Assembly (NCBI GenBank): GCA_021405315.1
Contig: QWIH01000002.1
Location: 1-64,000 of the forward strand
Source: Leptolyngbya sp. PLA1
GTDB lineage: Bacteria; Planctomycetota; Phycisphaerae; Phycisphaerales; UBA1924
DNA: 64,000 nucleotides
Direction of reading: 5' to 3'
Under the pieces are notes generated by a model. The model saw only the letters and a list, made by a program, of their open reading frames with translations, had not been told where the DNA came from and searched no databases. The translations under genes and the position numbers were made by a program. Each line of letters starts with the position of its first letter. Positions within the stretch are counted from its first letter, which is position 1. Of the stretch, positions 1 to 64,000 are shown in pieces.

Positions 1-118
1 GGGACAGCCCGGCGGTCGCCCCGGCGGCCGTCGCCGACGTCGGCGGGGCCGTGGCGGAGGTGGTGGCGGGGGAGGCCAGACCGGTGAACGCGGGCCCTCG
101 GGACCGCCCCCGGCCTGA
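1..118 (+). CDS. C-terminal end of a Gly/Arg-rich protein (5' end outside window)
   Basis: An open frame enters from the left edge in frame 2 and stops with TGA at 116-118. The visible 38 residues are a low-complexity tail of Gly, Arg and Pro, with a run of six Arg followed by Gly-rich sequence and a short Pro-rich end. Such RG-rich tails are common at the C-terminus of bacterial RNA-binding proteins, for example DEAD-box helicases, but the catalytic part is missing so no function can be assigned. Two other forward frames are also partly open here, so the frame choice rests on composition and on the stop lying just before the next gene. Confidence 0.4.
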   Translation, partial: GQPGGRPGGRRRRRRGRGGGGGGGGQTGERGPSGPPPA

Positions 119-139
119 CCGGCGTGGTACGCTGCGGCC

Positions 140-499
140 ATGGACGCACAGCCGCGGATACTCACGTGGGTCGATCTTCCCGTGGATCGCCCGATGCCGC
201 TGATCGAGCGGCGGCGCGTCATCGGCTCGCACGTGATGATCTCGCGGGTGGAACTCGCGCCCGGCTTTGTGGTCCCCACGCACAGCCACCCGAACGAACA
301 GATGGTCTGCGTGCTGTCGGGACGGGCGGCGTTTGTGCTGCACGAGGGCACGCCCGGTGAGCGCCGCGAGACGCTCGCCGCGGGCCAGGTGCTGCATCTG
401 CCCCCCCACGCGCCGCACGGGTGCACGGCGTTGGAGCCCACGGTGATTCTCGACGTCTTCAGCCCGCCAAGCGAGAAGACGGGCGTGGATCGTGCGTGA
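140..499 (+). CDS. Cupin-domain protein
   Basis: A small single-domain cupin of 119 aa, about the usual length for a stand-alone cupin. The first cupin motif is visible as G42, H48, H50 and E53, with G61 closing it; the second is the L-P-P-H-A-P-H stretch near residues 87-93. These His and Glu residues normally bind one divalent metal inside the beta barrel. No signal peptide is seen, so it should be cytoplasmic. Substrate cannot be inferred; members range from sugar isomerases to dioxygenases and sensors. The ATG at 140 has no clear Shine-Dalgarno sequence. The convergent HIT gene ends 24 nt downstream. Confidence 0.85.
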   Translation: MDAQPRILTWVDLPVDRPMPLIERRRVIGSHVMISRVELAPGFVVPTHSHPNEQMVCVLSGRAAFVLHEGTPGERRETLAAGQVLHLPPHAPHGCTALEPTVILDVFSPPSEKTGVDRA

Positions 500-523
500 G
501 GGCGCGGGGCCGGGCGAGGCGTC

Positions 524-979
524 TCAGGCCCTTCGGATGGCCTCGCTCAGCCTCGACGCGAGGTGTTGCCGGGCCTCGGGCGCGAGCGAGCCGCGGAGGG
601 CATCGGGAGAGCGGAGCCAGACAGGCGCCCGGAGATCCGGCTCGCCGGCGTGGCGGGGCACGATGTGCCAGTGGATGTGGGGCACGACGTTGCCCAGACA
701 CTCGTAGTTCAGGCGCGCGGGGCCGCCCCCTTCACCGTTGGTCGCGAGCACGCGGCGGATGGCCCGCGCCACGCGCGCCACATCGCCCCAGACTCGCGCC
801 TGGCGATCGATGGTCAGTTCGTCCATGTGTTCCACGTGGTCGCGGAGGATGGCGACGCACCAGCCCGGGCATCCCTGGTTCTCACCCAGCACGATCTCAC
901 ACTCATCGAGGGAGGCGAGGTGGTCGGGGCCGCGTGCACGAGCCGCGGCGCAGAGCGGGCAGGAGGTTGAGGCGTTCAT
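524..979 (-). CDS. HIT-family nucleotide hydrolase/transferase
   Basis: Histidine-triad protein of 151 aa. The signature H101-x-H103-x-H105 followed by I-V-P-R-H110 is intact; the middle His of this motif attacks the alpha-phosphate of nucleotide substrates in characterised HIT enzymes. Cys7 and Cys10 form a C-P-L-C pair like the zinc site of many bacterial HIT proteins. The frame is open about 39 codons further upstream, but that stretch is low-quality sequence overlapping a terminator, so the ATG at 979 in front of N-A-S-T-S-C is chosen. The natural substrate of such Fhit/Hint-like proteins is usually a dinucleoside polyphosphate or nucleoside phosphoramidate; that is family knowledge, not seen here. 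Confidence 0.88.
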   Translation of the reverse strand: MNASTSCPLCAAARARGPDHLASLDECEIVLGENQGCPGWCVAILRDHVEHMDELTIDRQARVWGDVARVARAIRRVLATNGEGGGPARLNYECLGNVVPHIHWHIVPRHAGEPDLRAPVWLRSPDALRGSLAPEARQHLASRLSEAIRRA

Positions 980-996
980 GGCGCTGGGAGGGTATG

Positions 997-1023
997 AAAA
1001 CGCCCCGGCGCAAGGCCGGGGCG
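997..1023 (-). terminator. Rho-independent terminator of the OmpA-type lipoprotein gene
   Basis: A perfect 9-bp GC stem (1001-1009 with 1015-1023) closes a 5-nt loop. Read on the minus strand the stem is followed directly by TTTT (1000-997). It lies 32 nt after the stop of the lipoprotein gene and just before the HIT gene start, separating the two transcripts. Confidence 0.8.
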
Positions 1024-1055
1024 AGGGGTCTGCTTGTGAGTTGGATCGGGTCCGC

Positions 1056-1943
1056 CTACTTGGAGATGTCGGCGGGGCGGGCGGGGGGCTCCTCACGCGT
1101 GGGCGTGAGGCTGGTGCCGGTCGTGGCCGGGACGACTTCCGCCGCGGGCGCCGACCCGGCGGACTTGACGAGGAAGATCTCCACGCGGCGGTTCGCGGGG
1201 GTGTTGCCGGAGGCGGTGTTGACGACGGCGGGGCGGTACTCGCCCCAGCCCGCGGCCATCAAGCGGCCCGGGTTCACACCCATCTTCATGAGGTCGTCGA
1301 TCACCGCGATGGAGCGGTGGGCCGAGAGGTGGCGGTTGGTCGGGTGCTTTGCCCGGGTGCTGGCCTGAGAGATGCGCTGGCTGTCGGTGTGGCCCTCGAC
1401 GATGACGTCGTAGCCGCTGGCGGCGGAGTTGTTCAGGATCTGGGCCAAGGCGCTCAGGGCCTGCTTGGCCTGCTCCTTCACGACGTCGGAGCCGGAGTCG
1501 AAGGTGAGATCGGCGGCGAATCGCAGCATCCCGCGGGCGGCGTCGAACTTGATGAGGTCGGGGTACTGGTCGGCCAGGGCGGTGAGCGCGGCGTTCACCT
1601 CGGCGGGGAGCGGGCCGAACTGCATGCCGGCCATCTGCTGTTCGAGGGTGCGGAAGTCCGCGAGCGCCCGGTCGAGCTGTCGGCGGAGTTCGTCGTTCTG
1701 CTGCTGCAGGGTCGCGAGCGCGCCGGAGGAGTTGCCGTAGTTCTTGCGGAGGAGGTCCAGCGCCGCACGGGCCTCGTCGCGCTCGCGCGTGCGCTCCGAG
1801 AGCTGCGAGGACAGGCTGGAGTTGGTCTCGTAGAGGCGGTCGTACTCACCCTGGTTGATGCACCCGCCCATCAGCATGGTCAGGCCACCGAGGCAGATCA
1901 GGCCGACGCGGGCCAACACGGACTTCTTCATCGCGATGCTCAT
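1056..1943 (-). CDS. OmpA-family outer-membrane lipoprotein with coiled coil
   Basis: A 295-aa envelope protein. The N-terminus is basic, then hydrophobic, ending in the lipobox M25-G-G-C28, so Cys28 should be lipidated. Residues of about 35-110 are rich in Leu, Glu, Arg and Gln and look like a coiled coil. The C-terminal half is an OmpA/Pal-like peptidoglycan-binding domain, with the V-E-G-H-T-D-S segment and the N-R-R-V-E-I motif near residue 262. It probably links the outer membrane to peptidoglycan, in the style of Pal or the OmpA-like MotB family. The start at 1943 is supported by an AAGGAG sequence 8 nt upstream; a second Met four codons later is also possible. A terminator follows at 997-1023. 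Confidence 0.9.
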   Translation of the reverse strand: MSIAMKKSVLARVGLICLGGLTMLMGGCINQGEYDRLYETNSSLSSQLSERTRERDEARAALDLLRKNYGNSSGALATLQQQNDELRRQLDRALADFRTLEQQMAGMQFGPLPAEVNAALTALADQYPDLIKFDAARGMLRFAADLTFDSGSDVVKEQAKQALSALAQILNNSAASGYDVIVEGHTDSQRISQASTRAKHPTNRHLSAHRSIAVIDDLMKMGVNPGRLMAAGWGEYRPAVVNTASGNTPANRRVEIFLVKSAGSAPAAEVVPATTGTSLTPTREEPPARPADISK

Positions 1944-2123
1944 GTCGTACACTCCTTTGACCGGTCGGCGCTCGCGGACCTCCGTGGGCGCGGCGTCTTG
2001 GTTCGCGTGTAAGGCGAATGCTATCCGATTCCCGGCTCCGCGCGGGACAACCTCGGGTGTTTCTTGCGCGGCGAGTTCCCCACCCGCCGCCGCCAATTCC
2101 ATCGGGTGTCGATCGCTTCCGCC

Positions 2124-3458
2124 ATGAATCCAGACCTCCTCTTCCAGATCCGCAAACTCAGGCCCGGAAAGGTCTTGCTTACCGGGGCGCGTCTTGCGAG
2201 CCCCGGCTTGCGGGCCGAGGTGACTGGCGATCTCCTGCTCGATGTTGGGCCGGTGGACGTGTTCGGGGGGGGGGCTGGGCGTGCCGCGGACCTGCGGGGC
2301 TACCCGCGCCGGGCGGTCAGGGTGCTCGCGTTGGGGGCGGGTGGACCGGCTGCCGCCACTCGCCTGGACGCGTCGGGCTGGCTTCTGATGCCCGGGCTGG
2401 TCAATGCCCACACGCACCTGGACCTGACGCACATAGGCCCGCGTCCGGCGCCCGGGGGCTTTCGGGAGTTCATCGACATCGTGCGTCGGGGCCGGCACTC
2501 GGACGAGGCGGCGATCGCGCTGAGCGTCGCCGATGGAGCCGCGGCATGTGCCGGGGCTGGCGTTGTGGCGGTGGGGGACATCGCGGGGGCGGTCGCCGGG
2601 CGGGCCTCCGCAGCCGCGACTCGCGCCCTGGCGGCGACGGGTCTGCACGGCGTGAGCTACCTCGAGTTCTTTGCCCTGGGCGCGGGAGAGAGGGTTGGCC
2701 TCGATCGCGTTGGTGAGGCACTAGCGGGCGTCCGGGCTCTGGACAGACCCGGATTCCGAGTCGGCGTGCAGCCCCACGCGCCGTACAGCGTCGCGCCGGG
2801 GGCGTTCGAGGACGCGGCGGCGTTGGGCGTTCCCCGTTGCACGCACCTCGCCGAGAGTCCGGAGGAGGCCCGCCTGGTGGCCCACGCGGATGGTCCGCTG
2901 CGGGACTTTCTGGGCGAGATCGGCGTGTGGAACGACGAGGCATCACGAGCGTTCGGCGCGGGGGCATCGCCGGTGGCGCACCTTGCCGGCGTGCTGCGCC
3001 TGGGGGGCTGGACGGTCGTGCACGTGAACGATGCGAGCGACGCGGACATCGCGATCCTGGCCACGAGCGGTGCGAGTGTGGTCTACTGCCCGCGTGCATC
3101 GGCGTACTTCGGCGCGGAGCGGGCCTTTGGCCCGCACCGATACCGAGAGATGCTTCGTGCGGGGGTGAACGTTGCGCTGGGCACGGACTCGGTCATCAAT
3201 CTTCCCCTCCCCGATCTCTCGGTGTGGGAGGAGATGAGGCTGCTCCATCGCCGGGACGGCGTTCCGGGCGGGACGCTCCTCCGGATGGCGACGGCGGGCG
3301 GCGCACGGGCGCTGGGGCTCGATCCGCGGGCGTTCGAGTTCGGGGCCGGCGCGACGCTCGCGGGGCTTTCGGGCGTGCGAACCGGCGGCGGAGGCCTGGA
3401 CGAGGCGCTGCGCGGAGACGATTCGCCCGTCACGCTGCTGCTGGGGGTCCTGGATTGA
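2124..3458 (+). CDS. Amidohydrolase-family deaminase/hydrolase
   Basis: A cytoplasmic metal-dependent hydrolase of 444 aa in the TrzA/MtaD/guanine-deaminase branch of the amidohydrolase superfamily. Visible motifs in order are N-A-H-T-H-L-D (metal-binding HxH), Q-P-H-A-P-Y-S, T-H-L-A-E-S, V-V-H-V-N-D, and G-T-D-S, which supplies the catalytic Asp. The chloro/aminohydrolase branch includes aminodeoxyfutalosine deaminase of the futalosine menaquinone pathway, which would fit this kind of organism, but nothing in the neighbourhood proves that substrate. The frame is open 20 codons further upstream; the ATG at 2124 is preferred because the extension is poorly protein-like. Neither start has a strong ribosome binding site. 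Confidence 0.85.
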   Translation: MNPDLLFQIRKLRPGKVLLTGARLASPGLRAEVTGDLLLDVGPVDVFGGGAGRAADLRGYPRRAVRVLALGAGGPAAATRLDASGWLLMPGLVNAHTHLDLTHIGPRPAPGGFREFIDIVRRGRHSDEAAIALSVADGAAACAGAGVVAVGDIAGAVAGRASAAATRALAATGLHGVSYLEFFALGAGERVGLDRVGEALAGVRALDRPGFRVGVQPHAPYSVAPGAFEDAAALGVPRCTHLAESPEEARLVAHADGPLRDFLGEIGVWNDEASRAFGAGASPVAHLAGVLRLGGWTVVHVNDASDADIAILATSGASVVYCPRASAYFGAERAFGPHRYREMLRAGVNVALGTDSVINLPLPDLSVWEEMRLLHRRDGVPGGTLLRMATAGGARALGLDPRAFEFGAGATLAGLSGVRTGGGGLDEALRGDDSPVTLLLGVLD

Positions 3459-3504
3459 TCGTACTATTCCCCGCCCGCGGCACCGCGTGCAACGAGGAGC
3501 CCCG

Positions 3505-6057
3505 ATGAGTCTGAAGTGGCGCCGCAACAAGGCCTGGGAAGACGCGAATCTCACCGGCCCCTGGACGCCCGTCCGCTGGGTGCTGCGCGCTCTCAGCAGC
3601 ATCACCCTCGCGGTCATCCTCCTCGTGCTCGTCGCCCTCTACGGCGTGTCGGCCAGTGTCCCCGTCGGCCTGCTCGCGCTCGGCGTCACCTACGTGGTCT
3701 ACGGGCTCACGCTCATCGTGACGCTCCTGCTTCTGGCGGGCGGGCCCGCGATCGCGCTGGGGCGGGTGCTCCGCCCCGCTTCCTGCGGCGCGGCGCGGCT
3801 CGCCTCGATCCTCACGCTCGTGGTGCTGATCCCCGCGGTCACGTACCTCTGGTTCATCCTCGTCTGGCCGGCCCTCCGGTACGACCCCGTGGCGCACACC
3901 GGGCTCCGGCTCTTCTCCGAGTTCGTGGAGGAGTACCGTAACCTCACGGTGCGGCGGGTGCCGGGTCTGGAGATGTCCGAGCTCGAGTACTACTCCTGGT
4001 GGCCCCTCCGGCTGATCCTGGTCCTGTTCGTGGCGAACATGGTCGTCGCGACCGTCCGACGCATCGAGTTCACGTTCCGGAACATCGGCGTCCTGACGGT
4101 GCACACCGGCATTGTGGTCATCGCGCTCGGAGCGGTGTACTACAAGGGGCTCAAGAAGGAAGGCGACGCCGTGCTCCTCGCCGGGCCCGTGGATCCCGTG
4201 TCCGGGAAGATCACTCCCGGGGAGCCCGTGGACCGCTTCTTCGACAACACCGACGTGGCCCTCATCGTCCGAACCGGGGCGACGTACGAGCAGAGACGGC
4301 TGCGCGGGATCCCGCGATATCACGAGTACGGTCTGACTGAAGTGGGCGGCCAGAGCGTCTCCGACGTCGCCGGCTACCAGCGGCCATGGCTCGACTGGCC
4401 CGGGAGGTCTCTGTCCCGCTCTGTCCCGGGTCCGGCCGACGGCTCGGCCGAACCGTTCTCACTCCGGGTCATCGGTTACGCGCCCTACGCGGACCCGTAC
4501 CGCGATTGGGTGCGCGTGGATGGCGAGGCGCCGGACGCCACGCCCCTGCGCGTGGTCATGCTGCACGCGAACCTGAAGAAGGGCGAAACGCCCGACGCCT
4601 CCGCCCCGCTGGACGATGGCGCGACCGGCGACCCGTACTTCGCGTTCACGCTCGCGCCGAAGCTCGCGGCGGACAGAGCCTCGGAGCAGGAGTCCTTCGC
4701 CGTCGAGTACGCGATGGAGATGCCCGAGGAACGTTGGCGGGACCTCTCCGAGCCTCTGCCCGAGGGCACCCAGCACGCGCTGGTGGTCGAGATCCCCGGC
4801 GACAAGCCATTCCGCGCGGTGTATCCGGTTGACGAGGGCGCGACCCTCCCCGTGGGCGAGACCGGCTACACCCTCGAGGTGCGGGGCCTCTCTCCCACGC
4901 CACCGTTCCCCATCATCACGCCGGGATACCAGGGCGCGGCCAGCAGCGTGGCCATCGTCCGGGTCCGCACGCCCAAGGGCGAACTCTTCGACCGCTACGT
5001 GTACCACCGGTTCCCCGAGATCAGTCAGGACATGCTGCAGGAGGCGAACGAGCGGGGAATGCCCGCGCGGCGCGACGCCGACCCGGCCATCCGGATCGCG
5101 CTGGTGGAGGCGGACAAGTTCCGTGCGTATTTCACCGAGGACGCCGCCGGCAATGTCCGCGTCCTGGTCAGGCAGTTTGGCGGCAAGGTGAACACGTACG
5201 GCCCGCTCACGCCGGGCGAGTACGTGCCGCTGGTCCCGAAGGTGAAGCTGCGCCTCGCGGAGAGCTGGGCGCACGCGGTGCGGGTCGACCGGCCGCTCCC
5301 GACCCCGGAGCTGGAGCGTGACGCCAAGGCTGTGGGCACCCACGAGCACGCGATGCTGGGAGTGGAGGTGCGTTCTGGCGAGGTTCGTCGCGTGGTCTGG
5401 CTCCCGTTCGAGCGGTACTGGAGCCCGGGCTCCAAGAGCGAGCGCACGGTCGCGGTGCCCGGCGTCGGTCCGGTGACCCTCGCGTTCGCCCGCCTGCAGC
5501 ACGCGCTACCGGGCTTTGTCATCCGCCTGACCGACTTCGAGATGGTCGCGTACGACCATCGGGGGGCACCGCGCGACTACCAGTCGCGCGTTCGCGTCAC
5601 GCCGGTCGACGGCGCCGGGTTCGACGAGTACGAGCACGTGACGCAGCTCAACGCGCCGCTCCGGGCGCCGTTCATGTGGGACGACACCCGCCGCTCGTGG
5701 CCCGCGAACTTCGCCCTCACGCTCGCGCACGGCCTGTCGCCGAACCAGTACAAGTTCAGCCAGGCGGGCTGGGACGCGCAGGGCTGGGAACGCACCCAGC
5801 GGCTCGCCGACGCGGGCCAGGCCAAGGCCCCCTCGGTCCGGTTCACCATCCTGGGAGTGGGTAACAACCCCGGCATCCACGTGATCGCGCTGGGCGGCGT
5901 GCTGATGGCCCTGGGCATCCCCTGGGCGTTCTACCTCAAGCCGTACCTCGTCCGTCGGGAGAAGGCCAGGATTCAGGCGACGCTTGCCAGGGAGAAGTCG
6001 CTCGGGGGAGTTGCCGGGGCTCGGAAGGCCGAGACACCGGAGGAGGTGCTGCTGTGA
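3505..6057 (+). CDS. resB: Cytochrome c biogenesis protein ResB (Ccs1)
   Basis: An 850-aa membrane protein of system II cytochrome c maturation, which with CcsA moves haem across the membrane and attaches it to apocytochrome c. Five hydrophobic segments lie in the first 220 residues, including one ending V-H-T-G-I-V-V-I-A-L-G; a soluble domain of nearly 600 residues follows, and a last membrane helix beginning N-P-G-I-H near residue 790 matches the conserved His-containing C-terminal helix of ResB. It is much longer than the roughly 450-550 aa ResB of Gram-positive bacteria because of the extracytoplasmic domain. Start: GAGGAG lies 5 nt before the ATG at 3505. Its end overlaps the ccsA start by 4 nt (GTGA). 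Confidence 0.88.
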   Translation: MSLKWRRNKAWEDANLTGPWTPVRWVLRALSSITLAVILLVLVALYGVSASVPVGLLALGVTYVVYGLTLIVTLLLLAGGPAIALGRVLRPASCGAARLASILTLVVLIPAVTYLWFILVWPALRYDPVAHTGLRLFSEFVEEYRNLTVRRVPGLEMSELEYYSWWPLRLILVLFVANMVVATVRRIEFTFRNIGVLTVHTGIVVIALGAVYYKGLKKEGDAVLLAGPVDPVSGKITPGEPVDRFFDNTDVALIVRTGATYEQRRLRGIPRYHEYGLTEVGGQSVSDVAGYQRPWLDWPGRSLSRSVPGPADGSAEPFSLRVIGYAPYADPYRDWVRVDGEAPDATPLRVVMLHANLKKGETPDASAPLDDGATGDPYFAFTLAPKLAADRASEQESFAVEYAMEMPEERWRDLSEPLPEGTQHALVVEIPGDKPFRAVYPVDEGATLPVGETGYTLEVRGLSPTPPFPIITPGYQGAASSVAIVRVRTPKGELFDRYVYHRFPEISQDMLQEANERGMPARRDADPAIRIALVEADKFRAYFTEDAAGNVRVLVRQFGGKVNTYGPLTPGEYVPLVPKVKLRLAESWAHAVRVDRPLPTPELERDAKAVGTHEHAMLGVEVRSGEVRRVVWLPFERYWSPGSKSERTVAVPGVGPVTLAFARLQHALPGFVIRLTDFEMVAYDHRGAPRDYQSRVRVTPVDGAGFDEYEHVTQLNAPLRAPFMWDDTRRSWPANFALTLAHGLSPNQYKFSQAGWDAQGWERTQRLADAGQAKAPSVRFTILGVGNNPGIHVIALGGVLMALGIPWAFYLKPYLVRREKARIQATLAREKSLGGVAGARKAETPEEVLL

Positions 6058-7829
6058 ACCCGTCCCATCGAGCCCTCTGGCTTGTCATCTTCGCCCTTTG
6101 TCTGCCCGCGGCGCTGCGGGCACAGACCGCCCCGGAGGGCAACGCGCACCCCGCGCCTTCGGCGGTGTCCGCGGCCCAGGGCGCCGAGCAGCCCCCCTTC
6201 GGGACGCCCACTCGCACCACCATGTCCGCGCGGGCCAAGAGCGAGTTCGCGGCGAAGGTCGACCTTTCGCCCCTGCGCGACCTCGCGGTGCTCCACAGCG
6301 GGCGCGTGAAGGTCCTGGACACGCTGGCCGGAGAGACGGTGCGGGGCCTGACCGGCCGCCGCACGTACCAGGACTTTCTGAAGCCCGAGGGTGCAACGCC
6401 CGAGGACGAGGCTCGCGGTGTGAAGGTCGTGAACTATGACCCGCTGTTCACGCTGCTGGATCTGGCGATCGATCCGGGGTACTACCACGACAAGGCGCTC
6501 CTGGGTGTGGACTTCCTGCCGCTCCGGAAGGAGCTTCTGGCGGCGGCGTTCCCGGGGGACGAGGCCGCACGCGAGCGGTGGCTGAAGGTGGGGCGCATCA
6601 CGCCCGACATGTTCGACGCGCACGCCGGCGCTGTGGCGCGGGAGCACGTGAGCGAGGAGGGGTTCCGCTCGGGCCTGATGCGGATCGACCGCGCGTTCTC
6701 GCTCTATGAGGGGACGGGGGCGAACTTCCTGCTTGTGGCCCCCGAGACGGCGGACAAGCCCTGGACGCACCTCTCGCTGCTGCCCGAGGGTCACCCGGCT
6801 CGCGCGGCGGCGCTGGCGCTCGGGGCCGCGTGGCGTGCGGGGGATGCGGACGCGGTCTCCGCGCACGCCTCGACGCTCGCCGCCGAACTCCCCCGCATCA
6901 ACGCGGCGGTGTACCCGACGACGGCGCGCTCGCTGGAGGGGCTGTACAACCGCGTTCGCGCGTTCGAGTGGGGCTTCTGGGCGTACGGCTTCGGGCTCGT
7001 GACGCTCCTGCTGGCCTTCGGCACGGGGAGGCGGTGGGTTGCCTGGGTCGGGGCCGGGTTCATGGCGCTCGCCATCGCCATGCACTCCTTTGGCTTCATC
7101 TCGCGGTGTCTCATCGCCGAGCGGTTTGCCATCCAGAACCAGTTTGAAAGCATGACGGGCCTCAGCCTCTTCGCGGTGCTGGTCGCGACCGTGATCATGG
7201 TCGCGCGGCGCCAGTGGTTGTTCGGTGCCGCGGCGTGCGCCGTCGGATTCCTGGTGCTCATCACCGCGACGCAGACCGCCATCCCGGGCAAGAACATCGA
7301 GCGAGAGGCCGCGATCCTCAACACCAGCGTGCTGCTCAAGTACCACGTCACGACCGTGCTCGCGTCGTACGGCCTGATCCTGCTCGGGTTCGTCGCCAGC
7401 CTCTTCTTCCTCGGCGTGCACTACGCGGCGCGGCTGGGGAAGGCCCAGCCGTCCCCGGCGGGCGGCGGCATGGAGATCGCCCTCGGCGCGGCGCCCGGTT
7501 CCATCGCCACGCGGGACAAGCTCCTCCACGACCTCGACTCAGCCCAGATGATCCTCCTGCAGCTCGCGTTCTGGACCCTGGGCGTGGGCATCCTGCTCGG
7601 CGCGTGGTGGGCCGACCACTCCTGGGGACGGTGGTGGGCCTTTGATCCCAAGGAAACCTGGGCGCTGATCACCTGGATCGTGTACCTCATCGTCATTCAC
7701 GTACGCATCGGCCTCCCCGCGAAGAAGGGGCTCGTGACCTCCTGGCTCAGCGTGGTCGGGTTTTTCATCATGCTCTGGACGTACTTCGGCGTGAATCTCC
7801 TCCTGCCCGGGCTCCACGCGTATGCCTGA
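6054..7829 (+). CDS. ccsA: Cytochrome c biogenesis protein CcsA with long N-terminal periplasmic domain
   Basis: The partner of ResB, 591 aa, translated from a GTG inside the ResB stop and preceded by AGGAGG. It opens with a signal peptide-like segment, then about 290 residues of soluble domain, then eight or so membrane helices. The haem-handling signature is plain: a tryptophan-rich segment W-G-R-W-W-A-F-D-P-K-E-T-W near residue 525, preceded by A-D-H. An upstream helix carries H-S-F-G-F and the following loop Q-N-Q-F-E-S-M replaces the usual N-M-Y-E-S. CcsA proteins are normally about 300-390 aa, so the N-terminal domain is extra and may recognise apocytochrome; that last point is inference. 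Confidence 0.9.
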   Translation: MNPSHRALWLVIFALCLPAALRAQTAPEGNAHPAPSAVSAAQGAEQPPFGTPTRTTMSARAKSEFAAKVDLSPLRDLAVLHSGRVKVLDTLAGETVRGLTGRRTYQDFLKPEGATPEDEARGVKVVNYDPLFTLLDLAIDPGYYHDKALLGVDFLPLRKELLAAAFPGDEAARERWLKVGRITPDMFDAHAGAVAREHVSEEGFRSGLMRIDRAFSLYEGTGANFLLVAPETADKPWTHLSLLPEGHPARAAALALGAAWRAGDADAVSAHASTLAAELPRINAAVYPTTARSLEGLYNRVRAFEWGFWAYGFGLVTLLLAFGTGRRWVAWVGAGFMALAIAMHSFGFISRCLIAERFAIQNQFESMTGLSLFAVLVATVIMVARRQWLFGAAACAVGFLVLITATQTAIPGKNIEREAAILNTSVLLKYHVTTVLASYGLILLGFVASLFFLGVHYAARLGKAQPSPAGGGMEIALGAAPGSIATRDKLLHDLDSAQMILLQLAFWTLGVGILLGAWWADHSWGRWWAFDPKETWALITWIVYLIVIHVRIGLPAKKGLVTSWLSVVGFFIMLWTYFGVNLLLPGLHAYA

Positions 7830-8445
7830 GCGGGCCGCGCTCCCCCGCGAGTTCTTCGCGCGAGGGGCACAGTCCCTTGCGCCGGCGCTGCTCGGCGGGC
7901 GCCTGATCCACGTCACGCCGCGGGGCGAGCGGCTCGCCGGCGTCATCGTCGAGACGGAGGCGTATGTCGGCATCGAGGACCGTGCGAGTCACTCCTTCGG
8001 CGGGCGACGCTCACCGCGGAACGAGTCCATGTACGCCCGGCCCGGCACCGCGTACGTGTACTTCACCTACGGCATGCACCACTGCTTCAACGTCGTGTGC
8101 GCCGGCGAGGGGGATCCGCAGGCCGTGCTCGTCCGCGCCCTCGAGCCCGACGAGGGCCTGCCCATCATGAGGTCGCTCCGTGAGGTCCGGGGCACTGTCC
8201 GTTCGGATCGCGACCTCACCTCCGGACCCGGGAAGCTCTGCCAGGCCATGGCCATCGGGCGGGAGCTGGACGGCACCGACCTGTGCGAGAGCTCGGTCTT
8301 GTGGATCGAGCCGGGCCGGAGTCCCGGCCCGATCTGTCAAGGCCCGAGAATCGGTCTGGGGGCCGCGGGAATGTGGAAGACCCGCCGCCTGAGGTGGTGG
8401 GAACGGGATTGTCCGTTCGTAAGCACGGCCGGCCGAAGGGGCTAG
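7822..8445 (+). CDS. DNA-3-methyladenine glycosylase (AAG/MPG family)
   Basis: A base-excision repair enzyme of 207 aa, the usual length. It matches the AAG family across the protein: E-T-E-A-Y near residue 41 contains the catalytic Glu that activates water, followed by D-R-A-S-H-S, R-N-E-S-M-Y, G-T-A-Y-V-Y and Y-G-M-H-H-C-F-N, and later L-T-S-G-P-G-K-L-C. The family flips out 3-methyladenine, hypoxanthine and other alkylated purines. Its ATG overlaps the end of ccsA by 8 nt, so it is probably co-transcribed with the cytochrome genes although there is no functional link. No terminator with a T-run follows; a GC palindrome near 8494-8508 lacks one. Confidence 0.93.
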   Translation: MPERAALPREFFARGAQSLAPALLGGRLIHVTPRGERLAGVIVETEAYVGIEDRASHSFGGRRSPRNESMYARPGTAYVYFTYGMHHCFNVVCAGEGDPQAVLVRALEPDEGLPIMRSLREVRGTVRSDRDLTSGPGKLCQAMAIGRELDGTDLCESSVLWIEPGRSPGPICQGPRIGLGAAGMWKTRRLRWWERDCPFVSTAGRRG

Positions 8446-8533
8446 ACCGCCCACCGGGGGCGAACTAGTATCACGGGCCGTAGGTCGTGGACAGCCCGGG
8501 CCCCGGGCCGGTCCGTCACGGGAGGCCGAATCT

Positions 8534-8920
8534 GTGAGCGAATCATCGCCCGACGTTCGCGATCGAGTTCCACCCCTCAGCGAGTACCCGCCCCAGGCGT
8601 GCCAGTTCATCCGTGAGGGCTTGGCGCACACCGTGAAGATGGTCCACGGCGAGGCCGGCGACGCGGAGGACGAAAGCCGCCACGTGAATGGGCAGCAGCT
8701 CTGCCTGGGTCTCCGTGACTATGCCGTGCGCCGGTACGGACTCCTGGCCCGCACGGTCCTCCGCAGTTGGAACATCCACACGACCGAGGACTTCGGCAAG
8801 CTGGTGTTCTCGATGATCGAGGCCCAACTCATGCGGAAGACCGACGAGGACCGCCTCGAGCACTTCCAGGGCGTGTTCGATTTCGACGAGGCATTCGGCG
8901 ACCTGCCCGCCCGGCGCTGA
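8534..8920 (+). CDS. Conserved PVC-group hypothetical protein (Minf_1886-like)
   Basis: A 128-aa soluble protein of unknown function, rich in acidic and aromatic residues, without signal peptide or membrane helix. The pattern of L-G-L-R-D-Y-A, Y-G-L-L-A-R, W-N-I-H-T-T-E-D-F-G and V-F-D-F-D-E-A-F matches, from memory, the short family named after Minf_1886 that is found in planctomycetes and verrucomicrobia. It therefore supports the taxonomic reading of the window. GTG start at 8534 with GGGAGG upstream. It stands between a repair gene and a permease and shows no obvious operon partner. Confidence 0.75.
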   Translation: MSESSPDVRDRVPPLSEYPPQACQFIREGLAHTVKMVHGEAGDAEDESRHVNGQQLCLGLRDYAVRRYGLLARTVLRSWNIHTTEDFGKLVFSMIEAQLMRKTDEDRLEHFQGVFDFDEAFGDLPARR

Positions 8921-8948
8921 CGCACGGGTTTCTCGGCGAGGCTAGATT

Positions 8949-10265
8949 GTGCCCATGCCGACGGACCCCAAGGCCCAACCAGACTGGAAGCAACTGCACC
9001 TGTGGCAGATTCAGCCCCTTCGGGACGTGCTGCTCCTCGCCGCCGTCGTCGGCATCATCTTCCTGGGATACAAGCTCAGCGTGGTCACCGTCCCGCTGCT
9101 GCTGGCGATGACGCTGGCGTACCTCTTCGAACCGCTGGTGGCGACGCTGACCCGGAGCGGGCGCGTCGGTCGCCCCTTGGTCGCGGTGGGGCTGATACTC
9201 GTCACCGGGCTCGTCATCGTGGTGCCCGTGACGCTCGGCATCGGCTTCGGCGCGGTCCAGGGCGTGAAGTTTGCCGGGCGGGTGACACAGAATGTCGAGG
9301 CGTTGTCGTACGCCGTGCAGCACCCCGGTGACGAGGCAGCCAGAGAGCGGCTGGCGGGCGCGGGCCGCTCATGGACGGAGATCTACGAGTATGTCTCCGA
9401 GCACCAGGCCCGCGCCAAGGCCTGGGAAGCCTGGCGCGCCACGCCCGTGCCCGAGGGGCAGGAGCCGGCCCCCGCGCCGCCCGAGCCCTCAGACGCGTAT
9501 CGCCTCGTGCAGTGGGGCATCGGATGGATCGAGGAGAACGCCGCGGCGATCGGCAAGGGCGCCCTCAGCGTCGGCGGCGGGGCCCTCGGCGCGACATTCA
9601 ACTTCGTCACCTCCGTCGGCGGATTCCTCTTCGGTGCGTTCATCACCGCCTTCTTCTTTTTCTTCTGCTGCACGGGATGGGGCCGCGTCCTGCGGTTCTG
9701 GGAGGGCCTGATCCCCGAGCAGCGCCGGGGGAAGGCCATCGTGCTGCTCTCGCAGATGGACCGTGTGATCGCGGGCTTTGTACGGGGCCGGCTCACGATC
9801 TGCGGCGTGATGATCGTGGTGTACACCGTGGGCTTCTGGCTCATCGGCGTTCCGATCCCGCTTGTCATCGGGCCCCTGGTGGGCGTGCTCACCATCGTCC
9901 CGTACGCGGCGGGCGCCGTCGGCATTCCCCTCGCGGTGCTGCTCCTGTGGCTCGAGCCGCACTCGGGCTTCCGCGAGGAGTGGTGGTGGACACTGGGCTC
10001 CCCGCTGCTGGTCACGGGGGTCGTGCAGTTCCTCGATGACTACATCCTGACGCCGCGCATTCAGGGGCAGGCGACGAAGATGGACACGCCCACGATTCTG
10101 TTCGCGTCCATCGCGGGCGGGTCGCTCGCGGGGTTCTACGGCATCCTGCTCGCGATTCCCGCCGCCGCCTGCATCAAGATCCTGCTCAGGGAAGTCTTCT
10201 GGCCCCGGTTCCGCGCGTGGAGCCAGGGCCGCGCCAAGGATTTCCTGCCCATCGGCAAGGACTAG
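8949..10265 (+). CDS. AI-2E family permease
   Basis: A 438-aa inner-membrane protein of the AI-2E (TqsA/YdiK/PerM) family. There is a hydrophobic helix pair in the first 75 residues, a third helix, a soluble domain of about 120 residues, then a cluster of five helices from residue 205 on. Family features seen are the F-F-F-F-F-C run, the R-G-R-L-T-I-C segment, L-I-G-P-L-V-G-V-L-T-I-V-P-Y and the D-D-Y-I-L-T-P-R-I-Q-G near residue 362. Members export small molecules or act as Na+/H+ antiporters; the substrate is open. GTG at 8949 is preferred because GCGAGG sits 7 nt upstream; an ATG two codons later is the alternative. Confidence 0.88.
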   Translation: MPMPTDPKAQPDWKQLHLWQIQPLRDVLLLAAVVGIIFLGYKLSVVTVPLLLAMTLAYLFEPLVATLTRSGRVGRPLVAVGLILVTGLVIVVPVTLGIGFGAVQGVKFAGRVTQNVEALSYAVQHPGDEAARERLAGAGRSWTEIYEYVSEHQARAKAWEAWRATPVPEGQEPAPAPPEPSDAYRLVQWGIGWIEENAAAIGKGALSVGGGALGATFNFVTSVGGFLFGAFITAFFFFFCCTGWGRVLRFWEGLIPEQRRGKAIVLLSQMDRVIAGFVRGRLTICGVMIVVYTVGFWLIGVPIPLVIGPLVGVLTIVPYAAGAVGIPLAVLLLWLEPHSGFREEWWWTLGSPLLVTGVVQFLDDYILTPRIQGQATKMDTPTILFASIAGGSLAGFYGILLAIPAAACIKILLREVFWPRFRAWSQGRAKDFLPIGKD

Positions 10266-10302
10266 GCCGGAGCCCCGTTGGGCCGGCACGGGAGATCGCC
10301 CC

Positions 10303-11607
10303 ATGCTCATCCTTGTGATCCCCGCGCTCACGCTTGCACTCGCGGAACCGCCCCGCGTCGAGTGGAAGGTCGCGCTGAGGTCGGACAGCGTGGGCTCGGC
10401 CTGCATCGGTCAGATCGACGCCGACGGCGTTCCCGAGATCGCTGTAGGCACCTCGCGTGGAGAGTCTCGGCTTCTCGTGCTCCGGGGCGACACCGGCGCG
10501 GAGGCGTGGTCGTACGAAGCCGCGAAGGGCAGGTTCGACGCCTCATGCCGTCTGACGGACGTGGACGCCGACGGCAGGCCGGAACTGATCGCACCGCTCT
10601 CGAGCGCGGGGCAGGTGCTGGCGTTCGACGCGGCGTCGGGGCAGCGGCTGTGGCGGGCCGCGGCTCCCGCGGGCGAGACCATCGAGGGAGCGCCGTGGGT
10701 CGGCACCCTCGAGGGGCGAACGCACGTCGTCGCGGCGACGACCGCGGGCCGCGTGCTGGTGCTCGACGCCACCGATGGCAAGATCGTGTACGACCTGAAG
10801 GTCGCCACCGGCCCGATCCTGTCGGGGCCGATCGTGGCCGACGTTTCGGGCACCGGCATTCTCGATGTCACCGTCGTCATCTCCGGCGAGGCGCCGGCGG
10901 TTCGCTGCGTCGACAGCAGGGACGGGAGGGAGCGATGGTCCTTCCCGCTCTCGGCCCGTGCGACCCGGGGCCCCGCGCTCGCCGACCTCGATGCCGACGG
11001 CGCTCCGGATCTGGCCATCGCGACCACCGATGGTGTGGTCACGGCGCTGAACGCCCGCTCCGGGCTTCCGCTCTGGCAGCGCACCGTCGGCGAGGCCGGC
11101 CCGGTTTCGCCGACGGTCGTTGCGGACCTCGACGCCGACGGCCGGCCGGAGGTCATCGCGGGCGGCCGTCGCGTGTCCGCGATCGCTCCGGACGGTGCCG
11201 TGCGATGGAGCGTGCCCGCGTCTGACCAGGACCCGCGCGATGCGGCGATCGGCGGTCTCGCCATCGCGGATCTGGATGCCGACGGCGTGCCGGACGTGGC
11301 CTTTGTCACCACCGCCGGGCTCTTCCGCGTGCTGAGCGGGCGCGACGGGGCGGTGGTCAGCCAGCTCGATGTGGGCGCGGAGGTCGCCCAGCGTGCCGAA
11401 GGAACCGCGCACGGCGTGACGATCGCGGACCTCACCGGCGACGGGCGGCTGGATGCGTTTCTCGTCGTGGGAGTCCGCGCGGCTTCGGGCGACGGCGCCA
11501 GCGGCATGGCCGTATGCCTGTCGGGCTTCGCCGGCGCGGGGCGAGGCTGGACAGAGGCGCAGCGCGACGCGGCGAACACGGGCAACGCCGCTGCCTCTCG
11601 GGATTGA
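10303..11607 (+). CDS. Secreted FG-GAP/VCBS repeat protein (beta-propeller)
   Basis: A 434-aa exported protein. A short hydrophobic N-terminus ending in A-L-A-E looks like a cleaved signal peptide. The rest consists of repeated blades, each with an acidic Asp-x-Asp-x-Asp-Gly-x-Pro-(E/D) loop (for example D-A-D-G-V-P-E and D-A-D-G-R-P-E), typical of calcium-binding FG-GAP repeats; V-L-D-A-T-D-G-type strands resemble PQQ-like blades. At least six such acidic loops can be counted. Proteins of this kind are structural or ligand-binding. GGGAG lies 8 nt before the ATG. It converges on ffh, with only 3 nt between the two stop codons. Confidence 0.8.
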   Translation: MLILVIPALTLALAEPPRVEWKVALRSDSVGSACIGQIDADGVPEIAVGTSRGESRLLVLRGDTGAEAWSYEAAKGRFDASCRLTDVDADGRPELIAPLSSAGQVLAFDAASGQRLWRAAAPAGETIEGAPWVGTLEGRTHVVAATTAGRVLVLDATDGKIVYDLKVATGPILSGPIVADVSGTGILDVTVVISGEAPAVRCVDSRDGRERWSFPLSARATRGPALADLDADGAPDLAIATTDGVVTALNARSGLPLWQRTVGEAGPVSPTVVADLDADGRPEVIAGGRRVSAIAPDGAVRWSVPASDQDPRDAAIGGLAIADLDADGVPDVAFVTTAGLFRVLSGRDGAVVSQLDVGAEVAQRAEGTAHGVTIADLTGDGRLDAFLVVGVRAASGDGASGMAVCLSGFAGAGRGWTEAQRDAANTGNAAASRD

Positions 11608-11610
11608 CGC

Positions 11611-13137
11611 CTACTTCCGCTTCTTGAACTTGGCCTTCACGCTCTGCGTGTGCGTGCTGCCCCGGGTCTTGAACTGGGGCAGCCCCTGCAGACCCGGGAT
11701 CATGCTGCTGATGCCCTGGTTCCCGCCCATCTGCTTGACGGCCTTCACGCGGTCGCCGGCGGACATGGTCGCCATGGAGCGCGTCATCCTGCTGACCATG
11801 TCGAACTGCTTGACGAGCTGGCCCACGTCGTCGGGTGTGGCGCCGCTGCCCTTGGCGATGCGTCGGCGTCGCGGGATGTCGATCCTGGAGGGCTTCGCCC
11901 GTTCCTCCCTGGTCATCGAGCAGATCATGGCCTCGACCTTGTCGAGCTGCTTGTCCTCGATGTGCACGTCCTTGAGCATGGAACCAACGCCCGGGAGCAT
12001 TCCCAGGAGCTGCTTGACCGGACCCATCCGCCGCAGCGTCTTGAGCTGCTTGAGGAAGTCGTCCATGGTCATCTCGCCCTTGGCGATCTTCTCGTTGAGT
12101 TTCTCGGCCTCCTCCGCGGAGACCTGCTCCTGAGCCTTCTCCACGAGGCTCAGCACGTCGCCCATGCCGAGGATGCGCCCGGCGATGCGCTGCGGGTGGA
12201 ACTCCTCGAGCGCGTCGAGCTTCTCGCCCACGCCGATGAACTTGATCGGGGCGCCGGTGACGTGCTTGACGGAGATGGCGGCCCCGCCCCGAGTGTCGCT
12301 GTCGAACTTGGTCAGGATCACGCCGTCGATGCTCAAGCGCTGGTGGAAGGCCTTGGCGGAGTTCACCGCGTCCTGGCCGGTCATCGCGTCTACGACCAGG
12401 AAGACGTGGTGGGGTGGCACGACCTTCTGCACCCGGGACAGCTCGCCCATGAGCTCGTCGTTGATGTGCAGGCGCCCGGCGGTGTCGAGGATGAGCACGT
12501 CGACCTTGGCGGCCTTGGCGGCCTCGAACGCGCGGGAGGCGACCTGCACCGCGACGCCGACGGCCTTGCCGTACTCCGCGCACTTGTCGGGCTCGCCGTA
12601 GAACGCGACCCTGCCCGGACCTCCCATCGCGGCGACCTGGTCGGCGAGCGTGTGAAGCTGCTCCACCGCCGCGGGGCGCTGCAGGTCGCAGGCGGCGAGC
12701 ATGACGCTCTTGCCCTTCTTCCTCAGGTACGCGGCGAGCTTGCCGCAGGTGGTGGTCTTGCCGGACCCCTGCAGGCCGCACATCATGACGACGGTGGGCC
12801 CGCCGGAGACATCCATGATGGCCGGGGGCATGGGGGCGATGGGTGCCTGGGCCTCGCCCGGCTGCGGGGGCTGGCCCCCGAGCAGCGTGACGAGCCGTTC
12901 GTAGACGATGCCGACCATCTCCTCGCCGGGCTTGAGGCTCTTGGTGACCTCGCGGCCCAGGGCGTCGCGCATCACGCTGTCGCAGAACTCGTTGACCACC
13001 TCCAGGTGCACGTCGGCGTCGAGGAGAGCGGTGCGGACGTCGGTCATGGCGTCGGCGACGTTCTTCTCGGAGATGGTGCCGGAGCCGGAGAGGCGGCGGT
13101 AAAGGCCGTTGAACGAGTCGGTGAGGCGTTGGAACAA
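11611..13137 (-). CDS. ffh: Signal recognition particle protein Ffh (SRP54)
   Basis: The GTPase of the signal recognition particle, 508 aa, which binds 4.5S RNA and signal sequences of nascent membrane proteins. An N-terminal helical domain leads to the GTPase domain with G-L-Q-G-S-G-K-T-T-T-C-G-K (G1), D-T-A-G-R-L (G3) and T-K-F-D-S-D (G4). The C-terminal Met-rich M domain ends in a very basic tail K-A-K-F-K-K-R-K. The start is a TTG at 13137 coding F-Q-R-L-T-D next, preceded 7 nt upstream by GGGAG; no ATG or GTG gives the right N-terminus. Longer upstream reading in this frame is not protein-like. Convergent with the FG-GAP gene. Confidence 0.95.
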   Translation of the reverse strand: MFQRLTDSFNGLYRRLSGSGTISEKNVADAMTDVRTALLDADVHLEVVNEFCDSVMRDALGREVTKSLKPGEEMVGIVYERLVTLLGGQPPQPGEAQAPIAPMPPAIMDVSGGPTVVMMCGLQGSGKTTTCGKLAAYLRKKGKSVMLAACDLQRPAAVEQLHTLADQVAAMGGPGRVAFYGEPDKCAEYGKAVGVAVQVASRAFEAAKAAKVDVLILDTAGRLHINDELMGELSRVQKVVPPHHVFLVVDAMTGQDAVNSAKAFHQRLSIDGVILTKFDSDTRGGAAISVKHVTGAPIKFIGVGEKLDALEEFHPQRIAGRILGMGDVLSLVEKAQEQVSAEEAEKLNEKIAKGEMTMDDFLKQLKTLRRMGPVKQLLGMLPGVGSMLKDVHIEDKQLDKVEAMICSMTREERAKPSRIDIPRRRRIAKGSGATPDDVGQLVKQFDMVSRMTRSMATMSAGDRVKAVKQMGGNQGISSMIPGLQGLPQFKTRGSTHTQSVKAKFKKRK

Positions 13138-13216
13138 AGGAAAACTCCCGCCGCGCCGCAGGGCGCGCGTGCCAAAGAGCGTCGGGGCTGTGACCGCAGC
13201 CGGGCAGATGGTAGAA

Positions 13217-13239
13217 GGCCCGCGCACGGTGCGCGGGCC
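13217..13239 (-). terminator. GC hairpin after the sorted HExxH protein gene
   Basis: A perfect 10-bp stem (13217-13226 with 13230-13239) with a 3-nt loop begins 29 nt past the stop of the minus-strand gene at 13268. Only two T residues follow it, so as an intrinsic terminator it is weak; it could also protect the transcript end. Confidence 0.5.
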
Positions 13240-13267
13240 ATGCGAGTCCTGCACGTGGCGTGGGCGG

Positions 13268-14767
13268 CTAGGAGCGCCGGCGTCGTCTGGCGCAGAGGAC
13301 CGTCGCGAGGGCCGCGAGCGGCACGGCGCCGGGGACCGGGATGATCGTGAACCCGTAGGCGTCGCTCCAGTAGGAGCCGGTGGTGTACTGGTCGGTGTCC
13401 GAGCCGCGGATGACGAATCTCGCGGCACCGATGTGGTTGTTGAGGGTGTCCCACTGGCCGGCGGTGAGCGTGTATGAAGTCACGTCGCCCGGGATCGTGA
13501 TGTCCAGGAGTCTGGTCGAGAAGGTGGCATCAAAGACGATGAGGCCGAACGCGTCGTTGTCCGAGTTGTTTCGGCGGAGCCACTCGAATGTGGGGGCCGG
13601 GTCGGAGTCCATGAGCGCCGCGCCGATGAGATCCCCCACGGGGTGCGGGGACACGCCGTACTCCTCGAAGATCGCGCCGTAGTCGACCCGGAGGGCATCG
13701 GTGGTGCCGGGCCGGGTGATGAGGTGGTTCCACAGCCCGTTGAGCTGGTCGATTCCCGGGATGTCGTTGTTGATCATGCCGTAGAGCGACGTGTGACCGA
13801 GCGTCACGCGGTCGTGGGGCTCGCTCCCGCCCGTGCCGTCGGCGAGGTCCCACAGGATTCGCATCACCGAGGTTTCGTCCCCCTCGCCCGCGTTGACCCC
13901 TGTGGTGCCCGTTCCGGCGTGCGTGTCGAGGTTGACCTCGAACGTGCTCGCCGGCGTGTCCGTATTGAGCGAGGTGTAGACGGTGTCGCCGGTGGTGGGG
14001 CTGGCCGGGTGGGCCGACACAGCCTGGGCCGCGGTCCCGTTGTAGGTGGCCAACGCCTCTCCCCAGGCGAGGCGCACGCCGTTGAGCTTTCCGTCGGGGC
14101 CGGGGGTGATGTTGCTGACGCCGAACGCGTGCGGCCCGCCCGGATTGGCGTCGAGCGAGTCGATGTCCGCAAGATAGTGGGAGTACTCGTGCGTGAGCAC
14201 GTCCCACGCGTAGCGGCGCCACTGGCGGATGTGCAGGCCGGTCGCCGGTTCGTAGTAGGACGCGGTGCCCGCCCCGGTCTCGGGGAACGTCGTGTTCACT
14301 CGTGCGGGGGCTGCGCCACGCATCGCGGACCCGTAGAGCCAGCCGGTCTGCAGCGCGTCGGCCACGGCGAAGGAACGCTCGGCGTTGCCGCCCGAGGTGT
14401 CGATGGTGATAGGGGGGATCGCGCCTCCGCCAAGCGGCGCGCCGCCCGCGCTCACCGAGTAGGGGACCACGCCCCCCACGGTAAACACCCGCGTCGCGTC
14501 ATTCGCCGCCACCGCCCGGACGAAGTAGCCGAACGATCCCGGGGGGGGCAAGACACTCCCCGACCAGGCGCCGGCGTCGTCGGTTCGGAACTCCCCGACC
14601 AGGGTGTCGCCGGCCGGGTTGGCGGCGAAGACCTGCACCGTGATCCGGCGCGCGGGTCGGGCCGTGCCCCCGCCGTCGGTGTATGACACCGAACCCGAAA
14701 GCCCGTCCGCGAACGCCTGCCCAGCAGCGAACGAAAGCACTCCAGCAACGATGACCCGAGTATTCAC
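13268..14767 (-). CDS. Secreted HExxH metallopeptidase-like protein with PEP-CTERM-like sorting tail
   Basis: A 499-aa exported protein. Signal peptide residues 1-20 end in A-F-A. The first 100 residues look like a beta-sandwich. H193-E194-Y-S-H197 is a zinc-peptidase HExxH motif, and E237 in W-G-E-A-L-A may be the third ligand, as in gluzincins. The C-terminus has the sorting pattern: V-P-G-A-V-P, about 15 hydrophobic residues, then five Arg and a Ser. This suggests processing by an exosortase-like or rhombosortase-like enzyme not present in the window. GTG start at 14767 with AGGAGG 8 nt upstream. Peptidase activity is an inference; the family could also be a non-catalytic relative. Confidence 0.75.
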   Translation of the reverse strand: MNTRVIVAGVLSFAAGQAFADGLSGSVSYTDGGGTARPARRITVQVFAANPAGDTLVGEFRTDDAGAWSGSVLPPPGSFGYFVRAVAANDATRVFTVGGVVPYSVSAGGAPLGGGAIPPITIDTSGGNAERSFAVADALQTGWLYGSAMRGAAPARVNTTFPETGAGTASYYEPATGLHIRQWRRYAWDVLTHEYSHYLADIDSLDANPGGPHAFGVSNITPGPDGKLNGVRLAWGEALATYNGTAAQAVSAHPASPTTGDTVYTSLNTDTPASTFEVNLDTHAGTGTTGVNAGEGDETSVMRILWDLADGTGGSEPHDRVTLGHTSLYGMINNDIPGIDQLNGLWNHLITRPGTTDALRVDYGAIFEEYGVSPHPVGDLIGAALMDSDPAPTFEWLRRNNSDNDAFGLIVFDATFSTRLLDITIPGDVTSYTLTAGQWDTLNNHIGAARFVIRGSDTDQYTTGSYWSDAYGFTIIPVPGAVPLAALATVLCARRRRRS

Positions 14768-14919
14768 GATGACGCCCTCCTCTCGAAGGGCGCACCGCGG
14801 CGACGGGCCGATTGCGCCCTCCGCACCCGCGTCGGGGTCTGGCCCAAGGCGGGGCTCAACGTACTTCAACGCAGGCTCGCGGCGGCACTCACGAAAAACC
14901 GGACCGAGCTGGTTCCATT

Positions 14920-17052
14920 ATGCTCAATGGCGCCGATCTGTCCATACCTTTCAAGGTGACGAACGTCACGCTCACAACATCTGTTCGCGATCTGCCCGGG
15001 GTGTCGCCCCGGCTCGCCGAACTCCTCGCGGCCCTGGGACTCTCCAATCTCGGGCGCTTGGTCGCCCACGTCCCTCTGCGCCACGAGGTCCTGGAGGCCG
15101 AGACGACCATCGACAGGCTCGTGCCGGGCCAGATCGTCTCCGCCCGGGGAGAAGTGACCGCGACGCGGCCCGTGGGCGTTGGCAAGCGAGCCCGGTTCGA
15201 GGCCGTGGTCTGTGACCACACGGGACGGCTCGACCTCGTGTGGTTCAACGCTCCGTACATGACCCGAAGGCTCCATCCGGGAATGCGCGTGCGCGTGCAG
15301 GGGACGCTGCGCACGCGGGGCCCGGGCGTGCAGATCGCCAATCCGACGCTGACGATCCTGGACGACGACGAGCCCCCCGCGGCGGAGCGGCGTGTGCGGC
15401 CCGTGTACCCGGCCTCGCTCGATCTCTCCAGCGCGGCATTAGGCCGGACGATCCGCGCGGCGCTGCCGCTCGCGTTGCCACTGATCGAGGACCACCTGCC
15501 GGCGGAGTTCCGGGCGGCGCGGGCGCTGCCCGAACTGCGCCGGGCGTACCAGATGCTGCACGAGCCGGCGCACGAGGCCGAGGCCGGCGAAGCCATCCGA
15601 AGGCTCGCGTACGACGAACTCCTGCTCCTGCAGCTCGGCGTGCATGTCAAGCGGGCGCACCTGCGGCAGGCGCAGCGGGCCCCGGCGCTCCGCTGGAACG
15701 AGCAGGTGGACCGCCACATCCGCGAGCGATTCCCGTTCGCGCTGACGGTCGCCCAGGACCGCGTGGTGAAGGAGATCGCGGGCGACCTCTCGAAGCCCAC
15801 GCCGGCGAACCGCCTGATTCAGGGCGACGTCGGCTCGGGCAAGACCGCGGTGGCGCTCTACGCGATGCTGATGGCGGTGGCCTCGCAGAAGCAGGCGAGC
15901 CTGATGGCGCCGACGGAGATCCTCGCGGAGCAGCACCACGCGTCCATCGCCCGCACGCTCGCGGGCTCGCGCGTGCGGGTGGCGCTGCTCACCGGCGCAA
16001 CCACGGAGGCGGAGCGGGCTGCAACGCTCGCCGCCGCTGCGTCCGGCGGGCTGGACATCCTCATCGGCACGCACGCGCTTCTGACGGACGATGTCCGCTT
16101 CGCGTCGCTCGCGGTCGCGGTCATCGACGAGCAGCACCGCTTCGGTGTCGCCCAGCGAGCCCGCCTTCGTGCGCAGTCGAGCGACGACGCCTCCACGCCC
16201 CACGTGCTCGTGATGACCGCCACACCCATCCCCCGCACGCTCGCCATCACGCTCTTCGGCGACCTGGACATCTCCACGATCGACGCCCTGCCGCCGGGCC
16301 GAAGCCCCGTCGGCACGCGGGCGGTTCCCACGGCCCAACGGGCGGAGGTCTACGACGACGTCGCGTCGCGTCTTGCGCGGGGTGAGCAGGCGTTCATCGT
16401 CGTCCCCGCCATCGGGCCGGGCGAGGCCGGGGCCGATGGCCAGCCCCTCCGGGACGTGCGGACCACGCTCGAAGAGCTCTCCACCCACTGGCTCGCCGGG
16501 CACCGTCTGGCGGCGCTGCACGGCCAGCTCTCGCGCGAGACCCGCGATGCCGTGATGGAGCGCTTCCGCCTGGGCCAGATCCACGCCGTCGTCGCGACCA
16601 CGGTCGTGGAAGTCGGCATCGACGTGCCCAACGCCACGGCGATGGTCGTGGAGCAGGCCGATCGCTTCGGGCTGGCCCAGCTTCACCAGCTCCGCGGGCG
16701 GGTGGGCCGGGGGAGCAAGCCCGGCGTCTGCTACCTGATCTCCGATCCGCGCACCCCCGACGGGCAGGAGCGACTCCGGGCGATCGAATCCACGACCGAC
16801 GGCTTTGCGCTCGCCGAGAAGGACCTGGAGATCCGGGGCCCGGGCGAGATGTTCGGAACGCGCCAGTCCGGGCTGCCCCCGTTCCGCGTCGCGGATCTGG
16901 TGCGTGACCGTGAGCTCCTCAACATGGCCCGCCGCGACGCCGCCGCGTGGATCGCTCGGTCGCCCCTGCTTGCGGCGCCCGAGGAGGCCCTGCTGCGGCG
17001 GCGCCTCTTGAAGACCTATGGCGATGCGCTTGGCCTGGTCGATGTGGGCTAG
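14920..17052 (+). CDS. recG: ATP-dependent DNA helicase RecG
   Basis: A 710-aa helicase that remodels stalled replication forks and Holliday junctions. The N-terminal wedge/OB domain (about residues 20-150) carries the G-V-G-K-R-A-R-F segment. The helicase core has Walker A G-D-V-G-S-G-K-T near residue 306, the D-E-Q-H-R-F-G-V box, and motif III T-A-T-P-I-P-R-T. Motif VI is seen in Q-L-R-G-R-V-G-R-G, and the RecG-typical tail region contains F-G-T-R-Q-S-G-L-P. The ATG at 14920 gives a normal N-terminus; the frame is open 36 codons further up but without protein-like sequence. Divergent from the HExxH gene, 152 nt apart. Confidence 0.95.
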   Translation: MLNGADLSIPFKVTNVTLTTSVRDLPGVSPRLAELLAALGLSNLGRLVAHVPLRHEVLEAETTIDRLVPGQIVSARGEVTATRPVGVGKRARFEAVVCDHTGRLDLVWFNAPYMTRRLHPGMRVRVQGTLRTRGPGVQIANPTLTILDDDEPPAAERRVRPVYPASLDLSSAALGRTIRAALPLALPLIEDHLPAEFRAARALPELRRAYQMLHEPAHEAEAGEAIRRLAYDELLLLQLGVHVKRAHLRQAQRAPALRWNEQVDRHIRERFPFALTVAQDRVVKEIAGDLSKPTPANRLIQGDVGSGKTAVALYAMLMAVASQKQASLMAPTEILAEQHHASIARTLAGSRVRVALLTGATTEAERAATLAAAASGGLDILIGTHALLTDDVRFASLAVAVIDEQHRFGVAQRARLRAQSSDDASTPHVLVMTATPIPRTLAITLFGDLDISTIDALPPGRSPVGTRAVPTAQRAEVYDDVASRLARGEQAFIVVPAIGPGEAGADGQPLRDVRTTLEELSTHWLAGHRLAALHGQLSRETRDAVMERFRLGQIHAVVATTVVEVGIDVPNATAMVVEQADRFGLAQLHQLRGRVGRGSKPGVCYLISDPRTPDGQERLRAIESTTDGFALAEKDLEIRGPGEMFGTRQSGLPPFRVADLVRDRELLNMARRDAAAWIARSPLLAAPEEALLRRRLLKTYGDALGLVDVG

Positions 17053-17068
17053 GAGGATCTCGCCGTCC

Positions 17069-17107
17069 AAAAAGTCCGACCCCGGCAATGGAACGCACTT
17101 GCCGGGG
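17069..17107 (-). terminator. Intrinsic terminator of the sorted-protein gene at 17153 (possibly bidirectional)
   Basis: A 9-bp stem (17080-17088 with 17099-17107) with a 10-nt loop. On the minus strand a run of five T follows after 6 nt (17073-17069). It lies between the convergent recG and sorted-protein genes and may serve both. Confidence 0.7.
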
Positions 17108-17152
17108 CCGGGGAAGGTGGGCGAGATGTCGGGCAACGATCGTCGGGCAGGA

Positions 17153-17872
17153 TCAGCGGCGGCGCCGACCCATGAATCCGAGGCTCAGGCCCGCGAGCGA
17201 GATCAGGCCGGGGGCGGGCACGAAATGGGCCGTTCCGGAGAAGGACCCTTCCGAGGCCCACTCCTCGACGGGGTAGGGCGCGGTGGCGCCGAGGCCGACG
17301 CCCGGGCCGCCGGCGGTCTGGAGGAAGGAGAGCGTGAACGCCGCGTCGTCGAGGCCGACGGACTGACCGGTGAAGAGCCCGTAGGCGGGGATGTCGGCGC
17401 CATGCCAGGTGTAGACGACCTGGCCGGTGATGTCGCCGGCCTGCACGCCCGCGGTGGAGCCCCAGGTTCCGGCGGAGCCGTCGGCGCTGAAGATCCCGCC
17501 GACGAACTGGGCGGTGAGCACCGGCGCCCCGAGGGCGTCATAGAAGCCGAATGACGCCGCGGGGCCCTGCGATCCCGCGAGCGTGTAGGTGTGGAGGAAC
17601 TGGCCGCCGCCGACGGGGATGCTGGCAACGTGCGTCAGCATGGCGTCGAACTGGAACTCAAGGTCGAAGGACAGCGCGGGCAGGGGCCCGTTGTCGTCAT
17701 CGATGAGCAGGGTCACCGGGTCGGAGCGGTCCTGGGCGTCACGCAGCACCTGGCCGAAGCCGGCGAACGTGAAGCTCGTGTGGTCCACGTCGGACGCGAA
17801 GCTGAACGTCGTGGCGTTGGCCGAACCCGCGGCCAACAGCAACCCGACGGCACTGAGCATTGCGATCTTCAT
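17153..17872 (-). CDS. PEP-CTERM-like sorted secreted protein (tandem paralogue A)
   Basis: A 239-aa secreted protein of unknown function. A signal peptide ends in S-A-N-A after about 20 residues, the mature part begins T-T-F-S-F-A-S-D, and the C-terminal tail is V-P-A-P-G-L, a hydrophobic helix and then four Arg. The body is a beta-rich domain with D-D-D-N-G-P-L-P-A-L-(S/T)-F and A-W/E-A-S-E-G-S-(F/Y)-S-G-T-A-H-F segments that are nearly identical in the upstream gene at 17933. The ATG at 17872 has GGGAG 8 nt upstream; a further-upstream Met in frame lacks a signal peptide. Only 60 nt separate the two paralogues, so they are probably one transcript. Confidence 0.85.
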   Translation of the reverse strand: MKIAMLSAVGLLLAAGSANATTFSFASDVDHTSFTFAGFGQVLRDAQDRSDPVTLLIDDDNGPLPALSFDLEFQFDAMLTHVASIPVGGGQFLHTYTLAGSQGPAASFGFYDALGAPVLTAQFVGGIFSADGSAGTWGSTAGVQAGDITGQVVYTWHGADIPAYGLFTGQSVGLDDAAFTLSFLQTAGGPGVGLGATAPYPVEEWASEGSFSGTAHFVPAPGLISLAGLSLGFMGRRRR

Positions 17873-17932
17873 CTCACGATCTCCCTTCACTCGGAGCAGA
17901 CGTACGCTCCGGTTCTCACTGGTTCAACGACT

Positions 17933-18649
17933 TCACCGACGCCGACGGGTCACGCACACGCTGGCCAGGCCCAGAAGAGCCGCGGCTCCGGGAGCCGGCA
18001 CGAAGTGCGCCGTGCCCGAGTACGAGCCCTCTGAGGCCCACGCCTGGTTCGGCATGGAGCCGTCACCCAGGGGCACGCCGGCCCCGCTGTCGCTGTTGAT
18101 GTTGGTGAAGGTGAACGCCGCGTCGTCGACACCCACGGAGCTCTGCCCCTGGTACAGGCCGTACGCGGGCATATCCGGCCCGAACCAGGTGTAGGTGACG
18201 CTCCCCGTCAGGTCGCTGGCGGAGAGGTTGGCCGCCGAGCCCCACGCGCCCTGCGGGCCGGCTGCGCGGAACGTCGCGGTGCTGAAGGTCGCCACGAGCA
18301 GGGGGCTTCCGTCCGCGTTGAAGAAGCCGAAGCCGGCCGGGCCCTCGGGCACCGCGGCGACGCCGTAGACGTGCAGGAAGTTCCCACCTCCCACGGGCAC
18401 GCTCGCGGCGTGGGCAAGCTGCATGCTCGCGCGGAACTCGACGTTGAACGTGAGCGCCGGGAGAGGCCCGTTGTCATCGTCCACAAGGAGCACCTGTGGG
18501 TTGGTCGGGCCGGCGGCGCTGATCAGCGCGCCCAGGCCGGCGAACGTCCAGTTCTGGTGGTTCGCATCGGACGCGAAGCTGAACGTCGTCGCGTTCGCGC
18601 CCGCCGCGGCGAGGGCCAACCCGCACGCTCCAAGGAGTACAGACTTCAT
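17933..18649 (-). CDS. PEP-CTERM-like sorted secreted protein (tandem paralogue B)
   Basis: The 238-aa paralogue of the gene at 17153, sharing architecture throughout: signal peptide ending G-A-N-A, mature start T-T-F-S-F-A-S-D, the D-D-D-N-G-P-L-P-A-L-T-F segment, a Y-T-W-x-G-x-D-(M/I)-P-A-Y-G-L stretch, and the tail V-P-A-P-G-A-A-A-L-L-G-L followed by Arg residues. Similarity by eye is roughly half of positions. The ATG at 18649 is preceded by GGGAG and a leader similar to that of paralogue A. The 5' leader carries two small hairpins. Function is unknown; the tail predicts cell-surface anchoring or release by a sorting peptidase. Confidence 0.85.
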   Translation of the reverse strand: MKSVLLGACGLALAAAGANATTFSFASDANHQNWTFAGLGALISAAGPTNPQVLLVDDDNGPLPALTFNVEFRASMQLAHAASVPVGGGNFLHVYGVAAVPEGPAGFGFFNADGSPLLVATFSTATFRAAGPQGAWGSAANLSASDLTGSVTYTWFGPDMPAYGLYQGQSSVGVDDAAFTFTNINSDSGAGVPLGDGSMPNQAWASEGSYSGTAHFVPAPGAAALLGLASVCVTRRRR

Positions 18650-18669
18650 CACGAATCTCCCTTCTTCAC

Positions 18670-18726
18670 GGGGTCTCCTGCCCCGACAGTCATCGAAACG
18701 ACACCACTTCCCGCCTCTCCAGGCGG
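18670..18726 (-). other. Two small hairpins in the 5' leader of the sorted-protein gene
   Basis: Read on the minus strand, a 6-bp stem with a GGAG-type loop (18711-18726) is followed by a 4-bp GGGG/CCCC stem with a 7-nt loop (18670-18684), which ends about 20 nt before the start codon. They could shape translation of the leader. Nothing identifies them as a known riboswitch. Confidence 0.35.
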
Positions 18727-18839
18727 TGAAGAACACCCACGCCATCACCACGAACCGCCCCGCTCCATGAGCGGGCTCGGTGCGCGGTCAGCGCGGCTGT
18801 TCATTGAGGGAGGTACATCACGCCGGCCGGTTTGCCAGC

Positions 18840-18853
18840 AAAGTGGTCACTTT
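18840..18853. repeat. Inverted repeat AAAGTG-GT-CACTTT, possible operator
   Basis: A 6-2-6 inverted repeat, AT-rich against a GC-rich background, lies 190 nt upstream of the tandem sorted-protein pair. Its size fits a dimeric regulator site, but no regulator or second copy was found. Confidence 0.35.
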
Positions 18854-19012
18854 TTGGCGAGAATCCCTCGCTGCGGGGCCTGTTCGGGCCGTTCCATCAC
18901 CACGGCCACAGGCCCTGAGCCCACGGCACCCCGGCCCGAGATGCCAGGTTTGCCACATGTTAGGTTTTTGGACTCATCCGCGCCACAGCCCGTGCCGGGA
19001 GCCCCCCGCGGC

Positions 19013-19558
19013 TCACATGGGCTTGCCGCCAATGGTCACGTCGTAGACGTGCAGGAGCTTTTCCTTGTCGAAGATCATTTCCTGGCGGCTGGCACCCACG
19101 ATGTCGTACTCCGGCGTGAGCTCGATGGCGTCCACGGGGCACGCCTCCTCGCACATGCCGCAGTAGATGCAGCGGAGCTCGTCGATCTCGAACTTGGCCG
19201 GGTATTTTTCGCGGTCCTGCCAAGGGCTCTCCGCGGCCTCGATGTGGATGCACCTGGCGGGGCAGATCGTGGGGCACATCATGCAGGCCACGCACTTGAC
19301 GCGGCCCTGCTCGTCGCGATTGAGGCGGTGAACGCCGCGGAAGTTGCTCTTGTTGAGGCCGCCCTCCTCGACGCGGAGATCCTCGCGCCGCACCTCGGGG
19401 TACTGCATCGTGCGGGAGGTCCGCCCCTGCCCGAAGGAGGTGAAGAAATGCCGCAGCGTGGTTCCGAAGCCCTTGACCACTTCCGGGATGTACAGGCTTT
19501 CGGCCCGCGTCATCGGGGGTGGGGAGATCCGCACGACGTCCTGTTCTGGGATGGGCAT
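19013..19558 (-). CDS. nuoI: NADH-quinone oxidoreductase subunit I-like 2[4Fe-4S] ferredoxin
   Basis: A 181-aa iron-sulfur protein. Two complete 4Fe-4S motifs are visible: C89-x2-C92-x2-C95-x3-C99-P and C130-x2-C133-x2-C136-x3-C140-P. The flanking sequence (F-R-G-V-H-R-L-N, C-I-Y-C-G-M-C-E-E-A-C-P-V-D-A-I-E-L-T-P) is that of NuoI, which carries clusters N6a and N6b between the peripheral and membrane arms of complex I. Length fits. Oddly, no other complex I gene is next to it; it is divergent from an unrelated anchored protein. The rest of complex I must lie outside the window, or this is a NuoI-like protein of another redox complex. ATG at 19558. Confidence 0.88.
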   Translation of the reverse strand: MPIPEQDVVRISPPPMTRAESLYIPEVVKGFGTTLRHFFTSFGQGRTSRTMQYPEVRREDLRVEEGGLNKSNFRGVHRLNRDEQGRVKCVACMMCPTICPARCIHIEAAESPWQDREKYPAKFEIDELRCIYCGMCEEACPVDAIELTPEYDIVGASRQEMIFDKEKLLHVYDVTIGGKPM

Positions 19559-19605
19559 GGCGAACGCGAGTATACGCGCCCCTGTTCCCGCGGTACCATT
19601 GGAAC

Positions 19606-20406
19606 ATGACCCGACGCACCACCCCGCTCTTCGACCTGGTCTCCCGGGGCGGAGCGGCCCGGCCCGCGACGCCCAGCACACCCCGCGCCGCCAAGCCCAT
19701 CGTCCGCGTCGAGCTCAAGCCCGGGGCCGAGCCTTACCCCGAGCCCGCCCCGCAGGCGCAGACCCTCGATGCCGCGGGGGGCATCCCCACGAACTACTGG
19801 TATTTGGGCGGGGCTGTGGTCCTGCTCGTGGGCATCCTCGCCTGGGGTGGGGGCGTCATGTTCGGAAGGTCCCAGGAGCAGGCCCGGGTCGAAAAAAACC
19901 TCGGCGCTGCCTTCGGCGACCGGCCCCCTGTCAGCGAACCGAACTCCCCCGGCAGTGCCAGGCAGGGCGCCGCGAACCCCCAGCCACAGCCCCAGAGCCC
20001 ACCCCAGAATCAGGTCGAACGCCCCCAGACACCCCCCGCGGTCCCGGTCTCGACCGGACCGGTTCTCTCGTCGCGGGGAATGTCCGCTGACCCTCGTCAG
20101 AAGGGCATGAACTACCTGAATCTTGCGAGCCTCCCCCGGGCGGACGCCGAGGGAGCCATCGCCTTCATGTCGGCGAACGGGGTGGAAGTCGCCGGGGTGC
20201 CGGTTGATCCGCCGCCTTGGGCCCCCAAGAATCAAGGCCCCGCCCAGTGGTACGCCCTGTATGTCACGCAGGGCCTGACGCGGGAACAACTTGGGCTCGA
20301 CGTCCGGGCGAACCTCGAAGCCCGCGTCTCCCAGTTGGGGCAAGTCTGGCAGAAGCAGCATCGCGGCAGTTCAAACTTCTCGCGGCCCGCGTGGGAAAAG
20401 TACTGA
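19606..20406 (+). CDS. Single-pass membrane protein of unknown function
   Basis: A 266-aa protein that I do not recognise by name. About 60 N-terminal residues rich in Pro and Ala precede one membrane helix (near residues 65-87), then a flexible Gln/Pro-rich linker of about 60 residues, then a folded C-terminal domain of about 110 residues starting G-M-N-Y-L-N-L-A-S and ending with R-G-S-S-N-F-S-R-P-A-W-E-K-Y. The layout, cytoplasmic tail, helix, linker and small outer domain, resembles SPOR-type or other peptidoglycan-binding anchored proteins, but no SPOR motif is certain. The start at 19606 is 47 nt from the divergent nuoI start. The small basic protein gene follows 21 nt later and is probably co-transcribed. 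Confidence 0.75.
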   Translation: MTRRTTPLFDLVSRGGAARPATPSTPRAAKPIVRVELKPGAEPYPEPAPQAQTLDAAGGIPTNYWYLGGAVVLLVGILAWGGGVMFGRSQEQARVEKNLGAAFGDRPPVSEPNSPGSARQGAANPQPQPQSPPQNQVERPQTPPAVPVSTGPVLSSRGMSADPRQKGMNYLNLASLPRADAEGAIAFMSANGVEVAGVPVDPPPWAPKNQGPAQWYALYVTQGLTREQLGLDVRANLEARVSQLGQVWQKQHRGSSNFSRPAWEKY

Positions 20407-20427
20407 CCGAAGCAGGAAGGACCGCAC

Positions 20428-20589
20428 ATGAGCCTCGATCGTTCCCTGAAGGTTTCCGCCACCACCGCCGGCAAGCGCAGCGTGATGACCCGCGCGGAGC
20501 GCATCGCCAAGATGACCGCCGACAAGAAGTTTGACGCGAAGAAGGACAAGGTCCTGGGGATCCCCAAGACCCTGATCCCCACCAAGTAA
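20428..20589 (+). CDS. Small basic protein of the PVC group
   Basis: A 53-aa, Lys/Arg-rich protein beginning M-S-L-D-R-S-L-K with a middle V-M-T-R-A-E-R-I-A-K-M and an end V-L-G-I-P-K-T. This matches, from memory, the 'small basic protein' family conserved in chlamydiae, verrucomicrobia and planctomycetes, whose pattern is S-x-D-x-S-L-(K), L-T-R-A-E-R-I and G-L-P-K. Its function is unknown; the composition suggests RNA or ribosome binding. AAGGA is 6 nt upstream of the ATG, and an intrinsic terminator follows 27 nt after the stop. It is short enough to be missed by gene finders. Confidence 0.85.
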   Translation: MSLDRSLKVSATTAGKRSVMTRAERIAKMTADKKFDAKKDKVLGIPKTLIPTK

Positions 20590-20615
20590 GCCGCGCGTCA
20601 ACGCGAGAGAAGCTC

Positions 20616-20645
20616 AAGACCGTCCGGGTCAGCCCGGGCGGTCTT
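20616..20645. terminator. Bidirectional intrinsic terminator between convergent genes
   Basis: A 13-bp stem (20616-20628 with 20633-20645, one T-G pair) with a 4-nt loop. It ends the small basic protein transcript and, in reverse, could stop the DinB-family transcript ending at 20715. T-rich sequence follows on both sides but without a long T-run. Confidence 0.75.
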
Positions 20646-20714
20646 GTCAATTCTCTCCGGCGATGGGGAGCGGCCCTGCGCACCACCGCCGCCCTCGGAC
20701 GTCACCCTGCCGGC

Positions 20715-21455
20715 CTAGTGCCCGCAGCCGCACCCGCCGTGGGAGTGCTGGGGCTCGGTGATTCCCAGCTTGTCGAGCTTCTTGGTGAGGAACCGCCCGT
20801 GGTGCTCGAGGTGCCAGGTGGCGTAGGCGAGGATGCGTCTTACGGTCATGGGCCCGTTCTGCGGGTGCATGACGGGCCTCTCCCACGCCTCGGCGGTGAG
20901 CAGGAGGAGCCATGACGCGTGCCATTGCCTGAGCGTGTGGAGCACGGCGAGGTAGCCGCCGATGGCGTGCATGACGCGGGCGTGGTCGGCCTCCGGATCG
21001 TCGGCGTACTCCTTCGTCCCGTTGCCGTAGATGCCGGAGTCAACAAAGGAATCCTCATCCCAGGCCTCGACCACGGGGTTGGTCTCGCCGATGGCCCGGC
21101 GCATGCGCTGCACGAAAGCGAGCTCGGCGTCCACGCAGTGGCCCAGCAAGACGCGCACGGGCCAGAGGCCGACGCCGGCCTCAGGTAGGAAGGCGTCGTC
21201 GAGCTGGCGCTCGTCGAGCGAGAGGACGCGCCGGTCGATGACCTCGATGCCCCTCCTGTACCGCTGCACGAGTTGCACGGGGTCCAGGGCTTCCATCTGC
21301 TCGCGGGTCAGGTCCGCGGTCATGTGCTGAGCCTTGGTCTTGCAGCACTGGCTGGCGGGCTTGCCGGAGCAGCAGCCCCCGCCGGCGGCGGGCTCGTCGT
21401 GATGATCCTGATGGTCGTGGGAGCAGCAGCCGCCTTCGTGGTGCCCGTGTGTCAT
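20715..21455 (-). CDS. DinB-family protein with His/Cys-rich metal-binding ends
   Basis: A 246-aa DinB/YfiT-type four-helix protein with unusual ends. The core (about residues 45-235) has the family His positions in L-L-G-H-C-V-D-A-E and W-H-L-E-H-H-G-R, which bind one divalent metal in thiol-dependent transferases of this fold. The first 43 residues hold about nine His and six Cys, with C-C, H-H and C-C-S-G pairs, and the last ten are H-S-H-G-G-C-G-C-G-H. These ends are not part of the normal family and look like metal-binding tails. ATG at 21455 lacks a Shine-Dalgarno sequence; a TATAAT sits 5 nt before it. Activity unknown. Confidence 0.82.
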   Translation of the reverse strand: MTHGHHEGGCCSHDHQDHHDEPAAGGGCCSGKPASQCCKTKAQHMTADLTREQMEALDPVQLVQRYRRGIEVIDRRVLSLDERQLDDAFLPEAGVGLWPVRVLLGHCVDAELAFVQRMRRAIGETNPVVEAWDEDSFVDSGIYGNGTKEYADDPEADHARVMHAIGGYLAVLHTLRQWHASWLLLLTAEAWERPVMHPQNGPMTVRRILAYATWHLEHHGRFLTKKLDKLGITEPQHSHGGCGCGH

Positions 21456-21460
21456 GGGTC

Positions 21461-21466
21461 ATTATA
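21461..21466 (-). promoter_or_regulatory. Candidate -10 element giving a near-leaderless transcript
   Basis: A perfect TATAAT on the minus strand ends 5 nt before the ATG of the DinB-family gene. With usual -10 spacing, transcription would start at or next to the ATG. No convincing -35 hexamer is seen, and no ribosome binding site is present, which agrees with a leaderless message but could be chance. Confidence 0.35.
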
Positions 21467-21476
21467 GGAGCAACCC

Positions 21477-22934
21477 TCAGGGCTCCTTCAGGTCGCCCGT
21501 CTGGCGATACCGCTCGCGGTACTTGTCGTAGAGGCGAGTGTGCTTGTTGGTGAGATCGATCAACCGGCCATCGATGAACGCCCACTCGATGGCGGTGGTC
21601 ACCTCCAGCGGGCTTCCGGTGGTCACGATGATCGTGGCGGACTTCCCGGTCTCGATGGAGCCGTATCTGTCCGCGATGCCGAGGATCTGGGCGGCGGTGA
21701 GCGTCAGACACCTCACCGCCTCGTCGTGGGGCAGGCCGTGGGCCACGGCCATGGCGGCTGCATAGGGCAGGTTCCGCTCGTGCGCCGTGTCGTCGTTGTT
21801 GGCGATGGTGAAGCGCAGCCCCGCCTCGTGCAGCACGCGGGGCAGGGTGTAGGGCTCGTCGTACGCCGCGTCCGCGCGCCGGGGCATCCGGTGCGTGCCC
21901 ATGAGGACGACGGGCACGTCGTGCTTCCTGAGGAGGTCCGCGCAACGCGGCGCGTCCTGCCCGCCGACGAGCACGCAGCGCATCCCACGCTCTGAGGCGA
22001 AGGTGACGGCGGCGTTGATCTGGTCCACGTCGTTGGCAGCGATGAACAGCGGAAGCGGCCCGCGGGGCTTCACAGCCGGGTCACCGTTCACGGCGCCGTC
22101 GGACACGACGGGCTGGAGGTCGGCGCCGAAGCCCGGGAACACGCTCCGCATGGCCTCCCACCGCAGGTCGGTCGGGTGGTTCGGGTCGCCCGCCTTGGCA
22201 CGGGCGTAGGCCTCTGCGGCGTCGAAGGCGTCCTTGATCGCACGCTGTCCCTGGCGGATGTCACGCATCTGGTCCTCGTCCGAGCGGTCCATCCACCACG
22301 CGCTGATCGGGCGCGTGTTGGGCCATCGCACGCTCAGACCGGCGGAGCCCAGCACCGTCATGTCGTCGTTGGTCCAGCCTTCGAGGCGGATGACCGACAC
22401 CTGCCCGGCGATCGTCCCGCCACGGGGATAGACCGCCGCCAGCAGCACGCCATTGGAACGTGTCACGGGGATGAGCGTGGAGTCGGGGTTGACGGCGCTG
22501 ACGGCCCGCACCTCGGGCGTCAGGTCGCCGGTCTCGCCGGTGTCGTTCGTCGCCACGACGGCTTGGATCTCGGTGAGGCCGAGTTGGGAGAAGGGCGCGA
22601 TGAGACCGGGCCACACGTGCCTCCCGGTGGCATCGATGGTGGTGGGGGGCGTGGCGAGCTTCACTCGGGCGAGGAACTGCGAGTAGTCGTCGGCACTCCC
22701 CACGCCGGTGATGACGCCATCGACGAACCACACCGCCCCGTTCTCGATGGCGGGGCCGGAGACGGGGTGGACCGTGGCCCCGACCACAGCCGTCAGCCCG
22801 GTCTGCGCCGGAGCCTTGATGCCCAGATCCTGCGCCGAAGCGGTATGGGCGGCCGCCAGGCCCGCGGCGACTCCCAGCGCCCGTGCGAACCGGGCGACCC
22901 CGTCAACCGAACGCCTTGATGCTGCGATGCTCAT
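21477..22934 (-). CDS. Secreted amidohydrolase-fold protein lacking the HxH metal motif
   Basis: A 485-aa exported protein: signal peptide with Arg-rich start and A-S-A-Q cleavage region near residue 35. The fold reads as amidohydrolase, with an N-terminal beta domain (G-A-T-V-H-P-V-S-G-P-A-I-E-N-G), a long middle, and the typical ending L-T-A-A-Q-I-L-G-I-A-D-R-Y-G-S-I-E-T-G-K-S-A. The P-G-(L/I)-I-D-x-H-x-H motif has become W-P-G-L-I-A-P-F-S-Q-L-G, so both metal-binding His residues are missing. It is likely a non-catalytic or altered member. Start at 22934 by the signal peptide. It follows the 1166-aa homologue at 23022 in the same direction, 87 nt apart, with a hairpin between. Confidence 0.82.
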   Translation of the reverse strand: MSIAASRRSVDGVARFARALGVAAGLAAAHTASAQDLGIKAPAQTGLTAVVGATVHPVSGPAIENGAVWFVDGVITGVGSADDYSQFLARVKLATPPTTIDATGRHVWPGLIAPFSQLGLTEIQAVVATNDTGETGDLTPEVRAVSAVNPDSTLIPVTRSNGVLLAAVYPRGGTIAGQVSVIRLEGWTNDDMTVLGSAGLSVRWPNTRPISAWWMDRSDEDQMRDIRQGQRAIKDAFDAAEAYARAKAGDPNHPTDLRWEAMRSVFPGFGADLQPVVSDGAVNGDPAVKPRGPLPLFIAANDVDQINAAVTFASERGMRCVLVGGQDAPRCADLLRKHDVPVVLMGTHRMPRRADAAYDEPYTLPRVLHEAGLRFTIANNDDTAHERNLPYAAAMAVAHGLPHDEAVRCLTLTAAQILGIADRYGSIETGKSATIIVTTGSPLEVTTAIEWAFIDGRLIDLTNKHTRLYDKYRERYRQTGDLKEP

Positions 22935-22950
22935 GCTGTGACTCGCTCTG

Positions 22951-22968
22951 AAAGGCCCGCAGAGGGCC
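22951..22968 (-). terminator. Short hairpin with T-run between the two amidohydrolase genes
   Basis: A 5-bp GGCCC/GGGCC stem (22954-22958 with 22964-22968) with a 5-nt loop, followed on the minus strand by TTT. Being short, it may only attenuate transcription from the upstream gene into the downstream one. Confidence 0.4.
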
Positions 22969-23021
22969 GGATTGGTGGGAGGATTGTGTGAGTGACGCAG
23001 AACCACGTGTACCGCGGGGGG

Positions 23022-26000
23022 CTACCACTCGTGTTCGAGCCCGCAGCCGCAGACGCCGGGCTCGTTGGGGGTCTTTCCGCGGAACTGGCGGTCTTCGAGC
23101 TGCCGCTGGAGTGCCCGCATCTCGTCCTCGCTGGGTGGCCTGCGGCGTCTGCCGCCGGGCCCCGGGGGGCCGCCGGTGCTCGGCCCGCCGTCGCGAGCCG
23201 AGGCGTTGTCGGGCTGAGGTCGCTTGGGCTCTGCCAGCAGTTTCTGGATCAGCCTCGCACGTTCCGAGGCGATCGTCTTGCGATGAGCCGCGTCCTGGCC
23301 CAGGGAGAAGAGCTCGCGCCCGTCCACGAAGGTCCGCTCGCAGCGGGTGAAGGCGCTCATGGGCGGGCCGGTCCACACCACGATGTCGGCGTCCATCCCT
23401 CGCTCCAGAGATCCCACGCGGGCGTCAATCATCAGCTGCTTCGCGGGGTTGAGCGTCACGAACTTCAGTGCTTCCGCCTCCGGCACGCGTCCATACTTCA
23501 CGGCCTTGCCGGCCTCGACATTGAGCCGTCGCGCGAGTTCGTCGCTGTCGCTATTGAAGCTGACGATGGCGCCGACATCGTGCATCAGCGGGAGCCCGCC
23601 CGGGATGGCGTCCTGCACTTCCATCTTGTACGCCCACCAGTCCGTGAAGCCGGAGCCGCCTCCGCTGTGGTCACGGACCTGGTCCGCGACCTTGTACCCC
23701 TCGAGGATGTGCTGGAACGTGCCGATCTTGAACCCGAACTCCTCGGAGACCTTGCAGAGCATCAGGATCTCGTCCTGCCTGTAGCTGTGGCAGTGGACGA
23801 GGCGCTCCCCGGCGAGGATCTCCGCGAGCGCATCAAGCTCGAGGTCGCGCCGGGGCGGGTTGCCGCCTTTTCGGGCCGCGGCGTACTCCCGTGCCGCGGT
23901 GAACCGGTCGCGGATGAGCATCTCCACGCCCATGCGGCTGGCGGGGTACCTCGCGCCGCCCCCCCCCGCGCCGCCCTGGTCGCGCGCGGGGCCGCTGTTC
24001 GCACGCCGGGGATTCTCGCCGAGCGCGAACTTGATGCCGGGCTTGGCGCCCTCGAAGTGCATCTGGTCCGGGTGCGCCACGCCCCAGCGGATCTTGTTCG
24101 TCTGCGACTGCCCCCCGATGGCGTTCGCCGAGCCGTGCAGGTTGTTCACCGCCGTCACGCCCCCCGCGAGCTGCCAGTACCAGTTGGTCGTGTCCGGGTT
24201 GGTCACGTCCTCGATGCGGCACTCCGCGGTCACCGCCTGTCCGCCCTCATTCACACCCTTGCTGATGCCGGTGTGGCTGTGGCAATCGATGATGCCGGGG
24301 GTGATGTGCTTGCCCTCGCAGTCGATGACCGCCATGCCGTCGGGCGGGCGGATGTCCGCCCCGGCCGCCACGATCTTGCCATCGCTGATGATGAGGGTCG
24401 CGTGCTCGATCACCCCCCGGTCGGTGTTGGTCCACAGCGTCGCGTTCACGAAGGCGAGGCTCGCCTGGTTGGGTAGGCTCTGGAGCCCGTACGGGCCGAA
24501 GGGTGTGACGAGCTGCTCGGGGATGTCCTTCAGCGACAGGTCGTCGTCGTCCTTCTTGGGTTCATCCCGGGTCTCGCGCCGGGCCTTCCACGCATGGGTG
24601 GAACCGTCCGGCTTCACGGACTCGCCCAGCAGCAGGTCGCCCTCCACGCGGGCGGAGTCCTTCCACACCCCCTCCTCCCCGAAGGGCTTGTTGTCGTATT
24701 CAAAGCTGACCGTGCCTCCCTCTACCTTCACCTTGTCGCCCCGCGCCGTCTTGTCGCCCACGCGCACGGTCACCGAATCCCGGCGGATGGTCACGAGCGG
24801 ATCGTCGTCCGGGTTGCCATCGTCCACGCCGTTGACTTCGAAGGCTCGCCAACGTCCGAGCACGGTGGCATCGGGCCGTCGCTCGGCGGACCACGCGAAT
24901 GCCTCGCCGGTGGCCCGGATCCCCTGCCCGGAGAGTCTCGCGGGCTTTCCGGCGTCGTCCCGCTCCACGGCGGCGGAGACAACGTACACGCCCTCGGTCC
25001 CGTCCAGGGGCTGGTGGTCGAAGCTGAACGAGGCGCGGCTGCCCTCCACCTGCACCCGGGTCGCCTTCACGCTCTTGTCGTTCATGTGGACGGTGATCGC
25101 GTTGTCCTCGTCGATCAGCAGACGCCGGTTCGCTTCGGGCGCGCCCGGCACGCTCACGGCCCACTCACCCTCCAGCTTGGTCGTGGGGCTGTAGAGCTCA
25201 TGGGGGCGACCGTCGACGTACACCGCGTGCAAGCGGGTCTTCTCGGCGAAGATGGGCCCGTCGGCAACGATGATGTTGGCGCGCTTGCCGGCCTCCACGG
25301 TGCCGACCTGGGAGGTGACTCCGAGGAACTCCGCGGGCGCGGTGGTGAGAGCGGCGAGCGCCTCATCCTCCGTCAGGCCGCACCTGATGGCCTTCCGAAG
25401 GTTCGCGGTGAACTGTGCGCGGTCTCGGAGCTTGGCGGTGGTGAGCGAGAACGGAACGCCGGCCCGCGCGAGTCGCCTGGGGTTGGTCGGGGCCTGCTCC
25501 CAGGTCATGAGGTCCCGGAGCTCCACGCTGTCCTGGCGTGCGGGCGTGGAGACGTCGGGCGCCCTTGGAAAGTTGAGCGGCACCACGATCCCGAGCCCAT
25601 CGGCCTTGATCGCGTCAAGCCGGCGGAACTCCAGCCCGCTGCCAAGGATGAGCGCCGGCCTGTTGAACTCGCGCGCGATCTTCGCGGCACGGAGGGCCTC
25701 CAGTTCGTCGCTGGTGTCAAAGAGCAGGACGGGTGTGCCCGGCCCGGAGCCCTCCGCCTGGCTCTGCCACAGTTCGTCGAGCGCGTTGCGGGGCTCGGCG
25801 AACCCCTCCGTCATGCGGCGGGCCTGCTGGTCCGCGGCGTCGCTGAGTGTCTGGCGAATGAGCGCGATCGCGCCCATCTGCGAGCCCGGGTAGCCGCCCT
25901 GGCTCCCCTCGAAGCTCACGCCCTGCAGCGCCCGCTCGCGGTACACGGGGGGCCGGTCGGAGCTGCGGTCATCGGGCGACTTCGCCAGGGAGACAACCGC

Positions 26001-26522
26001 CGTCCAGCCCTTGAAGACCCCGCCGCGGGGCGAGAGGCCCGCGGTCGCAAAGCCGAGCTTGCGGAGTGACTCGGAAGTCGCGGCGTCCAGCGAGCCGGCC
26101 TCACGCGCGTCTCGCTCCGGGGTCACGTTGGGGTTCCAGTGCCTGCCGGGCTTCTCGACGCCGGACGCGGGCACATCCACCTCGACCACCGGGTCCACGA
26201 ACGCCGCGTAGACATGCATGCCAGAGGCGTCGACCACGCGCGGGCCGATCGGCAGGCGCGGCGTCATGACCTTGCCCTCGCCTCCCATCGCGGGCTCCGC
26301 GGGCAGCACGCCCTGGATCACCCCGTCACGGATCACGACGCTCGCGTGCTCCAGCACCACCCCGGGCTTCACGTGCACCGTGCAATCCGAGAGCGCCACC
26401 CAAGTTGAATCCGCGCGTCTCGGACCGTTCGGAGGCGGGTTGAACGGCCCGGGGTTGCTGGGCTGCGCGAACGCGGCCAGAGGTGCGAGCGACAGTGCCA
26501 CAGCGTGGAGTATTCGGCGCAT
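23022..26522 (-). CDS. Secreted tandem-domain amidohydrolase
   Basis: A 1166-aa exported protein made of two amidohydrolase modules. After a signal peptide ending A-F-A-Q, the first module (to about residue 450) begins A-L-S-D-C-T-V-H-V-K-P-G and ends in L-T-T-A-P-A-E-F-L-G-V-T-S-Q-V-G-T-V-E-A-G-K; its HxH site is replaced by Y-A-A-F-V-D-P-V-V-E-V. About 200 residues of beta-rich linker follow. The second module, from residue 690 on, keeps I-T-P-G-I-I-D-C-H-S-H, a later Q-H-I-L-E-G and F-N-S-D-S-D-E, and ends L-E-R-G-M-D-A-D-I-V-V-W. So only the second module looks catalytic. Similar long proteins occur in planctomycetes and Bacteroidetes. ATG at 26522; GTG two codons up is possible. Confidence 0.85.
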   Translation of the reverse strand: MRRILHAVALSLAPLAAFAQPSNPGPFNPPPNGPRRADSTWVALSDCTVHVKPGVVLEHASVVIRDGVIQGVLPAEPAMGGEGKVMTPRLPIGPRVVDASGMHVYAAFVDPVVEVDVPASGVEKPGRHWNPNVTPERDAREAGSLDAATSESLRKLGFATAGLSPRGGVFKGWTAVVSLAKSPDDRSSDRPPVYRERALQGVSFEGSQGGYPGSQMGAIALIRQTLSDAADQQARRMTEGFAEPRNALDELWQSQAEGSGPGTPVLLFDTSDELEALRAAKIAREFNRPALILGSGLEFRRLDAIKADGLGIVVPLNFPRAPDVSTPARQDSVELRDLMTWEQAPTNPRRLARAGVPFSLTTAKLRDRAQFTANLRKAIRCGLTEDEALAALTTAPAEFLGVTSQVGTVEAGKRANIIVADGPIFAEKTRLHAVYVDGRPHELYSPTTKLEGEWAVSVPGAPEANRRLLIDEDNAITVHMNDKSVKATRVQVEGSRASFSFDHQPLDGTEGVYVVSAAVERDDAGKPARLSGQGIRATGEAFAWSAERRPDATVLGRWRAFEVNGVDDGNPDDDPLVTIRRDSVTVRVGDKTARGDKVKVEGGTVSFEYDNKPFGEEGVWKDSARVEGDLLLGESVKPDGSTHAWKARRETRDEPKKDDDDLSLKDIPEQLVTPFGPYGLQSLPNQASLAFVNATLWTNTDRGVIEHATLIISDGKIVAAGADIRPPDGMAVIDCEGKHITPGIIDCHSHTGISKGVNEGGQAVTAECRIEDVTNPDTTNWYWQLAGGVTAVNNLHGSANAIGGQSQTNKIRWGVAHPDQMHFEGAKPGIKFALGENPRRANSGPARDQGGAGGGGARYPASRMGVEMLIRDRFTAAREYAAARKGGNPPRRDLELDALAEILAGERLVHCHSYRQDEILMLCKVSEEFGFKIGTFQHILEGYKVADQVRDHSGGGSGFTDWWAYKMEVQDAIPGGLPLMHDVGAIVSFNSDSDELARRLNVEAGKAVKYGRVPEAEALKFVTLNPAKQLMIDARVGSLERGMDADIVVWTGPPMSAFTRCERTFVDGRELFSLGQDAAHRKTIASERARLIQKLLAEPKRPQPDNASARDGGPSTGGPPGPGGRRRRPPSEDEMRALQRQLEDRQFRGKTPNEPGVCGCGLEHEW

Positions 26523-26543
26523 CCCCACAGCATACCGCGCGAG

Positions 26544-28508
26544 TCACGCGGCGGCCGGAACCCGCTGAACCCGTCCCCGCTTCACGCCCACCTGCGCCTC
26601 CATGCCCCGGCACCAGAACTCCAGCACGAGCGCGCGGTAGAAAATGTCCGACCACGGCGAGAATCGGGGGTGCCGTTCCTGAAGGCGGGCGATCCCTTCC
26701 CCGCTCAAGATCCCGTTCCCGACCAGGTACCCGCCCTCGAGCGAGTGCCGATAGGCGTCCACCAGCGCGCCCATCCAGAGCCTCTGAGGTGGCGTGAACC
26801 CCGTCTTGGGCCGGTTCAGGATGTACTCGGGAAGGAACGGCTTCACCGCTTCCTTGAAGCGACTCTTCGCCGGCAGATGGTCGTCGGGCCTCACCTTCCG
26901 AAGGCCCACGGCCACTTCCGCCAAACGGTAATCCGACAGCGGGAGCCTCAACTCCACCGAGTTGGTCATCGACAGCCGGTCCCCCTGGGTCATCCCGTTT
27001 TCCATCAGGTAGAGGCGGCAGGACATGCAGGTGAGCATCACCCCCGGATCCTCCCACTTTCCTCCCACGTCGAACGGGAGGCCCGGGTCAAACCGGCGGC
27101 AGAGCGCCAGATACTCCGGGGTGAGAATCCGGGGCATGGCATACTCGCCCCGCATGTACTCCATCGATGCGTTGTACCCGACGATGCGCGACGCGGGCTG
27201 GCCCGCGTCGGGATTCGAGCGCTCGTACCCGTACACGAATCCGATGTTCCTCAGCACGAACGCGCGCAGGGCGGACGGGCCCGCGCCGTGAGGCAGGCGG
27301 TCCCAGAGCCGGCGGAACTTCTCCCCCGGCGAGTCAAGCCTCCCCGCTGCCTTGGCACGCGTCATCGCCGCGGCGCGTCGCACCCACTCATATCCCCAGA
27401 AGAGCTCGTCGCCCCCCTGCCCCTTGAGCAGAACCGGAATGCCCCGCTCGCGGGCCAGCCTCGACACGGCAAAATAGCTGTGCCCCGCGGTGTCGGCGAT
27501 CGGGTCGTCCCGCCAGAACGCTCGCTCCGGGAAGAGTTCGACCACTTCGCGTACCGGCACCTCCACCTCGTGGAATGGCATGCCGAGTTCCTTGGCCCAG
27601 CGCCGCGCGGCGGTCCGCTCGTCCTGCCTCGGGTGCCCCGGGTACCCCACCGTGAGGGCGTGCACCTGCCCAGGCCTGGCCTGCGAGGCGAGCGCCGCCA
27701 CGGCGCTGGAGTCGATGCCCGCGGAGAGCGCGACCCCGACCGGGACGTCCGCCCGCGTGATGATCTCCGCGATCCGCTTCAACTCGTCACGGATGGTGAC
27801 GACGGGGTCCGCGTCGATCGGCGGGGCATCCTCCAGCCTCCAGTAGCACCGCTCCGTCTTTTCCCAGGTGCGCAGATCGATCGTCAGAAAGTGCCCGGCG
27901 GGCAGCTTGCGGACGCCGACGATGGGCGTGCCCGGCTCCGGGACATAGAGGTAGTGGAAGTACTGGTTGACGGCCTCCGGGTTCAGCTTGAAGGGAATCA
28001 GCCCGCTCGCCATCGTCGCCCGAAGCTCGGACGCGAAGAGCAGCGCCCCATCGGACTCGTGCAGGTACAGGGGCTTCTCCCCCATCCGGTCCCGGGCGAG
28101 CACCACGCGCTGCGTCCGCGTGTCGTGGATGGCCATCGCGTACATCCCGCGCAGCTTCTGGAGGAAGTCCATCCCCCATTCCTCGTACGCGTGGATGATC
28201 GTCTCGCAATCGCTCCCGGTCCGGAAGCGGTGCCCGCGTCCCTCGAGCTCCGCCCGCAGCTCGATGTGGTTGTAGACCTCGCCGTTCGCCACGAGCGCGA
28301 TCGTCCGGTCCTCGTTCCACAGGGGCTGCCACCCCCCGGCCAAATCGATGATGGCCAGGCGACGCATCGCCAGGTGCACCTGCGAGGCGCGATGCTCGCC
28401 GGCCCCATCGGGCCCGCGGTGGATGAGCGCGGCGCTCACCCGCTCCACGGCCGTGGTCTGGTCCGTGGTGAGTGGCGCTCGTGAAACTAGGCCGCAAATG
28501 CCGCACAT
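26544..28508 (-). CDS. asnB: Asparagine synthase (glutamine-hydrolysing), AsnB type
   Basis: A 654-aa amidotransferase. Cys2 in M-C-G-I-C-G is the N-terminal nucleophile of the glutaminase domain, followed by R-G-P-D-G and N-G-E-V-Y-N-H. The synthetase domain from about residue 230 has the ATP-pyrophosphatase loop as L-S-A-G-I-D-S-S near residue 260, where most members have S-G-G. Family reaction: aspartate to asparagine with ATP and glutamine. In planctomycetes and exosortase-bearing bacteria such enzymes often sit in exopolysaccharide or sorting loci and may amidate other substrates; the flanking glycosyltransferase fits that, as inference. It ends 21 nt before the tandem amidohydrolase gene and may lead that transcript. 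Confidence 0.9.
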   Translation of the reverse strand: MCGICGLVSRAPLTTDQTTAVERVSAALIHRGPDGAGEHRASQVHLAMRRLAIIDLAGGWQPLWNEDRTIALVANGEVYNHIELRAELEGRGHRFRTGSDCETIIHAYEEWGMDFLQKLRGMYAMAIHDTRTQRVVLARDRMGEKPLYLHESDGALLFASELRATMASGLIPFKLNPEAVNQYFHYLYVPEPGTPIVGVRKLPAGHFLTIDLRTWEKTERCYWRLEDAPPIDADPVVTIRDELKRIAEIITRADVPVGVALSAGIDSSAVAALASQARPGQVHALTVGYPGHPRQDERTAARRWAKELGMPFHEVEVPVREVVELFPERAFWRDDPIADTAGHSYFAVSRLARERGIPVLLKGQGGDELFWGYEWVRRAAAMTRAKAAGRLDSPGEKFRRLWDRLPHGAGPSALRAFVLRNIGFVYGYERSNPDAGQPASRIVGYNASMEYMRGEYAMPRILTPEYLALCRRFDPGLPFDVGGKWEDPGVMLTCMSCRLYLMENGMTQGDRLSMTNSVELRLPLSDYRLAEVAVGLRKVRPDDHLPAKSRFKEAVKPFLPEYILNRPKTGFTPPQRLWMGALVDAYRHSLEGGYLVGNGILSGEGIARLQERHPRFSPWSDIFYRALVLEFWCRGMEAQVGVKRGRVQRVPAAA

Positions 28509-29127
28509 GGCGGGTCCGTTCGTCAGATCGGGCGCGGGGGAGCCCCCGAGCCCTGAGAAGCGTCGCGAAGATGCTGACCGTGAGCGCCAAAGAGAGGGCG
28601 AGCCCGCGCTGCCGGGGCCGTCAGCAGACCACCGGCCGGCGCGTGCGCGCTACAGCAGCGACGCGTCGGATGGCGGGCCCCGGCCCGGGCGACGGGCTGC
28701 GAACCGCTCGGGCGGCCCCGTCAGCCCTATCCGGCCGCGCGCGGCGTGGAGGACCCACCCCGCGCAGGCGGCTGGCTGCCTTCGAAACGTGTTCTTCGCC
28801 TGTTCGCCCCGCCCCGAGGCTCCCGGCTCGTCCTCGATCGAGATTGCGTCGGCTCCGCCTGAGCAGCTCAGCGTCACTGGAACCGCGTGTTGCGGGCTCA
28901 TCGCGATGGCGGCGTGCCTCCCCGCAACCTCCGGTCGCGCGAGCCACAGCGTTATCAGGGCGGTCACGATGACGCCAGCCCATAACGCAGCCCTACCCCA
29001 CGATACGTTCTGCCGCACCAGTGCCCCCTGGCCGCCGCGACCGCTCGTCCCTGTAGACCCCCAAGTACTTTCCTGGGTACTCAACACTACCAAAACTATC
29101 GACGATTGAACACCGCTACTCTCGGGC
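28509..29127. other. Divergent region with atypical composition between asnB and a glycosyltransferase gene
   Basis: A 619-nt stretch without a certain gene. Only one reading frame, 28650-29018 on the minus strand, looks protein-like. Near the glycosyltransferase start the sequence becomes less GC-rich than the rest of the window, and GTACT occurs as a direct repeat at 29065-29069 and 29077-29081, each inside a small palindrome with its neighbour. This could be a regulator site between the divergent genes. Confidence 0.4.
28650..29018 (-). CDS. Possible small single-pass membrane protein
   Basis: A tentative 122-aa gene from a GTG at 29018 with AGGGGG 5 nt upstream. The N-terminus reads R-Q-N-V-S-W-G-R-A and then a clear membrane helix (about residues 9-28), and the remainder is a soluble tail with no recognisable motif. 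Codons such as TTA, ATA and GTA appear, which are rare in this window, so either it is recently acquired or it is not a gene. It would be read toward asnB, 141 nt away. No family is recognised. Confidence 0.3.
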   Translation of the reverse strand: MRQNVSWGRAALWAGVIVTALITLWLARPEVAGRHAAIAMSPQHAVPVTLSCSGGADAISIEDEPGASGRGEQAKNTFRRQPAACAGWVLHAARGRIGLTGPPERFAARRPGRGPPSDASLL

Positions 29128-30696
29128 GTGCGGGGTACCCGACACATAGTTGGCACCAACCCCCGCCTCGAAACAGGCCGGTTTAGTTCGTATGACGTTT
29201 GGGTCATTGCGATTGCAGCGGTCCTTCTGCGTGCTCCGGGGCTCTTCCAAAGCCTCTGGTTAGACGAGGTGTTTCGGACTTTCGTGGGTCTCTCCGGGGA
29301 GTCGGCCCGGCAGCTCATCCTCCGTGACGTCCACAATCCGCTCTACAACCTGATCATGTACCCTTGGATCCGGGTCTTCGGCGATTCGGAGATCGTGATC
29401 CGGATTCCCAGCCTCATCGCGGGGCTGCTACTGGTCTGGCTTGTCTGGAGGTGGGCCGGCGCCCGGTTCGGCCGGCGGGCCGGCGTCCTGGCCGGCGCGT
29501 TGATGGCGGTCTCTCCCGTCGCGGTCTGGTACTCCACCGAAGCCAAGAACAACGTCTTTACGGTGCTGTTCACCACGCTGGGCGTCATGACTCTCGATCG
29601 CGCGATGCGGTCACGCTCGTTCCGCGACACAACGCTCGCGGCCCTGTGGGTGGTGCTGGCGTTCGCGACGGATGCCCAGTCGCTGCTGGTGCTGGTGCCG
29701 GTCGGGGCGGTCATGGCGTGGATGGCGCTCCGCCGCGTCCCGGCGGGGGGGCTCTCGTGGGGGCGCGAAGACGCGGGCATGCTCCGGCGTGCCGCGCCCT
29801 TGGTTGTCTGCGCCCTCGTGGTGGCGATCGCGATCACCCCCTGGGCTGTCTACAAGGCGGGGCACGCGGCGGAACTCACCCGCCGGTACGTGAGCTACTT
29901 CGATTGGCATGAACCGATCCGCCTGCTCATCCTGTGGTTCCCGACGGGCGGAGCGATTCCGCCCATCGGGCCGGAGCATCCCGGGGGTTGGTTCGGCGAC
30001 CGGGAGGGGTGGGTTCTCCGAGCGGTGTGTGTCGCGCCGCTGGTTGTGCCCGCGCTGGCCCGTGGGGTGCGCACGCTGAAGGCCTCGGCCTCCGGCGTCG
30101 TGGTGCTGGCCTCCATCCTCTGGCCGATGGTCCTCATGTTCGTCATCAGCGAGGCGCTGGTGCTCGCCGGGTCGTCGATGCGTGTGTACCAGCCCCGCAA
30201 TCTCCTGGTCATGCTTCCGTGGTTCTGCATCCTGATGGGCGCCGGGCTGGCGACAATCCCCGCGGGCCGATGGCGCGCGGTGCGCACGCTCCTTCCGATC
30301 GGACTGGCTCTGTGCTGCACCATCGCGATCCGCACGGTCCGCGCAGACGCCGTGACCGTCAACACGCCGAACCCGGACTGGCGCGGGGCGCTCCGCTGGA
30401 TCGACGCGCAGGACGGCGCCACGCCCCACCCCGTGGTGAGCAACTCCATGGTGCAGCCGATCGCGTACTACGCGCCCGGCAGGGGCTCGCTGACGCTGCC
30501 CGGACGAGCGGCCCTCGCCTCGGAGCTATCGACCCTCACCGCGGACCCCGGGTTCAACGAGTTCTGGTACATCCACAACCCGCACTGGGGGTTCAGGGTC
30601 GCGCCCGAGGAACTGCGGCGCGCCCTGGAGCCCTACCGCACGCTCGATGCGCGCTCGTTCCGCAGCCTGCAGGTCTTCCGCCTTCGCCGAGACTGA
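29128..30696 (+). CDS. GT-C type glycosyltransferase (PMT/ArnT-like membrane protein)
   Basis: A 522-aa polytopic membrane protein. The first outer loop holds R-A-P-G-L-F-Q-S-L-W-L-D-E near residues 40-52, the catalytic-Asp type motif of lipid-linked-sugar transferases of the dolichyl-phosphate mannosyltransferase/ArnT group. About ten hydrophobic helices follow, and the last 130 residues form a soluble domain that ends R-L-R-R-D. Such enzymes transfer a sugar from a polyprenyl phosphate to a protein or glycan at the outer face of the membrane. GTG start at 29128. The first 60 codons are visibly less GC-rich than the rest. It ends 5 nt before the convergent nadE. Confidence 0.8.
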   Translation: MRGTRHIVGTNPRLETGRFSSYDVWVIAIAAVLLRAPGLFQSLWLDEVFRTFVGLSGESARQLILRDVHNPLYNLIMYPWIRVFGDSEIVIRIPSLIAGLLLVWLVWRWAGARFGRRAGVLAGALMAVSPVAVWYSTEAKNNVFTVLFTTLGVMTLDRAMRSRSFRDTTLAALWVVLAFATDAQSLLVLVPVGAVMAWMALRRVPAGGLSWGREDAGMLRRAAPLVVCALVVAIAITPWAVYKAGHAAELTRRYVSYFDWHEPIRLLILWFPTGGAIPPIGPEHPGGWFGDREGWVLRAVCVAPLVVPALARGVRTLKASASGVVVLASILWPMVLMFVISEALVLAGSSMRVYQPRNLLVMLPWFCILMGAGLATIPAGRWRAVRTLLPIGLALCCTIAIRTVRADAVTVNTPNPDWRGALRWIDAQDGATPHPVVSNSMVQPIAYYAPGRGSLTLPGRAALASELSTLTADPGFNEFWYIHNPHWGFRVAPEELRRALEPYRTLDARSFRSLQVFRLRRD

Positions 30697-30700
30697 GGTG

Positions 30701-32476
30701 CTATGCGGGCGGCTCGTGGGACCAGCGCTGGGCGATGGGCCACCGGCGTCCGGACCCGAACGCGACGCTGGTCACCTTGAGTCCCGTGGCGGCCTGCTTG
30801 CGCTTGTATTCGGAGGTGTCGATCAGCCTGACGATCCGCCTCACCGTGTCCGGCGCGATGCCGGTGTGGGCTGCGATGCTCGCTGGGCTCTCTCGCCCCT
30901 GGACGTATCGCGCCAGGATCTCATCCAGCTCTTCGTATGGGGGCAGCGAGTCCTGGTCGGTCTGATTCGGGCGCAGCTCCGCGCTGGGCGCCTTGGTGAT
31001 CGAGGACTCGGGGATGGGCGGGACCGCGAACCCGCAGGCCGCGGCATTCGCGTTGAGCCACTTCGCGAGGCGGTAGACCCACTGCTTGGTGAGGTCGCTC
31101 AGGACCGCCAATCCGCCGTTCATGTCGCCGTAGAGCGTCGCGTACCCGACCGACATCTCGCTCTTGTTGCCGGTGGTGAGCACGATGGCACCGGAGCGGT
31201 TTGAGATGGCCATGAGGAGGGTGCCCCTCACGCGCGACTGGAGGTTCTCTTCGGTGAGGTCGGGCAGTCGCTCCCCGAGCCGGGCGAGGCCCAGCCCCTC
31301 GAAGGCGGGGTCCACCCCCTGGCGGAACGCCTCGACCATTCCCTGGATGGGGACGGTGATGCAGTGCATCCCGATGGCGGAGGCGAGGGCCGCGGCGTCG
31401 TGCAGCGAGTGCTCGCTGCTGTAGCGCGAAGGCATGGCGACCCCGAGCACCTGGTCTGCGCCGATGGCGGCGCTCGCAATCGCCGCGGTGAGGGCCGAGT
31501 CGATCCCGCCCGAGAGCCCGAGGATGGCGCGGCTGAAGCCCGTCTTCCGCAGATAGTCCCGCACGCCCAGCACCAACGCTTCGAAGAGCAGCAGTTCCAC
31601 GGGCGCTTCAGGCGCCGCGGTGTCCTGGGAGAGGGCGAACGCCGCCCCTTGGAGATGGGGCGGGATCACGCCCTCAACGAGCGATCTCGGCGGCGGCACG
31701 TCCGCGCGGGTGTCGAAAACACACAGGCCATCGCGGAAGAGCAGGCCGTTGGTGATGACCTTGCCGTCGGGCCCGAAGGCGAAGCAGTGACCGTCGAAGA
31801 CCAGCTCGTCGTTGCCGCCCAGTTGGTTGACGCTCGCGACGGTGACCCTGTGTGCGGCGGCGTGTCCCGCGACGATCTCCCGGTGCTTCTGCCCCTTGCC
31901 GCAGACGAACGGGCTGGCGGAGGGGCTGACAAGGACCGTGGCGCCGTGGGCGACGAGTTCCGCGACGGGGTCCGCCGCGTCTCGGTACCTCCATCCGAAG
32001 CCCGCGTCGTCGCCCTTCCAGAGGTCTTCGCAGATCGCAAGGCCCACGCGAACAGTCCCCCCCGGCGCGGGCACGTCGATCACCACCGGCTGGGTTCCCG
32101 GCACGAAGTACCGGTCCTCGTCGAAGACGTCGTAGGTCGGCAGCAGCCGCTTGTGGTACGTTGCGAGGTGGGCGCCGTCGCGGTACACGAGCAGCGCGTT
32201 GGCGATGCCGCGGCCCGCCCGCACCGGGCACCCGACGACGACGGTCAGCCCGCCGGGGGCCGAGGCGCCCAGTTCGTGTGCGGTGCGCTCGCAGGCGTGC
32301 ACGAAGCCCTCCTGCATCAGGAGGTCCCGGGGCGGGTACCCGCTGATGCAGAGCTCGGGGAGCACCACGAGCGCCGCACGGTTTGCCCGCGCCTTGTCGA
32401 TCGCCGCGCTCGCGAGCGAGGCGTTCGCGTGGAGGTCGCCGATGGTCGGGTTGAGCGGCACGAGTGCGATGCGCAT
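30701..32476 (-). CDS. nadE: Glutamine-dependent NAD+ synthetase
   Basis: A 591-aa two-domain enzyme for the last step of NAD synthesis, deamido-NAD plus glutamine and ATP to NAD. The N-terminal nitrilase-like amidase domain (to about residue 270) has L-P-E-L (Glu), a Lys in the H-K-R-L-L-P segment, and G-L-A-I-C-E-D-L-W (nucleophile Cys). The synthetase domain carries the ATP loop L-G-L-S-G-G-I-D-S-A near residue 322 and later T-G-N-K-S-E and Y-G-D-M-N-G-G. Length is normal for the glutamine-dependent bacterial form. ATG at 32476. The flippase-like gene lies 9 nt upstream on the same strand, so they are probably one operon. Confidence 0.95.
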   Translation of the reverse strand: MRIALVPLNPTIGDLHANASLASAAIDKARANRAALVVLPELCISGYPPRDLLMQEGFVHACERTAHELGASAPGGLTVVVGCPVRAGRGIANALLVYRDGAHLATYHKRLLPTYDVFDEDRYFVPGTQPVVIDVPAPGGTVRVGLAICEDLWKGDDAGFGWRYRDAADPVAELVAHGATVLVSPSASPFVCGKGQKHREIVAGHAAAHRVTVASVNQLGGNDELVFDGHCFAFGPDGKVITNGLLFRDGLCVFDTRADVPPPRSLVEGVIPPHLQGAAFALSQDTAAPEAPVELLLFEALVLGVRDYLRKTGFSRAILGLSGGIDSALTAAIASAAIGADQVLGVAMPSRYSSEHSLHDAAALASAIGMHCITVPIQGMVEAFRQGVDPAFEGLGLARLGERLPDLTEENLQSRVRGTLLMAISNRSGAIVLTTGNKSEMSVGYATLYGDMNGGLAVLSDLTKQWVYRLAKWLNANAAACGFAVPPIPESSITKAPSAELRPNQTDQDSLPPYEELDEILARYVQGRESPASIAAHTGIAPDTVRRIVRLIDTSEYKRKQAATGLKVTSVAFGSGRRWPIAQRWSHEPPA

Positions 32477-32485
32477 AGAGGGACG

Positions 32486-33514
32486 TCACTGTATTCGGGG
32501 GTCGCCCGCGGCCTCTGCGCCGCCCCGCCCGAGCAGCCGCCAGGGCTTCAGCCAGAGCAGGGCGAGCGCCACGGAGATCACCACCACGACCACCTCCGCG
32601 GCGCTCACGGCGAGCGCGACGCCCGCGAAGGCGGCGTAGTTCACTCCGGGCAGCACCCTCGCGAGCCCCGTGGCTCCGCCCTCTCGCGCTCCGACGGCGC
32701 CGCTCGGGCTGACGACGCCGATCAGGAAGTACACGCCGGCGATGAGGACGGCGTCGTGCGCGGGCAGCGACTCGCCGATCGCCCGGGCGGCGACGACAAA
32801 GCGAACGGCCTGCACCAGGAGGTCCGCGAGGCGCAATCCCGCGGCGGCGGCGAGCGTGGGGGCGTGCGCGAGCATCCCCAGGCCCTCGTGCAGGCGTTCG
32901 AAACGGGCGGAGCCGGTGATCCGCCCGCGCCACCCGTGCCGTCCGAGCAGCCCCCGCAGCCTCTCGAGCCCGCGCGCACCCCCAAACCACACCGCCACGG
33001 CGTGCAGGGCGAGCAAGAGCACGAGAATGCCTCCGAGCGCCGCGGCGATGTACGGACCGTCCACGCGCTGCCGCCAGAGTCCCGCGAGCGCGGGGGGCAG
33101 GAGCACCGCGAGCACCACCGCCGCGTTCGCGATGAGCCACGCGCCGATCGTGAGCACGGGGAGTCTGTCGCGTCTGTGGTGCACGAGCACGCGCCACACG
33201 ATGCTGAGCTTGAACGGGAAATAGGCGAGGAACGTGGCCACCGCGTTCACCGCCAGCACGTCGACCCAGCGCAAACGCTTGAGGGGCGCGAGCGTCACCC
33301 AGAAGAGCGTGCCGTTGAGCGTCAGGCTGAGCAGCGAGAGCGCGGCGAGCGTCCAGGCGTCGGTCCCGCTCAGCCCGCGAAACCTCTCGAGGGCGCCTCC
33401 CTTCCACGCGGTGTGCACGCACCACGCCAGCAGCGCGAGCGACACAAGCCCGCCCAGGGCCTGCAGGGTCATGGTCCTCCAGCGGCCGGACGGAGACTTC
33501 CGGGCCTCGCTCAA
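32486..33514 (-). CDS. Flippase-like membrane protein (LPG synthase TM-region family)
   Basis: A 342-aa integral membrane protein with about eight helices. Segment order and motifs (T-L-N-G-T-L-F-W, N-A-V-A-T-F-L-A-Y-F-P-F-K, V-S-P-S-G-A-V-G-A-R-E-G) fit the family related to the membrane domain of lysylphosphatidylglycerol synthase, also called YbhN/AglD-like. Members are thought to move lipids or lipid-linked sugars. It starts with ATG at 33514, overlapping the stop of the glycosyltransferase gene upstream by 4 nt (ATGA), which implies translational coupling and a common glycan or lipid task. A Met 14 codons later is an alternative start. Confidence 0.8.
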   Translation of the reverse strand: MSEARKSPSGRWRTMTLQALGGLVSLALLAWCVHTAWKGGALERFRGLSGTDAWTLAALSLLSLTLNGTLFWVTLAPLKRLRWVDVLAVNAVATFLAYFPFKLSIVWRVLVHHRRDRLPVLTIGAWLIANAAVVLAVLLPPALAGLWRQRVDGPYIAAALGGILVLLLALHAVAVWFGGARGLERLRGLLGRHGWRGRITGSARFERLHEGLGMLAHAPTLAAAAGLRLADLLVQAVRFVVAARAIGESLPAHDAVLIAGVYFLIGVVSPSGAVGAREGGATGLARVLPGVNYAAFAGVALAVSAAEVVVVVISVALALLWLKPWRLLGRGGAEAAGDPRIQ

Positions 33515-35655
33515 GGCCGCTCCTCCCGCCCTGCCGGGTCCACAAGAAACACCCCGATCTCGGGCCAGCCCCGCACCAGCGTGGTGTGCGAGGTCATCCA
33601 GCGTGCGACCACGTCCGGGTCCACCGCGGGGTCGATCCAGCCGGACCGTTTCAGCCGCGATACTTCGCTCATGTTCACGAGCACCAGGTCGCAGCCCCGG
33701 GATTTCAACGCCGGCCCCCAGGCACCCGGGTCACTGGGGGAGGCGTTCATCACCTCCGCGATGAGCCAGCGGTCCCAGGTGGAGTTGCACATGGTGTGCG
33801 TCGTGAAGTAGAGCCCCGCGGCGTCGCCGAGCAGGTACACCCTGGTTCCCGGGGGGAGCACGAAGTTCACGTACTGCTCCGGCCCCACGTCGGGCGCCAG
33901 CCTGCGTCGGTCAGCGTCGGACAGTCCGAACCCCGTGCGGGCCGCGGGCCCCGGGGCGAGCAGCCGGTTCGGGTGCCCGCCGCTCTGGGTGGAGAAGATC
34001 CACGCCCCGTGCGCCGCGAGCGCGGCACCGAGCACCCCCGCGAGCACCGGCCCGCGCCGGCGCGATGGCCCCGCGCAGGCCCACAACGCGAACACGATCG
34101 CGCCCGGTGCCAGCACGGGAAGCAGGAACCGGGACTGAAGGTGCGTCGCCGTCGCCCAGACCGCTACCTGCAGCGGCACCGCGAGGAGCAGCGCTGCGCG
34201 CACGCCCCGGCCCGCCCCCCGGGTGATCCCCGCGAGGCCCCCGAGCGTGGCCAGGAGCACCGCCGGGAAGAACGCGCTCCACTGTGCATGCAGCGCGCCC
34301 CGGTGCGCGGGGCCCATCGGGTCGGAAGCATCCCGCATCACCAGCAGCCTCAGCCGGTCAAGCCAGCCACCCTCGAATCGGTGCCCGCCCGCGAATCTCG
34401 CGACCTGCTCGGCGCTCCACCAGCCCGTGCCTCCCGCCGCGTTGGGGAAGAGCCCCGCGGCGAACGGGAAGACGGGGTTACCCGTTGCGAGGGCATTTCG
34501 CGCGAGCCACGGGGCGACCATGACCATGCCGCCCGCGATGGCGCCGGCGGTCAGCACGACCCATGCCGTACGGGGGGAGGTGACCAGCAGCAGCACGCCG
34601 ACGACGGGCGCGAAGAAGAGCGCCGCCGTGGGCTTCACGGAGCACGCAGCCCCCACGAGCAGCCCCGTGGCGAGCCCGCGCCGGAGCGGATGCACGCGTG
34701 CGAGCTCGACCGCCGCGAGAAGGGCTCCGGCGCCGAGCGCGACCATCGCCATGTCGTTGTACGCGAGTGACCCCGTCACGAGCGCCCACGGCGTGCAGAG
34801 CACGATCAGCCCCGCGGCGACGCGTGCGACGCGGGCACGGTCTTCCGCAAGGCCGGCGCGGCTCGCGGCGTGCCGGGCGGCCTCGCCCGCAACCCAGGCG
34901 CCCACGACCGCCAGCAGCGCGTGCAGCATCTGGCACGAGAGAAGCCGGTATCCCTCCCCCGCGATCAGCCCGTGCTCGCGCGGCGCCATGGTCATGGCCC
35001 CGAGCTGCGCCCACGCCGCCTCCAGGTACCCCGGCAGGGCGCCGTACACGTTGTCTTCGCCGGGCCAGACCCTGCCCCGTTCTATCCACTGCTGGGGCAG
35101 GAGCAGGTGATACGAGAGGGTGTCGTACGCCCGGAACTCGCTGTCCCAGAGCCATCCAGGCGGGTTGCTCGCCGCGACGGTCAGCACCGCGAGCGCCACC
35201 GCCGCGGGCAGCGCGGCCCAGGGCACCCGCAGCACCACGCCACCCTCCCGAAGCCTCGCCAGCACGCGCGCACCGCCCAGGACCAACCCCGCCACCACCG
35301 GCAGCCAGGCTACGGCGGCGCCGATCCCGCCGCCCGGCAGGCCGATGACTCCGCTCAGGTGCGACACCCAGAGCATGACGGCCACGCCCAGCACGGCGCG
35401 CAGCGCCGCCGAAGAGTCTGGCAGCAGCTTGGCGCCCAGGCACAGCCCCAGGCCCAGGGCCCCCAGCACCCACGCCAGCGCCGGCCAGAGCGAGAAGAGG
35501 AGGCGGTCAATCACCATCAACGCGCCGGTGAACGCGTCGTGAGGCCCGCCCACACCGGCCATCACCACGACCCCGGCCGCCAGCAGCACGACAAAGACCG
35601 CGCCCGCGGCACGATGCCGGTACTCGCTCTGGCTCTGCGCGGTCGGGAGGGTCAT
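33511..35655 (-). CDS. Polytopic glycosyltransferase-like membrane protein
   Basis: A 714-aa membrane protein with about 13-14 hydrophobic helices. An outer loop near residue 175-200 contains W-D-S-E-F-R-A-Y-D-T-L-S-Y-H-L-L-L-P, the pattern of PMT_2/ArnT-like glycosyltransferases that use polyprenyl-linked sugars; a further loop has C-S-V-K-P-T-A. The last 150 residues are soluble. Start at 35655 (T-L-P-T-A-Q next) is chosen over an in-frame ATG 10 codons upstream, which would overlap the divergent Fur-like gene at 35679. The downstream flippase-like gene overlaps by 4 nt. Sugar and acceptor are unknown. Confidence 0.78.
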   Translation of the reverse strand: MTLPTAQSQSEYRHRAAGAVFVVLLAAGVVVMAGVGGPHDAFTGALMVIDRLLFSLWPALAWVLGALGLGLCLGAKLLPDSSAALRAVLGVAVMLWVSHLSGVIGLPGGGIGAAVAWLPVVAGLVLGGARVLARLREGGVVLRVPWAALPAAVALAVLTVAASNPPGWLWDSEFRAYDTLSYHLLLPQQWIERGRVWPGEDNVYGALPGYLEAAWAQLGAMTMAPREHGLIAGEGYRLLSCQMLHALLAVVGAWVAGEAARHAASRAGLAEDRARVARVAAGLIVLCTPWALVTGSLAYNDMAMVALGAGALLAAVELARVHPLRRGLATGLLVGAACSVKPTAALFFAPVVGVLLLVTSPRTAWVVLTAGAIAGGMVMVAPWLARNALATGNPVFPFAAGLFPNAAGGTGWWSAEQVARFAGGHRFEGGWLDRLRLLVMRDASDPMGPAHRGALHAQWSAFFPAVLLATLGGLAGITRGAGRGVRAALLLAVPLQVAVWATATHLQSRFLLPVLAPGAIVFALWACAGPSRRRGPVLAGVLGAALAAHGAWIFSTQSGGHPNRLLAPGPAARTGFGLSDADRRRLAPDVGPEQYVNFVLPPGTRVYLLGDAAGLYFTTHTMCNSTWDRWLIAEVMNASPSDPGAWGPALKSRGCDLVLVNMSEVSRLKRSGWIDPAVDPDVVARWMTSHTTLVRGWPEIGVFLVDPAGREERP

Positions 35656-35678
35656 GGGTGAACGCGTAGGATACCGCC

Positions 35679-36134
35679 ATGCCACCCGACGCGGGCGCGC
35701 CCGAGCCGTCCATCATCGAGCCGCTGTGCGCCGTCTTTCGACGCAAGCTCCGCGCCGAGGGGCTGAAGTACACTCCGGAGCGTGCCCAGGTGCTCGCGAC
35801 CGTCCTGGAGTTCGAGGGCCTCTTCGACGCGGAGGCCATCTCCGCTTCTGTGCGCAAGTCCGGCCTCCGCGTCAGCAAGGCCACCGTGTATCGCACCGTC
35901 CGTTTGCTTCAGGAGGCCGGCGTCATCCAGCGCGTGATGCTCGACCGCGAGCAGGCGCTCTACCAGGTCGTGTACGGCAGGGCCCCCAGCGATCTTCTGA
36001 TCCTCCTCGATACCGGCGAGGCCATCCGGATCACCGTCCCCGAACTCGGCGCCATCCGCGACGCGATCTGCGCACGCCACGGCGTGCTCCCGCAGGGCCA
36101 CCGATTCCAGGTCTTCGCCACCAGGCACGCCTAG
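35679..36134 (+). CDS. Fur-family regulator lacking the canonical metal ligands
   Basis: A 151-aa winged-helix protein. The N-terminal DNA-binding domain is typical: L-K-Y-T-P-E-R-A-Q-V-L near residue 30 and recognition helix V-S-K-A-T-V-Y-R-T-V-R-L-L around 65-77. In Fur, PerR and Zur the dimerisation domain then has H-H-D-H and C-x-x-C. Here the same place (residues 98-114) reads V-Y-G-R-A-P-S-D-L-L-I-L-L-D-T-G, with neither His nor Cys left. A single H-x-x-x-x-F-A-T-R-H end remains. It may sense something else or act constitutively. Divergent from a glycosyltransferase gene only 23 nt away and followed 19 nt later by an MFS gene, either of which could be its target. Confidence 0.82.
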   Translation: MPPDAGAPEPSIIEPLCAVFRRKLRAEGLKYTPERAQVLATVLEFEGLFDAEAISASVRKSGLRVSKATVYRTVRLLQEAGVIQRVMLDREQALYQVVYGRAPSDLLILLDTGEAIRITVPELGAIRDAICARHGVLPQGHRFQVFATRHA

Positions 36135-36153
36135 CTACCCTCCTCACCAACCG

Positions 36154-37410
36154 GTGCCCGAGGACCACGCACATCCCGATGCCCGCTGGGCACTCCCGGC
36201 CCACGCGGCGGCCTGCGCGTTCGTCCAGTCCACGGCCTGGGCCCTGCAAGGGGTGATGCCCGTCCTGGCCATCAAGCGGTTCCACGCCAACGAGTGGGAG
36301 GCGCTGCTCATCACCGCGACGCCGGTGGTCTTCTACAGCCTCTCGATCTTCTGGAACGACCTTCTCAAGCGTTCACGGTTCGGGAACTATCTCTCCATCT
36401 TCTGGCTCGTCGCCTCGTTGCCCCTGGCCTTCGTCGCCTTCGCGGACACCTACTGGCACCTGCTCGTCGCGCACCTGGTCGCGTGCGTGGGCGGCGCTGG
36501 TTTTCCGTCCATCAACAGCGAGGTGCTGCAGGCGCTCTACCACCCCGCACGCCGGGGGCGCATGTACAGCGTCAACTGGGGCCTGACGGCGGTGGCGACG
36601 GCGTGCTTCGGCTTCTCGCTGGGCGCGTGGCTGAACGCCGACGAGGAGGCGTTCCGGCTCTTTCTGCCCATCATCGCCGGCCTGCAGGGCCTGGGCGTGC
36701 TGCTCTTTGCCTGGCTCAGCCGCGTGAGCGGGCACGTCCACACGCCGATGCCGGGGGCCTCTGGCCTGGCGCGCCTGGTGGATCCCATCATCCACATGCG
36801 GGCGATCCTGAAGGCGGACCCGATCTTCGCGCGGTACGAGGCCGCGTACATGACCTACGGCGTGGGGTGGATGATCGCCGCGGCACTCCTGCCGAACCTG
36901 GTGACGACGAAGCTGCACCTGGACTACAAGCAGATCGCGGAGAGCACGCAGGTCGCGTATCTCGCCGCGCTGGTCATCGCGCTCCTGCCCGCGGGCCTGC
37001 TCATGGACCGCATGGGCGCGGTCCGCAGCACCGCGATCTCGTTCTTCATGCTCGCCGGGTACCCGCTCGCCCTTGCGTTCGTCTCCGATCAGCACCAGTT
37101 GCTGTTCGTGAGCGTGTACTTCGGCCTCGCGCACGCCGGTGCGAGCGTGGGATGGACCGTCGGCCCCGTTTCACTCGCACCGAGCCCGGACAAGGCCACG
37201 GCCTACCTCGCGATCCACGCGACGTTCGTCGGGATCCGGGGCAAGCTCTTTCAGGGCCTGGGTGTGCTGCTCTACTGGGCCACGGGGGACTTCACGGTGC
37301 CGCTGCTGGTCGCCGCCGGAGCGTACCTGTGGTCCGGATGGCAGATGCGCAGCCTCGACCGGCGCATGCGCGCCGAGAAGCTGCCCGCCCAGCCCCCCGC
37401 GGAAGCCTGA
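36154..37410 (+). CDS. MFS transporter
   Basis: A 418-aa inner-membrane protein with 12 predicted helices and no signal peptide. Helix 1 region reads A-C-A-F-V-Q-S-T-A-W-A-L-Q-G-V, and the loop after helix 8 contains L-M-D-R-M-G-A, a variant of the MFS loop motif G-x-x-x-D-R-x-G-R. The first half has H-P-A-R-R-G-R-M-Y. The substrate cannot be told. GTG start at 36154 lies 19 nt after the Fur-like gene, suggesting a two-gene operon. It converges with the Gfo/Idh gene with only 4 nt between stop codons. Confidence 0.82.
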   Translation: MPEDHAHPDARWALPAHAAACAFVQSTAWALQGVMPVLAIKRFHANEWEALLITATPVVFYSLSIFWNDLLKRSRFGNYLSIFWLVASLPLAFVAFADTYWHLLVAHLVACVGGAGFPSINSEVLQALYHPARRGRMYSVNWGLTAVATACFGFSLGAWLNADEEAFRLFLPIIAGLQGLGVLLFAWLSRVSGHVHTPMPGASGLARLVDPIIHMRAILKADPIFARYEAAYMTYGVGWMIAAALLPNLVTTKLHLDYKQIAESTQVAYLAALVIALLPAGLLMDRMGAVRSTAISFFMLAGYPLALAFVSDQHQLLFVSVYFGLAHAGASVGWTVGPVSLAPSPDKATAYLAIHATFVGIRGKLFQGLGVLLYWATGDFTVPLLVAAGAYLWSGWQMRSLDRRMRAEKLPAQPPAEA

Positions 37411-37414
37411 TCGC

Positions 37415-38494
37415 TCACATGGTCCGCTTGGTCGCCTCGACGATGCGCTGCGCCGTGCGCACGTTCGCGAAGCCCGCGTCCGCATCGATCGCCGGGCGGC
37501 GTCCCGTCCGCACCGCGTCGATGAACTCGCTGATCTCCATCAGGATCGGCTCGGCGTCGTCGACTTTCAGTTCCTCGACGTTCACGAGCTGGTCCCACTT
37601 CAGCGTGGTCAGGTCCGTCCCGCTCCGGATCGCCTCGCGGGCCTCGGACATCTGAAGTTCGTTGGCCAGGCGGCGGATCATCGTCCCCTTCTTGGCGCCG
37701 TAGTCGATCTTCAGGTACGCGTTCTCGCCCGTGATCCGGGTGATGCGCTCGGTCTTGAGCGCGAGACGGCTGGAGGTGATGTTCGCCACGCACTTGCCGT
37801 GGGGCGTGTTGAACTCCAGCCACGCGTCGCACAGGTCCTCGTGAGGGGTGATCACCGAGACGCCCGCGGCGCGGATGAAGTCGGGCTCCTTGCCCATCAG
37901 CATCAGCACCACGTCGATGTCGTGGATCATCATGTCCATCACGACGCCCACGTCCACGCTCCGGAACGTCATCGGGCTCACGCGGATGACCTGCATGAAC
38001 CGCGGGATGATGGGCGGACCCTCGCGGGCCGCCTTCTGCATCGCGCGCATCACCGGGTTGAATCGCTCGATGTGCCCGACCATCAGGCACGCGCCCGTCC
38101 GCTCGGCGGTGTCCTTGATCGCGCCCGCGCTCTCCACGTTCTCCGCGAGAGGCTTCTCGATCAGGCAGGCGACGCCGGCCTCCATGAACGTTTCCGCCAC
38201 GCGCCGGTGGTGTGTCGTCGGGACCGCCACCGACACCGCGTCAACACCCGCCGCCAGGAGTTCTTCCTCGGAGGCCATCGCGCGGCAGCCGAACTGCTCC
38301 GCCAGGTCCTTGGCCCGCTCCAGGTTCTGGTCCACGACGCCGACCAGCGTGCACCCGGCCAACTGCGAGTAGACCCGCGCGTGGTGCCGGCCCATCCGGC
38401 CCACGCCGATCACCCCGCACCGGATCGGGCGGCCTTCGAACTTGTCGGTGGTCAGGTCGATTGCCACAGGTGAGGCCTTGGCCCGCGTTGTCAT
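37415..38494 (-). CDS. Gfo/Idh/MocA-family NAD(P)-dependent oxidoreductase
   Basis: A 359-aa sugar dehydrogenase-type enzyme. The Rossmann loop is G-V-I-G-V-G-R-M-G-R-H-H-A-R near residue 31, and E-K-P-L-A near 120 has the Lys that is central to this family. M-I-H-D-I-D-V near residue 200 supplies the catalytic Asp/His. The best functional guess is oxidation of a nucleotide- or amino-sugar, given similar proteins in polysaccharide clusters such as UDP-N-acetylglucosamine dehydrogenases. Its ATG shares one base with the thioredoxin stop (TAATG), so the two are translationally coupled. The frame stays open far upstream over trxA, but that is a shadow. Confidence 0.88.
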   Translation of the reverse strand: MTTRAKASPVAIDLTTDKFEGRPIRCGVIGVGRMGRHHARVYSQLAGCTLVGVVDQNLERAKDLAEQFGCRAMASEEELLAAGVDAVSVAVPTTHHRRVAETFMEAGVACLIEKPLAENVESAGAIKDTAERTGACLMVGHIERFNPVMRAMQKAAREGPPIIPRFMQVIRVSPMTFRSVDVGVVMDMMIHDIDVVLMLMGKEPDFIRAAGVSVITPHEDLCDAWLEFNTPHGKCVANITSSRLALKTERITRITGENAYLKIDYGAKKGTMIRRLANELQMSEAREAIRSGTDLTTLKWDQLVNVEELKVDDAEPILMEISEFIDAVRTGRRPAIDADAGFANVRTAQRIVEATKRTM

Positions 38495-38829
38495 TACCTC
38501 GCCCCCGCCTCGATCATGGCGTTGGCAAGCTCGTCCTTCCGACGCAATCCCGTGAACCGCTTCACCGGCTTGCCGCCCGCGAAGATGATGACCGTCGGAA
38601 TCGCCGTGATCTGGTACTTCACCGCCACCTCGCGGTTGGAGTCCACGTCCAGCTTCCCGACCTTCGCCTTGCCCGACAGGTCGTCCGCGATGGCGTCGAT
38701 CGTCGGCCCGAGCATCTTGCAAGGCTGGCACCATTCCGCCCAGAAGTCCACAAGCACCGGCTGGCTCGACCCCAGCACCTCGGTCTCGAAGTTCGCGTCC
38801 GTGAACTGCTTTACGTTCTCGCTCGCCAT
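38494..38829 (-). CDS. trxA: Thioredoxin with W-C-Q-P-C active site
   Basis: A 111-aa cytoplasmic thioredoxin, full length for the family. The redox site W33-C34-Q35-P36-C37 has Gln where standard thioredoxins have Gly; the cis-Pro is in I-P-T-V. Changing the dipeptide between the cysteines usually shifts redox potential, so its partners may differ from those of classical TrxA. Coupled by a one-base overlap to the Gfo/Idh gene downstream. The dihydropteroate synthase gene starts 51 nt upstream of it on the same strand, so folP-trxA-oxidoreductase could be a single transcript. Confidence 0.92.
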   Translation of the reverse strand: MASENVKQFTDANFETEVLGSSQPVLVDFWAEWCQPCKMLGPTIDAIADDLSGKAKVGKLDVDSNREVAVKYQITAIPTVIIFAGGKPVKRFTGLRRKDELANAMIEAGAR

Positions 38830-38880
38830 GGTTGCTCCGCGTGTTCCGCAGCGGCCCGCCGGCCGCCGCGTGTCGTGATG

Positions 38881-39792
38881 CTACGCCTCGCCCCACCGTC
38901 CCGCTTCCGACGCCCTTCCGTCCATACCAAAGCCAAACGCCCCCCACGCCGCCCGCAACGCCTCCGCGTGCACCCGTACGTCGTGCACCCGATGCACGTG
39001 CGCCCCACGCAGCGCGTGCGCGACCGCAAGACCCACGCTGCTCCATACCCGCTCACCCGGCTCCGAATCCCGCCCGAGCCCCACCCGACCCGCGAAGCTC
39101 TTGCGGCTGATTCCGCTCACCACCGGCCTGCCCAGCGCCGCCACCTCCATCCCGCGCCCGATCAACTCCAGATTCTGCTCCACCGTCTTCCCGAACCCCA
39201 GCCCCGGGTCCAGCGCCACCCGTTCACGCGCCACACCCGAGGCGACCGCGACCGCCAGCCGGCTCGCCAGGAACGCCCGCACCTCCGCCACCACGTCTCC
39301 CTCCATCGGAGCCCGCTCGTAGCGGTCGCTGTAGCGGTCCTCGCTCGGCGGCTTCGCGCGATGCATCAGGATGAGCCCCGCCCCGCTCCGTGCCACCACG
39401 CGCAGCATCTCCGCGTCGTCGGTCGCCGCGGAGACGTCGTTCACGATCCCGGCGCCGGCCCGGATCGCCTCTCCGGCGACCGATGCGCTGGTCGTGTCCA
39501 CGGAGACGGGGACGACGCACCCCGCATCCCGGATGGCGCGAATCACCGGCACGACGCGCCGGATCTGCTCTTCGGGCGAGACAGGGGCCGCGCCGGGCCG
39601 GGTGCTCTCCCCGCCGACATCCAGCAGGTCCGCGCCATCGGCGACCATGCGCAGCGCCGCGTCCCGGGCCGCCCCGGCGGACGGGTACGCCCCCCCATCT
39701 GAGAAACTGTCGGGCGTCACGTTCACGATCCCCATCACGAGGGGCCGCGTGATCAGCAGCCGTCCGCCAGGAATGTCCCAGGTCAGCGCCAC
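38881..39792 (-). CDS. folP: Dihydropteroate synthase
   Basis: The folate-pathway enzyme that joins 6-hydroxymethyl-dihydropterin pyrophosphate to p-aminobenzoate, 303 aa. Signatures are the first pterin motif M-G-I-V-N-V-T-P-D-S-F-S-D-G-G near residue 20, L-L-D-V-G-G-E-S-T-R-P-G-A, V-S-V-D-T, I-V-N-D-V-S, D-P-G-L-G-F-G-K-T and G-I-S-R-K-S. The C-terminal part has R-V-H-D-V, the anion-binding R-x-H. A few extra residues at the C-terminus (G-M-D-G-R-A-S-E) are not conserved. ATG at 39792. Confidence 0.95.
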   Translation of the reverse strand: MALTWDIPGGRLLITRPLVMGIVNVTPDSFSDGGAYPSAGAARDAALRMVADGADLLDVGGESTRPGAAPVSPEEQIRRVVPVIRAIRDAGCVVPVSVDTTSASVAGEAIRAGAGIVNDVSAATDDAEMLRVVARSGAGLILMHRAKPPSEDRYSDRYERAPMEGDVVAEVRAFLASRLAVAVASGVARERVALDPGLGFGKTVEQNLELIGRGMEVAALGRPVVSGISRKSFAGRVGLGRDSEPGERVWSSVGLAVAHALRGAHVHRVHDVRVHAEALRAAWGAFGFGMDGRASEAGRWGEA

Positions 39793-40140
39793 GCGGGAGC
39801 CTATCCGCTCCGCTCCAGGCCGGCGCTGCTCAGACGCCGGAGGACCTTCACGGGCTACACGGCCGCGGGCTGCCCCACATCTGCCGGCCTCGGGACAGCG
39901 CGGGGATGACGGCCCGGGGGGTCATCATCGGTGACCGGCTTCGCCGAGGAGGGCGCGAAGAAACTCCAAAGCGTCTTATAACAACGCGGTTTCCGCCACT
40001 TGTGGCGGCTTGTGCCCCAGATCGGGGGCGAGGGTCTTGACGTTTCTCGGTGGCTGTTCTACTTTCGGCCCCGGTCCGGCACCGCCTGCGTTGGGGGGTG
40101 AGGGACTGGTGTGTTCCCTGTAACCGGGGGAGAGAGAAAC
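39793..40140. other. Intergenic region between folP and a sorted-protein gene
   Basis: No gene is supported in these 348 nt between divergent folP and the sorted-protein gene. It contains a perfect 7-bp palindromic hairpin with TT at its centre at 39993-40008 and a good sigma-70-like promoter at 40037-40065. The far left half shows nothing recognisable. Confidence 0.6.
40037..40065 (+). promoter_or_regulatory. Sigma-70-like promoter of the sorted-protein gene
   Basis: TTGACG at 40037-40042, a 17-nt spacer and TACTTT at 40060-40065, facing the gene whose ATG is at 40141. This leaves a leader of about 70 nt. The match is to the bacterial housekeeping consensus; transcription has not been shown. 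Confidence 0.55.
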
Positions 40141-40830
40141 ATGACCAAGCAGATCATCGGGACCGCTGTCGCTGCGCTCGTCGTGGCGTGCGGTGCGGCG
40201 CACGCAGTGACCATTCAGACCGGCGACTATCGCCTCCGGAACCACCCGGACGGCAACGCCCGCCCGCCCCAGTACGGCCTGAGGCTGGACGAACTCTACA
40301 ACGTCACAAGCAACCACGACATCTTCACCTTCGACTTCAACCACGCGGGCTCGGCGATGTACCTCAACTACAACGGGTCCACGATCCACATCTGGGGAAC
40401 CACCTGGGGCGGGCGTGATATCGGCAACGATTACGCCAACGACGTTCACCGCGGCTTCTACACCGTCAACTTCACGTACACGATCGGCGTCGGCGCCGTC
40501 CCCGGCGACGATGACATCTACGTGAACCCCGGCCCCGGCAACTACAACTACGGCATGCTGACCACCCCCAGCGGCGCGAATATCCCGCTCCGCGACGGGC
40601 ACTACGACAACGGCACCCTCGACTTCCGCTTTGGTGACGAGGACAACGACCTGGGCCACCGTGGGTTCAACGGCATCTCTGGCTGGGGCTGGCTGTTCCA
40701 CGGGCCGTACAACGCCCCCTACATCGCCTCTTCGGACTGGCTCTTCACCGCCGAGATCATCCCCGCTCCCGGCGCTGCCGCGCTCATGGGCGTGGGCGCC
40801 GCGCTCGTCGCCGGCCGCCGTCGGCGCTGA
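40141..40830 (+). CDS. PEP-CTERM-like sorted secreted protein
   Basis: A 229-aa exported protein. The signal peptide ends in G-A-A-H-A near residue 21; the body is rich in Asn, Tyr, Asp and Gly, with several N-Y-N and Y-D-N-G stretches, and lacks Cys; the tail is I-I-P-A-P-G, about 15 hydrophobic residues and four Arg. It is not closely related to the tandem pair at 17-18 kb outside the tail. Starts with ATG at 40141 after G-G-A-G-rich sequence, driven by its own promoter (40037-40065) and closed by a strong terminator (40862-40885). So it is a monocistronic gene for an abundant surface or exported protein, by inference. Confidence 0.85.
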   Translation: MTKQIIGTAVAALVVACGAAHAVTIQTGDYRLRNHPDGNARPPQYGLRLDELYNVTSNHDIFTFDFNHAGSAMYLNYNGSTIHIWGTTWGGRDIGNDYANDVHRGFYTVNFTYTIGVGAVPGDDDIYVNPGPGNYNYGMLTTPSGANIPLRDGHYDNGTLDFRFGDEDNDLGHRGFNGISGWGWLFHGPYNAPYIASSDWLFTAEIIPAPGAAALMGVGAALVAGRRRR

Positions 40831-40861
40831 GCGATCACGGCAGAAAACGACGTGCGCTCTT

Positions 40862-40885
40862 CCCCCGGCCCGCGCCGGGGGTTTT
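40862..40885 (+). terminator. Strong intrinsic terminator of the sorted-protein gene
   Basis: An 8-bp stem (40862-40869 with 40874-40881) with a 4-nt loop, followed by TTTT. It lies 32 nt after the stop at 40830 and just before the end of the convergent gene at 40893. Confidence 0.85.
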
Positions 40886-40892
40886 CACGCGC

Positions 40893-41426
40893 TCAGGCAC
40901 GCGGGCGTCCCGCCGCCGCACGCCTCGCGGCGACAAGCCGATCGCCGACGAGCATCGCGCCGATGACCGCCGCGGGAATCGCCATCTGCTCGCCCAGCGC
41001 CCACATGAGCATGGTCGCGGTGAGCAGCCCCCAGCCCACGGCTCGGACGACCTGAAGGGTGGGGGAGAGCCCTCCGCGACGTCCGCCGAAGGGTGACGCG
41101 GGGGGCGCGCCTTCCTCCAACTCTCCAACGTCGACGCGGTCCCAGTCCAGGTCGACGGAGTCCTGCCGGACCTCCTTGAGGAGCGTGACCGCGCGGGCCG
41201 CGTCCGCGCGGCGCACCATCACGCGCACCGCGTTGCCGTACCCGCCCTCCCAGCTCACCCCCGCCGCCGCGGCGGCGAAGACCTTGACCGGCACGCCCCG
41301 ATCCCTGAGCGCCGCGGCCATCGCCTGCCCCTCGAACTCGGTCCGGACGCTCGTCAGCAACACCAGTTGGTCGGGGTCTGCACCGCTCGGATCGTCGCTC
41401 GGTCGCTTGGCGGATGGAGGCTCCAT
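40893..41426 (-). CDS. DUF2007-like protein with C-terminal membrane helix
   Basis: A 177-aa protein. Residues 20-85 (V-L-L-T-S-V-R-T-E-F-E-G-Q-A-M-A-A-A-L, R-G-V-P-V-K-V, V-R-V-M-V-R-R-A-D-A) look like the DUF2007 'putative signal transducing' fold, in which a small alpha/beta domain resembles PII-type folds. The C-terminal third is hydrophobic with one or two helices, anchoring it to the membrane. Function is unknown. ATG at 41426; no clear ribosome binding site. The next gene upstream on the same strand begins beyond a 118-nt gap. Confidence 0.65.
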   Translation of the reverse strand: MEPPSAKRPSDDPSGADPDQLVLLTSVRTEFEGQAMAAALRDRGVPVKVFAAAAAGVSWEGGYGNAVRVMVRRADAARAVTLLKEVRQDSVDLDWDRVDVGELEEGAPPASPFGGRRGGLSPTLQVVRAVGWGLLTATMLMWALGEQMAIPAAVIGAMLVGDRLVAARRAAAGRPRA

Positions 41427-41544
41427 GAGGAGCCCCGGACGCGAACCCCGTGCCGAAACGGTCCCACGCCTCCACCCTCGTGAGGTACCCCGAACCTACC
41501 CCCGCTGCCCCTGGCGGAGCGGGACCTGCCGTTCTGGCAGCGGG

Positions 41545-42681
41545 TCACGACGCCCGGTACCTGTAGTGAACGCCCCGGGCTTCGTGCCCGGCAAGGATCT
41601 CCGACACCACACCGGGCGCCTCTGCAAGTCGCTCGGGCGGATTCACTCCGGGCCTCCGGAACTTCCCTGAGGCGATCAGACCGGCGACGATGGCGCAGGG
41701 GAACGCAGTGGTCCGCGACATGCTCGTGGCGTCGGTGCGTGGGTCGTAGAAGTCCAGCATGTCCCAGCGATGCGTAACCGGCACCCCGCCCCGAGTGCCC
41801 GCTGCCGTGACCCGCATCACCGTGAGGTCCGCCTCGCCGGGCTGGTAGGTCCACTTCGGGAAGAGCAGTGCGGACGTGACGTCCAGGGGCCTGACGCGCA
41901 CCCCGCCGACGTCGATCTCGTCCTGGCTGAAGAGGCCGGTCTCACGCATCACTCGCATGAGCTCGATGTGGCCCGGGTATCGCAGCGTCTTCTCCTTCAT
42001 GAAGGGCACGGGGAGGGTCGTGGTGAGACTGCGCAGGCCGTCGGTGTTGAAGGCTTCCAGCGTTCCCACGCCCTCGAAGTCCATGAGTTCCGGCTCGGAG
42101 AGCGCTGGCCTGACCACGACGCGCCCGTGCTCCACCAGCCTCGCGGGCCTCACGTACTCCTCGATGACGTCGCTGGGAGCGAAGCCCGCCTTGTAGTCGA
42201 AGGGCCACCGGCGTTCGCGGGGCAGGCCTCCCACGTAGATCTCGATCTCGCGGCAGTCATCCAGCATCCGTGCGCCGTGCGCCGAGAGGATGTGCGACAT
42301 GCCCGGCGCCACGCCGCAGTCCGTCACGACGGTCACACCCCGCTCGCGGGCACGCGCGTCCAGCTCCTGGAAGTCCTCCGCCATGAAGGAGATGTCGCAG
42401 TAGTGCTTCCCGGCATCGATGACCGCGCCGAGGGCCGCGAACCCCAGGCGGCTGGAGAGGGCGCCCACGACGACATCGCTCCCGCTGACCAGGCTCCTGA
42501 TCGCCGACGCGTCGGAGAGGTCCGCGCGCGCCGCCGTCACCTTTCCGGCCCCGCGAGCCACGGCCTTCGCCAGGTTGCCCTCGCTGCGGTCCGCAACCGT
42601 CACGGAGAAGCCCTGCGACGCCAGGTCCGCCGCGATCATCGAGCCGACCATCCCTGCGCCGAGCACCGTCGCACGTGCCAT
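41545..42681 (-). CDS. Saccharopine dehydrogenase-like oxidoreductase
   Basis: A 378-aa NAD(P)-binding protein. The Rossmann motif V-L-G-A-G-M-V-G-S is at residues 6-14, and A-D-R-S-E-G near 30 suggests how the nucleotide ribose is bound. V-V-T-D-C-G-V-A-P-G-M-S-H and the E-E-Y-V-R-P-A-R region match the saccharopine dehydrogenase/lysine 6-dehydrogenase group. It might act in lysine or polyamine (carboxyspermidine-like) metabolism; context does not decide. The ATG at 42681 has AAGGAG 5 nt upstream, overriding a longer in-frame start. The sppA-like gene ends 25 nt before it, so they probably share a transcript. Confidence 0.85.
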   Translation of the reverse strand: MARATVLGAGMVGSMIAADLASQGFSVTVADRSEGNLAKAVARGAGKVTAARADLSDASAIRSLVSGSDVVVGALSSRLGFAALGAVIDAGKHYCDISFMAEDFQELDARARERGVTVVTDCGVAPGMSHILSAHGARMLDDCREIEIYVGGLPRERRWPFDYKAGFAPSDVIEEYVRPARLVEHGRVVVRPALSEPELMDFEGVGTLEAFNTDGLRSLTTTLPVPFMKEKTLRYPGHIELMRVMRETGLFSQDEIDVGGVRVRPLDVTSALLFPKWTYQPGEADLTVMRVTAAGTRGGVPVTHRWDMLDFYDPRTDATSMSRTTAFPCAIVAGLIASGKFRRPGVNPPERLAEAPGVVSEILAGHEARGVHYRYRAS

Positions 42682-42706
42682 CTCGTCTCCTTGCCCGCCG
42701 AGGGCC

Positions 42707-43699
42707 TCAGAACCCAATCTCGCCCGGCGCCCAGAGGTAATAGAACGGCGCGGTGCCGCTTGCTCCGAGCGGCCCCGTGCCCACCTTGAGTTGCACCAGG
42801 TTGATCTCTCGCTCCGGCTCCCCCGCGGCCGAATAGATAGACCGCGGGGGCGTTGCGGGGTCGGCGTACTTCACGAGGGTTGCGCGCTCGAGCCCCGCGA
42901 GCGTCTTGGCCCGAGCGAACGCCTCACGGAGCCCGCCGAGTTCATCCACCAGCCCCAGTTCCTTTGCTCGCTCTCCCATGAACACCCGCCCGTCGGTGGC
43001 CATGTCGAGGTTGCCGCTCGAGAGCCCGGGGCGACGCGCCACCACCAGCCCCCGGAACCTGGCGTACATCTCATCGACCATGCTCTGCAGCACCGCGTAC
43101 TGCGCGTCCCGCATCGGTTCCATGGGGTTGGCCAGATCCTTGTTGGGTCCTGAAGTGATCGAACGCGACCGGATGCCGATCATCGCGAGCCCCTCGCTCA
43201 CGTTCACGGTCGGCATGATCACGCCGATGGAGCCGGTGATTGAGGTGGGCTCCGCCATAATCGTGTCCGCGCCGAGCGCGAGGTAGTACCCGCCCGAGGC
43301 GCCCACCTCGCCGATCGACGCCACCACCGGCTTCCCCGTCACCCGCGAGAATCGACGCAGCTCTTCGTGCATGATGTGGCTGGCGGTCACCGTCCCGCCC
43401 GGGGACGTGATCCGCACGATGACAGCCTTGACGGCCGGGTCCCTCTCCGCGAGCGTCAGTTGGGCCGCGAAGCGATCGACCGGGTTTGGGCCGTCCATGA
43501 TCAGGCCGGGGGTGCGCCCGTCCATGATGAGCCCGCGCACCTCGATGACCGCCACCCGCGAGCCGCCGCCACCCTCTTCGAGCACCACCTGGGGCCTGAA
43601 CCGCTCTTCCGGAGGCATGACGTTGATGTTCACGATCGGCGTGCACGCACCGAGCATTGCCGCCGCCGCCACGAGCACGCCCGCAATGGAGATTCGCAT
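42707..43699 (-). CDS. sppA: Signal peptide peptidase SppA-type lipoprotein (S49 family)
   Basis: A 330-aa membrane-bound serine protease of the SppA/SohB family that degrades leftover signal peptides. The N-terminus ends in the lipobox L16-G-A-C19, so this copy appears to be a lipoprotein rather than having a membrane helix. The S49 core shows T-S-P-G-G near residue 95, the nucleophile in G-A-S-G-G-Y-Y near 135, and I-T-G-S-I-G-V-I; the P-G-L-S dyad region follows. Length is that of the half-size (single S49 domain) form. ATG at 43699, 49 nt from the divergent rsmH. Confidence 0.88.
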   Translation of the reverse strand: MRISIAGVLVAAAAMLGACTPIVNINVMPPEERFRPQVVLEEGGGGSRVAVIEVRGLIMDGRTPGLIMDGPNPVDRFAAQLTLAERDPAVKAVIVRITSPGGTVTASHIMHEELRRFSRVTGKPVVASIGEVGASGGYYLALGADTIMAEPTSITGSIGVIMPTVNVSEGLAMIGIRSRSITSGPNKDLANPMEPMRDAQYAVLQSMVDEMYARFRGLVVARRPGLSSGNLDMATDGRVFMGERAKELGLVDELGGLREAFARAKTLAGLERATLVKYADPATPPRSIYSAAGEPEREINLVQLKVGTGPLGASGTAPFYYLWAPGEIGF

Positions 43700-43748
43700 G
43701 CGTCCACTTTAACCCGCTCGCGTGCCGGGCCGCACTACGCTTGAACTC

Positions 43749-44675
43749 GTGACAGGCTTCGGTCACATCCCGGTGATGCCCGCGGAGGTCCTTGCGGCGC
43801 TCCGCCCTGCGCCGGAACAGACGTATGTCGACGCCACGGCGGGCCTTGGCGGGCACGCCTCACTCGTCGCGCCCCGGATTGTCCCCCGGGGGACGATCCT
43901 TCTGAACGACGCCGATCCCTCGAATCTCGCGCGCGCCGGTCCAGCCGTTCGGGCCGCCGCCCCGGAAGTCCGGGTCCTCACCCGGCAGGGCAACTTCGCC
44001 GAACTCCCGCACGTGCTCCGGGGCATGGGGATCAGGGCGGACATGCTCCTTGCGGATCTCGGGTTCGCCTCCAGTCAGGTAGACGACCCTTCCCGCGGGT
44101 TCTCGTTCTCTCGCGACGGCCCGCTGGACATGCGGCTGGACCCCACGCTGCCCATGTCCGCCGCGGACCTGGTGGCGTCCATTCCGGAGTCCGAACTTGC
44201 GCGGCTGATCGAGGAGTTCGGCGAAGACCGGCACGCTCGGCGCATCGCGCGGAAAGTTGTGCAGGCGCGAGCCCGGTCGCCGATAGTCACCACAGCCGCG
44301 CTGGCCGAGGTGGTCCGTTCGGCCTGCCCGCCCGGCGCCGGGGGCATCGACCCCGCCACGCGGACGTTCCAGGCCATCCGGATCGCGGTCAACGACGAGT
44401 TGGGCAGCCTGGAAGCGCTGCTCGGTCACATCGAACGCGAGGCGGAGCAACTCGCGTCGGGCACGGGCCGGTGGCTCGCGCCCGGAGCCAGGGTCGCCTT
44501 TCTCACGTTTCACTCCCTTGAAGACCGCCCGGTCAAGCGTTCCTTCCAGCGGCTGCAGGCCCTCGGCTGCACGCTCCATGACCCTGCCTTCGTCGCCGCG
44601 ACGCCGGAAGAGGTCGCCCGCAACGCCCGGTCCCGCTCCGCGAAACTTCGGAGCGTCACCTTTCCGATGAAGTAG
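43749..44675 (+). CDS. rsmH: 16S rRNA (cytosine-N4)-methyltransferase RsmH
   Basis: The methyltransferase for C1402 of 16S rRNA, 308 aa. It opens with the family's F-G-H-I-P-V-M segment, then the SAM site V-D-A-T-A-G-L-G-G-H near residue 27, L-A-D-L-G-F-A-S-S-Q near 103, the G-F-S-F-S-R-D-G-P-L-D-M-R motif and F-Q-A-I-R-I-A-V-N. The tail has F-H-S-L-E-D-R. GTG at 43749 gives the normal short N-terminus; a GTG nine codons upstream is possible. In most bacteria this gene opens the division cluster right before ftsL. Here mraZ is missing and a LysM gene comes between. Confidence 0.95.
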   Translation: MTGFGHIPVMPAEVLAALRPAPEQTYVDATAGLGGHASLVAPRIVPRGTILLNDADPSNLARAGPAVRAAAPEVRVLTRQGNFAELPHVLRGMGIRADMLLADLGFASSQVDDPSRGFSFSRDGPLDMRLDPTLPMSAADLVASIPESELARLIEEFGEDRHARRIARKVVQARARSPIVTTAALAEVVRSACPPGAGGIDPATRTFQAIRIAVNDELGSLEALLGHIEREAEQLASGTGRWLAPGARVAFLTFHSLEDRPVKRSFQRLQALGCTLHDPAFVAATPEEVARNARSRSAKLRSVTFPMK

Positions 44676-44801
44676 ACAGCGGGCGACACCCTCGCCCTCG
44701 ATGCGCGTTCTACACTGTGTGCCGCCGCGAGGAGGCACGCGGCATTCTTCAGACGGGCGCCGGGGTGCACGGATGCATCACGAGCCCGCCAAGGGCCAAG
44801 G

Positions 44802-45869
44802 ATGGGCCGACCGTCGCGCCGCGCGAGGGTCCGCAGGGATGCAAAGACCGTGACCAGAGAACTCAAGTTGGCGCTTATCGTCGGCTTCGCCCTCGTGCTT
44901 GGCGTGACGGTCCTCATCAGCGACCACCTCTCCAAGGCCCGCCAGAGCACGCTCGAGTCCAGCGCGGACTCCCAGCCCCAGCATGTGCCGGCCCCCGCGC
45001 CCGTGGAGCCCGAGATTCGGCTCGCGCAGGAGCCCCCGCCCGGCGGGAGCATCACCGGGCCCGAGGCAACGCCCGATCAGGGCTCCTTCCGCCCCGCCGG
45101 CCCCGAGGTGGCCAGCACCGACCCCGGGAGCGGCTCCGGAGGATCGGGCTCGATCGACGCCCTCGTCCGCCAGCTTGGCGGCCAGGTGCGCGACGGCGAG
45201 ATCCACATGCCCGGCCTCGCCCGCACCGACATCCCCGGAGACAACCAGCCCGGCGCGCGGCGCGATCCGAACGTCATCGATCCCGGCCGTCCCGCCGGCC
45301 CGTCCTACGGCGTGGAGGTTCCCAAGCAGCAGCCCGCCCCGGTGAACCCCGTTCCGGAGAGGACTGTCCTCGGGCCCACCCCCGGCGGCCTGCTTCCGAG
45401 CCACATCGATCCCCCCATCGTCGCACCTCCGAGCCCCGTGACGCGTGAGTACACCGTCGCCGCCGGAGACACCGCGTACAAGATCGCGAAGAAGTTCTAC
45501 GGCCGGGGCGAAGACTGGCCCAAGCTCTCCGCCGCCAACCCCGGGCGGATCGGTGCGAACGGCCAGGTCCGCGAGGGTGTGCTGCTGAAGGTTCCCGCGA
45601 CCTTGGCCGGGGCGAAGGCCCAACCCGCGGGCGCTCCCGCGACGCCGGAGAAGTCCGCCTCGAAGACCCCAGGCAAGCCCTCGGCCCAGCCCGCGCCCAA
45701 GGCCGGTGCGCGGACCTACACCGTGAAGAACGGCGACACGCTGGGCCAGATCGCGCAGCGCGAGCTCAAGACCACGAAGCGCATGCCGGAGCTTCTCGCG
45801 CTCAACTCCAAGCTCATCAAGAACCCCAACGACCTCCGCGTCGGCATGGTCCTCACGCTCCCCGAGTAG
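44802..45869 (+). CDS. Membrane-anchored protein with two LysM domains
   Basis: A 355-aa protein with a basic N-terminus, one membrane helix near residues 21-42, a Pro-rich disordered region of 150 residues, and two LysM domains. LysM 1, residues about 215-265, starts E-Y-T-V-A-A-G-D-T-A-Y-K-I-A; LysM 2, about 305-355, starts T-Y-T-V-K-N-G-D-T-L-G-Q-I-A and ends the protein. LysM binds the N-acetylglucosamine-containing backbone of peptidoglycan, so it probably acts in the periplasm during growth or division. The ATG at 44802 has AAGGG 6 nt upstream; a GTG at 44850 would leave a shorter tail and is a fair alternative. It lies between rsmH and ftsL. Confidence 0.85.
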   Translation: MGRPSRRARVRRDAKTVTRELKLALIVGFALVLGVTVLISDHLSKARQSTLESSADSQPQHVPAPAPVEPEIRLAQEPPPGGSITGPEATPDQGSFRPAGPEVASTDPGSGSGGSGSIDALVRQLGGQVRDGEIHMPGLARTDIPGDNQPGARRDPNVIDPGRPAGPSYGVEVPKQQPAPVNPVPERTVLGPTPGGLLPSHIDPPIVAPPSPVTREYTVAAGDTAYKIAKKFYGRGEDWPKLSAANPGRIGANGQVREGVLLKVPATLAGAKAQPAGAPATPEKSASKTPGKPSAQPAPKAGARTYTVKNGDTLGQIAQRELKTTKRMPELLALNSKLIKNPNDLRVGMVLTLPE

Positions 45870-45893
45870 AGGCCGCTCAGATTCGGAGGCGCC

Positions 45894-46355
45894 GTGTTTC
45901 CAAAGGTCGTGCTGCTGGTGATCGCGGTGGGCGCCGGGGCCTGCACGCTGCTCGGGCTGCGGCAGTCGCGCCTGCAGGTGGCGAGCGAGCTCGCCCAGTC
46001 TCAACTCCGCGTCTGCGAAGCGGACGAACGCCTCTGGCTGCTGCGCTCGCAGGTCGCCGCCGCCGTCACACCTCAGAGCGTGGAGCGGCTTGCCCGCGCG
46101 CTGGGGACCATGAAGCCCATCCGCGAGGGCCTGCCGGCATCGGCGCTGGCCGGCGCAACCCCCCCCGGTGCGGCCCCTCTCGACGGCGCGCCCAAGGTCG
46201 GGCCGGTCGTGCCCGCCCCCGGCGAGCGCGTCGCCCAGAAGCCCGCGCGTGCGTCGAAGCCCGGTGCCTCCAAGCCCAAGGCAGCCTCCCCCGGCCGCGG
46301 CAGACCCGCGGGCAATCCCGGCACCACCCGGGTGGCTCAGCGGAGGCCCAACTAG
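45894..46355 (+). CDS. FtsL-like bitopic division protein
   Basis: A 153-aa protein: a membrane helix within the first 22 residues, a Leu/Arg/Glu heptad-like stretch (about residues 22-80), then a Pro/Ala/Lys-rich tail of 70 residues with no fold. Size, topology and place right before ftsI match FtsL, which has poor sequence conservation. FtsL joins with FtsB/FtsQ to activate FtsW/FtsI at the septum. The long basic tail is unlike standard FtsL, which is about 100-120 aa. GTG start at 45894 with GGAGG upstream. The stop is directly followed by the ftsI ATG. Confidence 0.6.
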   Translation: MFPKVVLLVIAVGAGACTLLGLRQSRLQVASELAQSQLRVCEADERLWLLRSQVAAAVTPQSVERLARALGTMKPIREGLPASALAGATPPGAAPLDGAPKVGPVVPAPGERVAQKPARASKPGASKPKAASPGRGRPAGNPGTTRVAQRRPN

Positions 46356-48500
46356 ATGGATCCGCACGCCCCCGATCGCGCCGATGTTCTCGCGTCAGAG
46401 CCGGCGTCCCCGCTCCCCGCGCCGCGTACCGGCGTCATCGCCACGCTGCTCCTGTCGGGCGTCGTGGTCACCGCTGTGGTGCTGGTCGCCCGTGTGGCGC
46501 AGCTTCAGCTCCGCCCCTCGGCGCAGCTCGCGGAGCACATCTCCCCGCGCGTCGCCGTGCGCACGCAGCCCTCGCTGAGGGGCGACCTGCTCGACCGCAA
46601 CAACCGCGTCCTTGCGGCGACCCGGTACGGCGCCAGGCTGGTGATCGACCCGACCCTGCTCCGCGAGGAGGGGCTCGACGTTGCCATCGGCGACCTCGCG
46701 CGTGCGCTGGGGGAGAGTCCGGACACCATCGGAACCCGGATCCGCGAGGCGCAGGCCACGAACGCGAGGCGCGCCGCGGGCCAGCCCGAACCGGTGCGGA
46801 CGACATCACTCAAGATTGCCGAGCCGGGCGAGCAGGGTGAGCCCGCCGAGCAGCCGGGCGGCGCGGTGCCGCCCAAGGGCCCCATCCGCTACCTGCGACT
46901 CGGGGGCGTGCTCACCGCGGCGCAGGCGGACGACGTTCGCGCCGTCCTGCGCACCCACAAGGTGCGGGGAGCGACGATCGAGAAGCTCCCGATCCGTGAC
47001 CCCGCCGCCGGTCCCGAGGCCGCGGCGCTGGTGGGCAAGGTCGGGCACTACGACGACGGGAAGATCGCGCTGGACAACGTCGGCGTGCTCGGCGCCGAGC
47101 GGCTGCTGGAGGGCGTGCTCGCGGGGGATCCGGGCTCGGTCCGCTACGTCCGAGACGCGCGGGGCCGCCCGCTCTGGATGGACCCCGGGAGCGTCCGCCC
47201 ACCCACGCCCGGCGAGGACTTCCATCTCTCCATCGACCTCGAACTCCAGCGACTGTGCCACGAGGAACTCACCAAGGGCGTCCTCGATCAGAACGCCCAG
47301 GGCGGGCGTCTGGTCATGATCGATCCGGCGACGGGCGAACTCCTTGCCATGGTCGACATCGTGCGCGCGGTCGATGACGCGGTGCCGTTCCCCTGGGCTG
47401 ACAAGCCCCCGCCCCGCAAGAAGGGGGAGCCCGCGCCGAAGGTCGCGTCCATGCCGGAGGGCAAGCCCCGGCGGTACATCATCATTCCCGAGGACAAGAA
47501 CCGCGCCACGCACCCGGCGCTCGCCCGCAACCGCTGCATCGAGGACATGTACGAGCCCGGCTCGACCTTCAAGCCCTTTGTGTGGTCCACGATCAACGAG
47601 CTCGGGCTGATACGGCTGGATGAGGTCATCGACACCGAGGGCGGCCGCTGGCGGCTCCCGATCGGCCGGTACCTCGAGGACGTGGTCAAGCGCGACCGTC
47701 AGACGTGGTACGACGTGCTGGTGAACTCATCCAACATCGGCATGGTGAAGGGCGCGGGCCGCCTCACCCCGCAGCAGCTCCACGACGCCTGCATCCGCTT
47801 CGGCTTCGGCAAGCCCACCGGGCTGGGCCTCCCGGGTCGTCCCATCGCGGGCGAGTCGGCGGGCGCCGTCACCCCGCTGAGCAAGTGGTCCCGATTCACG
47901 CACACGTCGGTGCCCTACGGGCACGAGATCGGCGTCACCCCGGTTCAGATGGCGCGTGCCTTTGCCGTCTTCGCGCGCGAGGGCGAACTCGCCGGCACGC
48001 TCCCGAGGCTCCGCCTCGACGCGGTTTCCTCCGGCGATCCGGAGGGCGTGATCTACCGCGTGCTCCCTCCCGATATCGCCCTCGGCGTACGGGAGCCTCT
48101 CGCCAAGGTCGCCGCCAAGATGGAAGAGACCATGAAGACCGGTCTCAAGCAGCCGGTGCCCGAGGGGGGCTGGCGGTACCGCATCTTCGGGAAGTCCGGC
48201 ACCGCGGATGTCCCGCTCGGCCCTGCGCCGGAGGGCAAGGTCCGCCCCCGGGGGTCTACCGGGTACTACGACGACCACTTCAACTCGAGCTTCATCGCGG
48301 CGGGCCCCATGGAGCGTCCGCGGCTGGTGGTCTGCGTGGTGATCGATGATCCCCGCAGACCGGGCGACCGACGTCTGCGCTACGGCGCTGCCGCGGCGGG
48401 CCCGGTGGCGCGCCGCGTCCTCGAACGCTCGCTGACGTACCTCGGTGTGGCGCCTTCTCCGCCCGCCGAACCGGCGCTCGCGGCGGACACGCCGCGCTGA
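46356..48500 (+). CDS. ftsI: Penicillin-binding protein, FtsI/PBP2 class B transpeptidase
   Basis: A 714-aa class B penicillin-binding protein with one N-terminal membrane helix (about residues 27-48), a PBP dimerisation domain starting R-G-D-L-L-D-R-N, and a transpeptidase domain. Active-site motifs: S-T-F-K (nucleophile Ser near residue 402), S-S-N near 458, and K-S-G-T near 612, where most members have K-T-G-T. It crosslinks septal peptidoglycan, so this organism should make peptidoglycan. Adjoins the FtsL-like gene with no gap. No mur, mraY or ftsW follows; Nif3-like is next after 62 nt. Confidence 0.92.
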   Translation: MDPHAPDRADVLASEPASPLPAPRTGVIATLLLSGVVVTAVVLVARVAQLQLRPSAQLAEHISPRVAVRTQPSLRGDLLDRNNRVLAATRYGARLVIDPTLLREEGLDVAIGDLARALGESPDTIGTRIREAQATNARRAAGQPEPVRTTSLKIAEPGEQGEPAEQPGGAVPPKGPIRYLRLGGVLTAAQADDVRAVLRTHKVRGATIEKLPIRDPAAGPEAAALVGKVGHYDDGKIALDNVGVLGAERLLEGVLAGDPGSVRYVRDARGRPLWMDPGSVRPPTPGEDFHLSIDLELQRLCHEELTKGVLDQNAQGGRLVMIDPATGELLAMVDIVRAVDDAVPFPWADKPPPRKKGEPAPKVASMPEGKPRRYIIIPEDKNRATHPALARNRCIEDMYEPGSTFKPFVWSTINELGLIRLDEVIDTEGGRWRLPIGRYLEDVVKRDRQTWYDVLVNSSNIGMVKGAGRLTPQQLHDACIRFGFGKPTGLGLPGRPIAGESAGAVTPLSKWSRFTHTSVPYGHEIGVTPVQMARAFAVFAREGELAGTLPRLRLDAVSSGDPEGVIYRVLPPDIALGVREPLAKVAAKMEETMKTGLKQPVPEGGWRYRIFGKSGTADVPLGPAPEGKVRPRGSTGYYDDHFNSSFIAAGPMERPRLVVCVVIDDPRRPGDRRLRYGAAAAGPVARRVLERSLTYLGVAPSPPAEPALAADTPR

Positions 48501-48562
48501 CCGCCCCGCATGCGCAGCGCCGATCGGGGCCCCACCTATCATTTCTGACGAAAGGGGCCGGT

Positions 48563-49699
48563 ATGAAGATCGCTGATCTTGTCGCCGTCATGAAGAGGCT
48601 CGCGCCCCTGGAGTACGCAGAGTCCTGGGACAAGGTGGGCCTGCTCATCGGGTCCGCGGACCGTGACCTCAAGGGGCCGGTCCTCCTCACCATCGACCTG
48701 TCCGAGGCCGTCATCGACGAGGCCGACCGTGTGAAGGCCGGTGCGGTCATCGCGTATCACCCGCCGATCTGGGAGCCGCTCGCGCGTGTGACCGACGCTA
48801 CCCCGCGCCAGCGCGTCGTCATGTGGGCGCTCGAGCGGGGCTTGGCCGTCTACTCGCCTCACACCGCGCTGGACGCGGTGCCCGGGGGCGTGACGGACTG
48901 GCTCTGCGAAGGGCTCAGCGGCGGATCCAACGGGCGCATCCTCGGCGACGTCCGCGCCCTCCGCTCCCACGCGGAGCGTTCGCCCACGCGCGAGGTCAAG
49001 ATCGTCACCTTCGTTCCGCGCGCCGAGCTCGATCGTGTGCGGGATGCGCTCGCCAGCGCCGGCGCCGGCATCGTCGGTCAGTACGTCCGCTGCTCCTTTG
49101 CCACCCCGGGCCAGGGCTCGTTCGTCCCGGGCGAGGGGAGCCACCCGCACGTGGGCGTGCCCGGGCGCCTCGAGCGCGTCGACGAGATGAGGCTGGAGAT
49201 GGTCTGCTCCAAGGCCGCCCTCCCGCTGGCCATCGAGACGATGCGCCGGTTCCACCCCTACGAGGAGCCCGCGATCGACATCGTGGAACTGCTCCCCATC
49301 CCGAGGCGGTCCGCCGGCTCGGGACGCCGCCTGGTGCTGGACAAGCCGGCCACGGCGCGCGAACTAGCGGAGCGACTCAAGGCGTGGGTGGGGCGCAACC
49401 GGGCCAGCTTCGCGACCGCCGGCCGCGAGGATGTTCCGGTGACCCGCGTGGGTGTGGTGCCCGGCTCGGGCGAGGGCCTGAGCCGCCTCGCTCACGACGA
49501 GGGGTGCGAGGTCTTCGTCACGGGCGAGATGAAGCACCACGAAGTGCTCGGAGCCCTCAACGCCGGCATGGGTATCGTGCTGGGCGGTCATACCGCCACC
49601 GAGCGGGGCTACCTCCCCCGACTCCGGGATCGCCTCGCGAAGGAAGGGGTGGAGGCGGTGGTCAGCCAGGCGGACCGAGAGCCCCTCGTGACCATCTGA
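48563..49699 (+). CDS. Nif3-like dinuclear metal centre protein
   Basis: A 378-aa member of the NIF3/YbgI/DUF34 family. The N-terminal part has E-S-W-D-K-V-G-L-L-I-G, Y-H-P-P-I-W and Y-S-P-H-T-A-L-D; the C-terminal part has T-G-E-M-K-H-H-E-V-L and G-G-H-T-A-T-E-R-G-Y-L. Those His, Asp and Glu residues bind two metals per subunit in solved structures. Between the halves, about residues 140-240, is the PII-like insert found in longer members. Role unproven, perhaps a hydrolase or GTP cyclohydrolase 1 type 2-like. ATG at 48563 with AAAGGGG upstream. Confidence 0.9.
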   Translation: MKIADLVAVMKRLAPLEYAESWDKVGLLIGSADRDLKGPVLLTIDLSEAVIDEADRVKAGAVIAYHPPIWEPLARVTDATPRQRVVMWALERGLAVYSPHTALDAVPGGVTDWLCEGLSGGSNGRILGDVRALRSHAERSPTREVKIVTFVPRAELDRVRDALASAGAGIVGQYVRCSFATPGQGSFVPGEGSHPHVGVPGRLERVDEMRLEMVCSKAALPLAIETMRRFHPYEEPAIDIVELLPIPRRSAGSGRRLVLDKPATARELAERLKAWVGRNRASFATAGREDVPVTRVGVVPGSGEGLSRLAHDEGCEVFVTGEMKHHEVLGALNAGMGIVLGGHTATERGYLPRLRDRLAKEGVEAVVSQADREPLVTI

Positions 49700-49774
49700 G
49701 CGAGGTCGGTGAGGCCCTGCGGCTGGGGTCGGCAGGAATCCAGCCTTCCGCCCCCTCAGGCCGATATCCCCTTC

Positions 49775-52537
49775 ATGGCCCCGCGCTTCCTGCGCTCCCG
49801 CTCCGCGCTCATGTTGGCCGCGATGACCCTTGCGTCGCTCCCCGCGTCGGGGCAATCCGTCCGCCGGCCGGACCTGGCCCTGCGCGAGGTGGCCCGCTTC
49901 GACTTCGAGGAGCAGGAAACCAACCCGGGGCTGGTCCCCCGAAACTGGTTCCGAGATCAGGACGACCCCGCCGGGACGCGCCGGCCGGGGTTCCCGTCGT
50001 GGAATCAGGCCACCTTGGTGTACGACACCGGCACGGCCCGTCAGGGGGCGGGAGCGGTGTCGCTCCCCACCCGTGGGGGCAGCACGGCACTCCTGCTCGG
50101 GCCCGGCGTCGTTCCCGTGTTTCCCGGGACGGACTACCGCATCCGGGCCGCGGTGCGGACGAAGGGCCTGGCCCACGCGGCGGCCGCCGTTTCAGCCCGA
50201 TTCCTCGACGCCGCCGGTCGCCCGATCGCGGGCACGCAGGTGCGGTCCCCCGCGACCCGGAGTGAGCGCGAGTGGGCGGAACTGGTCGTGGATATCGCGG
50301 GGCTATCCGAGCAGGCGGCGTGGCTGCAGCTCGAGTTGCTCCTGCTCCAGCCGGAGCAGGTCGCGGGCGGTTCCGGACCGTTTCACGTCTGGCAGGAGGA
50401 CCATTCCGGCCTTGCCATCTTCGATGACGTGGTGGTCACGCAACTCCCGCGCGTCGAGCTTGATTCTCCCGACCCCGTCAACGTTTTCCCGGCCCAGCTC
50501 AGGCCCAGCCTCCGCGCGATGGTGCGAGACCTCGCCGGGGAGTCCCTCACGCTGGTGCTCACGGCTCGCGATATCGACGGCCGGATCGTCGATCGGCTCG
50601 AAAAGCCGGACCTTTCCGGCACAACCAGCCTCGTCTGGCAGCCCGCGCTCCCGTCTCTGGGCTGGTACCGCGTCGACCTCTCGATCCTCGGCCCGTCGGG
50701 CGAGGTGGGTGCCGCGGAGACCACCATGCTCTGGCTTGACACGGCGCCCGACGCGCACAGCGAGTCGGCTCGCTTCGGCGTGTGTCTCGGCGCCGAAGAG
50801 CTCGGCCTGCCGGACCGGGTGCCCGCCATCGTCGGGCACGCGGGCGGCGGGGGCGTCACCCTGCCCGCGTGGGACGCTTCGCTCACCGCCGCCGAGGCGC
50901 CGGCGCGGGCAAAGGCCCTTGCATCGCTCGTGGGAGAGCTGATGGTGGGCTGGCAGGATGTCACGGTCTCGCTCCCATCGGTCCCCGATCAGCTCTCTCG
51001 CGACCTCCGCATTGATCCGTCGGGCATCTGGGATGTTCTCAATCAGACCGATCCATCCTGGAAGGCCTACGCGGAACCGTTCTTCGACGAACTCGGCTCC
51101 CGAGTCTCGAGGTGGCAGATCGGCGACCGAGACCAGGGCCGCCTTTTCTGGCGACCGGCCCTCTCCTCGGAGATCGCGACCATCCGCACGGTGCTCTCCG
51201 CCAAGATGCCCCGCCCGGCGATCGTCATCCCCGGAGCGATCGACGCGGACTGGGCGGCAACGCCGCCGGGCGATGACCCCCGCGCCGTTTCGTTTGCGCT
51301 GCGTGTCCGACCGGACGTCGATCCTGAGGGCATCCGCCAGTGGGCGTCGGGCTGGGCCGCCTCCTGGAGGGCGGACGCGACCCCGGACGCGGCGCTCACG
51401 TTTGAGCTCAGCGCGGAGTCGGAGCACCCACCGCGGCAGTCCTGCGCCGCGCTCGCCCGGCGTGTCGTGAGCGCGTGGGCCGGGCTCGGTACCGGGCCCG
51501 CCGCCGACCGGGTGGACCTTCGCATCCACTCTCCGTGGGAGGTCACGCAGGACGCGCGCCCCCGCATCCGCCCGCGCGCCGAGCTGGGTGTCTGGCGGCA
51601 CCTGGTCCGTCGGCTCGGGGGCAGGCGGCCCATCGGGGAGTTCCCGGTCGCGCCCGGCGTCGTCTGCTACATGCTCGCCCCTGTCGGCGAGGGCGATGGT
51701 CCGGGCGCGCTGGTCCTGTGGAACGAGTGGGCCCCGCCGGATCGCGCCGTGCTGCACGAGTTCCTGGGTGACGGGGCGCTCGAGGTGGTGGACATCTTCG
51801 GGGCGCGCCGGCCCGCGCCGACCCCCGAGGGCCGGGGGAGAGTCTCCCTGCCCGTCACCGACGAGCCGGTCTTCATCGAGGGCGTGGACATCGAGCTCGC
51901 GAGGCTGCTCGCCGCCGTCTCCATCGATCCCGCCTTCCTCGAGAACAACCACGAGGACAACGACCGCGCCATCGTCATCACCAACCCCTGGAACGTCGGC
52001 ATCACGGGCCGCGTCACCGTGCTGGAGCCCGGCGGTTTCAGCGGCGAGAAGCGAGATCGCTCCTGGAGAGTCTCCCCTCGCACGCAGACCTTCGCGGCGG
52101 GCCCGCTCGAGGCCGTGCGCGTGCCGATCACCGTCGGATTCAGCCTGGGCGAGGAGGCCTCCACCAAGGAGTTCATCCTCGAACTGGATGTCTCCGCCGG
52201 GCGCTCGTACGAAAAGGTCCTCGTCCGGCGGACGGTCGAGATCGGCTCCACCACCTTCGGGCTCGACGTGGGCTACCGGGTCGCGGGCGATGACCTGCTG
52301 GTCGAGGCCCGCGTCCGCAACAAGTCCGCCACGGCGCTGGACCTCGGCCTGACCGGCTTTGCGCCGGGGCAGCCCCGCGCCATCGCATCCGTGAGCGAGC
52401 TTCCGGCTGGAAGGCAGGCGGTTCGCGTCTTTGTCTTCCCCGGGAAGGCTGCCGCGCTCCGAGGTGAGCGCCTCGTCGTCCGCGCCGCGGACCGCGAGAC
52501 GGGCGTGAGCGTCAGCCGATCGATCATCATCCGGTAG
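49775..52537 (+). CDS. Large secreted protein, possible glycoside hydrolase-like fold
   Basis: A 920-aa exported protein; signal peptide with A-S-G-Q near residue 27. Residues 30-230 look like a carbohydrate-binding-type beta-sandwich (starts V-A-R-F-D-F-E, ends I-F-D-D-V-V-V). A middle part (about 330-590) with D-E-L-G-S-R-V-S-R-W-Q-I-G-D-R-D could be a TIM-barrel, as in GH39-like enzymes; no certain catalytic pair. The C-terminal 200 residues are again beta-rich. I do not recognise a named family; similar multi-domain proteins are frequent in planctomycetes. Starts at 49775. Overlaps the convergent methyltransferase gene by 11 nt. Confidence 0.75.
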   Translation: MAPRFLRSRSALMLAAMTLASLPASGQSVRRPDLALREVARFDFEEQETNPGLVPRNWFRDQDDPAGTRRPGFPSWNQATLVYDTGTARQGAGAVSLPTRGGSTALLLGPGVVPVFPGTDYRIRAAVRTKGLAHAAAAVSARFLDAAGRPIAGTQVRSPATRSEREWAELVVDIAGLSEQAAWLQLELLLLQPEQVAGGSGPFHVWQEDHSGLAIFDDVVVTQLPRVELDSPDPVNVFPAQLRPSLRAMVRDLAGESLTLVLTARDIDGRIVDRLEKPDLSGTTSLVWQPALPSLGWYRVDLSILGPSGEVGAAETTMLWLDTAPDAHSESARFGVCLGAEELGLPDRVPAIVGHAGGGGVTLPAWDASLTAAEAPARAKALASLVGELMVGWQDVTVSLPSVPDQLSRDLRIDPSGIWDVLNQTDPSWKAYAEPFFDELGSRVSRWQIGDRDQGRLFWRPALSSEIATIRTVLSAKMPRPAIVIPGAIDADWAATPPGDDPRAVSFALRVRPDVDPEGIRQWASGWAASWRADATPDAALTFELSAESEHPPRQSCAALARRVVSAWAGLGTGPAADRVDLRIHSPWEVTQDARPRIRPRAELGVWRHLVRRLGGRRPIGEFPVAPGVVCYMLAPVGEGDGPGALVLWNEWAPPDRAVLHEFLGDGALEVVDIFGARRPAPTPEGRGRVSLPVTDEPVFIEGVDIELARLLAAVSIDPAFLENNHEDNDRAIVITNPWNVGITGRVTVLEPGGFSGEKRDRSWRVSPRTQTFAAGPLEAVRVPITVGFSLGEEASTKEFILELDVSAGRSYEKVLVRRTVEIGSTTFGLDVGYRVAGDDLLVEARVRNKSATALDLGLTGFAPGQPRAIASVSELPAGRQAVRVFVFPGKAAALRGERLVVRAADRETGVSVSRSIIIR

Positions 52538-53318
52538 GCGGTCTGAGCAGGAACACGAAGTACCCGGGCTCTCGGGGGGTCGCCGGTTCCCCGTGGCTGT
52601 CGGTCGCGCCGTCGATCGTCCAGCCCGCGCGGGCGATCAACCCCGTCCACTGAGCGAGGTCATACCCGCGCAGTGCGTAGGACGAGTCTACGTGCCGCTC
52701 CTCCGTGCCCCGGTTCACCGTGAGGTGGCTGAACACCCGCTCTGTCCTGCTGGCCTCTCCACGCCCGCCGGTGGGGGGGATGTACTGCACCACCTGCACC
52801 ACGCGCATCGACCCACGCTGACCTTGCCACACGTCCTCCGTGGGGGCTTCGGCGCCGTAGGCGCAGAGCGAGATGCCTACGGCGTAGACCCCGTGGGGGT
52901 GCAGCACCCGCGCCATGGCGCCCAGGTGCTGGCGCATCGCCGCGTCGCTGGCGAGGTGTCGGATGGTGTTGATGGGGTTGAACGCGAAGTCGAACCTGCC
53001 GAGACGGCGCCCGGCATCGAAGTCCCGCATGTCGGCGAGGAAGAAGCGGGGCCTGCGAGCTGGGCTGCGCCTGGCTGCGCGGGCCCGGGCGTAGCTGACC
53101 ATCGGGGCGGACACATCGAACCCGACGCAGGCGATGCCGTGCCTGGATGCCTCCATGAGATAGCGTCCGGTTCCGCTCGCGGGCTCGAGCCACCTGGGTG
53201 AGCGCACGTTCCCCACGGCACGTCGCTGGATCGCGCGGAGCACGTCCACCTCTTCCGCGGTGCCGGGGGCGTGCAGCACGTCGTACAGGTCCGGGATGGA
53301 GTAAAAATCCGTCGGCAC
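52527..53318 (-). CDS. Class I SAM-dependent methyltransferase
   Basis: A 263-aa methyltransferase. Motif I reads W-L-E-P-A-S-G-T-G-R-Y near residue 44, the acidic end of beta 2 is V-G-F-D-V-S, and motif II is in A-D-M-R-D-F; F-A-F-N-P-I-N-T follows. The N-terminal F-Y-S-I-P-D-L-Y-D resembles small-molecule methyltransferases of the UbiE-like group. Substrate unknown. GTG at 53318 begins the folded domain; the frame is open further upstream but gives low-complexity sequence. It overlaps the convergent secreted-protein gene at its 3' end. Confidence 0.85.
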   Translation of the reverse strand: MPTDFYSIPDLYDVLHAPGTAEEVDVLRAIQRRAVGNVRSPRWLEPASGTGRYLMEASRHGIACVGFDVSAPMVSYARARAARRSPARRPRFFLADMRDFDAGRRLGRFDFAFNPINTIRHLASDAAMRQHLGAMARVLHPHGVYAVGISLCAYGAEAPTEDVWQGQRGSMRVVQVVQYIPPTGGRGEASRTERVFSHLTVNRGTEERHVDSSYALRGYDLAQWTGLIARAGWTIDGATDSHGEPATPREPGYFVFLLRPPTG

Positions 53319-53484
53319 GGGCCCTGAGCGTACCCGCGCTCTCGGACCCGAACATCCCGTCGCCCCTCGCGCCCCCCGCAGGCCCGGTATCCCCGCCACC
53401 GCGAAGCCCCGTGCGCGTCCTCCCGGCCTCGGGTGTCCCCCGGAACAGGCCGATGATGCTCCGAGCGTGGGCGGAGACGCCGCC

Positions 53485-54078
53485 ATGACCCGGATCTTCA
53501 TCGGCACCGCCGAGAGTCGGCCCGCGGGCTGGACCGTCCTGGGCACGGGCCCCGGCTGCCACCTCTGCCTTGATCCCGCGACGCAGCCCCTCCCGTTCCC
53601 GGATAACTCCGTGGACGCTGCGATGGTCTGTCACACGCTGCAACGGGTCCCCCCTGTCCGCCTCGCGTTCGTTCTCGCTGAACTCCGCCGCGTGATCAAG
53701 CCCGGCGGCTGGCGCGATACCGCGGACGGCTCGCAGCCGTTCGAAGGTGGCCTGGTTCGGTTCAGCGTGCCGGACCTGTCCGCCGCCTGCCGCGCGTACA
53801 TCGAATCCAACGAGGCGTTCTTCGCCGGGCAGCCCGTCGCCCCTGAGCCGGAGGAGCCCATCGGGGTTCGGATGGCGGCGTGGCTCTCCGCGGCGGCGCC
53901 CCACCAGGCCTTCGACCACGAGACGCTTCAGTGGTGGCTCAAGCGACAGGGGTTCGACGGGATGTACCGGAGCGCCTACAGAAAGAGCCTCCTGCCCGAA
54001 CTCCGCGTGGAGGGCGTCGACCATCGTCCCCACGACAGCCTGTTCATCGAGGCATGGAAGTCCCGGAGAGCCGCGTGA
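53485..54078 (+). CDS. Degenerate SAM-methyltransferase-like protein
   Basis: A 197-aa protein with the late motifs of methyltransferases that act in polysaccharide pathways: L-P-F-P-D-N-S-V-D near residue 37, E-L-R-R-V-I-K-P-G-G near 70, and R-F-S-V-P-D-L around 97. The glycine-rich SAM loop at the start is not standard (G-T-G-P-G-C-H), and a 14-residue insert breaks the strand after K-P-G-G. It may be a specialised or inactive member. Its stop overlaps the GTG of the HAD phosphatase by 4 nt, so both probably belong to one glycan pathway. ATG at 53485. Confidence 0.65.
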   Translation: MTRIFIGTAESRPAGWTVLGTGPGCHLCLDPATQPLPFPDNSVDAAMVCHTLQRVPPVRLAFVLAELRRVIKPGGWRDTADGSQPFEGGLVRFSVPDLSAACRAYIESNEAFFAGQPVAPEPEEPIGVRMAAWLSAAAPHQAFDHETLQWWLKRQGFDGMYRSAYRKSLLPELRVEGVDHRPHDSLFIEAWKSRRAA

Positions 54079-54620
54079 ACAAGCCCGTGAGCCCGTCGAA
54101 GAGGCCGTCGTCCCCAGCCCGCGTCCGGTCCTTCAAGAAGCGCCTCGCCGCGGTGTCGCTCGTTGTCTTTGACTTCGACGGGGTGATGACCGACAACCGG
54201 GTGCTCACGCTGCAGGACGGCACCGAGGGCGTGTTCTGCGATCGGTCCGACGGCCTGGGCGTCGGGATGCTCAAGAAGGCGGGGGTGCCGATGCTTGTTC
54301 TCTCGAAGGAGCCCAATCCGGTCGTCGCCGCCCGGTGCCGCAAGCTCCAGCTCGAATGCGAGCAGGGCATCGATGACAAGGTGGCGAGGCTGGATCAGAT
54401 TCTCCGTGAACGGGGGCTCGCGTGGACCGGCGTGGCGTACGTGGGCAACGACGTGAACGACGTGCCGTGCATGTCGCGCGCGGGGCTGGCGATCGCCGTT
54501 GCCGACGCGTACCCGCCCGCGCTCGGGGTGGCGAAGCTGGTGACCACCCGGCCCGGGGGCAAGGGCGCGGTCCGCGAAGTCTGCGACTGGCTGCTGGCGG
54601 CCGGTGCCGGGCAGAGGTGA
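54075..54620 (+). CDS. KdsC/NeuA-C type HAD phosphatase
   Basis: A 181-aa HAD-superfamily IIIA phosphatase. Motif I is F-D-F-D-G-V-M-T-D (nucleophile Asp and general acid), motif II Ser in L-V-L-S-K-E, Lys in G-I-D-D-K, and motif IV G-N-D-V-N-D. The group includes KDO-8-phosphate phosphatase and the HAD domain of CMP-sialate synthetases, so a nonulosonate or KDO-like sugar acid pathway is likely. No KdsA, KdsB or NeuB gene is present here. GTG start at 54075 lies within the stop of the preceding gene. A basic 20-residue N-terminal tail precedes the fold. Confidence 0.85.
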   Translation: MNKPVSPSKRPSSPARVRSFKKRLAAVSLVVFDFDGVMTDNRVLTLQDGTEGVFCDRSDGLGVGMLKKAGVPMLVLSKEPNPVVAARCRKLQLECEQGIDDKVARLDQILRERGLAWTGVAYVGNDVNDVPCMSRAGLAIAVADAYPPALGVAKLVTTRPGGKGAVREVCDWLLAAGAGQR

Positions 54621-54787
54621 CGCCCGTTCTCGGCCCCCGCCCGGTCGGCGCCGTTCGCGCCACCCGCATGCCCGCGGCACCAATTCCGGCCTTTGCTGGG
54701 CGGGGTGCATCCGGCGCGTAGGATTGCCGGTACACCCCCGCGGGCGTGCTCACGCCCTGCGGTCAGGTGCACATGGAGGATCGGCAG

Positions 54788-55201
54788 ATGGACCTTCGCA
54801 AGGCGGTTCGTGCGGCGTCGCGCGGCTTCTCGCTCCTCGAACTGATGCTGGTGCTCGCCATCATCGGCATCCTCATGTCGGTCGTGGCCATCAACGTGCT
54901 CGGCGCCGGCGACAAGGCCAAGATCAAGGCCAGCAAGGCCAGCATGGACACCATCAAGCAGGCCCTCACCACGTACAACCTCAACCACAGTGCCTACCCC
55001 CCGACCCTCGAAACGCTCCGCACCGTCAAGGAACTCGACCCGAGCAAGCCCCTGAAGGACGGCTGGAACCGCGACTTCGTCTACAACCTCGTGAGCTCCA
55101 ACGCGGACCGCCCGTTCACGCTCTTCTCCGCCGGGCCCGACGGGAACACCGGCACCGAGGACGACATCGACGTCTGGACGATGTACGAGGACAAGAGGTA
55201 A
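54788..55201 (+). CDS. gspG: Type II secretion major pseudopilin GspG
   Basis: A 137-aa pseudopilin. The prepilin signature is complete: basic leader, cleavage at G13/F14, E18 at position +5 of the mature protein, and a hydrophobic helix L-M-L-V-L-A-I-I-G-I-L. The C-terminal domain has P-P-T-L-E-T-L, L-K-D-G-W-N-R-D-F-V-Y and S-A-G-P-D-G-x4-E-D-D-I, the last being the calcium site of GspG. It forms the shaft of the T2SS pseudopilus. Start at 54788 is set by GGAGG 8 nt upstream; Met codons further up are not needed. It leads a run of seven or more coupled genes. Confidence 0.93.
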   Translation: MDLRKAVRAASRGFSLLELMLVLAIIGILMSVVAINVLGAGDKAKIKASKASMDTIKQALTTYNLNHSAYPPTLETLRTVKELDPSKPLKDGWNRDFVYNLVSSNADRPFTLFSAGPDGNTGTEDDIDVWTMYEDKR

Positions 55202-55240
55202 CGCCGGCGCGCCGCCCGGCGCGACATCCGGAGGATGTCA

Positions 55241-55861
55241 ATGCCGCCAACCCGCGCCCGGTTCACTGCCCGTGCCGGGTTCACATTTCTCGAGACTGTC
55301 GCCGCCGCCGCGCTCCTGGGCATCCTTGCCGCCGCGGTCTTTGGCGCGCTCAACGCCATGGTCACCTCGCAGAGCCGCATGCGTCAGCGGCTGGCGTGCG
55401 CGGAGCTCGCGAACCGCATCATTCTGATGTACCTGGACGACAAGGACTCCATGCCCCCCCGGGGCGTGAGCATCCCCTACGCGGGCTCGGAGTATCGCTG
55501 GGAGATGACCGAGCGCCCCGTGGAGATCGTTCCCGCGCGCCCGGATGTTGCCGCCGAGCGGGCCGCGGAGAACCGGGGCCTGCGTCTGGACCGCATCCAG
55601 AACGTCACGGTTCGTGTGTGGCTCGACGACGGGACGGGCGAGACCGCCACCTTCACCGAGGCGGGGCCCTTCGCGGTGCTGACCCGCATGGTGGACCCCA
55701 TCGGTCGCGCGATGCGCAACCCGGACTCCGCCGAGTACCTGCTGCGGGATCCGAACTCGCCTCGGTTCCAGGAGTTCATGTCCGACCTTCAGCGGTTCAG
55801 CAGTTCGGGCCGTGGCGCTCCAAGGCCCGGGCCGGCCGCCCCGTCCGGGAGCGGAAAGTGA
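55241..55861 (+). CDS. Minor pseudopilin, GspI-like
   Basis: A 206-aa prepilin-like protein with leader to G13 and F14-T-F-L-E18, then a hydrophobic helix A-A-A-A-L-L-G-I-L. The rest has no Cys and ends in a Gly/Pro/Ser-rich tail. Position between GspG and the GspJ-like gene and the length suggest GspI or GspH, the tip pseudopilins. GGAGG sits 6 nt before the ATG at 55241, so the upstream ATG at 55235 is less likely. Its stop overlaps the next ATG by one base (TGATG). Confidence 0.75.
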   Translation: MPPTRARFTARAGFTFLETVAAAALLGILAAAVFGALNAMVTSQSRMRQRLACAELANRIILMYLDDKDSMPPRGVSIPYAGSEYRWEMTERPVEIVPARPDVAAERAAENRGLRLDRIQNVTVRVWLDDGTGETATFTEAGPFAVLTRMVDPIGRAMRNPDSAEYLLRDPNSPRFQEFMSDLQRFSSSGRGAPRPGPAAPSGSGK

Positions 55862-56973
55862 TGCGCCGCGCGTTCACTCTCCTTGAAACCGCCTTCGCCG
55901 CCGTCATCGGCGCCATCATCGTGCTGGTGGTGATCGGCATGATGGCCTCGATGGAGCGCACGGACCGGCTCCTCGCGGCCCGCGCGGAGCAGTCCGGCGA
56001 CCTGCAGCGGGCGCGCATCGTCATGCAGCGGGTGTGCGGCAACTTCCTGATGTCGAACAAGCTTCCGCCCCGGCCCGCCGACCAGGCCGCCGACCCCAAG
56101 CAACCCGCGGCGCGGGCGTCGCGCAGAGAGGCCGACCGAGCGCAGAGCCCGATCACGCCGCGCATCATCCTCGACGCGGACCCCGCGTACCCCGGTGCGC
56201 TCATGTCCCGCTCGGATGGCAGCGGGGATCGGTTCACCGTGCAGCGGCTTGAGGTCGTCGTCTCCGATCCGCCCGTGCCCTCCACGGAGCGTGACGCATG
56301 GAGCATGATCCGAGCCGGCGTTCCCATGAGACGCACGGACCGGGAAGCCCGCGCCCGCGAGCGGGCGGCCGCCGCCGACAAGCCCGCAGACCGGGACGAC
56401 CAGGCCAGCGGAGCCGCGGCCCTCCGCGCGGCGCTCTTCGAGGAAGAGGCCCAAGGGATGGTGCGTGCGGTGCGCGGCGCCATCGAGTTCCACCCGCAGG
56501 GTCGACGCGCCGCGCAGGGCAGGCTTGAGGACCTCAAGCGGGCTTCCGGGGAGACGTTTGAGACGCCCACGCTCTGGGAGATGTGGTGGGTTCCGCTCCC
56601 GCCCCGGGGCGACACCATCGACGACGAACCCCCGCCCGCGGCCCTCGCCGGGCTCGACGAACCGTACCTCATCGCGTCCAACATCCGCTTCGCCCGCTTC
56701 ACGGCGTTCGACGACCGCGAGAAGAAGCTCCGCTTTGCCGCCGCCCGCCGCCAGGAGCTGCCGGCGTACATCGAGCTCGAGATCGAGACCGGGTCCGGCC
56801 TGAGTGTTCACTGGATGTTCGAGACCAGCGGCGCCTCGGGGCCCGAGGTACCTCCCAAGCCCACGGCGCCCGAGGGGTCCGGCAAGGGGGCAGCCGACAA
56901 GGCGACGCCCGACGGTTCGCCCGCTGCGAAGCCCGCTCCGACCGCCCCGAAGGACAAGGGGGTGAGCAAGTGA
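55861..56973 (+). CDS. Minor pseudopilin, GspJ-like, with long insert
   Basis: A 370-aa prepilin-like protein. M-R-R-A then F5-T-L-L-E9 is a prepilin cleavage site with Ala rather than Gly before it, followed by a hydrophobic helix to residue 30. GspJ is usually about 200 aa; here an extra charged Ala/Arg/Asp-rich region (about residues 145-200) and a disordered Pro/Lys tail account for the length. It would sit at the pseudopilus tip with I and K. The end overlaps the GspK-like start by 4 nt (GTGA). Confidence 0.75.
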   Translation: MRRAFTLLETAFAAVIGAIIVLVVIGMMASMERTDRLLAARAEQSGDLQRARIVMQRVCGNFLMSNKLPPRPADQAADPKQPAARASRREADRAQSPITPRIILDADPAYPGALMSRSDGSGDRFTVQRLEVVVSDPPVPSTERDAWSMIRAGVPMRRTDREARARERAAAADKPADRDDQASGAAALRAALFEEEAQGMVRAVRGAIEFHPQGRRAAQGRLEDLKRASGETFETPTLWEMWWVPLPPRGDTIDDEPPPAALAGLDEPYLIASNIRFARFTAFDDREKKLRFAAARRQELPAYIELEIETGSGLSVHWMFETSGASGPEVPPKPTAPEGSGKGAADKATPDGSPAAKPAPTAPKDKGVSK

Positions 56974-57776
56974 GCCGGCGTCGCGCCTTTGCGCTCCCCA
57001 CAATCGTCATCGTGGCGCTGATCTTCGCGGTCATGCTCACCGTGATGATCGAACGCAACACGGCGCAGGTCCTGCTGACCCACAGGCAGTACGAGTCGTA
57101 CACGTTCTCGCACGCAACCCGGGGGGTGGGCGAGGCGGTCGATGCGTGGATTCGCAGCAACCAGTCGCGTCCGATCGCGGACGCGCTCGGACCGGACGGC
57201 TGGGCGTTCGACCTCGAGGCCGAGGGCGGCTCCACCGTCCGCGTGTACCTCCACGACGGTCAAGGCCTCGCCCTCGCCGAACTCGCCGGCCTCCGCGCGG
57301 ACGCGCTGGATTCGGGCGTGGAAATACTGCGAGCCCTCCGCGACCTGCACCCGGACCGGGCCTCCCGCCTCGTCCGCCGGGAGGGTCCGCTCGCGGTCAG
57401 CGTGAACGCCGCCCCGCCAGAGGTGCTGGAGGCGGTCGTGGACTCGGTCATGGCGGGGTCCGGCACGCGGGACATCATCGCCGAGCTGACCGCGGGGCGC
57501 GCGGGGCGAGCGCTGGACGACGAGGGCCTGACCCGCATCCTCGACGCCAGCCACGCGGACGGCGACGCCAAGCCCCGGCTCAAGGCGCTCCTCACCGCCA
57601 GTCCGATCCTGTGGCGTGTGGAGGCCCAGGCCCGGTCCCGTGCCACGGGGGTCGTGGGAGACCGGTTTGCCGCGTGGGCTGTGATCAGCCGGGGCAGCCG
57701 GACCGGGGCGGACCGGTCCGCCGCGGTGCAGAGGACGGTGTCGGTATTCGGGTGGGAGAAGACCGAAGACCGCTAA
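56970..57776 (+). CDS. Minor pseudopilin, GspK-like
   Basis: A 268-aa protein. It begins S-R-R-R-A then F-A-L-P-T-I-V and a hydrophobic helix. The +5 Glu of other pseudopilins is absent, which is characteristic of GspK. A-P-P-E-V-L-E and similar segments suggest the helical domain of GspK, and D-G-Q-G-L-A may hold part of its fold. It probably caps the pseudopilus. GTG at 56970. The C-terminus is the ordinary end W-E-K-T-E-D-R. 61 nt to the next gene's ATG. Confidence 0.75.
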   Translation: MSRRRAFALPTIVIVALIFAVMLTVMIERNTAQVLLTHRQYESYTFSHATRGVGEAVDAWIRSNQSRPIADALGPDGWAFDLEAEGGSTVRVYLHDGQGLALAELAGLRADALDSGVEILRALRDLHPDRASRLVRREGPLAVSVNAAPPEVLEAVVDSVMAGSGTRDIIAELTAGRAGRALDDEGLTRILDASHADGDAKPRLKALLTASPILWRVEAQARSRATGVVGDRFAAWAVISRGSRTGADRSAAVQRTVSVFGWEKTEDR

Positions 57777-57837
57777 TATGTTCGGAGGCTCCCGGGGCAA
57801 GGCTCCGCGGAGGATCAGGGAAGGTCGGAGCGTTCGC

Positions 57838-58677
57838 ATGGCACGCGTCATCGATTCTCAGCAGGCGGGGAGGCAGGCCCTGGTGGCGCAGGCCGCGTGC
57901 GCTCTGGCCATCCTCGCAGGCCTGGGCATTGCCGCGGTCGGGCTCCCGGGCGGTGTGGACTCCACGCCCCCCTCCTCGCTCACGCTGCCCGAGGTCACGG
58001 TGACCCCGGCTGGTGCGGGTCAGGTCGCCCCGTCTCGTCCGGTTGATGAGGCCGGCATCGATGCGAGACTGGCCCGGTTCACCAACGCGCCGCGCGTGAC
58101 GACGCCGGTCGTCGTCAACACGAACGATGGGCAGCCCGAACCGGCGCCGTCGGTGGAGACCAAGTACCTCGGGCCGGTCACGATGGGCACGCGCCTGCTG
58201 GCGCTGATGACCATCCAGGGAAGGCAGCGATTCGTCAAGGTGGGGGATCAACTCCCCGACGAATCCCGCGTTGTCGAGATCACCCCGGTGGAAGTTGTCA
58301 CCGAGGGGCCCGCGGGGCGCAAGACCTACGAACTGGCATCTCGCTCTGGGCAGGTGCTGACGCACGCGCCGCTCGGGCCGGGGGTGAAGGGTGGGGTGCC
58401 ACGCACCGCGGCGCCCGTGGCGCCGATCCCGCCCGTCACCGCCAGCGCGGTCAACAGCGCCCTCTCGGGCAACGTGAAGGCCCGCCCGGCCCGCCGTCGT
58501 CCGGGCGATGCCGACGGCTCGCCCGAGCGGTTCCAGGAGATCGTGGACCAGGTGAAGAAGTCCGCGACGGGCGAAACCTCCGAAGACGAGCTGATGCAGA
58601 AGGCCAAGGCCGTGTTCGAGGAAGAAACCATCAAGGCGGTGGAGTCCAAGGGCTCCGAGAAGGGCGGCAAGCAGTGA
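57838..58677 (+). CDS. GspC-like inner-membrane secretion protein
   Basis: A 279-aa protein with one membrane helix (about residues 12-35), a Pro/Thr-rich linker, and a small beta domain around 115-175 (Y-L-G-P-V-T-M-G, A-L-M-T-I-Q-G-R-Q-R-F-V-K-V-G-D-Q-L-P, V-V-E-I-T-P-V-E-V-V). This resembles the homology region of GspC/PilP, which links the inner-membrane platform to the outer-membrane secretin. A charged C-terminal helix follows. The ATG at 57838 has GGAG upstream; an in-frame Met 20 codons earlier is less likely. Stop overlaps the next GTG by 4 nt. Confidence 0.6.
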   Translation: MARVIDSQQAGRQALVAQAACALAILAGLGIAAVGLPGGVDSTPPSSLTLPEVTVTPAGAGQVAPSRPVDEAGIDARLARFTNAPRVTTPVVVNTNDGQPEPAPSVETKYLGPVTMGTRLLALMTIQGRQRFVKVGDQLPDESRVVEITPVEVVTEGPAGRKTYELASRSGQVLTHAPLGPGVKGGVPRTAAPVAPIPPVTASAVNSALSGNVKARPARRRPGDADGSPERFQEIVDQVKKSATGETSEDELMQKAKAVFEEETIKAVESKGSEKGGKQ

Positions 58678-60221
58678 GCGCGCGAGTGTGCTTCATGCGC
58701 CGCACGGACCGCGGCGCCGCGATGAGGCAACTCCGCCTCGTCGACCACGCCCAGGACCTGCAGTGGCCGGAGCAGGGGCACGCCGCCGGTACACCCCAGG
58801 ACTATCCGGCCGCCGCGGCCTGGGTCAGAGACCGCCTGGCGAGTTCTCGCTCCGATGCCTCGGTCGCGTTGCTCTGCATTGATGTGGACGGCGGGGTGTG
58901 CTCCTGGCTCTCCGCACCCTCCGCCGACCCTGCGGTGGTCGTTTCCGCGGCCCGCCTGGGTGCTGAGCCCGGCCGGGCCGGAGGCGGCGCGTTCGACTTC
59001 TATGCCCCGGGCGACCTGGACTCCACCATCCAGCCACTCTCGGGTGAAGCGGGCGCGACGCGGCTCTCCGTTCTCGCCATCAGCGACGTTCCCGCTCGCC
59101 TCCTCGTCGATGCACTGGACGACCAGCGGGTCCCCGTCGAGTCCGTCGCCACCCTGTGGCACGCGATCACCCAGGCCTGGGACCCGGCTTCCGCGGTGGA
59201 GCCCGGAGAGACACTGACCTCCTCGGGGCCGGTCACAGGCCTCATCATCGTGGACCCCGCGGGCCGCCTGGTGTGGTGCTGGTCCCGTGCGGGGTCGCTG
59301 TTGGTTGGCGGCTCGATGCGGCTCAGGCTCGCCCGTGAGGGCGAGACCGAGCAGCCCCGCCTCGACGCGGGCGACGCGTCGCGCCTCGCGACGGAGTGGC
59401 TCGCCTGGGCTGTGCAGGTGGGCGCGGCGCCGGGCCGCATCGTCTGCGTCATGACCCCCGGCGAAGACGCCGCGGTCTTTGGCCAGGCGCTCACCAAGGC
59501 GTGGCCCTCCACTCCGGTGGACGCGGTGATGAACGATGACCCCATCGCCGCGACGCTGCGTCGCGTGGCGGCGCGCCTCGAGAGCACCCCCCGAAGCCGC
59601 GCACGCACGCCGGAGCCCGGTGCGGGCGTGGTCGGGCTCTCGCAGCGGCCGGTGCGGGCGCATCGACGGATGCACCTCTGGCGAGCCGTGGCGCTCGCGG
59701 CCAGTGCCGGGCTCCTGGGTCTTGCATCCTGGCGCCTCTACGCACGCGCGGACGAGGCGGCAGCGTCCGCGGACGCCTGGAAGTCCCGCGCCGATGAACT
59801 GATCCGGGGCGTGTACCCCGATGCGCTCATCCCGCAGCCCGGCAAGTCCGCGCTGCAGGCGATGGACGAGGAGATCCTCGCCCGCCGCCGGAACCTCCGC
59901 CCGCCCGAGCGCACCGACCAGGCCATGCCCATCCTTGAAGAGCTCGAGACCATCTCCATGGTCCTGGGCAGCGGCAAGTACGCGCTGGAGTCCATCGAGC
60001 TCAAGTCCCAAGGCTCCGCCCCGACCATCATTGTCATCGCGGAGTCCACCGCCGACGCGGAAGCGCTCGCCGAGGCCCTCAACCGCATCGGCGGCTCCCA
60101 CATCTCGCAGTGGTCCCCGGCGTACGCCTCTCGCACCGAGGCCGGAGTCTCCAAGGTGCAGGCCACGTTCCGAGGCGAGTGGGCGGCTCCGGCACCCCGG
60201 GCAGCGGGGGGCACGCCATGA
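58674..60221 (+). CDS. GspL/PilM-like assembly protein
   Basis: A 515-aa protein. The first 330 residues are cytoplasmic and look like a remnant of the actin-like fold of GspL (D-V-D-G-G-V-C-S-W, L-I-I-V-D-P-A-G-R-L-V-W). A membrane helix at about 340-360 leads to a periplasmic part containing a ferredoxin-like domain (L-E-S-I-E-L-K-S-Q-G, E-A-L-A-E-A-L-N-R-I-G). This is the layout of GspL, which links the secretion ATPase to the pseudopilus platform. ATPase-domain contacts cannot be shown. GTG at 58674; ends with ATGA overlap into the next gene. Confidence 0.65.
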   Translation: MSARVCFMRRTDRGAAMRQLRLVDHAQDLQWPEQGHAAGTPQDYPAAAAWVRDRLASSRSDASVALLCIDVDGGVCSWLSAPSADPAVVVSAARLGAEPGRAGGGAFDFYAPGDLDSTIQPLSGEAGATRLSVLAISDVPARLLVDALDDQRVPVESVATLWHAITQAWDPASAVEPGETLTSSGPVTGLIIVDPAGRLVWCWSRAGSLLVGGSMRLRLAREGETEQPRLDAGDASRLATEWLAWAVQVGAAPGRIVCVMTPGEDAAVFGQALTKAWPSTPVDAVMNDDPIAATLRRVAARLESTPRSRARTPEPGAGVVGLSQRPVRAHRRMHLWRAVALAASAGLLGLASWRLYARADEAAASADAWKSRADELIRGVYPDALIPQPGKSALQAMDEEILARRRNLRPPERTDQAMPILEELETISMVLGSGKYALESIELKSQGSAPTIIVIAESTADAEALAEALNRIGGSHISQWSPAYASRTEAGVSKVQATFRGEWAAPAPRAAGGTP

Positions 60222-60802
60222 GCACCGCCCCCCTCCCCGTGGGCCTTGGTGAAGACCAGCGCGCCGAGCTCGCCGCCCTCGCCGCACGCACGCAGCAGGC
60301 CAACCAGCCCCGCAATGTCGTGCTCTTTGCGGGGCTTCTGACGGCGGTCTCCATCCTCATCCTCTCGTTCGCGTGGCGTGCGAACTCCGCCGCGGCGGAA
60401 CGGGCCGAACTTGCCCAGGAGCGTGCCCGGGCCGCCGCCTCAAAGGCCGCGGAACTGCGGGCTCTGGAGCAGGCCGGGGCCACGCGCAGCAGCGAAGTCA
60501 ACGAGCCGATCGCCCGGATGCTCTCGCGGATCGAGCGGGCGGGTGTCGACGCGGGGCTGAAGAACCAGGTTCCGGTCCCCGGGCAGCGAGCGGGCACCGT
60601 CGAGCGTCGTCTCGGCACGCGACAGATGCAGCTCACCTATCAGCTCCGAGATCCCTCGTTCGAGGCGCTGGCGCGCTTCATGCAGCGGGCGATCCAGGAA
60701 GTGCCCGGGCTCGAGGTCTACTCGGTCCGCATCCGTCCGGAACAGCAGAACTGGTTCCTCGAAGTGGTCTTCTCCCGCTGGGAGCGGGCTGAAGGAGGTT
60801 GA
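60218..60802 (+). CDS. GspM-like assembly protein
   Basis: A 194-aa bitopic protein: cytoplasmic tail of 32 residues, membrane helix at about 33-52, a coiled coil rich in Ala, Glu and Arg, and a small beta-alpha domain at the end (M-Q-L-T-Y-Q-L-R-D, V-R-I-R-P-E-Q-Q-N-W-F-L-E-V-V). Place right after the GspL-like gene, with a 4-nt overlap, and topology match GspM (PilO-like), the partner of GspL. The stop is followed at once by the next ATG. Confidence 0.65.
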   Translation: MSTAPLPVGLGEDQRAELAALAARTQQANQPRNVVLFAGLLTAVSILILSFAWRANSAAAERAELAQERARAAASKAAELRALEQAGATRSSEVNEPIARMLSRIERAGVDAGLKNQVPVPGQRAGTVERRLGTRQMQLTYQLRDPSFEALARFMQRAIQEVPGLEVYSVRIRPEQQNWFLEVVFSRWERAEGG

Positions 60803-61405
60803 ATGAAGGCCCGGGCGTTGCCCCTGCTCACCGTCGGTCTGCTCCTTCACGCCTGCGCCGCCAGGCCACAGGCGGCCTCCGCGCCGAGGGACGAGCCCCT
60901 CCGCGAGGCGGCGTCCCTGGCCACGGAGGCCGATCGGTCCATGCGTGCGGGCCGCCATGACCAGGCCATCGAGCTGGGGCGGCGTGCGGTGGCTCTCCAG
61001 CCCAGCCTCGGGGCGGCGTGGAACAACCTCGGCATCTCCCTGATGGAGACCGGGCAGAACATGGACGCCGTGCAGGCGTTCCAGCGTGCCGCGGACGTGA
61101 GCCCCGCCGACCCCAAGCCATACGAGAATCTCGGACTGCTCTACATGCGTGTGGGCTGGGGCGAGGATGCGCTCCGGTACTACCAGCTCTCCCTCGAGCG
61201 CGACCCCAACTGGCTCCCCTCGCTTCGCGGGGCCGCCGCCTCCGCCAAGGCCCTGCTCCGCAGCAGCGAGGCGGGGCTGGACATCGTGAAGCGGGGCCTG
61301 CTCATCGAGCAGGATTCTCAGTGGAGGCGGGTCTTCGAATCCGAGCGGCTCCGCATCACCGGCGAGCTCACGGAGCGCACCCGCGCGCTCCGCTCACCAT
61401 CCTGA
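60803..61405 (+). CDS. TPR-repeat lipoprotein of the secretion operon
   Basis: A 200-aa lipoprotein with signal ending L-L-H-A-C18. Three to four TPR helices-pairs follow, for example A-W-N-N-L-G-I-S-L-M-E-T-G-Q-N and P-Y-E-N-L-G-L-L-Y-M-R-V-G. Directly coupled to the GspM-like gene (TGAATG). TPR lipoproteins such as PilF and the pilotin-like proteins help secretins reach and assemble in the outer membrane, so a pilotin role is an attractive inference. Twelve nt separate it from tsaE. Confidence 0.82.
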   Translation: MKARALPLLTVGLLLHACAARPQAASAPRDEPLREAASLATEADRSMRAGRHDQAIELGRRAVALQPSLGAAWNNLGISLMETGQNMDAVQAFQRAADVSPADPKPYENLGLLYMRVGWGEDALRYYQLSLERDPNWLPSLRGAAASAKALLRSSEAGLDIVKRGLLIEQDSQWRRVFESERLRITGELTERTRALRSPS

Positions 61406-61417
61406 ACCGAGCCAGCC

Positions 61418-62131
61418 TTGCCCGCCTCAACCATCGATCTTTCCTCCCCCGGTGCCACCGACGCTCTGGCGCAGGGCATCGCGTCCGTGCTTCTGCCCGG
61501 GGACGTGCTGACGCTTGACGGCCCGCTCGGCGCGGGGAAGACCACCCTCGCCCGCGCCCTCGCGCACGCGCTCGGGGTACCGCCACACGACGTCTCCAGC
61601 CCGACCTTTGTGATCATCAACCAGTACGCCATCCCCGCCTCCGCGGCGGGGCCTCTTGCGGGCGGCGAGCTCCTGCACATCGACGCGTACCGCCTTTCAG
61701 GCTCGGACGACGCGCCGTCACTGGGCTGGGATGAGCTCTTCGATCCGGGCACGCGCTGCGCCCGGGGTCGTCGCGCCGCCATCATCGAGTGGGCGGAGCG
61801 CATCCCCGAGCTGATCCCGGAAGAGGCGGCGCGCCTCGTGCTCTCGCCCACGGGCAGGGAATCGCGGCGTGCGGTGCTCACCATCGACGACTCGTGGCTC
61901 TCTCGCCCGCGTGTCGAACTGCTCCTCCAGCGCCCGCCCACACGCTGCCGCACCTCCGGACGCTGGGTCAGCCCGACCTCACCCACGTACCCGTTCATCG
62001 ATCAGCGCAGCAGCCACGCGGACCTCTTCGGCTGGCTCAGCGGCTCCTACCACACCTCCCGTGAACCGGACCCGGACGACGAGACCGACCGACCGCCCCC
62101 GGGGGACACACCCCCTGCACGGTCCCGGTGA
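61418..62131 (+). CDS. tsaE: TsaE (t6A biosynthesis ATPase) with degenerate YacG-like C-terminus
   Basis: A 237-aa protein; normal TsaE is about 150-160 aa. The N-terminal domain has the P-loop G-P-L-G-A-G-K-T-T (residues 35-43), S-S-P-T-F, H-I-D-A-Y-R-L and E-W-A-E, the pattern of TsaE, which helps TsaBD make N6-threonylcarbamoyladenosine in tRNA. Residues 177-212 align with the zinc-ribbon DNA gyrase inhibitor YacG (C-x2-C ... P-F-C-x3-C ... D-L-x2-W) but read C177-R-T-S180, P-F-I194-x3-S198, D202-L and W206. Three of four Cys are lost. The last 20 residues are Pro/Asp-rich. TTG start at 61418. Ends with a GTGA overlap to a possible earlier exbB start. Confidence 0.88.
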   Translation: MPASTIDLSSPGATDALAQGIASVLLPGDVLTLDGPLGAGKTTLARALAHALGVPPHDVSSPTFVIINQYAIPASAAGPLAGGELLHIDAYRLSGSDDAPSLGWDELFDPGTRCARGRRAAIIEWAERIPELIPEEAARLVLSPTGRESRRAVLTIDDSWLSRPRVELLLQRPPTRCRTSGRWVSPTSPTYPFIDQRSSHADLFGWLSGSYHTSREPDPDDETDRPPPGDTPPARSR

Positions 62132-62163
62132 TTGCTCGCCCCCCGGCCTCATACAGTCGGCGC

Positions 62164-62823
62164 ATGACCCACCACGCATGGATGCTCGCCGAGGGCACCG
62201 GACTTTGGCCGCTCTTCCTGCAGTCCTTCGACGTGTTCACCGTCGTGCTCCTCGCCGGCTCGCTCGCGGGTGTCACCACGATCTTCCTGTGCCTCTTCGA
62301 GATCAGGGCCTCCGCGATCGTTCCGCCGCCGGTGGTGGGCCGGCTGAAGGACCTCGCGGCGAGCGCCCGCTGGGAAGACCTGGCCATCCTGGTCCGCGAG
62401 GATGACTCGATGGTCTCCCGCGTGATCCGGGCCGCATCGGCCTCGGGCGGCGACCGCGCCGCCATCCGCGAAGCCGCGGAACTCGCCGCGAGCGAGGAGT
62501 CCGCCCGCTGGTTCAGGAAGATCGACATCCTCAGCGTCATCGGGAATCTCGGGCCGCTGGTCGGCCTCGCCGGCACCGTGTGGGGCATGATTCTCGCGTT
62601 CACCAGCCTCGGGGACACGCAGGGGCAGGCCGGGCCGGCGGACCTGTCGCTGGGCATCTCCAAGGCCCTGTTCCACACACTGCTGGGCCTGTGCCTGGCC
62701 ATTCCCTGCCTGCTCGCGTACGGCGTGTTCCGGGGCCGCGTGGATCGGCTGTGCACCCGCGCGAACGTCCTCGCGAGCGAGATCATCGAGCGACTCCCCG
62801 CGGCGCCCGGAGCCCCGCGTTGA
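62164..62823 (+). CDS. exbB: ExbB/TolQ/MotA-type proton channel subunit
   Basis: A 219-aa membrane protein with helices near residues 18-40, about 115-140 and 165-190. The family core is seen in I-G-N-L-G-P-L-V-G-L-A-G-T-V-W-G-M-I and I-S-K-A-L-F-H-T-L-L-G-L. With ExbD it uses the proton gradient to drive envelope work, as in TonB or Tol systems. ATG at 62164 is chosen; a GTG at 62128, inside the tsaE stop, would add 12 residues. Followed after 2 nt by the first exbD. Confidence 0.88.
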   Translation: MTHHAWMLAEGTGLWPLFLQSFDVFTVVLLAGSLAGVTTIFLCLFEIRASAIVPPPVVGRLKDLAASARWEDLAILVREDDSMVSRVIRAASASGGDRAAIREAAELAASEESARWFRKIDILSVIGNLGPLVGLAGTVWGMILAFTSLGDTQGQAGPADLSLGISKALFHTLLGLCLAIPCLLAYGVFRGRVDRLCTRANVLASEIIERLPAAPGAPR

Positions 62824-62825
62824 GG

Positions 62826-63245
62826 ATGCGGACCTCCCATCACGCCCCTCCCCTGGGAAAGATCAACGTCACCCCGCTGATCGACGTGGTGATGGTGCTC
62901 ATCGTCTTCTATCTCATCGTCGGGCGGCTCGCGGAATCTGAGCGGGCCCGCGTGCAGCTTCCCGGCGCGAGCGCCGGCGCGGCGGAGACCGGCGCGTCGG
63001 TGACGATCACGGTGTCCCTGGTCGGAGGCCGCCCGTCCTACTCGCTCGAGGGAGTCACGGTGCCGGCGGCGGACCTCGCCCGGGCGATCCGTGCGGCGGT
63101 TCCGTCGCCCGAAGGCACCGCCGTCCACATCCGCGCCGACCGCGCACTGGCCTACGACGCGGTCGAGCCGGCGATCCTCGCGTGCCGGGAGGCCGGGCTG
63201 GCGTCCGTGAAGCTCGTCGCCCAGCGCGAGGGGGGCTCGCCGTGA
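62826..63245 (+). CDS. exbD: ExbD/TolR protein, first copy
   Basis: A 139-aa bitopic protein: basic start, I-N-V-T-P-L-I-D-V-V-M-V-L-I-V-F-Y (residues 13-29), where the Asp is the proton carrier of ExbD/TolR, then a periplasmic domain with the typical V-H-I-R-A-D-R segment and K-L-V-A. Immediately after exbB and overlapping the second copy by 4 nt. Confidence 0.88.
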   Translation: MRTSHHAPPLGKINVTPLIDVVMVLIVFYLIVGRLAESERARVQLPGASAGAAETGASVTITVSLVGGRPSYSLEGVTVPAADLARAIRAAVPSPEGTAVHIRADRALAYDAVEPAILACREAGLASVKLVAQREGGSP

Positions 63246-63703
63246 GCCACCAGTTCCGTGACCGCAGCGCGCGGGCCATGTTCGACCTGCACTACGGGCC
63301 GAACATGACGCCGATGGTCGACGTGGTCATGGTGATCCTGATCTTCTTCATGGCATCCGCCGCCCTGCTGGGGCCCGAGTTCCTGCTGCGATCCAGCCTC
63401 CCGCGGCAGGGCGCTGGCACGGACGCGGGCGAGATGGTGACGCTCCGCGTGCGTCTGGTCGGGCTGTCGGCGGGGGTCACGATCGACCAGGGGACCGAGC
63501 TGCTCATGCCCCTCGAAGCGGCGGAGGGCGTCATCGCCTCGCGGCTCTCGCTGCTGGGGCCGGACCGCCTGACGGTGCTGATCGACCCTGAGCCGGACGC
63601 GCCGTACGACCGCGTGGTGAGGCTTCACGAGACGTGCGCCCGCCTGGGCGTGCCCCGCGTCGGCCTGGTCGAGCGCTCCTCTGCTACGCCGCGCACGCCG
63701 TGA
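63242..63703 (+). CDS. exbD: ExbD/TolR protein, second copy
   Basis: A 153-aa homologue of the preceding gene. Its membrane segment M-T-P-M-V-D-V-V-M-V-I-L-I-F-F again has the Asp; the periplasmic part ends V-P-R-V-G-L-V-E. Two differing ExbD copies after one ExbB are common and may form a heteromeric complex. Translation starts at a GTG inside the previous stop (63242). It overlaps the convergent phosphatase gene by 20 nt. Confidence 0.85.
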   Translation: MSHQFRDRSARAMFDLHYGPNMTPMVDVVMVILIFFMASAALLGPEFLLRSSLPRQGAGTDAGEMVTLRVRLVGLSAGVTIDQGTELLMPLEAAEGVIASRLSLLGPDRLTVLIDPEPDAPYDRVVRLHETCARLGVPRVGLVERSSATPRTP

Positions 63704-64000
63704 TGCAGAGCGCGGTCACGTCGTCCCCGCCGTGCATCGAGCCCGCCTGCACGTCCAGCCTGTGCTGGAGCTCTGAGAGGAGGCCGGAGGTGGCGCCGCG
63801 GCGTGCGCCGGCGGCCCCGCGCGCCAGGTCGGCGATCCACCGGTCCCGCTTCAGGACCGCGCGCTGCGCCCCGGACGCTTCGAGCGGGAACGCCGCGTCA
63901 AGCCCGTCGGTGTAGAGCATCAGCATGTCATCGTCGGCGAGGGCGATCTCCCGCTGATCGAACTCCGCGTCGTTGAAGACGCCCAGCAGAGGCCCGGCGG
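63684..64000 (-). CDS. SpoIIE-type PP2C phosphatase, C-terminal part (5' end outside window)
   Basis: The last 105 residues of a serine phosphatase. The visible motifs D-D-D-M-L-M-L-Y-T-D-G-L-D and, near the end, G-G-D-D-V-T-A-L-C-I are the last metal-binding motifs of the SpoIIE/RsbU family, whose members dephosphorylate anti-sigma-factor antagonists. The sensor and first catalytic half are beyond the right edge. Ends in TAG at 63684, convergent with the second exbD. Confidence 0.85.
   Translation of the reverse strand, partial: AGPLLGVFNDAEFDQREIALADDDMLMLYTDGLDAAFPLEASGAQRAVLKRDRWIADLARGAAGARRGATSGLLSELQHRLDVQAGSMHGGDDVTALCITACAA

Follow-up and report, generated by a model that had tools for sequence, protein, structure and literature searches.

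This locus raises the question of what two amidohydrolase-like modules that have lost their metal ligands contribute when they are encoded beside a related module with a complete site. In the window, i.e. the whole stretch of 64,000 nucleotides analysed here, the larger protein (LP) contains two modules, M1 and M2, and the smaller one (SP) is a separate module. SP lies downstream of LP, both being on the minus strand. The features are as follows:

23022..26522, minus strand: LP gene (1166 aa), with export-like N-terminus, M1, beta-rich linker, M2 and C-tail
25173..26417, minus strand: M1, module 1 (LP residues 36-450), no metal site, all six ligands lost
26181..26195, minus strand: strand-1 site of M1 (residues 110-114), DPVVE replacing DxHxH according to the profile alignment
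24474..25172, minus strand: beta-rich linker (LP residues 451-683) containing an internal repeat (36% identity across 89 columns, E 6e-15)
23268..24473, minus strand: M2, module 2 (LP residues 684-1085), intact site with ligands kept, best solved match 3ooq
24273..24281, minus strand: strand-1 HSH of M2 (H748, H750), from the ligand columns
24030..24032, minus strand: K831 of M2, strand-4 lysine, from the ligand columns
23787..23789, minus strand: H912 of M2, strand 5, from the ligand columns
23709..23711, minus strand: H938 of M2, strand 6, from the ligand columns
23547..23549, minus strand: D992 of M2, strand 8, from the ligand columns
21477..22934, minus strand: SP gene (485 aa, ATG start), separate module of amidohydrolase fold, six ligands lost
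22584..22598, minus strand: strand-1 site of SP (residues 113-117), APFSQ replacing DxHxH according to the profile alignment

An alternative GTG start would give an SP of 509 aa. The N-terminus of both translations resembles an export signal (LP ...PLAAFAQ, SP ...HTASAQ). By a crude hydrophobicity test, such an N-terminus is present in 64 of 78 LP and 40 of 75 SP rows, where all SP rows except that of the window had been trimmed beforehand. The C-tail of LP, with VCGCGLEHEW as its last residues, is poorly ordered in the AlphaFold2 model. In the window this tail occupies 23022-23203 and has GVCGCGLEHEW at its end; many of the relatives listed also have a Cys close to the C-terminus, frequently within CGCG or GEC. 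A beta-rich domain is repeated between M1 and M2 (window 24573-25187), and the stretch leading from M1 to M2 varies from 129 to 428 aa across 78 relatives.

Pfam Amidohydro_1 matches both proteins (SP, E 1.5e-8; LP, E 8.7e-26, in three stretches). Among the NCBIfam equivalogs (imidazolonepropionase HutI, Xaa-Pro dipeptidase and others) the best hit scored 76.3 bits, far short of the cut-off of 500. By sequence, the best solved relative is 3ooq of Thermotoga maritima (M2, E 1.3e-46; SP, E 1.6e-23). The AlphaFold2 models (SP: pLDDT 89.2, pTM 0.86; LP: pLDDT 84.6, pTM 0.79 over 1166 aa) led to the same structure. The SP model aligned with 3ooq over 367 residues (Z 44.7, rmsd 2.7; next listed fold Z 25.4), and LP residues 688-1075 did so over 366 (Z 44.3, rmsd 2.1; next listed fold Z 23.1). 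M2 is thus of the 3ooq type by sequence and fold, with a (beta/alpha)8 barrel and a small beta domain, and the predicted structure of SP places it in the amidohydrolase superfamily by its fold. For M1, the secondary structure fits an amidohydrolase-like protein, and the fold search with the whole of LP listed M2 alone. The structural relatives after 3ooq include prolidase/carboxypeptidase types (3feq, 3mkv, 3mtw and 2qs8, Z about 22-25), and CRMPs/dihydropyrimidinase-related proteins are found among the PDB matches. We also considered the SP loop 124-133 as an interface, as it is modelled with low confidence, but its mean conservation (0.57) resembles that of the rest of SP and the idea was dropped.

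The original prediction had named the motifs WPGLIAPFS in SP, AAFVDPVV in M1 and CHSH in M2, all of which are found in the translations, and had read them as loss of HxH in the first two modules and its retention in the third. The ligand columns bear this out across the relatives. These columns were fixed by profile alignments between the three module families. As the alignments match the modules along most of their sequence (E 8.8e-41 for SP-M2, 5.3e-36 for M1-M2 and 9.5e-51 for SP-M1), the columns can be compared from one module to another. In the window, none of the six amidohydrolase metal ligands is present in SP or M1, and all six are present in M2. The latter has the set of the binuclear strand-4-lysine type (HxH, Lys in strand 4, His in strands 5 and 6, Asp in strand 8); in relatives, this lysine is carboxylated. 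Our comparison started from 83 loci, from which five without a full LP and eight without SP in the locus were dropped, leaving 78 and 75 rows, respectively (A1 and A2 have 71 and 69 rows, some being left out for brevity). H748, H750, K831, H912, H938 and D992 of M2 are each kept in 78 of 78 proteins. At the same six columns the ligand is retained in 6, 0, 1, 0, 0 and 9 of the 78 M1 rows and in 3, 1, 0, 0, 0 and 9 of the 75 SP rows, with a maximum of two of six ligands in any single row of either module. The SP of a Fuerstiella MAG (L040, 9325-10710) retains HSH at strand 1, with the other four ligands gone; this HSH is either a relic or a partial reversion.

M1 and SP might nevertheless be enzymes of another kind that have kept the barrel and catalyse without the classic binuclear site, by means of other residues, with one metal bound differently or with none. 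Such catalysis could explain the invariant or near-invariant residues of SP (E122, D131, E134, N149, D151, R159 and R387) and M1 (R223, Q224, R278, E285, E298 and W341), but these would equally fit a binding surface or an interface. In addition, none of the His positions reaches 85% conservation across the 78 M1 or 75 SP rows, and the position of the strand-8 Asp is variable in both. We therefore regard this alternative as unlikely, and a metal site rebuilt from other residues, which the original prediction had named as the finding that would speak against it, appears unsupported by the sequences.

Since every ligand has been lost, M1 and SP could also be seen as decaying duplicates without function that are simply carried along. 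Between the window and one relative (LP 90% identical), however, dN/dS is 0.109 for M1, 0.067 for M2 and 0.129 for SP. All three modules are under purifying selection and the loss of ligands is not chance drift; with values of 0.11-0.13, the dead modules are maintained by selection. Decay is further contradicted by clades that are conserved across phyla and by the co-occurrence of the modules even when unlinked (see below), and we consider it highly improbable.

In both trees that we calculated, M1, M2, SP and two sister groups (see below) each form one clade. Modules from fused and separate genes share the same three clades M1, M2 and SP (each with support of 100/100). M2 groups with the active sister group (98/97 and 100/99), and M1, SP and the inactive sister group stand apart from this pair and from one another. 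The trees were built on samples of the rows, with L165 omitted from the second and some array modules appearing as long branches in the first; as both were made without an outside group such as 3ooq, they are compatible with one loss as well as with several. Purifying selection, together with one clade per module across phyla, indicates that the ligands were lost long ago and that their absence has been maintained.

Scanning genome contigs identified at least 80 LP/SP loci, which belong to Planctomycetota, Bacteroidota, Ignavibacteria/Kapaibacteria and Verrucomicrobiota; Mucilaginibacter, Pedobacter, Chitinophaga and Pontibacter are among the bacteria carrying the unit. In 72 of the 80 listed loci, LP is followed by an SP gene of the same orientation, with gaps of approximately -60 to 170 bases. 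The remaining eight showed LP alone, and all eight genomes have an SP match on another contig. In two of them (L043 and L057) LP is located at a contig end, where L043 shows the start of SP, so that these pairs are rather broken than unlinked. In L047 and five Ignavibacteria/Kapaibacteria loci, SP looks truly unlinked from LP, and in G029 both genes are on one contig, about 128 kb apart. Since SP is sometimes unlinked (six genomes and G029), co-translation of LP and SP is not needed.

The original prediction had proposed to look for co-occurrence of both genes in other Phycisphaerae. LP and SP do co-occur: at thresholds set by us (LP, E<=1e-90; SP, E<=1e-40), 48 of 61 relatives have both, 12 have neither and one, a draft genome 81% complete (G031), has SP only. 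The unit is not confined to Phycisphaerae but spans several phyla. Among 149 genomes of the phylum, 45 gave an LP match with E<1e-80, nearly always via the M2 part, and each of these 45 also has an SP-family match (E<=1.4e-58). Sister-family proteins reach about 1e-67 in this search, which makes the weakest of the 45 SP matches less firm.

When open reading frames around the 80 loci were clustered, no neighbour besides LP and SP was common across phyla. We had considered conserved neighbours as a clue to the substrate; the clustering gave only lineage-specific synteny plus spurious antisense frames. Directly downstream of SP, the window encodes a DinB-family protein (bacillithiol-transferase-like, 20715-21455) with His/Cys-rich ends, which among the 80 loci is otherwise found only in that of a near relative (L037). 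Further along, two adjacent, similar and secreted-looking proteins (17153-18751) share a sorting-signal-like C-terminus (PAPG...hydrophobic...RRRR), which we take to be PEP-CTERM-like.

The search of the 149 genomes also revealed M2 and SP matches within single open frames in some genomes. We hand-picked 18 distant Planctomycetota loci, with fused M2/SP frames or neighbouring such loci, and found the module order M1-M2-SP in all 18, distributed over three gene layouts. M1-M2-SP is one chain in eight loci (L151, L152, L153, L155, L156, L157, L158 and L159; L157 and L158 are closely related, and the M1 match of L156 is partial). Nine loci have M1 followed by a fused M2-SP (L150, L154, L160, L161, L162, L163, L164, L166 and L167). 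Only one (L165) has the layout of the window, M1-M2 followed by SP. All six ligands are present in 15 of 15 M2 modules, at most one in 13 of 13 M1 and at most one in 15 of 15 SP modules (L158, L161 and L164 as well as M1 of L156 and L167 are not part of this count). In the window, the intact module has a fused and a separate dead partner, as proposed, but in other lineages the partner that is separate here, SP, is itself fused to M2. The partnership of LP and SP itself gained support from their co-occurrence, also when unlinked, from the natural fusions and from adjacent pairs, which lie on one strand in 72 of 72 cases.

Fused genes and shared occurrence demonstrate that the modules are linked functionally, but not that they touch. 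One could therefore imagine M1 and SP as substrate-binding or targeting modules, directed at a polymer, a peptide or the cell envelope, for which direct contact with M2 would not be required. In favour of this, the module as a whole is preserved in both, along with portions of the loop following strand 3 (GSAN-x2-GGQ in M2 and 3ooq). However, a constant order with moving gene boundaries, combined with strict co-occurrence, is more readily explained by a stoichiometric assembly than by a loosely associated helper, and we judge a role in binding or targeting of this kind to be quite improbable.

Because of the constant module order, the co-occurrence even of unlinked genes and the old, selected loss of the sites, we regard the three modules as one functional unit. 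According to our proposal, LP and SP probably constitute one exported pseudo-active-pseudo enzyme of three modules, in which M1 and SP are pseudoenzyme subunits of the M2 hydrolase. M2 would be a binuclear-metal hydrolase of the amidohydrolase superfamily, closest to the T. maritima protein 3ooq, and would hold the sole binuclear metal site of the assembly. M1 and SP would stand in for additional subunits of a hetero-oligomer, and their most likely contribution is to complete the substrate cleft or give it its shape, and to stabilise M2. The original prediction had suggested substrate binding or allosteric control of the active module as possible roles. We infer a physical 1:1:1 assembly of M1, M2 and SP, presumably located in the periplasm. 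An amide or a peptide may be the substrate, a guess by analogy with the prolidase- and carboxypeptidase-type PDB relatives. The occurrence of the dead-live-dead trio across phyla, in some cases within a single protein, suggests an undescribed machine with dead copies serving one live enzyme.

The genome of the window additionally encodes a sister pair on separate contigs, one intact (L117 on C13, with DTHSH) and one without HxH (L118 on C63). In relatives (L119-L124), the active and inactive sister genes are arranged in tandem. Furthermore, nine relatives from three families (L127, L128 and L140-L146) have eight tandem genes encoding nine amidohydrolase-fold modules in a fixed order, one gene of the array being a fused double module (for example L145, 4108-16971). 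Across the nine genomes, position 3 alone keeps HxH and the later His/Lys positions; an HPH slightly off the site occurs in a single module each of L127 and L144. As the sister pair and the nine-module arrays also show it, a live copy accompanied by several dead ones is a design that recurs in this group. A wider generalisation is possible but still doubtful: exported 3ooq-type amidohydrolases of Planctomycetota and related phyla may be hetero-assemblies of two, three or up to nine modules, with one live subunit enclosed by paralogous dead ones that form a chamber or binding track round the single active centre.

For annotation, this means that a match to 'amidohydrolase' says little, as the site is missing in two of three modules, and in eight of nine in the arrays. 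The LP/SP arrangement is old, extends over several phyla and is present in cultured bacteria, which makes the role of dead hydrolase subunits directly testable; nature itself supplies one-chain, two-chain and split versions.

Dead enzyme copies that aid a live one are known, mostly as single cases and many of them in signalling. 3ooq, whose entry title gives no function, shares the fold of M2 and SP, but is a single-module protein with HxH, in contrast to the three-module LP/SP unit, and we know of no dead partner for it. The prolidase and Xaa-Arg/Lys carboxypeptidase enzymes (3feq, 3mkv, 3mtw and 2qs8) likewise differ from the unit in having a single module. In the open-access literature we found no paper on 3ooq or TM0814 and none that describes dead and live amidohydrolases as pairs, fusions or multi-module arrangements. 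CRMPs/dihydropyrimidinase-related proteins have the amidohydrolase fold with metal ligands lost; they are eukaryotic and cytosolic, and we know of no operon in which they accompany an active paralogue. Amidohydrolases of P. gingivalis, which we considered as relatives, turned out to be unrelated. The metal-dependent bile salt hydrolases are secreted bacterial enzymes of the amidohydrolase superfamily (PMC13081902), but we rejected them as relatives, since they belong to another branch (Amidohydro_3/YtcJ) and the accessible part of that source describes no dead partner modules. The closest known working principle is that of ATCase-pDHO of Pseudomonas aeruginosa, in which the active partner is reported to depend on an inactive dihydroorotase chain for its activity and stability (PMC7053772), i.e. 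an inactive amidohydrolase-type chain supports an active protein. As described there, ATCase-pDHO is a physical complex, whereas the partnership of LP and SP is deduced indirectly, from fusions and co-occurrence. Moreover, the live partner in that complex, ATCase, comes from another superfamily, whereas the live and dead parts of LP/SP are paralogues, with two dead modules per live one.
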